Below, piece after piece: positions 1-24,896 of a DNA stretch of 24,896 nt (position 1 is its first letter; each line of letters starts with the position of its first letter). The notes beneath the pieces were generated by a model, which worked only from the letters and a program-made list of their open reading frames with translations, was not told the DNA's origin and did no database searches. The stretch is from an uncultured Lysobacteraceae bacterium. GTDB lineage: Bacteria; Pseudomonadota; Gammaproteobacteria; Xanthomonadales; Xanthomonadaceae. Both the position numbers and the translations under genes were made by a program. The stretch is from the NCBI GenBank assembly GCA_946480825.1, contig CAMLLG010000060.1, forward strand, positions 1 through 24,896, given 5' to 3'.

Positions 1-1075
1 AGCCCAGACGGTTCCGCGAATAGATGTTGATGTGCTTCGGCAGCGTGCCGTAGGTCGCGTTCGACACGCCGTTGTTCCAGCTGTCGCTCATCACGTCCCA
101 CGGATTGTCGTAGGTGTCGCTGTCGTCGTCGGAATTGTTGGCGTGCGGCAGGCCGTAGGCGTGGCCCATCTCGTGCGACAGCGGCGCGAGATTGTTGAAG
201 GACCACGGCGGGTTCCAGGTCGTGCTCCAGCATTTGTTGACGCCGTCCAGCGCGGCGCAGCGGCTGCCGCCCCAGGCGAAGCCGTCGAGGTCGCCGTTGA
301 ACATCATGTTGACGCCCTGCAGCCCGCCGTTCGCGGCGAAATCGACGTTGGGGTCGTGCGCGGCGATGCAGTCCTCGAACAACTTGGTGAGATCGGCCTT
401 GTCCTTGTTGGCGGCCTCGTCCCTGGTCACGTAATAGGACCGGGGCTGCGGCAGCGTGGCCCAGCCGTAGGCGGCGCTGCCGGCCAGATTGATCTGGCCG
501 TAGGACACTTCCTGCCAATAGTGGTCCAGCTGACCGACGGCGGTGCCGTACTGCGACTGGAAGAAGCTCTGCGTCTTCTGTTCGGTGGCGATGTCGTTGA
601 ATTTGCACATCAGCGTCGCCCAGACGGTGACGCCCGCGATCTTGGGCCGGAATTCGCCCGCCTTGGAACGCACGAGATCGCCGACCGGCACGATCGCGTC
701 GACGACGCGCGCGGCCCTGCCGCCCTGTTTGGTGGCGGCGGGCACCGTCGAGACCGCGACCCGCCGGCCGAACAGCGCATAGAGATCTTCGGCCGCGCGC
801 AGCGCCTGGTCGGGATCGAGCGGATGGCGCCCGCCGTCGTCGTCGACCAGCGTGACGCGGAATTCGGTGGCGGTGATACCGGCGGACTTGGCCGCGGGGC
901 CGGGGTCGCCCCACACCAGTTCCAGGCGGCCGGTCATCGGCATCGAAGCGCTGCGACCGTCGGTGTTGCGCTCGGCATGGCGCGGGAGATCGGCCTCCGG
1001 CCGCCGTGCGGCATCCGCCTGCAGGCTGCACACCAGGGCGGACGCGATCAACAGGCCTGTGCGCAGGATTCGCAT
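1..1075 (-). CDS. Secreted metzincin metalloprotease, C-terminus cut off by window edge
   Basis: The frame is open for 358 codons from an ATG at 1075-1073 to the left edge, with GGAG about 7 nt upstream. Residues 1-22 look like a Sec signal peptide (charged MRILRT, hydrophobic core, then QADA). A pro-region of roughly 130 residues with few landmarks follows. Residues 301-311 read [11 protein letters not shown], the HExxHxxGxxH zinc site of metzincins, and DVMSD at 327-331 supplies the Met-turn, so the zinc ligands and catalytic Glu302 are present. The region after the third His ([18 protein letters not shown]) recalls gametolysin (M11) or M6-type proteases more than M12. I infer an exported endopeptidase that degrades external protein. 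It is divergent from prmA, with 134 bases between the two starts. The exact peptidase family cannot be settled without the missing C-terminus. Confidence 0.85.
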
Positions 1076-1209
1076 GGACGTCTCCGGAAGAAAAGGACTC
1101 GACGGGTCCGGCGGATGCTAGCACCGCCCTCCAGCGGATGGCCGCGACGGAAGTCCGCTTCCATGCTCCGGTAAGCTGTTTCCCTCTACCGCTCGTCGAT
1201 TCCGCCCTC

Positions 1210-2127
1210 ATGCCCTATCTGGAACTGTCCCTGCGCTGCCGCGAATCCGACCAGCCGCGCTACGAGCGCGCGCTGGAAGATGTCGGCGCGCTGGCCGTGA
1301 CCCTGCTCGACGCCGACGCGGAAACACCGAACGAGCGCGCGATCCTGGAACCCGGCGTCGGCGAGATGCCGATCTGGGGCGAGGTCGCGCTGTCGGCGCT
1401 GTTCGATGCCGAAGCCGACCCGCTGCTGCTGCTCGCGGCGCTGGACGCCTTCGATCCCGAACTGGACTGGGCGCAGGCCGGCTTCCGCAAGGTCGAAGAC
1501 CAGGACTGGGAACGCGCATGGATGGACCAGTACGTGCCGCTGCGTTTCGGCACGCGCACCTGGATCGTGCCCTGGAACCACGATCTGCCCGAGGGCGCCG
1601 ATGCGCCGGATGCCGCGGTCGTGCGGCTCGACCCGGGACTGGCGTTCGGCTCGGGTACCCACCCCACCACCTCACTGTGCCTGCAGTGGCTGGACGGCCT
1701 GGCCACACAGGGCGAACTGCAGGGCCGCGCGGTGCTGGATTTCGGCTGCGGCAGCGGCATCCTCGCGCTCGCGGCGCTGAAGCTCGGCGCCGATCGCGCG
1801 GTCGGCGTCGACAACGATCCGCAGGCGATCCTCGCCACCCACGACAACGCCGAGCGCAACGGCGTGGGCGACCGCATCGCCGTGCATCTGCCGGCGGACG
1901 AACCGGCGACGACCTATCCGATCGTGGTCGCGAACATCCTGGCCGCGGCGCTGGATGCGTTGGCCGACACCCTCGCCGCACGGGTCGCGCCCGGTGGCCG
2001 CATCGCGTTGTCCGGCATCCTCGCCGGACAGGAAGACGATCTGCTGCCGCGCTATGGCGCGTGGTTCGACGATCTGCGCGTCGTCCGCGAGGAGGATTGG
2101 GTGAGGATCGACGGCGTTCGCAGATAG
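1210..2127 (+). CDS. prmA: Ribosomal protein L11 methyltransferase PrmA
   Basis: The gene encodes 305 residues, close to the roughly 293 of E. coli PrmA. The enzyme transfers methyl groups from S-adenosylmethionine to several lysines and the N-terminus of ribosomal protein L11 in the cytoplasm. The N-terminal L11-recognition domain starts [12 protein letters not shown]. It is followed by FGSGTHPTT and then the SAM-binding motif [10 protein letters not shown] at residues 175-183, with the acidic end of strand 2 in GVDND. The family NIL(A) motif is at residues 242-245. The frame stays open upstream to 1006, but ATG 1210 gives the normal family N-terminus and the upstream codons look non-coding. 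It is followed after 29 bases by the zinc-ribbon/DUF3426 gene on the same strand, so the two may be co-transcribed. Assignment is secure. Confidence 0.97.
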
Positions 2128-2156
2128 CGCGCGCACGGCATGCTTCAATAGCCCGC

Positions 2157-3212
2157 ATGTTCATCAACTGCCCCTATTGCCGCGCGCTGGTCGCGACCGA
2201 TCCGGTGACGGATCAGCCGCCGAGCCATTGCCCGCATTGCGACAGCCTGCTGCGACGCGATCCGGACGCGCCCGTCGATGACGACGAGGCCGAAGAACGC
2301 CCGCCGCTGGACATGGCCGCGCTGCTGAACGCGCCGGAGAGCATGCCCGCGATTCCGTCGGCGATTCCGTCGGCGATCCCGTCGGCGATCTCTTCGACGA
2401 TTCCGCCGGCGGTCGCGCCCGCAGCCTCACCCGCGACGGACACACGTCCGACGATGCAGGACGAGACCGATCTCGGCGGGACCGATCTCGGCCGGACCGC
2501 TCCCAAGGACGCCGATACCGCAGCGACAGCCGGAGCGGACATGCCGGCCGGAGCGGATATGCCGGCCAGCGCGGCCGATACCGCCGCGCTCGACACGAAT
2601 GCGAGCGATGCGGACGACACCGATGCCGGCGAAACCGATCCATACGCTTCCGCCGCGCCGGCGGCGGTCGCCGCAGCACCGGTACGCACCCGCGCCGCGC
2701 GCGCCATGCCGAGCTTCGTCCGCGCGCCCTCCGGTGCCGGTACCGGCCGCCGCGAACGCTGGGTGATCGCGGCCGTCGTCGCCCTCGCGCTGCTGCTGGC
2801 GCTGCAACTCCTGCTCGCGGATCGCGCGCGCCTCGCCGGCGACGCGCGCTGGCGCCCGCTGCTGCTCGCGCTGTGCGCACCGCTGCGATGCGAACTGCCG
2901 CCGTGGCGCGAACCCGCCGCGTTCACGCTGTTGCAGCGCGACGTACGCCAGCACCCGACCCGCGCCGGCGCGCTGCGCGTCTCCGCCGCGTTCCGCAACG
3001 ATGCGCGCTGGTCGCAGCCGTGGCCGCGACTGAAGCTGACGCTGTCGGACGCGAACGGACGCCCGGCCGGCGAACGCAGTTTCGCCGCCGAGGAATATCT
3101 CGGCGGCGCACCGAGTCAGGCGGAACTGGCCAGCGGCGAAAGCGCGACCGTGGCGATGGATATCCTGGAGCCGGCCTCGGGCATCGTCGGCTACGATTTC
3201 AGTTTCCGCTGA
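2157..3212 (+). CDS. Zinc-ribbon and DUF3426 domain membrane protein
   Basis: This is a 351-residue protein with three parts. Residues 1-30 form an MJ0042-type zinc ribbon with two CPxC knuckles (C5/C8 and C25/C28). Residues 40-200 are a low-complexity Ala/Pro/Asp linker with short tandem repeats (AIPS units near residues 65-84, and GADMPA near 126-137). Residues 201-221 are one transmembrane helix, and the C-terminal 110 or so residues match DUF3426, with LLQRDVRQHP and a beta-rich end. The expected topology is a cytoplasmic zinc ribbon and a periplasmic DUF3426 domain; this is an inference from the order of parts. The function of the family is not known to me. The linker repeats are encoded by 12-, 15- and 18-bp tandem DNA repeats. 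Long upstream extension of the frame (back to 1518) overlaps prmA and is rejected in favour of ATG 2157, which starts directly before the zinc ribbon. Confidence 0.9.
   Translation: MFINCPYCRALVATDPVTDQPPSHCPHCDSLLRRDPDAPVDDDEAEERPPLDMAALLNAPESMPAIPSAIPSAIPSAISSTIPPAVAPAASPATDTRPTMQDETDLGGTDLGRTAPKDADTAATAGADMPAGADMPASAADTAALDTNASDADDTDAGETDPYASAAPAAVAAAPVRTRAARAMPSFVRAPSGAGTGRRERWVIAAVVALALLLALQLLLADRARLAGDARWRPLLLALCAPLRCELPPWREPAAFTLLQRDVRQHPTRAGALRVSAAFRNDARWSQPWPRLKLTLSDANGRPAGERSFAAEEYLGGAPSQAELASGESATVAMDILEPASGIVGYDFSFR
2351..2410 (+). repeat. 12-bp in-frame tandem repeat, about five units
   Basis: Units of GATTCCGTCGGC start at 2351, 2363, 2375, 2387 and 2399; the first two are identical and the others carry 1-4 changes. 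They encode the AIPS/SAIP string of the DUF3426 protein linker. The unit is a multiple of three, so copy-number change would alter only linker length. Confidence 0.85.
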
Positions 3213-3400
3213 CCGACGCGGAAAATTGCGCCAACGGATCGGCCACCTCCCGCCGATCGACTTTCGATCCGATTCCGCGCTCGGTTCGATCCCGGATATT
3301 CCACCGCCGCGCAACGCGAAAGCGAAGCATTTCCGGCCACGCGACACGCGATCAATCACTTGCCGCGCATCCATCGTCGCGGCCATCGCCATTCATCGGG

Positions 3401-3427
3401 AAACCCGGGGTGCGACGGGATTTTTTT
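3401..3427 (+). terminator. Weak rho-independent terminator-like element
   Basis: CCCG (3404-3407) can pair with CGGG (3416-3419), and the second arm is followed by A then seven T at 3421-3427. AAA before the first arm can extend pairing into the T run. The stem is short, so this is only a candidate end for the DUF3426 transcript. Confidence 0.35.
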
Positions 3428-3438
3428 GCGGTCGCGCC

Positions 3439-3468
3439 ATGGCAGGCGCGCATCGGCCACGCTAGACT
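3439..3468 (+). promoter_or_regulatory. Candidate fis promoter
   Basis: ATGGCA at 3439-3444 (4 of 6 to the -35 consensus) is separated by 18 bases from TAGACT at 3463-3468 as -10, about 75 bases before the fis start. The GCTAGACT context resembles GCTAGGCT at 12641, upstream of the MFS-acyltransferase gene. Confidence 0.35.
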
Positions 3469-3543
3469 CACTGCCCCTCGTCGTCCGGCGAGTGGGCGGC
3501 CAGGGACGGGGCCGCGCGCGACATCACTGCGAGAGACCGTTGC

Positions 3544-3813
3544 TTGAACGCCGAACGCCACGACACCGCCAACCGCCCCGCCGCGCGCACGCCCCTGCGC
3601 GAACACGTCGCGCACTCCGTGCGGCGCTATCTCGGCGATCTCAACGGTTCGGACACCAGCAATCTCTACGACATCGCGCTGCGCGAACTGGAAATCCCGC
3701 TGTTCGCGGAAGTGCTGCAGCATTGCGACGGCAACCAGAGCCGCGCCGCGGCGATGCTCGGCATTCATCGGGCCACGCTGCGCAAGAAGCTGAAGGATTA
3801 CGGCATCGCCTGA
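3544..3813 (+). CDS. fis: DNA-binding protein Fis
   Basis: The product has 89 residues, slightly shorter than the 98 of E. coli Fis. The C-terminal half is canonical: [13 protein letters not shown], then [20 protein letters not shown] at residues 60-79 and KKLKDYGIA to the end, which is the Fis helix-turn-helix. Fis is a homodimeric nucleoid protein that bends DNA and modulates rRNA, recombination and growth-phase genes. The start is taken as TTG at 3544, because no ATG lies between the preceding stop and the conserved region. GAGAG about 10 bases upstream is a weak ribosome-binding site, so initiation may be inefficient. In enterics fis follows dusB; here it lies between a DUF3426 gene and purH, which I recall as the xanthomonad layout. 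Confidence 0.95.
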
Positions 3814-3877
3814 GCCGGCATCGCCCGGGCCGAGCCGATGCCCCGGGACATTCCGCGCCCCGCGTCCGGGCGGCCTT

Positions 3878-3883
3878 TATAAT
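3878..3883 (+). promoter_or_regulatory. -10 element of the purH promoter
   Basis: A perfect TATAAT stands out in very GC-rich DNA 30 bases before the purH ATG. No convincing -35 lies 16-18 bases upstream, so an activator may be needed or the promoter is weak. Confidence 0.5.
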
Positions 3884-3913
3884 CGCGGCCTCCTCCGTCC
3901 CGCCGCCCCTCCG

Positions 3914-5497
3914 ATGACCAGCCACCTGCCCAGCGCCCCGGTGACGATCCGCCGCGCGCTGCTGTCCGTGTCCGACAAGACCGGACTGCTCGAATTCGCC
4001 GGCGCGCTCGCCGCACGCAACGTCGAACTGCTCTCCACCGGCGGCACCGCACGGGCCCTGCGCGACGCCGGCATCCCGGTGCGCGACGTCAGCGAAGTCA
4101 CCGGATTCCCGGAAATGATGGACGGGCGGGTGAAAACCCTGCATCCGATGGTCCACGGCGGCCTGCTCGGTCGCGCCGGCATCGACGACGCGGTGATGGC
4201 CGAACACGGCATCGGCGCGATCGATCTGCTGGTGCTGAATCTGTATCCGTTCGAAACGGTCTGCGCGAATCCCGACAGCAGCATCGAGGACATCATCGAG
4301 AACATCGACATCGGCGGCCCGGCGATGCTGCGCTCCGCGGCGAAGAACTACGCCCGCGTCGCCGTCGCCACCGATCCGGCGCAGTACGCCGGCATCCTCG
4401 ATGCGCTGAACGCCGGCGATGGCGCGCTCTCCGGCAAGATGCGCTTCGCGCTGTCGGTCGCCGCGTTCAATCGCGTGGCCCAGTACGACGCGTTCATCAG
4501 CAACTATCTCTCGTCGCTGCAGGACGACGGCTCACAGGCCCTGTTCCCGGCGCAGAACAACGGCAACTTCGCGAAAGTGATGGACCTGCGCTACGGCGAG
4601 AACCCGCACCAGCACGGCGCGTTCTACCGCGACCTGTGGCCGGTGCCCGGCACGCTGGCGACGTTCTCGCAGTTGCAGGGCAAGGAGCTGAGCTACAACA
4701 ACCTCGCCGATGCCGATGCCGCCTGGGAATGCGTGCGCCAGTTCGCGGCGCCGGCCTGCGCGATCGTCAAGCACGCGAATCCCTGCGGCGTGGCCGAAGG
4801 CGCGAACTGCGCCGACACTTACGAAGCCGCGTACGCCACCGATCCGACCTCGGCCTTCGGCGGCATCATCGCCTTCAACACCCGGTTGGACGGCGCCACC
4901 GCGAAGACCATCCTCGACCGCCAGTTCGTCGAAGTGCTGATCGCGCCCGATTACGACGACGACGCGCTGGCCTACGCGAAGAAGAAGGCCAACGTGCGCG
5001 TGCTGCGCATCCCGCACGGCGACGGCCGCAACAACATGGACGTGAAGCGCGTCGGCTCCGGCCTGCTGATGCAGACCGCCGACATCCGCGAAGTGACCGC
5101 CGACGAGCTGAAGGTGGTGACGAAGATCGCGCCGACCGCCGCACAGCTCGCCGATCTGCTGTTCGCCTGGCGCGTGGCGAAGTTCGTGAAGTCGAACGCG
5201 ATCGTGTACGCGAAGGACAAGCGCACCGTCGGCGTCGGCGCCGGCCAGATGAGCCGCGTCTATTCCGCGCGCATCGCCGGGATCAAGGCGGCCGACGCCG
5301 GTCTGATCGTGCCGGGCTCGGTGATGGCCAGCGACGCCTTCTTCCCGTTCCGCGACGGCATCGACGCCGCCGCCGATGCCGGCATCGCGGCGGTGATCCA
5401 GCCCGGCGGCTCGATGCGCGACCAGGAAGTGATCGACGCCGCGAACGAACACGGCATCGCGATGGTGTTCACCGGCGTGCGGCATTTCCGGCATTGA
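3914..5497 (+). CDS. purH: Bifunctional AICAR formyltransferase / IMP cyclohydrolase
   Basis: The 527-residue product matches the family length. It catalyses the last two steps of de novo purine synthesis: formylation of AICAR with 10-formyl-THF, and cyclisation of FAICAR to IMP. The N-terminal MGS-like cyclohydrolase domain shows [19 protein letters not shown] and GRVKTLHP (Lys74). The C-terminal transformylase domain shows LRYGENPHQ and the catalytic KHANPCGVA with Lys286-His287, and ends in [17 protein letters not shown] and GVRHFRH. All key residues seem intact. It opens a same-strand run with a GNAT gene 8 bases downstream and purD farther on. A TATAAT box 30 bases upstream is the likely promoter. 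No purine riboswitch-like structure was seen. Confidence 0.98.
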
Positions 5498-5505
5498 TCG
5501 CGGAC

Positions 5506-6018
5506 ATGGCGACGACCCTGGTCCGCGACGCGGCCGAAGCCGATTTCGACCGCATCGTCGCGCTCAACGCCGCGGTCGTGCGCGAGACCAGCGCCATGGA
5601 CCGCGCGCGGCTGCGGCAACTGCACGCGCTCGCGTTCCATCACCGCGTCGCCGTCGTCGATGGCGACGTCGTCGGCTTCCTGCTCGCGATGCGCGACGGC
5701 GCCGACTATGCCAACGACAATTTCGGCTGGTTCGCCGCACGATATCCGCGCTTCGTCTATGTCGACCGGGTCGTGGTCGACGCCGCGGCCGCGGGACAGG
5801 GCATCGGCCGTCGTCTCTACGAAGACTTCTTCGCGCGGTCGCTGGAGCACGGCATCGATATCGTTACCTGCGAATACAACCTCGAACCGCCGAATCCCGC
5901 GTCGAAGGCATTCCACGACCGCTTCGGATTCGTCGAAGCCGGCCAGCAGCACGTCGCCGATGGCAGCAAACGCGTCTCGCTGCAGATCGCTCGCATTCCG
6001 GAACGCGACGCCTCATGA
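5506..6018 (+). CDS. GNAT family N-acetyltransferase
   Basis: This 170-residue protein has the GNAT fold signature. An N-terminal strand reads [18 protein letters not shown]. Motif A is [20 protein letters not shown], with the acetyl-CoA pyrophosphate-binding GQGIGR at residues 97-102. The C-terminal [15 protein letters not shown] matches motif B. The substrate cannot be deduced; relatives act on small amines, amino acids or protein N-termini. It starts 8 bases after purH, so translational coupling is likely. The frame is open further upstream inside purH, but ATG 5506 gives the correct GNAT N-terminus. Its TGA at 6016-6018 overlaps an ATG at 6015 that opens an alternative start for the next gene. 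Confidence 0.92.
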
Positions 6019-6074
6019 ACGCACCGACCGTCGACGCGATGCGTCGCGCCCATTCCCTCGAAAGGAGCTCCCGC

Positions 6075-6881
6075 ATGCACCTGCGTTCCGCCGCATTCGT
6101 CATTGCGCTCGCTGCGTGCCTCTCATCCAGCGCGCTCGCGCTCACGCCACCGGCGCCCGGCCGGGTCACCGATGCCGACGCGCAGCGTCTGCTGCGCGAG
6201 ACCTACGGCGAACCGGTGACGCTGCAGCGCGAATGGCCGGCGAAATCCGGCGCACGCGACGCGGACGCGATGGCGTCCGCCTCACGCAGCGTCTGCGCCG
6301 ACAGCGGCGCTGAAGGCTTCGGTCCGCGCCGGATCGCGGTCTGCACGGCGTTCGCGGATGCCGGCCACGCGCAGTCCGGCGAGGTCGATCTGTTTCTGCT
6401 GCTCGACCCGCGGGGCGGGCAGACGCGGTCGCGGATCGGCGCGCAGGAACGCGGCGTGCAGACCGGCGGCTGGGGCTCGCCCGGCGAAGTGACGTTCCAG
6501 GACATCGGCCCGGGACGCATCGCGTTCGCATTGGCATCGGGTTATTCGAACATGGGCTGGTCGACCGGCAATGTCTTGCTCTATCACGCGGAGAACGACC
6601 GCTTCGAGCGCGTGCTGTCGATCGGGACCGAACTGAGCAACGGCGGCGTCTGCGACCCCGACGAAGACCGCGGTTGCCGCGCGCGCGCGATCGATCTCAC
6701 CTGCGCACTGCGTTTCGACCGCAGCCGCATCGAAGGCGGCCGCTATGCCGTGTCGATCGCGGTCTCGGGCATGCGCGGCGGGCGCAAGGTCGCGCGCACC
6801 ATTCCGGTGCCGTTCGATGCCGGCCGCTATCGGATCGACGACGCCACGCTGCAGCGCGACGCCTGCGACCAGGGCGTTTGA
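6075..6881 (+). CDS. Exported protein of unknown function
   Basis: The product has 268 residues. The start is placed at ATG 6075 because AAAGGAG lies at 6061-6067 with 7-base spacing and because a clean signal peptide follows (MHLRSAAFVIALAACLSSSALA). An in-frame ATG at 6015 overlaps the GNAT stop but would bury the signal peptide. The mature part has a TDADAQRLLRETYGEPV segment, a beta-rich middle (DLFLLLDPRG, FQDIGPGRIAFALASGYSNMGWSTGNVLLY) and several cysteines, including a CDPDEDRGC loop. I do not recognise the family. I infer a periplasmic or secreted protein. It sits between the GNAT gene and another exported cysteine-rich protein, in the run that ends with purD. Confidence 0.8.
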   Translation: MHLRSAAFVIALAACLSSSALALTPPAPGRVTDADAQRLLRETYGEPVTLQREWPAKSGARDADAMASASRSVCADSGAEGFGPRRIAVCTAFADAGHAQSGEVDLFLLLDPRGGQTRSRIGAQERGVQTGGWGSPGEVTFQDIGPGRIAFALASGYSNMGWSTGNVLLYHAENDRFERVLSIGTELSNGGVCDPDEDRGCRARAIDLTCALRFDRSRIEGGRYAVSIAVSGMRGGRKVARTIPVPFDAGRYRIDDATLQRDACDQGV

Positions 6882-6924
6882 TCCCACCGCCGAAGACAGG
6901 CCCGCACCACGCCAGGACACCGCC

Positions 6925-7524
6925 ATGACCATGATTGCCCGCACCGCCCGCATCGCATGTTCGCTCGCGATCGCCATGGCGCTCTGCGCACCGTTGCATG
7001 CCCAGGACACGCCGCCCGCAGCGACGAATGCCACCGTCGCCAATCCGCTGGCGCAGGCCGTCGCCGACGATTTCGCCGCGGGCTGCGAGGACATGATGGC
7101 GACCTCGATGCCGGACTCGATCCGCGAGGACGCTGGCGAGGACGCATCGCCCGCGCTGATCGCGGAGATGGTCGCCGTCGGCCAGGCGGGCATGTGCGGC
7201 TGTTTCGTCGACGCGATCCGCCGCCAGCCCGACGCCGGTCTCGGCGTCTCGGTCATGCAGAAAATGGAGCCGCAGTTCAACGCCTGCATGGCCGCCGCGC
7301 TGAAGCCGCGGATGGCGCGCATCTGCACCGAAACCCAGCGCAGCGGCGCCGACGACACCGCGCCCGACTGCGCCTGCTTCGCGGACGCGGTCGCCGCGCT
7401 CGACGACGACACGCTGGGCGCCGGCGCCAACGATCTGTTCGACGTGCTCGATTCCACGCGCGAGATTCCGGCCTCCGCAGGCGCGCTCGGCGAGGCCGCG
7501 CGCGCCTGCGCCGCGAAACGCTGA
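6925..7524 (+). CDS. Exported cysteine-rich protein with duplicated domain
   Basis: The product has 199 residues, starting at ATG 6925 (AGGA about 8 bases upstream), with a signal peptide ending ...LCAPLHAQ near residue 27. The frame extends upstream, but that part overlaps the previous gene. The mature protein has eight cysteines arranged as two similar units. Unit 1 has C54, then CGCF with C91/C93, then C121 in ACMAAALK. Unit 2 has C134, then CACF with C149/C151, then C195 in ACAAK. Both units share CxCFxDA followed by an alanine-rich stretch and a final Cys, which points to internal duplication. The even Cys count in an exported protein suggests disulfides. I do not recognise a named family. 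It lies 43 bases after the preceding exported protein and 64 before purD. Confidence 0.8.
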   Translation: MTMIARTARIACSLAIAMALCAPLHAQDTPPAATNATVANPLAQAVADDFAAGCEDMMATSMPDSIREDAGEDASPALIAEMVAVGQAGMCGCFVDAIRRQPDAGLGVSVMQKMEPQFNACMAAALKPRMARICTETQRSGADDTAPDCACFADAVAALDDDTLGAGANDLFDVLDSTREIPASAGALGEAARACAAKR

Positions 7525-7588
7525 GCCCCGGTCGGTATCGGCGCGGCATCGTGCATCCCGCTCTTTCGTTTCTGCTGAGGATTTCGCC

Positions 7589-8899
7589 ATGAAGGTTCTG
7601 GTCATCGGTTCGGGCGGTCGCGAACACGCCCTCGCCTGGACGCTCGCGCGCTCCCCGCGCGTCGACGAAGTGATCGTCGCGCCCGGCAACGCCGGCACCG
7701 CGACCGAAGCGAAATGCCGCAACGCCGACGTGAAGGCGACCGATCCCGACGCGCTGGTCGCGCTGGTGCGCGCCGAAGGCGTCGGCGTCACCGTCGTCGG
7801 TCCGGAAGGTCCGCTGGTCGCCGGCGTGGTCGACCGCTTCCGCGCCGAGGGCCTGCGCATCTTCGGGCCCACCGCCGCCGCCGCGCAGCTCGAAGGCAGC
7901 AAGGCGTTCGCGAAGGACTTCCTCGCCCGCCACGGCATTCCGACCGCGCATTACGCGGTGCATACCGATCTCGATGCGGCGCTGGCCTACCTCCGCGACA
8001 AGTCCATCGAGAGCGGGGGCGCGCCGATCGTGGTGAAGGCCGACGGTCTGGCCGCGGGCAAGGGCGTGATCGTGGCGATGACGCTCGACGAAGCCGAAGC
8101 CGCGGTGCGCGACATGCTGTCCGGCAACGCCTTCGGCGATGCCGGCTCGCGGGTGGTGATCGAGGAATTCCTCGACGGCGAAGAGGCCAGCTTCATCTCG
8201 ATGGTCGACGGCGTCACCGCGCTGCCGATGGCGACATCGCAGGACCACAAGCGCGTCGGCGACGGCGATACCGGTCCGAACACCGGCGGCATGGGCGCGT
8301 ATTCGCCCGCACCGGTGGTCACACCCGAAGTGCACGCGCGGATCATGCGCGAGGTGGTGGAGCCGACCGTGCACGGCATGGCCGCGGACGGCGTACCGTT
8401 CACCGGATTCCTCTACGCCGGACTGATGATCGACGCGACCGGCGCGCCGAAGGTGATCGAATTCAACGTGCGCTTCGGCGACCCGGAAACGCAGCCGGTG
8501 ATGCTGCGCCTGCAGTCGGACCTGCTGGATCTGGTGGATGCGGCCATCGACGGACGCCTGCATGCGGTCGAAGCGCGCTGGAATCCGCGGCCGTCATTGG
8601 GCGTGGTGATGGCGGCTGCGCACTATCCCGACGCACCGCGGACCGGCGACGCGATCGCGGGCCTCGACGCGACGCTGCCGATGGACACGAAGGTTTTCCA
8701 CGCCGGCACCCGTCTCGACGAGACCGGCCGCGCGCTCACCAGCGGCGGTCGCGTGCTGTGCGTGTGCGCACTGGGCGACACCGTGGCCGAAGCCCAGCGG
8801 CAGGCGTATGCGGCGGTCGAAACGATCCACTGGGACGGCGAGTTCCACCGCACCGACATCGGCTGGCGGGCGATCGCGCGCGAGCGCATCGCCCGGTAG
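7589..8899 (+). CDS. purD: Phosphoribosylamine-glycine ligase (GAR synthetase)
   Basis: The 436-residue product has the usual length. It joins phosphoribosylamine and glycine with ATP hydrolysis to make GAR, the second step of purine synthesis. The N-terminus has MKVLVIGSGGREHALAW. The ATP-grasp core shows LEGSKAFAKDFL, VVKADGLAAGKGV, IEEFLDGEEASF, DHKRVGDGDTGPNTGGMGAY and EFNVRFGDPETQ (metal and ATP ligands). All motifs are intact. The start at ATG 7589 has TGAGGA about 8 bases upstream. It closes the same-strand run that begins with purH. The stop codon TAG (8897-8899) lies inside the left arm of a 28-bp inverted repeat, so the repeat writes the last codon and may also act as transcription terminator. 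Confidence 0.97.
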   Translation: MKVLVIGSGGREHALAWTLARSPRVDEVIVAPGNAGTATEAKCRNADVKATDPDALVALVRAEGVGVTVVGPEGPLVAGVVDRFRAEGLRIFGPTAAAAQLEGSKAFAKDFLARHGIPTAHYAVHTDLDAALAYLRDKSIESGGAPIVVKADGLAAGKGVIVAMTLDEAEAAVRDMLSGNAFGDAGSRVVIEEFLDGEEASFISMVDGVTALPMATSQDHKRVGDGDTGPNTGGMGAYSPAPVVTPEVHARIMREVVEPTVHGMAADGVPFTGFLYAGLMIDATGAPKVIEFNVRFGDPETQPVMLRLQSDLLDLVDAAIDGRLHAVEARWNPRPSLGVVMAAAHYPDAPRTGDAIAGLDATLPMDTKVFHAGTRLDETGRALTSGGRVLCVCALGDTVAEAQRQAYAAVETIHWDGEFHRTDIGWRAIARERIAR

Positions 8900-8970
8900 A
8901 GCGGCCTTCAGGCCGCTGCTTCACAAAGACGATGCGCGATCAAAGCAGCGGCCTGAAGGCCGCTCTACCG
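8894..8970. repeat. Perfect 28-bp inverted repeat (REP-like pair) at the purD end
   Basis: Arms 8894-8921 and 8943-8970 are exact reverse complements with a 21-base spacer. Each arm is itself near-palindromic around GCGGCCTTCAGGCCGC, so either a large cruciform or two small hairpins can form. The left arm covers the purD stop codon, and the right arm ends 8 bases before the stop of the convergent HTH gene, so the element can serve as a bidirectional terminator. I recall TAGAGCGGCCTTCAGGCCGC-type repeats as common in xanthomonad genomes. Confidence 0.9.
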
Positions 8971-8978
8971 ACGCATGC

Positions 8979-9383
8979 TCAGCGGCTTTTCTTCGCGGCC
9001 TTGCCGGTGGCGTGCTGCTTGCCGAGTTCGTCGATCAGGCTGCGCACGAGTTTGCGCTGCGAGGCGGGCAGCTTCAGGAAGGCTTCGATGGCGAGCTGAT
9101 CGTGCGGGTTCAACCGCCACTCGCCGCGATTCTCGCGCACGCGCTTGTCGTCGCCGAACTGCAGCTGCTGCGGCTCGATCGACAGCATTTTCGCGAGGGC
9201 GCGCATGTTGCCCTGCCGCGGCATGGCGCGACCGTTGAGCCAACCGGACACGGCCTGCTGGGAGACGGGCTCGCCGCCGAAGCGGGCGAGCAGCCGCACC
9301 AGTTCGGCCGGACTCTCGCTCATGCCTGCCTGGCGCAGCGCGGCCCGGAGGCGGTCGCTGAAAGCATCTTGTTCCGTTTTCAT
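8979..9383 (-). CDS. Helix-turn-helix regulator, copy A of a tandem pair
   Basis: The product has 134 residues. A Cro/C1-like helix-turn-helix lies near residues 35-70: GGEPVSQQAVSGWLNGR is the turn and recognition helix, and MRALAKMLSIEPQQL continues the domain. A C-terminal domain with GEWRLNPHDQLAIEAFLKLP ends in a basic tail (GKAAKKSR). It is a close paralogue of the gene just upstream, with most residues identical and one gap after the GDD motif. I infer a small DNA-binding regulator; its target is unknown. A 15-base element shared with copy B sits 5 bases before the ATG. It is convergent with purD across the inverted repeat. Confidence 0.85.
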   Translation of the reverse strand: MKTEQDAFSDRLRAALRQAGMSESPAELVRLLARFGGEPVSQQAVSGWLNGRAMPRQGNMRALAKMLSIEPQQLQFGDDKRVRENRGEWRLNPHDQLAIEAFLKLPASQRKLVRSLIDELGKQHATGKAAKKSR

Positions 9384-9388
9384 GCGCC

Positions 9389-9441
9389 GACCTTAGGCCG
9401 GCGTCGCGTCCGATGTGAAAATCGCGGTTGTCGATCACATC
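9389..9441 (-). promoter_or_regulatory. Upstream region of HTH copy A with shared element and inverted repeat
   Basis: 9389-9403 (GACCTTAGGCCGGCG on the plus strand) matches 9918-9932 before copy B at 13 of 15 bases and at the same distance from the ATG. GATGTGA (9412-9418) and TCACATC (9435-9441) form a perfect 7-bp inverted repeat with a 16-base spacer, half-sites 23 bases apart centre to centre. This is suitable as a dimer operator two helical turns long; the regulator is not known. Confidence 0.4.
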
Positions 9442-9516
9442 CAATCCGTGTTGTGACGGAACAGATTCGTGGATTCGCGCGACCTCCGGACCGCGCAAGC
9501 TGTCAGATGAGGCAGG

Positions 9517-9912
9517 TCAGGTTTTTTTCGAACTTGTGGACGACTTCACGAATTCGTCGATGAGATGGCGCAACAGCTTGCGCTGCGCGGGCGGCAGCTG
9601 CACGAAAGCCTCGATGGCCAGCTGATCGCGAGGATCCAGCCGCCATTCGCCGCGGGATTCGCGCACGCGCTTGCCGTCGTCGCCGTACTGCAATTGCTGC
9701 GGCTCCATCGACAACATCTTCGCGAGCGCTTTGAGATTGGCCTGCCTTGGCATGGCGCGCCCTTTCAGCCAGCCGGAAACGGCTTGCTGGGAGACGGGCT
9801 CGCCCCCGAAACGGGCGAGCAGACGGACCAGCTCGACCGGACTTTCGCCGAGACCCGCCCGTTGCAAGGCAGCGCGCAGCCGTTCGCTGAACGCGGATTG
9901 TTCATTCCTCAT
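9517..9912 (-). CDS. Helix-turn-helix regulator, copy B of a tandem pair
   Basis: The product has 131 residues from ATG 9912-9910. A GTG immediately before it could also start, but ATG aligns with the start of copy A. It shares FSERLRAAL, ESPVELVRLLARFGGEPVSQ, QAVSGWLKGRAMPRQ, ALAKMLSMEPQQLQYGDD and EWRLDPRDQLAIEAF with copy A. The helix-turn-helix is therefore the same, with some recognition-region changes (LNGR to LKGR, GNMR to ANLK). Only the C-terminal tails differ clearly; this one ends KSSTSSKKT, encoded across a run of seven A. It is divergent from the degenerate Res-like gene, so it is the better candidate for controlling it. Confidence 0.85.
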   Translation of the reverse strand: MRNEQSAFSERLRAALQRAGLGESPVELVRLLARFGGEPVSQQAVSGWLKGRAMPRQANLKALAKMLSMEPQQLQYGDDGKRVRESRGEWRLDPRDQLAIEAFVQLPPAQRKLLRHLIDEFVKSSTSSKKT

Positions 9913-10016
9913 CACCTGACGTTAGGCCGGTGCACGCCGGCGTTGGAAAGATATGATTTGTACCGTATCAAACTTTTTGTTAGTTTGCACGACAGGGGAA
10001 ATCACGGAGGACGGGG
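9913..10016. promoter_or_regulatory. Divergent control region between HTH copy B and the Res-like gene
   Basis: This 104-base gap is clearly more AT-rich than its surroundings, particularly 9945-9990. It contains the element shared with copy A (9918-9932) and a hyphenated palindrome CAAACT-N7-AGTTTG at 9969-9987. GGAGG at 10006-10010 is a strong ribosome-binding site for the plus-strand gene. I could not fix -10/-35 boxes with confidence. The position suits an operator for the neighbouring regulator. Confidence 0.5.
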
Positions 10017-12596
10017 ATGTCGACGGCATGGGACGGACAGGACGGGCGCTGCGGCACGCAGCATCACGACAACGCATGCGAGTGCGCGGCGCGGGAGGAC
10101 ACGGCACGCGCGCCCGCGGCCGACCCGGGCGATGACGCGCGCGCGAACGATCGCCGAAACCCATGCTGCGGAGCTTCGGACACGAAACTGTCGGGCACGA
10201 CTCCGACAGGCACGATCCTGAGAGGCACGATCCCGACAGGCACCATCCCGACAGGCACGATCCCGACAGGCACGATCCCGTCGAGCACGCCCCCGCCGGG
10301 CACGACGGCGCCCGTGCGGCGCATCGCAGCGAAACCTGCCGCGCGGCACGAACCCTCGCGGCGCGCGCGCATGCAGGACGGCCCGGCGCTGCATGCCGCG
10401 CTCGACTATCGCGCGCGCCGGCTCTGCACCGCCATCGATGCGCGCGGCGGCAACGTCGCGGACGGCGCCCTGCTCGATCGGCTGCGTCCCGCCGGCGCCC
10501 TGCTGCTGCGCTGGTGGTGTTCCGCCACGGCCTGCCGCATGCGCGTGGACAATTTCAATGCGGTGCAGCGTCAGGCGCTGCTGCATGCGCTGCTCGCGCA
10601 CGACATCCTGCGCAGCGACGATCCCGGCCAGTTGTACCGTCGCGCCTGCGATCCGCGGTCGTTCGATGACGACGACCGCATCGACGACGACGCCCACCAC
10701 CGGCTGCGGCTGGCGCCGGGCAGCGGCCTGCGCTGGGTGCTGCAGGCACTGCTGGTCTGGCGGTGGGCGGATGCCCACGATGCATCGCAGCCCGCCCCAT
10801 CGCCCGACGTCGCGGAATTCGTGCTGGTCGCGGCCACGCCCGCCCTCGCGCGCGGGTTGCGCGCGGCGCTGCTGGGCGATGCGCATGCCGCGGGCGACGG
10901 TTCCGGCCATGCGTCCATCGACGAGAGCAGCCTGCTGCGGCATGCCCGGCTGTTCCTGCCGCCCGCGCTGCGCGCGCCCTTCCGCGCCTGGCTGCAGGCG
11001 CAGCGCGACGGCGCCGGGGCGCTGCGCATCCTCGACACGCGCGACGCGGCCATGGAGATGCCCGACGGCGCCGCACTCCGGCTGATCGCGAAACGCGTGC
11101 GGAACCCGGACGACGCGACGACATGCACGACAAGACGACTGCGGATCGATCTGCACGTCGCGATGGACATGATTCCGGAGACGGATGCCGACGCCTCGGC
11201 CGTGACCGCGCTCGCCGACGTGCCTCTCGCACAGGCGATCCTTCGCGGCGCCTGCAAGCTGCCGGTGCTCGAAGCCGTCGATATCCGCGGCCTGCCGCTG
11301 CGCACCAGGCCGTCCCGGCGGACGGGCCTGCGCCCGCGGCTGTCGCGCGCGCATCGCCGCCTGCTCGCCGCAGGCCTGCGCGGGTTGCGGCAACGCGAGG
11401 ACGGCTTCGTCGCGCTCGACCCGGCGCGACGTCCACGCATGCGCGTGCTGTGCACTTCGCCGCTGCTGATGCGTGCGGCGCGGCGCTGGCTGATCGACGC
11501 GGGCGTCGGCGACGACGCGATCGCCGTCGGCGAGGTTGCGGAGCCGGACGCATGCACGCCGGGCGATGCCGCAGGGGGCGGTGCGGTGCGCGCCCATCTC
11601 GTCCTCGTCGACGACGCGGCTGTCGACGATGCGCCTGTCGAGTCCGGCCTCTGCGACGCACGCATCTGCGTCGTCGTGGTGTTGCGGACCGATCGCGTCA
11701 CCGCCGCGCGCCGCATCGCGACCATGGCCGCGGTGGCCGGCGCGGCGCTGCTGTGGCCGGAGCCGGACTTCGCCGACCTGCGCAGCGAGAACGTCGAGCG
11801 CGCCGTACTGGATCGGGCGCCGCGCCATCTCATCGACGCCCTGTCGATCGTCGACGATCCGCGTTGTTTCGACCAATACGCCGCCCTGCCGTCCGCGCAC
11901 GGCACGACCGCCGACCTGCCGGCCACGGACGATCTGTTCGCGACGCCGCTGCGCGAGGACGCCGCCGCGTTCGACATGCCGCTGCCGGCGCCGTGCGGGG
12001 AATCGCCGCGCATCCCGCCCGAACGGCTGAGCGATCTTCCGCGACGGATCCTGCGCGCGCGCCATGCGCTGCCGGTCGCCAAATCGGTGCACGCGCATGC
12101 GCCATGCAGCGCGCTCGACAGCGGCCTGCGCCGCGCGCTGCTGGAATGCGCGGAAGCGGACCCGGCGATCGACAGCCACTGCCTGCTCGATCCGCGGCGC
12201 CACGGCGCTCACGGGCGCGAGGCATGGCTCGCGCAATGCGCATCGAGCGGCGCATCGATGGGCACATCATCGATAGTCACACCGATGGGCACAGCGTCGG
12301 GCACGATCGACGCGCGCGGCTGGCCGGACGCGCTGGTGCGAACGGCGGATCGGATCTATCTGGTCGAACTGCTGCCGTTCTGCCCCGCCGCGCCGCACGC
12401 GCCCGGCCCGTCGGAGCGCGCGATGCTGCACTGGCTGCGACAGCTCGATGCGCGCCCGCCCGACCAGCGCGGGCATCGTCGCTGGTGCCGGGCGCCGCTG
12501 CCCGCCCCGCTGTTCTGGTCCTGGAAACGCAGCGGCGGCGCACTGTCCACGCTGCTGTCGATGCTGGCGGACGGCGGCAGGCGGCGCGACGGCTGA
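10017..12596 (+). CDS. Degenerate type III restriction (Res-like) helicase-nuclease homologue, catalytic motifs lost
   Basis: The product has 859 residues from ATG 10017, with GGAGG 6 bases upstream. From memory of Res-type restriction subunits, the order of segments fits. RLAPGSGLRWVLQALLVWRW (231-250) occupies the Walker A place, but GSGKT is replaced by GSGLR. FVLVAATPALARGLRAALL is the next strand. PLAQAILRGACKLPVL (403-418) resembles the DYPLxxAIxxGIVKxPVL segment. MRVLCTSPLLMRAARRWL lies in the motif IV place. PEPDFADLRSENVER (581-595) and DALSIVDDPRCFDQY (607-621) match the segment after motif VI. WPDALVR...YLVELLPF (769-788) matches the nuclease core, with the E-x-K lysine replaced by Leu786. 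No DEAH box or QxxGRxxR was found. Residues 60-98 are a GTIPT repeat. I infer a non-catalytic DNA- or protein-binding role, not a restriction enzyme. No modification (Mod) gene is next to it. Confidence 0.75.
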   Translation: MSTAWDGQDGRCGTQHHDNACECAAREDTARAPAADPGDDARANDRRNPCCGASDTKLSGTTPTGTILRGTIPTGTIPTGTIPTGTIPSSTPPPGTTAPVRRIAAKPAARHEPSRRARMQDGPALHAALDYRARRLCTAIDARGGNVADGALLDRLRPAGALLLRWWCSATACRMRVDNFNAVQRQALLHALLAHDILRSDDPGQLYRRACDPRSFDDDDRIDDDAHHRLRLAPGSGLRWVLQALLVWRWADAHDASQPAPSPDVAEFVLVAATPALARGLRAALLGDAHAAGDGSGHASIDESSLLRHARLFLPPALRAPFRAWLQAQRDGAGALRILDTRDAAMEMPDGAALRLIAKRVRNPDDATTCTTRRLRIDLHVAMDMIPETDADASAVTALADVPLAQAILRGACKLPVLEAVDIRGLPLRTRPSRRTGLRPRLSRAHRRLLAAGLRGLRQREDGFVALDPARRPRMRVLCTSPLLMRAARRWLIDAGVGDDAIAVGEVAEPDACTPGDAAGGGAVRAHLVLVDDAAVDDAPVESGLCDARICVVVVLRTDRVTAARRIATMAAVAGAALLWPEPDFADLRSENVERAVLDRAPRHLIDALSIVDDPRCFDQYAALPSAHGTTADLPATDDLFATPLREDAAAFDMPLPAPCGESPRIPPERLSDLPRRILRARHALPVAKSVHAHAPCSALDSGLRRALLECAEADPAIDSHCLLDPRRHGAHGREAWLAQCASSGASMGTSSIVTPMGTASGTIDARGWPDALVRTADRIYLVELLPFCPAAPHAPGPSERAMLHWLRQLDARPPDQRGHRRWCRAPLPAPLFWSWKRSGGALSTLLSMLADGGRRRDG
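10194..10313 (+). repeat. 15-bp in-frame tandem repeat, about eight units
   Basis: Units of GGCACGATCCCGACA start every 15 bases from 10194; units at 10224 and 10254 are identical and the last two are diverged. They encode the GTIPT string near residues 60-98 of the Res-like protein, a flexible spacer between a Cys-rich N-terminus and the helicase-like region. A degenerate GGGCAC-rich echo appears near 12257-12315 in the same gene. Confidence 0.85.
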
Positions 12597-12642
12597 GCCG
12601 CGTCCGGTAGCGCCATCCACCCGAGCCGACGCGACAACCTGC

Positions 12643-12648
12643 TAGGCT
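12643..12648 (+). promoter_or_regulatory. Candidate -10 element before the MFS-acyltransferase gene
   Basis: TAGGCT in the context GCTAGGCT lies 42 bases before the ATG at 12691 and mirrors GCTAGACT before fis. No clear -35 is visible, so this rests on position and similarity only. Confidence 0.3.
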
Positions 12649-12690
12649 CTGCCGGACCCCCGCCGGCGCCGCCGGCACCGCGGAGCGCGC

Positions 12691-14610
12691 ATGGCCTACA
12701 ACCAGTTCGAATTGTTGCGGCAGCGCCGCTTCCTGCCGTTTTTCGTGGTTCAGTCGCTGGGCGCGTTCAACGACAACGTCTACCGCCAGGCGATCATCGG
12801 CATGCTGTTCTGGATGGGCGTGCCGATCGAGGAGCGCACGCTCTACACCAATCTCGCGCCGGCGCTGTTCATCCTGCCGTTCTTCCTGTTCTCGGCGACC
12901 GCCGGCCAGATCGCGGAGAAGCTGGAGAAGTCGCGACTGATCCGCATCACCACCACCATGGAAATCGCGATCATGTCGGTCGCGGGTCTCGGCTTCCTCC
13001 TGCAGAACATGCCGCTGCTGCTGGTGGCGCTGTTCGGCACCGGCCTGCAGTCCGCGCTGTTCGGGCCGGTGAAGTACTCGATCATGCCCTCGGTGCTCAA
13101 GCCCGAGGAACTCACCGGCGGCAACGGTCTGGTCGAAATGGGTACTTCGATGTCGATCCTGACCGGCATGATCGTCGGCGGCCTGATCTTCACCCTCGCC
13201 GGCGACCAGGGCCCGGTCGCCGCGGCCAGCGCGATCGTGGCGCTAGCCATCACCGGCAATCTGGTCAGCCGGATGATTCCGCCGGTGGACGCCGGCGCCC
13301 CGGACCTCAAGGTCCATCTCAATCCGATCCCCGAGTCGCGGCGCGTGCTCAAACTCGCGCGCCGGCAGCCGGCGGTGCGCAACAGCATGCTCGGCATCTC
13401 GTGGTTCTGGTTCTTCGGCACCGTGCTCACCGCACAGTTGCCGACCTATGCGGAACTGCATCTCGGCGGCGACCAGCGGCTGTATCTGCTGGCGTTCGCG
13501 CTGTTCTCGGTCGGCACCGGCGTCGGGTCGCTGCTGTGCGAAAAGCTGTCGGCGCGCACGGTCGAGATCGGCCTCGTGCCGCTGGGCGCCTTCGGCATGA
13601 GCGCGTTCCTGCTCGATCTGTACTTCGCGCGCACCGGCGCGCCGCCGGCCACCGGCCTGACCGTCGCGCAGTTCCTCGATCATCCCGGCGGCTGGCGGAT
13701 CGCGATCGATCTCACCGGCATCGGCCTGTTCTCCGGCCTGTTCCTGGTGCCGCTGTTCGCGCTGATCCAGAGCCGCACGCCGCGCAGCGAACTGTCGCGG
13801 GTGATCTCCGCGGTGAACATCCAGAACGCGTTCTTCATCGTGCTGGCCGCGGTGCTGGCGATCGCGCTGCAGATGGAACGGGTCACCCTGGGCGGTATCA
13901 CCGTGCCGATGCCCGGCCTGAGCATTCCGCAGTTGTTCCTGGCGCTGGCCGTCGCCAACACGCTGGTGGCGATGTGGATCTTCACCCTGGTGCCGGAATT
14001 CCTGATGCGCTTCCTCAGCTGGGTGCTGGTGCGCGCGCTCTACCGGCTGCGCCTGCACGGCATCGAGAAGCACATCCCCGACGAAGGTCCGGCGCTGATC
14101 GTGTGCAACCACGTCACCTACATGGACGCGCTGGTGCTGTCGGCCAGCATTCCGCGCCCGGTGCGCTTCGTGATGTATTACAAGATCTTCAACATCCCGG
14201 TGATGCGCTGGATCTTCCGCACAGGCAAGGCGATTCCGATCGCCGGCGCGAAGGAAGACCCGGTGGTGATGCGGCAGGCGTTCGAGGACGTGGACGCGGC
14301 GCTGGCCGACGGCCAACTGGTGTGCATCTTCCCCGAGGGCGCGCTGACCCGCGACGGCAACATCGCGCCGTTCAAGGCCGGCATGGAGCGCATCCTCGAA
14401 CGCCGGCCGGTGCCGGTGGTGCCGATGGCGCTGAAACACATGTGGACCAGCATGTGGAGCCGGCGCGACGGTCGCCTCGGCCGGATGCGGGTGCCGCGAC
14501 GGTTCCGCGCGCACGTCGAAGTGGTGGCGGGCGAACCCGTCGACGGCCGCCAGACCGGCGCGGCGATGATGGAAGCGAAAGTCCGCGCGCTGCGCGGGGA
14601 CGACGCCTGA
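12691..14610 (+). CDS. MFS transporter fused to 1-acyl-glycerol-3-phosphate acyltransferase domain
   Basis: The product has 639 residues. The first 440 or so form an MFS-type multi-helix domain that begins like LplT (FFVVQSLGAFNDNVYRQAI, FGPVKYSIMP). LplT-like proteins flip lysophospholipids across the inner membrane. After LRLHGIEKHIPDEGPALI comes a PlsC-type acyltransferase domain with the NHxxxxD block NHVTYMD at residues 473-479 and FPEG at 547-550, both intact. The expected activity is re-acylation of lysophospholipid or lysophosphatidic acid on the cytoplasmic face. Larger relatives add an AMP-dependent acyl-ACP ligase; that domain is absent here and the gene ends cleanly. GGAG 5 bases before ATG 12691 supports the start. 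The substrate is inferred from the family only. Confidence 0.9.
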   Translation: MAYNQFELLRQRRFLPFFVVQSLGAFNDNVYRQAIIGMLFWMGVPIEERTLYTNLAPALFILPFFLFSATAGQIAEKLEKSRLIRITTTMEIAIMSVAGLGFLLQNMPLLLVALFGTGLQSALFGPVKYSIMPSVLKPEELTGGNGLVEMGTSMSILTGMIVGGLIFTLAGDQGPVAAASAIVALAITGNLVSRMIPPVDAGAPDLKVHLNPIPESRRVLKLARRQPAVRNSMLGISWFWFFGTVLTAQLPTYAELHLGGDQRLYLLAFALFSVGTGVGSLLCEKLSARTVEIGLVPLGAFGMSAFLLDLYFARTGAPPATGLTVAQFLDHPGGWRIAIDLTGIGLFSGLFLVPLFALIQSRTPRSELSRVISAVNIQNAFFIVLAAVLAIALQMERVTLGGITVPMPGLSIPQLFLALAVANTLVAMWIFTLVPEFLMRFLSWVLVRALYRLRLHGIEKHIPDEGPALIVCNHVTYMDALVLSASIPRPVRFVMYYKIFNIPVMRWIFRTGKAIPIAGAKEDPVVMRQAFEDVDAALADGQLVCIFPEGALTRDGNIAPFKAGMERILERRPVPVVPMALKHMWTSMWSRRDGRLGRMRVPRRFRAHVEVVAGEPVDGRQTGAAMMEAKVRALRGDDA

Positions 14611-14626
14611 TCCCGTCGGGCGACGC

Positions 14627-14649
14627 GGCGGCGGATCGAAATCGCCGCC
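14627..14649 (+). terminator. Weak hairpin after the MFS-acyltransferase gene
   Basis: GGCGGCG (14627-14633) pairs with CGCCGCC (14643-14649) over a 9-base loop, 17 bases after the stop. No T run follows, so termination is uncertain. Confidence 0.3.
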
Positions 14650-14801
14650 ACGGACGATTGCGCCCGGCGGCGGAATCGGCACAATGACCGTGTCGCCCGG
14701 TCGCGATGTTCATCGCATGCCCCGGGCGCGTCCGCCGCGCTTTCGATCGCCCTATCGTCGCCCCACCGCCGCACCACCACCGTCGTTTACGGAGACTCCG
14801 C

Positions 14802-15116
14802 ATGAATGCCAACATCGCCCCCGGCACCGTTCCCAACCATCTCGCCTGGGCGATCGTCTCGACGGTGCTCGCCAGTTGCCTGTGCTGCCCGCTGGGCCTG
14901 CTCGGCATCGTCGCCATCGTCCAGTCCAGCAAGGTCAACACCCTGCTCGGCCAGGGCGACCTCGACGGCGCGCGTCGCGCTTCGGATTCGGCCAAGACCT
15001 GGTGCTGGGTGGCCACCGCGCTGGCCATCATCGGCCTGATGATCAACATCGGTTGGTTCGCGATGGGCGGCATGGCGTCCTACATGGACATGATGCAGCA
15101 GATGCAGGGCATGTGA
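14802..15116 (+). CDS. CD225/dispanin family small membrane protein
   Basis: The product has 104 residues and two hydrophobic segments. The first, WAIVSTVLASCLCCPLGLLG, has the CD225/dispanin pattern of a Cys-rich helix followed by GIVAIVQSSKVNTLLGQGD. The middle loop DLDGARRASDSAKTWCWVA is also typical. The second helix is ALAIIGLMINIGWFAMG. The C-terminus is Met-rich (MASYMDMMQQMQGM). The family includes eukaryotic interferon-induced transmembrane proteins; bacterial roles are not established. The start at ATG 14802 has GGAG about 7 bases upstream; the frame is open to 14706 but without family-like sequence. It is followed after 7 bases by the longest reading of the DUF2752 gene, a pairing I have seen in this group. 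Confidence 0.9.
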   Translation: MNANIAPGTVPNHLAWAIVSTVLASCLCCPLGLLGIVAIVQSSKVNTLLGQGDLDGARRASDSAKTWCWVATALAIIGLMINIGWFAMGGMASYMDMMQQMQGM

Positions 15117-15123
15117 TCGGCGG

Positions 15124-15624
15124 ATGCGCGTCGCGCATGCGCGCACCGAAGGAGTTCGCCCGAACATCCTCGCTTCGAACATGCTTGCTCCGAACATGCT
15201 TGCCTTGAACATGCTTGCTTTGAAACCGCACGAAAAGATCGTCCTGTCGATGACCGCGCTCGCGGCCATCGGCGGCGTGTGGCTGCTGCGCAGCTACGAT
15301 CCCGCCGCGCCCGGCAATTTTTTCCCGCAGTGCATCTTCAAGATGATCACCGGCTATCACTGCGTCGGCTGCGGCATCACCCGCGCGCTGCACGCGCTGG
15401 TGCACGGCGATATCGCGCTGGCGTTCGCCATGAATCCGCTGGTGACGCTGGTGCTGCCGCTCATTCCGCTGATGCTGCTGGATGGCCGCGGCGCGACGCC
15501 GCAGGCGCTGAAACCGTTGATGGCGGTGGTGATGAAACCCGGCCTGTGGCTGGTGTTGCTGCCGGGCTACTGGATCGCCCGCAACCTGCCGTGGTGGCCG
15601 TTCACCTGGCTGGCGCCGGGCTGA
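15124..15624 (+). CDS. DUF2752 family membrane protein
   Basis: The longest reading is 166 residues. The family signature FPQCIFKMITGYHCVGCGIT followed by RALHALVHGD is present, with three conserved cysteines around the CxGCGxxR motif. Hydrophobic helices precede and follow it (IVLSMTALAAIGGVWLL, LVTLVLPLIPLMLL, LWLVLLPGYWIA). Function is unknown. The start is ambiguous. ATG 15124 gives the full frame, but ATGs at 15181, 15196 and 15211 are also in frame, each inside a unit of a 15-bp tandem repeat. The best ribosome-binding site, AAGGAG at 15149-15154, stands 11 bases before an ATC in the first repeat unit and 26 bases before the first ATG. It follows the CD225 gene closely and is probably co-transcribed. 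Confidence 0.85.
   Translation: MRVAHARTEGVRPNILASNMLAPNMLALNMLALKPHEKIVLSMTALAAIGGVWLLRSYDPAAPGNFFPQCIFKMITGYHCVGCGITRALHALVHGDIALAFAMNPLVTLVLPLIPLMLLDGRGATPQALKPLMAVVMKPGLWLVLLPGYWIARNLPWWPFTWLAPG
15162..15221 (+). repeat. 15-bp tandem repeat carrying in-frame start codons, four units
   Basis: Units start at 15162, 15177, 15192 and 15207 with consensus GAACATGCTTGCTTT. The first unit has ATC where the other three have ATG. All are in the DUF2752 frame, so each added unit would add one possible start codon. Confidence 0.9.
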
Positions 15625-15670
15625 CCCTCGGGTCGCCCCGGCGTTCATGCCCGCGATGTTAGAACGTGCG

Positions 15671-16333
15671 ATGCATTTCTCCAGGCACGTCTCCATGCAT
15701 CGCCCCGCCGTTATCGTCTTCGTTCTGATCGCCGCCTGTTGGCCGTGGACGCCGCCGGCCCGGGCGCAGGAGACGCTGATGAACCGCTGCACCGGCCCCG
15801 GCGGCAGCACCATCTACACCGACCGCCCCTGCGACAGCCTCGGCGCCACCGCGCGACTGCCGCGCGGTACCGGATCGGGCCCGGGGAATACCGGCGCGCG
15901 ACGCGGCGGTTGCGCGCGATCGATGCAGGAACTGATCCACGAAATCACCAACGCGATCGACACCCGCGACGTCAACCGGCTGGGCGCGGTCTATCACTGG
16001 CCCGGACACAGCCCCGAAAGCGGCTATCGCGTGCTCGATCAGTTGCAGGCGATCGTGGACCGGCCGCTGGTGGATATCGTGCCGCTGCGCGGCAACGCAC
16101 CCGCGATGGTCGCGGACGCCGCGCCGCAGGCGCCATCGCCACCCGTCGCGGATACGCTGCCACCGGCAGAACCCGCCGCGACCGCACCCGTCGACACGCC
16201 CGCCCGCCCGACCATCATCCGCCGAGCCCCGGTCGGACTGCGGCTGGAACAGACCCTTCGAAACGGCAGCACGCCGTCGCGCACGGTGTTCGGACTGCGC
16301 AGGCACCTCGACTGCTGGTGGATCACCTTCTGA
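15671..16333 (+). CDS. Exported DUF4124-like protein
   Basis: From ATG 15671 the product has 220 residues. In-frame ATGs at 15647, 15656 and 15695 are alternatives, and the start is not decisive. A signal peptide (VIVFVLIAACWPWTPPARAQ) is followed by RCTGPGGSTIYTDRPCDSLG. This resembles the DUF4124 pattern of a Cys, a short beta hairpin with YTDxPC, then a linker. A middle segment (SMQELIHEITNAIDTRDVNRLGAVYHWPGHS) looks helical. A Pro/Ala-rich linker and a C-terminal beta segment (VGLRLEQTLRNGS...CWWITF) close the protein. It is probably periplasmic with a disulfide. Its role is unknown. It lies 46 bases after the DUF2752 gene. Confidence 0.8.
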   Translation: MHFSRHVSMHRPAVIVFVLIAACWPWTPPARAQETLMNRCTGPGGSTIYTDRPCDSLGATARLPRGTGSGPGNTGARRGGCARSMQELIHEITNAIDTRDVNRLGAVYHWPGHSPESGYRVLDQLQAIVDRPLVDIVPLRGNAPAMVADAAPQAPSPPVADTLPPAEPAATAPVDTPARPTIIRRAPVGLRLEQTLRNGSTPSRTVFGLRRHLDCWWITF

Positions 16334-16540
16334 CCGCACCGAGACGGCGAAACCGAAGCTTCTGAGACGCCGCTCGCGAACCCGCATCGGATGCTGCGCC
16401 GCGGCTTGCGCAGGCGCCGGCCACGTGCGAACCATGGCGACGGGCAGGGCGTCCGCGGCATTCCGACCACCGACCAGCGTCCCGACATTGCATTCCCGCG
16501 GCCCGGACGCCGCAATGGAAGGACAGGGAGAGTCAAGCGC

Positions 16541-17809
16541 ATGAAACGTTCATCATTGTTCCTCGCCGTGGGCGCCATCGCCGCCGTCGGCTTCGCGACA
16601 TTCGCGACCCAGGCCGCCAGGCAGCCGCTCTTCATCACGATGAAGGCCACGCCTGCCGGCATCGGCGCCGATGCCAGCTATCGCGCGCTGGCCGACCACC
16701 GTGCCACCGAATCTGTGCAGCTGGTGCAGGCCGACGCATCGCAGATCGACGCCAAGAGCGAGCGCATCCAGCTCGGCCTCGGCGACGCCGGCACCGCCTA
16801 CCTGCGCAGCGCCACCCGGAACGCCGACGGCACCCTGGTGTGGTCCGGCACGCTGGGCCGCGATTTCGGCCCGCTCGACAGGATGAAGAGCGCCCTCGGC
16901 GGCGAGATCGCCGACGACCCGAACAACACCGTCACCATCGTGCGCAACGGCGACAAACTGACCGGCACCATCCGCGCCAACGGTCAACTCTATTCGCTGG
17001 CGCCGCTGCGCTCGGGCGGCCACGCCATCGTCCGCATCGACGAAGCGAAGATGCCGGCCGATCATCCCGCGGCATACGCGTCCCTGTGGCGCGCCGCGCC
17101 CGAGCCGCGACTTCGCGGCAAGGCACAGGCCAACGCGGGCGCGAAGGCCACGCGGGCACCGGCGGTCGTGCGGGTCATGGTGGTGTACAGCCAGTCCGCC
17201 GCGAACGCCGTGGGCGACCCGGTGGGCAAGGCCAACCTCGCGATTTCCGAAAGCAACCAGAGCTTCGTCAACAGCGGCGCGAACGTCACCTTCCAGCTCG
17301 CCGGCGTGTACACCGCCAACTACGTCAATGCGAGCTTCGACACCGACCTCAGCCGCTTCCGCGGCACCACCGATGGTTATCTCGACACGTACCACACCAC
17401 CCGCAACAACATCGGCGCGGACGTCAACGTCCTCATCACCACCAACACCACCTACTGCGGCCTGGGTTATCTCAACTCCACCGCCGCCAGCGCCTTCAGC
17501 GTGACCAGCTATTCGTGCATGACCGGCTACTACAGCTTCGCGCACGAAATCGGCCACAACTTCGGCGCGCGCCACGACCCGCAGACCGATCCCACCAGCT
17601 CGCCCTACCCGTACGGCCACGGCTACCGCTCGCCGACCAACCGCTGGCGCACGATCATGGCCTACAACTGCTCGCCCAGCTGTCCGCGCATCAACTACTG
17701 GTCCAACCCCGCCAAGACCTACAGCGGTCAGGCCATGGGCACGACCAACGTCTCCAACAACGCCCGCGTCCTCAGCGAACGGGCCGCCACGGTCGCCGCC
17801 TTCCGCTGA
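16541..17809 (+). CDS. Secreted M12B-like (reprolysin-like) zinc metalloprotease
   Basis: The product has 422 residues from ATG 16541, with GGGAG about 9 bases upstream; the frame is open to 16391 but the signal peptide begins at 16541 (MKRSSLFLAVGAIAAVGFAT). Residues 25-205 form a pro-region. The catalytic domain starts near VVRVMVVYSQSAANAVG (209-225), a typical metzincin first strand. Residues 335-346 read HEIGHNFGARHD, the full HExxHxxGxxHD zinc site with catalytic Glu336, and IMAY at 372-375 is the Met-turn. Cysteines at 306, 326, 377 and 381 suggest disulfides. No C-terminal sorting domain is seen. I infer an extracellular protease used for nutrient release or attack on other cells. A strong hairpin terminator follows 25 bases downstream. 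Confidence 0.93.
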   Translation: MKRSSLFLAVGAIAAVGFATFATQAARQPLFITMKATPAGIGADASYRALADHRATESVQLVQADASQIDAKSERIQLGLGDAGTAYLRSATRNADGTLVWSGTLGRDFGPLDRMKSALGGEIADDPNNTVTIVRNGDKLTGTIRANGQLYSLAPLRSGGHAIVRIDEAKMPADHPAAYASLWRAAPEPRLRGKAQANAGAKATRAPAVVRVMVVYSQSAANAVGDPVGKANLAISESNQSFVNSGANVTFQLAGVYTANYVNASFDTDLSRFRGTTDGYLDTYHTTRNNIGADVNVLITTNTTYCGLGYLNSTAASAFSVTSYSCMTGYYSFAHEIGHNFGARHDPQTDPTSSPYPYGHGYRSPTNRWRTIMAYNCSPSCPRINYWSNPAKTYSGQAMGTTNVSNNARVLSERAATVAAFR

Positions 17810-17834
17810 GCGCATCCGTGGTTCGCGATATCGG

Positions 17835-17860
17835 ACGGGGCCGCAAGGCCCCGTTCTTTC
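17835..17860 (+). terminator. Rho-independent terminator after the metalloprotease gene
   Basis: ACGGGGCC (17835-17842) pairs perfectly with GGCCCCGT (17847-17854) around a GCAA tetraloop and is followed by TCTTTC. The position 25 bases after the stop and the stable loop make it convincing. Confidence 0.85.
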
Positions 17861-17892
17861 GAGCGCCTCGGGCACCGGGGCGACGGCTGGCC

Positions 17893-17898
17893 TAAAAT
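17893..17898 (+). promoter_or_regulatory. -10 element of the ilvE promoter
   Basis: TAAAAT (5 of 6 to consensus) lies 34 bases before the ilvE ATG and after the upstream terminator, so ilvE is likely an independent unit. The -35 position reads poorly. Confidence 0.45.
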
Positions 17899-17932
17899 GG
17901 CCATCTTCCCGACTCCCGCCGCGGACACCGAC

Positions 17933-18850
17933 ATGGCCCAGCAATACCCCGAATGGATCTGGCACAACGGCAGCATCAAGCCCTGGGCCGAGGCCACCAC
18001 CCACGTGATGGCGCATGTCGTCCACTACGGCTCGTCGGTCTTCGAAGGCATCCGCTGCTACGACACCCCCGACGGCCCGGTGATCTTCCGCCTCACCGAC
18101 CACAACCGCCGCCTCTACGCCTCGGCCAAGATCTACGACATGGCCATGCCCTATGGCCTCGACGACATCAACGCCGCCTGCCGCGACGTGATCAAGGCGA
18201 ACGGGTTCACCACCGACTACCTGCGTCCGGTCGCGTATCGCGGCCTCGGCGGTTTCGGACTCTCCGCCGATACGCCCACCGACATGGCCGTGGCCACGTG
18301 GAAGATGGGCCAATACCTCGGCGCCGCGGTGCTGGAACAGGGCATCGACGCCTGCGTCTCCAGCTGGCAACGGTTCGCGCCGAACACGCTGCCCGCCGGC
18401 GCCAAGGCCGGCGGCAACTATCTCTCCGGCCAACTGGTCGCCCGCGAAGCGCGCCGCCTCGGCTTCGGCGAAGGCATCGCCCTCGCCTCCACCGGCCTGC
18501 TCAGCGAAGGCGCCGGCGAGAATCTCTTCCTCGTCTTCGACGGCGCCCTGCACACCACCCCGGTCAGCGCCGCACTGCTCAACGGCATCACCCGCAACAC
18601 CATCATCACCCTCGCCCGCGACGCCGGCATCGAAGTGATCGAACGCGACCTCCCGCGCGAATACCTCTATCTCTGCGACGAACTCTTCATGTGCGGCACC
18701 GCCGCCGAACTCACCCCGATCCGCTCCGTCGACGCCCGCCAGGTCGGCGCAGGCAAACCCGGCCCGATCACCCGCCAACTGCAGGGCCTGTTCTTCGGCC
18801 TGTTCAACGGCGAGACCCCGGACAAGTACGGGTGGCTGGAGCGCGTGTAA
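17933..18850 (+). CDS. ilvE: Branched-chain amino acid aminotransferase
   Basis: The 305-residue product compares with about 309 for E. coli IlvE. It is a PLP enzyme that exchanges amino groups between glutamate and the keto acids of valine, leucine and isoleucine. The start at ATG 17933 gives MAQQYPEWIWHNG, aligning with the E. coli N-terminus; an ATG at 17897 falls on the -10 box. Family features include HVMAHVVHYGSSVFEGIRCY and the PLP lysine Lys158 in GAKAGGNYLSGQ. The class IV signature continues with EGAGENLFLVFDG, then GITRNTIITLARD and CGTAAELTPI. All are intact. It follows a terminator and is itself followed by a 12-bp hairpin, so it is probably monocistronic. Confidence 0.97.
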   Translation: MAQQYPEWIWHNGSIKPWAEATTHVMAHVVHYGSSVFEGIRCYDTPDGPVIFRLTDHNRRLYASAKIYDMAMPYGLDDINAACRDVIKANGFTTDYLRPVAYRGLGGFGLSADTPTDMAVATWKMGQYLGAAVLEQGIDACVSSWQRFAPNTLPAGAKAGGNYLSGQLVAREARRLGFGEGIALASTGLLSEGAGENLFLVFDGALHTTPVSAALLNGITRNTIITLARDAGIEVIERDLPREYLYLCDELFMCGTAAELTPIRSVDARQVGAGKPGPITRQLQGLFFGLFNGETPDKYGWLERV

Positions 18851-18876
18851 ACGCACGCAGCTCGACCCGCATCACC

Positions 18877-18904
18877 CGAAGGCCACGCACCCGCGTGGCC
18901 TTCG
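18877..18904 (+). terminator. Hairpin terminator after ilvE
   Basis: A perfect 12-bp stem (18877-18888 with 18893-18904) closes a 4-base ACCC loop, 26 bases after the ilvE stop. The bases after it are only moderately T-rich (TCGTTG), but stem strength supports termination. Confidence 0.75.
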
Positions 18905-18980
18905 TCGTTGCGGCGCCCCTTCGTTGCGACGACCCATCGACCGCGCACTCACCGCAAGCCACCGCAACATGTTCGGGGCA

Positions 18981-19442
18981 GGCTTCGTAGGAGCGACGCA
19001 AGTCGCGACGAACGAAGCCGCATACGATCCGCCCCAACGACACCCCCAACCCCTGTCATCCCGAACGCGCGCAGCGCGGAGGGGCCTGCTGCCGCTGTTG
19101 TGGGAGCGCCGGCAGGCGGGATCGCGCCCAACCGCCACCACACTCTCACCGCAGGCCCACCGCAAAAGAGACGCAAATCGGAACGAACCATGCACAAGCA
19201 ACAGTCGATCCCTCCGCGCGGTGCGCGTTCGGGACGACAGGGGCTTCGGTAGCGGTGCGGCGAGGATGGATGTGCGGCTGCGTTTGTCGCGACTTCCGTC
19301 GCTCCCACAGTTGGCCTTCGGTGAGAATGCGGGGTGGGTGAGAGGCGGTCGCGCCTGCCGGCGCTCCTGCAAGGCAAGGGCAACAGCAACGGCGAGAGAG
19401 CAACAACAGGTCCCTCCGCGCTCCGCGCGTTCGGGATGACAG
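18981..19442. repeat. Mosaic of three interspersed repeat families in both orientations
   Basis: The convergent gap 18851-19516 holds no supported gene. Family 1 (GGAGCGACGCAAGTCGCGAC) occurs at 18990-19009 and inverted at 19286-19305 with one mismatch; the first copy is enclosed by GGCTTCGT (18981-18988) and ACGAAGCC (19012-19019), making a cruciform. Family 2 (GGAGCGCCGGCAGGCG) occurs at 19103-19118 and inverted, identical, at 19352-19367. Family 3 (CTGTCATCCCGAACGCGCG...) occurs at 19053-19083 and inverted at 19210-19240 and 19412-19442; the outer copies differ at 1 of 31 bases. The rest (19443-19516 and bases between copies) shows nothing else. Such elements are typical non-coding repeats of xanthomonads. 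Confidence 0.85.
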
Positions 19443-19516
19443 GTGTTCGGGTAGCGGCGTGTTCGAGCGCCGCGGTGGCGCGTGGCAGCAATGGCTCGCC
19501 GCAGCAGTGGTGCGCG

Positions 19517-20839
19517 TCAGTTGCCGAAGGTGAGCGTGGCGACGACGCCTTTCTCCGCGCCGGGGACGACGCGGACGCGCCAACCGTAGAGGGCGCAGAG
19601 GCGGCGGACGATCGAGAGGCCGATGCCGCCGCCCTGGGTGTGTTCGGCGTGGCTGCCGCGGTAGCCGCGTTCGAACAGGCGGGCGGCGTCTTCGGCGCTG
19701 AGGCCGGGGCCGCTGTCGATCACGTCGACCGCATTGCGGCCGAGGCGGACGATCACTTCGCCCGACTGCGTGTATTTCACGGCGTTGCCGATGAGATTGC
19801 TGAGCGCGACGGTGACCGCGGCGTCGGGGGCGTCGACGATCACCTGGCCGGGCGCACCGTCCAGGCGCAGCGTCAGCGGTTTGCCGCCGAGTTGGCCACG
19901 GTGTGCGTCGAGCAGGTGTTCGGCGAGCCGGCCGACATCGGCGGCGCCGTGGCCGCGTTCGTTGCGCGAGAGCAGCAGCAGCGCGCTGATGAGGTCGGTG
20001 CAGTTCTGTTCGGCGCGCTGGATGCGCTGCAGGCGGACGCGAGTTTTCTCGTCCATGTCGGGCTTGGCCAGCAGCAGTTCCGACGCGCCGCGGATCACCG
20101 CCAGCGGCGTGCGCAGTTCGTGGCTGACGTCGGCGTTGAATTCGCGGTCGCGCTTGACCACGTCGGTGAGGCGTTCGGCGTAGTCGTCGAGCGCTTTCGC
20201 CAGTTCGCCGACTTCGTCCTCGGCGAAATGCGCGGCCAGCGCTTCGGGCTGGCTGCTGCGGCCGGAGCGGCGCAGGCGCCGCGCCAGTTCGGTCACCGGG
20301 CTCATCACGCGCGAGGCCGCCCACCAGCCGACCAGCAGCGAGAACAGCGTGAACAGCACCACCGAGCCGAAGATCGCGCGATTGAACTGCGCATCGCCAC
20401 GGCTGGCGCGGGTCATGTCGTAGGCGAGGAAGAACCAGGCGTCCGGGGTCTTGCGCACCGCGAGTTTGTAGACGAACGGGGTGCCGTCGGGGTTCCTGCC
20501 GCTGAGGCGGTGGATGCCGTCCGACAGCGCATGCCACTCGGGACGATTCAGGCGAACCGATTCGAATTTGTCGGGCGTGTAGACGAACGCGCGGATCTGG
20601 TCGACGGCGAACTGCGGATTCGAAGGGTCTTCCTGGAAATTGCGCGCGGCCTCCGCGATGTTGCGGTTCATCAGGTCTTCGACCAGCGTGTTCTCCACGC
20701 GGCTGCGCGTCCACTGGGTGGCGAACGCGAAGAGCGAGGTCAGGCCGAAGCCCAGCAGCAGGAACGAGAGGATGATGCGGCTGCGCAGCCGCCGCCGGTA
20801 GGCGGGTCGCCGTCGGCGCGGCGGGTCTTTCTCAGGCAT
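19517..20839 (-). CDS. Sensor histidine kinase of a two-component system
   Basis: The product has 440 residues. A basic N-terminus (residues 1-21) precedes TM1 (about 22-40), a periplasmic sensor region of about 110 residues, and TM2 (about 155-175). A HAMP-like linker starts RVMSPVTELARRLRR. The H-box is FNADVSHELRTPLAVIRG with phospho-accepting His240. The N-box is NLIGNAVKYT (348-357), followed by DSGPGL (G1) and GGGIGLSIVRRL (G2), so the kinase appears competent. The periplasmic part has several aromatic and acidic residues but no domain I can name; the signal is unknown. Its start overlaps the regulator stop by 8 bases, showing tight coupling. It converges with ilvE across the repeat mosaic. 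Confidence 0.95.
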   Translation of the reverse strand: MPEKDPPRRRRPAYRRRLRSRIILSFLLLGFGLTSLFAFATQWTRSRVENTLVEDLMNRNIAEAARNFQEDPSNPQFAVDQIRAFVYTPDKFESVRLNRPEWHALSDGIHRLSGRNPDGTPFVYKLAVRKTPDAWFFLAYDMTRASRGDAQFNRAIFGSVVLFTLFSLLVGWWAASRVMSPVTELARRLRRSGRSSQPEALAAHFAEDEVGELAKALDDYAERLTDVVKRDREFNADVSHELRTPLAVIRGASELLLAKPDMDEKTRVRLQRIQRAEQNCTDLISALLLLSRNERGHGAADVGRLAEHLLDAHRGQLGGKPLTLRLDGAPGQVIVDAPDAAVTVALSNLIGNAVKYTQSGEVIVRLGRNAVDVIDSGPGLSAEDAARLFERGYRGSHAEHTQGGGIGLSIVRRLCALYGWRVRVVPGAEKGVVATLTFGN

Positions 20840-21515
20840 TGGTTTCGGGAACGGCGATGCGGTAGCCGATGCCGTGGCGGGTCTGGATCAGCGGCACGCC
20901 GAACGGCTTGTCCACCACCGCGCGCAGGCCGTGGATGTGGACGCGCAGGCTGTCGGAATCGGGCAATTCTTCGCCCCAGACGCGGGTTTCCAGTTCCTGG
21001 CGGGTGACGACGGCCGGCGAGGCTTCCATCAGCGCCTGCAGGATTTTCAGGGCGGTCGGGTTGAGCTGCAGCAGCTTGCCCTGGCGGCGCACTTCGAGCG
21101 TGTCGAGGTTGTATTCGAGATCGCCCACGTCCAGCACCCGGGTCTGGGTGCCCTTGCCGCGACGGGCGAGCGCGTTGAGGCGGACCTCGACTTCCTGCAG
21201 CGCGAAGGGTTTGACCAGATAGTCGTCGGCGCCGGAATCGAAACCGGCGATCTTGTTGTCCAGGGTGTCGCGCGCGGTGAGCATCAGCACCGGGGTCTGC
21301 TTGCGCGCTTCGCCGCGGAGCTTGCGGCAGACTTCCAGCCCGTCCATGCCGGGCAGATTCAGATCGAGCACGATGGCGTCGAACTCGTGGACGATGGCCA
21401 GATGCAGACCGGTGATGCCGTCGGCGGCGAAATCGACGGTATGGCCGCGGTCCTCCAGGTAGTCGCCGAGGTTGGCGGCGATGTCCTGGTTGTCTTCGAT
21501 CACGAGTATGCGCAT
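20832..21515 (-). CDS. OmpR-family response regulator
   Basis: The product has 227 residues. The receiver domain shows the acidic pocket Glu7/Asp8, phospho-acceptor Asp51 in VLDLNLPGMDG, Thr80 in LMLTARD and Lys102 in DDYLVKPF. The C-terminal winged helix ends in SLRVHIHGLRAVVDKP and RHGIGYRIA, an OmpR-like DNA-binding domain. It is the cognate regulator of the downstream histidine kinase, and the two genes overlap by 8 bases. AAGGA about 10 bases before ATG 21515-21513 supports the start. The regulon cannot be read from the sequence. The named xanthomonad systems I can recall did not match well enough to assign a symbol. Confidence 0.95.
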   Translation of the reverse strand: MRILVIEDNQDIAANLGDYLEDRGHTVDFAADGITGLHLAIVHEFDAIVLDLNLPGMDGLEVCRKLRGEARKQTPVLMLTARDTLDNKIAGFDSGADDYLVKPFALQEVEVRLNALARRGKGTQTRVLDVGDLEYNLDTLEVRRQGKLLQLNPTALKILQALMEASPAVVTRQELETRVWGEELPDSDSLRVHIHGLRAVVDKPFGVPLIQTRHGIGYRIAVPETNA

Positions 21516-21706
21516 GCGGTTGAATCCTTGGAGGTCCTGCTGAGACCGGTCGTGCGGCGAACGGTTCCCGGCACGGGGCCGGGCGATGCGCCGACACGCC
21601 CGGGCGGTGCGAAGGTCATTCTGTCACAGGCGGGCGAGCGCACCACCGACGCTACCGATGCGGTCGCCGCACGCAATGCGCGCATGCAAAGCGCACGGTC
21701 GCGATC

Positions 21707-21834
21707 GAAAAAATGGCCCGGGCGACATGGGCCGCCCGGGCCGAACCTTGGGTATCACCCGAAGACCGGTTCTGCATCAGCCCCCTGACGAGGATGGGTG
21801 GATAGACAGAGATCGGTCCGGACACGCTACGCCC
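21707..21834 (-). ncRNA. Candidate small RNA of about 128 nt downstream of rimK
   Basis: The minus strand has a promoter-like pair ending at 21841 and a strong terminator ending near 21707, with no reading frame of note between. The transcript would start near G21834. It contains a small hairpin GGGTGATACCC, C-rich unpaired stretches (TCCACCCATCC) and the terminator stem. It may instead be the 3' end of the rimK mRNA, either processed or independently transcribed. I cannot match it to a named sRNA family. Confidence 0.45.
21708..21742 (-). terminator. Strong rho-independent terminator (minus strand)
   Basis: A perfect 10-bp stem, GGCCCGGGCG (21733-21742 read on minus) with CGCCCGGGCC (21715-21724), closes an 8-base loop. 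On the minus strand it is followed directly by ATTTTTTCG. It ends rimK transcripts and/or a small RNA, and insulates the two-component genes from rimK. Confidence 0.88.
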
Positions 21835-21840
21835 GGGGCG

Positions 21841-21869
21841 ATTAAAGCGTCGTTAAAGGCAGATGACAG
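21841..21869 (-). promoter_or_regulatory. Promoter-like -35/-10 pair for the candidate sRNA
   Basis: On the minus strand CTGTCA (21869-21864, 4 of 6 to consensus) is followed after exactly 17 bases by TTTAAT (21846-21841, 5 of 6). This is a good pair for such GC-rich DNA, placed just after the rimK stop. Confidence 0.5.
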
Positions 21870-21895
21870 CCTGCGGCATCGCCACAGTCGATTTC

Positions 21896-22792
21896 TCACG
21901 ATCGCCGACGTTTGGTTTTCTTGTCGATTTTTTCCAGATTTTCAATGATTTTTCCTGCGACGTTCACGCCGGTGGCGGCCTCGATGCCTTCCAGCCCCGG
22001 GGAGGAGTTGACCTCCAGGACCAGCGGCCCGCGCCGGGCACGGATCAGATCGACCCCGGCCACGCCCAGCCCCAGGACCTTGGCGGCGCGCACCGCCACC
22101 GCACGCTCGTCGTCGCTGGCCACCGCCGCCTCGGCGCTGCCGCCGCGATGCAGGTTGGAGCGGAAGTCGCCCTTCGGCGCCTGACGTCGCATCGCCGCGA
22201 CCACCTCGTCGCCGACCACGAAGCAGCGCAGATCGGCACCTTCGGCCTCGGCGATGAACTCCTGCACCAGGAAGTTCGCGTACAGGCCGCGCAGGGCTTC
22301 GACCACGCTGCGCGAGGCCGACGGCTTCTCGGTGAGGATGACGCCGGCCCCCTGCGCGCTTTCGTTGAGCTTGATGACGTGCGGCGGCGGGCCCAGCATC
22401 GACAGCAGGTCGACGGTGTCGTCGGGGTTGTCGCCGAACACCGTCACCGGCATGTCGATGCCCTGCGCCGCCAGCAGCTGATGGGTGCGCAGCTTGTCGC
22501 GGGCGCGGGCGATGGCGTCGGCGCTGTTCGGGGTGACGCTGCCCATGAGTTCGAACTGATGCAGCACCGCGCAGCCGTAGCGGGTGATCGAAGCGCCGAT
22601 GCGCGGCAGCACCGCCTGGTAATCCGACAGCGGCCGTCCCTTGTAGTGCATGTCGAAACCGTCGTGGGCGATGCGCATGTAACAGCGCAGCGGATCGAGC
22701 ACGCGCGCGCTGTGTCCGCGCTCGCGCGCGGCCTCGACCAGCCGCCGGGTCGAATAGAGTTTGCTGTTGCGGGAAAGGATGGCGAGTTTCAT
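21896..22792 (-). CDS. rimK: RimK, ribosomal protein S6-L-glutamate ligase
   Basis: The 298-residue product aligns along its length with E. coli RimK as I remember it. Matching blocks are [110 protein letters not shown] and PGLEGIE. It is an ATP-grasp enzyme that adds glutamates to the C-terminus of ribosomal protein S6. The ATP-grasp acid/Asn residues (E in LVLEVN, N of VNSSPGL) are present. The C-terminus ends in a very basic tail (DKKTKRRRS) not in E. coli. The ribosome-binding site is weak. It is divergent from the lectin-like gene, with 214 bases between starts, and ends at a strong terminator 150 bases downstream. Confidence 0.95.
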
Positions 22793-22880
22793 GCGTGCGT
22801 TCCGGTCGCGTCACGGCGGCGACAGCCTGCCCGTGTCGGGCGGCGGCCATGATGACAGTTGCGGCGAAGATGCGCCGGGC

Positions 22881-22904
22881 ATCCGCATCGCTTATCGTGC
22901 GGAT
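22881..22904. promoter_or_regulatory. Operator-like inverted repeat between rimK and the lectin-like gene
   Basis: ATCCGCA (22881-22887) and TGCGGAT (22898-22904) form a perfect 7-bp inverted repeat with a 10-base spacer that includes CTTATC. It sits in the middle of the divergent gap. No regulator is known. Confidence 0.3.
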
Positions 22905-23006
22905 CGTGCACCGGGACGCGCACCGTGGCCCGCCGTGCCCACCCCGTCGCCCCGCGCAGGGCGCCGGCCGACGGGATCACATCCACGAGAACAGGGGAGT
23001 TCCTTC

Positions 23007-23978
23007 ATGCCAAGCGTCATCGTATCGGGCAACACGAATGGTTGGATCAACACGGGAATACAGGTCGCAGCGGGACAGTGGGTCCGGATCACCGCGAGCG
23101 GATGGATCGGTTTCGCCGTCGGCGGCTGGCATCGCAGCCCCGACGGCGTCGACCAGAACGGTCAGGGACTGCAATACGCGGGCGCCGGCCACCCTGGCCC
23201 CGAACTCGTCAAGAACTCGCTGATCGCCTACATCAACGGCCACACCCTGCAGGCCGGGTCGAACGTGGCCTTCCGCGCGCCCAGCGGCGGCCAGCTCCAC
23301 CTGATCGCGAACGACGATTTCCGCGGCGACAACGGCGGCGGTTGGCAGGTGAACGTCGATGTCGGCGTACTGCGCCAGCGGCTGCTGATGATCACGCAGG
23401 GCGCGATCGACCCGGGCAGAGCCAAGTTGATCGCGGACGGTATCGCGCAGTTCCGGAGCCTGGTCCGGGACTACAGCGAGAACGCGATCCTGCCCGACGT
23501 GGTGCCGCTGGACATCGACGGCCCGGTGGACCTCTCGGAGATGGTGCCGCCCGCACAGGGCTCTCCGCTGCGCGTCGCCACGTACAGCCCGCAGTTGCAT
23601 CAGCTGCTCGCGCAGCGCGGCGTTCCCGCGGAAAGCGTGGACGGCATTTTCCGGTTCTACATGCAGCCGCCCAATGCGGGCAATTACGCCTATTGGACCT
23701 TGGGCACCATCCCGAACCTGCAGAAGCGACTGGGCTACAGCGCTATCGGCGCCAATCTGCTGGGACCGGACGCCAACGCGGTCGCCACGGTCCTGCTGCG
23801 CGAATATCTGCAGCAGTTGGATATCCGCTTCCACGAAGCGGGTGTGCCCGGTTTCCGTCATCCCAACAGCAAGCCGCAGAGCGATCTGCAGTATTTCGCC
23901 CAGATCATGCGCGCGCTGGAAAACGGCACGCCGCCGCCCTACGGTCGCCTGCACGGCATCTTCGGCCGACTCGGCTGA
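23007..23978 (+). CDS. LecA-like lectin domain fused to an unknown C-terminal domain
   Basis: The product has 323 residues from ATG 23007, with GGGGAG 7 bases upstream; the frame is open to 22761 but overlaps rimK. Residues 1-120 resemble the PA-I galactophilic lectin fold. WINTGIQVAAGQWVRITASG and IGFAVGG come first, then PDGVDQNGQG. LIAYINGHT and VAFRAPSGGQLHLIANDDFR follow, and GDNGGGWQVNVDVG ends the domain. The last two segments align with the LecA [21 protein letters not shown] region that carries calcium and sugar ligands, so Asp103/Asp104 and Asp108-Asn109 are candidate ligands. Residues 121-323 (IDPGRAKLIADGIAQFRSLV, FRFYMQPPNAGNYAYW, LGYSAIGANLLGPD) form a domain I do not recognise. 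There is no signal peptide, as in LecA itself. I infer a calcium-dependent sugar-binding protein; the C-terminal role is open. Confidence 0.8.
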   Translation: MPSVIVSGNTNGWINTGIQVAAGQWVRITASGWIGFAVGGWHRSPDGVDQNGQGLQYAGAGHPGPELVKNSLIAYINGHTLQAGSNVAFRAPSGGQLHLIANDDFRGDNGGGWQVNVDVGVLRQRLLMITQGAIDPGRAKLIADGIAQFRSLVRDYSENAILPDVVPLDIDGPVDLSEMVPPAQGSPLRVATYSPQLHQLLAQRGVPAESVDGIFRFYMQPPNAGNYAYWTLGTIPNLQKRLGYSAIGANLLGPDANAVATVLLREYLQQLDIRFHEAGVPGFRHPNSKPQSDLQYFAQIMRALENGTPPPYGRLHGIFGRLG

Positions 23979-23996
23979 GCCCTTCGCGGAAACGAT

Positions 23997-24022
23997 CCGG
24001 CGGCTTCCGTGGAGGCCGCCGG
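23997..24022. terminator. Hairpin between convergent genes
   Basis: CCGGCGGC (23997-24004) pairs with GCCGCCGG (24015-24022) over a 10-base loop, in the 46-base gap between the lectin-like gene and the MFS gene. There is no T run on either side, so it would act as a weak bidirectional terminator. Confidence 0.5.
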
Positions 24023-24024
24023 AG

Positions 24025-24896
24025 TCAGCTCTTGAACCGACGCGCGCGATTGATGCCCAGCGCGACGAGCGTGCCGACCGCACCCGACAGCAGATACACG
24101 CCGAGCCACGCCAGCCCGAACTTCGCGCACAGGCCCAGCGCCACCAGCGGCGCGAAGGCGGCACCGATCAGCCACGCGAGGTCGGCGGTGAGGGCCGCGC
24201 CGGTGTAGCGATAGCGGCGGCCGAAGTTCGCGGTCACCGCACCCGCGGCCTGGCCGTACGACAGGCCCAGCAGCGCGAAGCCGATGAGGATGAAGGCGCC
24301 CTGGCCGACGCTTCCCGCGCCCATCAGGGTCGGCGCGAAGCCGCTGAACATGGCGATGCCGATGGCCAGCCCGCCGAGCGTGCGCGCGCGACCGATGCGA
24401 TCGGCGATGAGCCCGGACGCGACGATGGCGCCGGCGGCGATGAACGCGCCGACGATCTGCACCATCAGGAAGTCGACGATCGACTGATCCGAATACAGCA
24501 GGATCCACGACAGCGGAAAGATGGTCACGATGTGGAACAGCGCATAGCTGGCCAGCGCCGCGAACGCGCCGATCACCACGTGCTGACCCTTGGCGCGGAA
24601 CAGTTCGCCGATCGGCGTCGGCTCCAGCTCCAATTCGCCCATCTTGTCCTGATATTCCTCCGCCACCACCAGCCGCAGCCGCGCGAACAACGCGACGACG
24701 TTGATCGCGAACGCGACGTAGAACGGATAACGCCACCCCCAGTCGATGAAATCCTTCTGGCTGAGGCTCGCATGCAGGAAAGCGAAGACGGCCGCGGCGA
24801 CGATGAATCCGACCGGTGCGCCCAACTGCCCCAGCATCGAATACCAGCCGCGGCGTTCCTTCGGCGCATTGAGCGCGAGCAACGACGGCAGGCCGT
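24025..24896 (-). CDS. MFS transporter, N-terminus cut off by window edge
   Basis: About 290 codons are visible and the frame is open to the right edge, so the start lies outside; a TTG at 24882 is internal. The visible part begins GLPSLLALNAPKERRGWYSM and GQLGAPVGF, which matches the metabolite:H+ symporter type of MFS protein in the loop after helix 4. About eight transmembrane helices follow. GLIADRIGRARTLGG is the MFS loop 8-9 signature with DRxGR. The long central loop (VVAEEYQDKMGELELEPTPI) is also typical. It ends in a short basic tail (INRARRFKS). The substrate is unknown; relatives carry organic acids, proline/betaine or shikimate. It converges with the lectin-like gene. Confidence 0.9.
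   Translation of the reverse strand, partial: GLPSLLALNAPKERRGWYSMLGQLGAPVGFIVAAAVFAFLHASLSQKDFIDWGWRYPFYVAFAINVVALFARLRLVVAEEYQDKMGELELEPTPIGELFRAKGQHVVIGAFAALASYALFHIVTIFPLSWILLYSDQSIVDFLMVQIVGAFIAAGAIVASGLIADRIGRARTLGGLAIGIAMFSGFAPTLMGAGSVGQGAFILIGFALLGLSYGQAAGAVTANFGRRYRYTGAALTADLAWLIGAAFAPLVALGLCAKFGLAWLGVYLLSGAVGTLVALGINRARRFKS

Follow-up and report, generated by a model that had tools for sequence, protein, structure and literature searches.

Restriction-modification (R-M) genes are usually viewed as being gained, active, and then lost, and there is precedent for pseudoenzymes as well as for orphan methylases. The closest described relatives of the locus presented here are the type III HTH-mod-res systems and their restriction subunit, Res (PF04851; PADLOC REase_III; the NCBIfam NF046055 BPTD_3080 family; EcoP15I Res). 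The gene that we will call pseudo-Res is of the same ancestry, with RecA1, RecA2, and the C-terminal nuclease-like region collinear, and it has the helix-turn-helix (HTH) neighbor and the operator of the same system, but it is without the Walker A Lys and Thr, DEAH, SAT, motif VI, the ExK Lys, four blocks of sequence, and Mod.

More distant comparisons can also be drawn. R-M controller (C) proteins, for example, C.Csp231I (PMC3115060, PMC4321490), are likewise small HTH proteins encoded beside R-M genes, whereas the HTH proteins here, putative controllers, are 132–134 aa long, come as a tandem duplicate, and lie beside a dead enzyme. Utp25 (PMC9539457) is likewise related to SF2 helicases and is called a pseudohelicase, but it is a ribosome-assembly factor (SSU processome) with no R-M origin. 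The catalytically inactive long-B prokaryotic Argonautes (PMC10620215) are likewise members of a defense nuclease family retained without catalysis, though they work with distinct effectors and no effector gene was recognized at the pseudo-Res locus. Orphan (solitary) methyltransferases (PMC12707154) also represent one R-M half kept without the other, but there the modification enzyme is kept, whereas here it is the restriction half without its chemistry; the terms "pseudogene," "domesticat," and "decay" do not occur in PMC12707154. Among the titles and abstract openings that searches of open-licence PubMed Central listed, none describes a type III Res that is dead or domesticated, and the literature searched there yielded no case of a dead Res retained by a whole genus.

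The window, that is, the whole stretch of 24,896 nucleotides that was analyzed, comes from an uncultured Lysobacteraceae bacterium, and the features of the locus are collected in Table 1. Pseudo-Res is present in 11/11 sampled genomes of one Lysobacteraceae genus and in 0/286 other family genomes, an absence judged from the top three or four candidates in each of the 297 genomes. G001 is the window's nearest relative, and its genus corresponds exactly to the 11 pseudo-Res genomes, while Lysobacter hankyongensis contributes a family member, P0007; a genome scan gave 10 of these loci, all in Lysobacterales, and G023 is the eleventh genome, with the same arrangement. Within the available flanks, the gene order is purD, two minus-strand HTH genes, pseudo-Res, and the MFS-acyltransferase gene, with both HTH genes found throughout (11/11), although in G003 one of them matches as two short frames. 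Altogether 19 of the 297 family genomes have a match, namely the 11 with pseudo-Res, six with intact Res, one with a relic consisting of RecA1 only (G282), and one with a distant Res accompanied by its own Mod (G287). When all candidates were scored in 10 genomes of the genus, pseudo-Res was the sole profile match (as two contig pieces in G010). No methylase was seen among the 20 window frames scanned or at the relatives' loci, and the 11 genus genomes yielded no Mod orthologue, only short generic methylase matches. The MFS gene that bounds the site was matched in 98 of 99 family genomes, some of these matches being partial.

Table 1. Features of the pseudo-Res locus, in window coordinates
Feature	Position	Strand	Remarks
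purD	7589..8899	+	Bounds the site on the left
hth1, tandem duplicate of hth2	8979..9383	-	HTH_3 E=1.7e-6
hth2, XRE-type helix-turn-helix	9517..9915	-	Adjoins pseudo-Res; ATG 9912 likely; HTH_3 E=8.9e-6
Conserved 47-bp divergent operator/promoter region (putative)	9943..9989		Resembles the sequence between the HTH and mod genes in intact systems
pseudo-Res gene	10017..12596	+	Gutted type III Res, 859 aa, from Res homology and family-wide motif loss
pseudo-Res N-terminal head, residues 1-120	10017..10376	+	Low complexity, GTIPT-type repeats, nearly unconstrained
Walker A remnant P-G-S-G-L-R-W, residues 234-240	10716..10736	+	T-G-T-G-K-T-W in intact Res
PEPDFADLRSENVER, residues 581-595	11757..11801	+	Comes after motif VI in intact Res; that motif is lost here
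C-terminal pseudo-nuclease region, residues 661-859	11997..12593	+	PDALVRT / VELLP replace PDF...ETK
MFS transporter-acyltransferase fusion	12691..14610	+	Right boundary of the site

A first, sequence-only reading of this gene had proposed the link to Res. The link is real, and it appears via relatives alone. The pseudo-Res protein has no significant match in Pfam, NCBIfam, PADLOC, or PDB sequences, and direct searches of these collections with the alignment of its family gave nothing usable. With residues 120–859 as the query, 110 proteins were retrieved at E<=1e-3 (7990 candidates scored), of which 109 belong to the same motif-less family and the remaining one, P0111, is a type III Res of 991 aa (PF04851). 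BLASTP between pseudo-Res and this intact Res gives three segments (E=1e-22, 2e-16, and 1e-14), which are collinear; the first reading had noted that the order of the Res landmarks is kept. P0111 itself, used as a query, has 3754 matches, and among the best 120 listed there are 118 with G[TS]GKT, 120 with DEAH, 120 with QxxGRGxR, and 115 with PDF followed by ExK, the last count being obtained with a wide regular expression, since a narrow ExK expression caught only 55 of these 120 intact Res.

The structural comparison points the same way. In the PDB, the best Foldseek match of the pseudo-Res model is EcoP15I Res (4zcf_C), at E=4.8e-3 only, and the viral structures matched, SF2 helicases of which one reaches E<=0.001, add little. 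The model contains the two RecA-like lobes of the SF2 helicase fold. The earlier reading had agreed to stand or fall by profile or structural similarity to Res or SF2 helicases, and similarity is present in sequence, profile, and fold. Pseudo-Res shares its ancestry with type III Res over most of its length. In a quick tree of Res proteins, which carries long-branch and composition warnings that apply to the support values, pseudo-Res forms one clade (100), groups with the relics (97), and adjoins the intact Res of Lysobacteraceae (100). The Res of G012 was considered as its specific sister, which the tree does not support; the sister is the whole intact Lysobacteraceae group.

Motif columns were counted in 110 family sequences (that of the window and 109 others) aligned to P0111, with 24 intact Res as controls, and every motif residue checked is present in 24/24 of the controls. 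The GSGLR that had been noticed in place of GSGKT is found in the translation at residues 235–239, and across the family the P-loop Lys column holds Lys in 0/110 sequences (62 Leu, 15 Gly, 13 Ala, and others) and the Thr column holds Arg in 109, with one gap, against Lys and Thr in all 24 intact Res; the expression GxGK[TS] matches 0/110. The missing DEAH box is likewise a property of the family, in which DE[AC][HD] matches 0/110 sequences and the corresponding columns, gapped in 109/110 in the P0111 alignment and in 72–93/110 in the alignment with the 24 intact Res, never read DEAH. The motif III columns are not SAT. No QxxGRxxR precedes PEPDFADLRSENVER (581–595), just as the first reading had it, and the motif VI columns are mostly Ala and Pro; the single match to this expression among the 110 sequences lies at position 82 of P0097, away from the motif's place. 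VELLPF, which had been taken to stand where the nuclease ExK should be, occupies 783–788 with Leu786 in the Lys column, and this column contains Lys in 0/110 (50 Leu, 34 Gln, and others), with no match to the ExK expression in any of the 110. The nuclease Asp is retained in 81/110 and the Glu in 53/110, against D, E, and K together in 24/24 intact Res. Orthologues with intact motifs, which had been named as the observation that would reduce this copy to a merely decaying gene, were not found among the 110 family sequences.

The description of the protein as a full-length Res was, however, wrong. Compared with the 24 intact Res, blocks are deleted at about 238–333, 351–362, 482–503, and 641–804 (G012 numbering), the first including the DEAH box and the second lying at motif III, and a head of about 120 aa has been added. 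Because four Res blocks are missing, pseudo-Res should be regarded as gutted, and its head is of low complexity. Only 73 of the 353 columns conserved in intact Res remain, and newly fixed columns include, among others, Thr>Arg239, Phe>Trp325, and Leu>Arg460.

The gene is nevertheless open, as the sequence-only reading stated, and translation of 10017–12596 gives 0 stops; the strong GGAGG site is there too, at 10006–10010, 6 nt 5' of the ATG. A sigma-70 scan of 9380–10060 found no promoter-like site. The GC content at the three codon positions (0.76/0.59/0.86) is near that of known neighbors such as purD (0.74/0.50/0.88). The head is modeled with low confidence (mean pLDDT 28–42 per block of 10 residues), and the C-terminus is basic and aromatic, with R821, W823, F833, W834, K837, and R838 invariant in 40 sequences; the C-terminal region gives weak fold evidence with regard to the alpha-beta-beta-beta-alpha-beta core of PD-(D/E)XK nucleases, and the C-terminus modeled alone gives a weak model. 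An antisense frame of 744 aa (10002–12236) was rejected as a gene, as it is without a Pfam match and without the usual third-position peak in the phase table.

At 74% GC, a dead gene may look open for a long time because stops are rare, and one might therefore suspect a slowly decaying pseudogene. Pseudo-Res does evolve fast in terms of dN, long shadow frames are common (the antisense frame is one, and two further frames are also stop-free in three of 11 genes), and two of the five gutted Mods described below contain an interior stop. Against decay, the coding frame has 0 stops in 11/11 genes (the window and 10 genomes, G010 with its split pseudo-Res being set aside) and the other frames have 0 to 17, bearing in mind that the 11 genes are not independent trials because they share ancestry. 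The match region is stop-free in 11/11 genus genomes. When neutral change was simulated on the window's core, 10% change gave a mean of 2.6 stops with 7.7% of runs stop-free, and 25% change gave a mean of 6.3 stops with 0/300 runs stop-free. Third codon positions diverge most in every region of pseudo-Res, from the C-terminus, the most constrained (0.13/0.10/0.31), to the head, the least constrained (0.53/0.48/0.62 versus L001). In coding segments cut from stop to stop, which hence include a little upstream sequence, omega for pseudo-Res is 0.45, 0.36, 0.45, and 0.33 in four close pairs (neighbors 0.03–0.23; HTH genes 0.03–0.16) and 0.58 and 0.47 in two more distant pairs (neighbors up to 0.38), and its dN is 0.18–0.27 compared with 0.01–0.10 for the neighbors, about 2 to 18 times higher within a pair. 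With dN so far above that of the neighbors, the constraint on pseudo-Res must be called moderate. The frame is neither interrupted nor evolving neutrally, and decay appears very improbable, which agrees with the first reading; the check it proposed, dN/dS and motif loss across relatives, gave an omega of 0.33–0.45 in the four close pairs and motif loss throughout the 110 sequences.

The two HTH genes belong to a class with a divergent relative 5' of mod in 6/6 intact loci read and, being divergently paired with R-M genes, they would be classed as R-M controllers. The putative operator (9943–9989) was compared without gaps with the HTH-mod region and agrees at 31/47 positions in G238 (0/20000 shuffles as good) and 26/47 in G114 (3/20000), and more weakly in G012 (21/47; 509/20000) and G282 (21/47; 189/20000), the shuffles preserving single-base content only, with the choice among three offsets made once, outside them; scoring covered these four genomes, and G158 and G209 were inspected by comparison, unscored. 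This region is nearly identical in close species and recognizable in 12/12 sequences compared, and the bases from the HTH start to pseudo-Res are conserved in 12/12, with a ribosome-binding stretch that varies. A 25-base operator query at <=3 mismatches finds one site per genome in seven of the 11 genus genomes (the operators of G006, G007, G009, and G010 differ more, and these were left aside), so the HTH proteins seem to have no other target; a 16-base query at <=2 mismatches finds 5 further weak sites in two genomes. In a tree of 37 HTH proteins, drawn without the G158 protein (very long branch) and the hth1 of G003 (two short frames), those encoded next to gutted genes cluster together (100/100 support), and the HTH proteins from G012 and G064 lie on the opposite side.

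Intact type III systems are rare in the family (6/297 genomes). One of them, in G012, occupies the same site, where purD is followed by one HTH gene, then by an N6/N4 methylase of 648 aa and a Res of 980 aa that has its motifs, and finally by the MFS-acyltransferase gene. The other five intact loci are HTH-mod-res units with no purD or MFS gene within the 17–19 kb read, and in G063 Mod is split in two pieces. Comparison at the sequence level identifies pseudo-Res as what is left of Res from a type III HTH-mod-res system, after the loss of Mod and of the ATPase and nuclease residues. The simplest history would be that mod was lost and res was gutted under the ancestral operator; alternatively, the site may have received separate insertions, because the G012 HTH lies across the HTH tree and the G012 operator match is weak (21/47).

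The mirror case also exists. We read 8.1 kb 5' of the MFS gene in each of 40 family genomes without pseudo-Res; none has a Res there, and G084, G049, and G064 have HTH genes. In G064 the HTH gene stands alone, and in G049 and G084 there is a gutted Mod, similar to the Mod of G012 (BLASTP 2e-25 and 3e-31, respectively), in which the DPPF and FGGSG motifs are absent from the alignment. Such gutted Mods occur in 5/297 family genomes, always in the order HTH, gutted Mod, MFS. Three of the five frames are open from a probable start and two have one interior stop, and the site can therefore also simply decay.

As a whole, these observations are probably best explained by a pseudoenzyme without catalysis that has been domesticated and is controlled by a private autoregulator, and that pseudo-Res has been domesticated at all is very likely. 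The "repurposed pseudoenzyme" of the first reading is well supported because no family member found has intact motifs, the frames are free of stops, and omega lies at 0.33–0.45. In the manner of R-M controller proteins, the HTH proteins would set how much pseudo-Res is made by binding the one private operator. Pseudo-Res itself would retain two RecA-like lobes and a nuclease-like C-terminus and be expected neither to burn ATP nor to cut, and so it should act by binding DNA or protein. Its likeliest task, favored because either half is found dead under the same HTH clade, would be to bind and spoil active R-M complexes or phage anti-restriction factors, as a poison subunit or decoy; any single binding role, taken by itself, is a tentative proposal.

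As a poison subunit, dead Res might bind the Mod of a related type III system entering the cell (and dead Mod the Res of such systems), blocking assembly of the foreign R-M system and attack on the chromosome. Dead forms of both halves do share this site and this HTH clade, and ten genus genomes have pseudo-Res as their only profile match and 11 have no Mod orthologue, but the absence of intact systems proves nothing when these are rare (6/297), and Res block 641–804 is among those deleted; we consider this role possible yet doubtful. A guard or decoy that is bound by anti-restriction proteins or DNA intermediates of phages, an event that the HTH pair would sense and answer with altered expression, would fit the rapid divergence under constraint and the divergent autoregulator with its private operator. 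It is rather unlikely, as no second effector gene was recognized at the locus and no further operator site was found at <=3 mismatches (7/11 genomes). That single operator site also speaks against a structural co-regulator bound to DNA, in which the dead helicase/nuclease body and the HTH proteins would clamp, for example, their own promoter; the conserved basic and aromatic C-terminus, with its six residues invariant in 40 sequences, and the constant pairing with HTH genes are in its favor, and we judge it fairly unlikely too.

It may instead be the HTH pair that is selected, pseudo-Res being a tolerated leftover. The gap in omega between the HTH genes (0.03–0.16) and pseudo-Res (0.33–0.45) in close pairs and the solitary HTH of G064 would suit such an arrangement, but the pseudo-Res frames are open and biased by codon position, and the bases from the HTH start to pseudo-Res are conserved in 12/12 sequences, though the ribosome-binding stretch varies; this alternative is decidedly unlikely. 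To return to the domesticated pseudoenzyme, it could be extended to a new module in Lysobacteraceae, pairing a private autoregulating HTH with one dead component of type III R-M, which would disarm incoming R-M systems or phage anti-restriction factors by binding. We offer this only as a speculative reading, together with the module variants that go with it, namely dead Res in one genus and dead Mod or a dead stub of RecA1 in other genomes.

Across a bacterial family, this single chromosomal site may hold a complete system, one or the other gutted half, only an HTH gene, or no R-M gene at all. The gutted Res is present in every genome of the genus examined, with the controller doubled, which makes it directly testable that a restriction enzyme was domesticated with its chemistry gone. 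Such genes pass in databases as "hypothetical protein" or, wrongly, as "type III restriction enzyme." Related to the RecA1-only relic of G282 are P0231–P0235; of these five, three were read and are all without the P-loop and DEAH residues, and P0236–P0238 retain GTGKT.

The interval between purD and the MFS-acyltransferase gene may be an insertion hot spot, because both its size and its contents vary among genomes; among 40 family genomes without the pseudo-Res (L048-L087), both genes were seen in 24, and there its length lies between 43 bp and 6.9 kb. FUSC-like transporters occur in it, two of which were scanned, and G056 has a Schlafen-g3 helicase there; a further filler is a long frame listed in the table below.

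At the pseudo-Res site, 5 of the 297 family genomes carry a divergent HTH gene together with a gutted type III Mod (the methylase partner of Res), and these loci are the mirror of the gutted Res in the window. A dead Res reduced to RecA1 is found in G282, with GTGKT changed to GAGTI and DEAH to VAGR; it too is accompanied by a divergent HTH gene, its site differs from that of the pseudo-Res and has secA close by, and P0231-P0235 are its relatives.

Features of the window and of related loci
Feature	Location	Strand	Remarks
850-aa frame	L079:149-2701	-	purD-MFS interval; no Pfam match
Gutted Mod	L082:6397-7980 (G049)	+	
Gutted Mod	L073, L089, L090, L092		
RecA1-only Res	L040:9312-10340 (G282)	+	342 aa
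hth1	L003 8873-9269 (G003)		two short overlapping frames
Inverted repeat	window 8899-8970		~20 bases, GCGGCCTTCAGGCCGC type; directly after purD
Head repeats	window 10194-10289		GGCACGATCCCGACA-type unit (GTIPT)
GT-rich stretch	window ~12243-12308		pseudo-Res C-terminus

The split hth1 of G003, a genome of the pseudo-Res genus, possibly reflects a frameshift or an assembly error. The inverted repeat may be REP-like or a terminator. The C-terminal GT-rich stretch resembles the repeats of the low-complexity head, and is absent from the related locus L001. P0085 and P0093, which belong to the dead family, are probably misannotated in the databases, where they go under names like 'type III restriction enzyme' or 'antitoxin ... 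of toxin-antitoxin stability system'.
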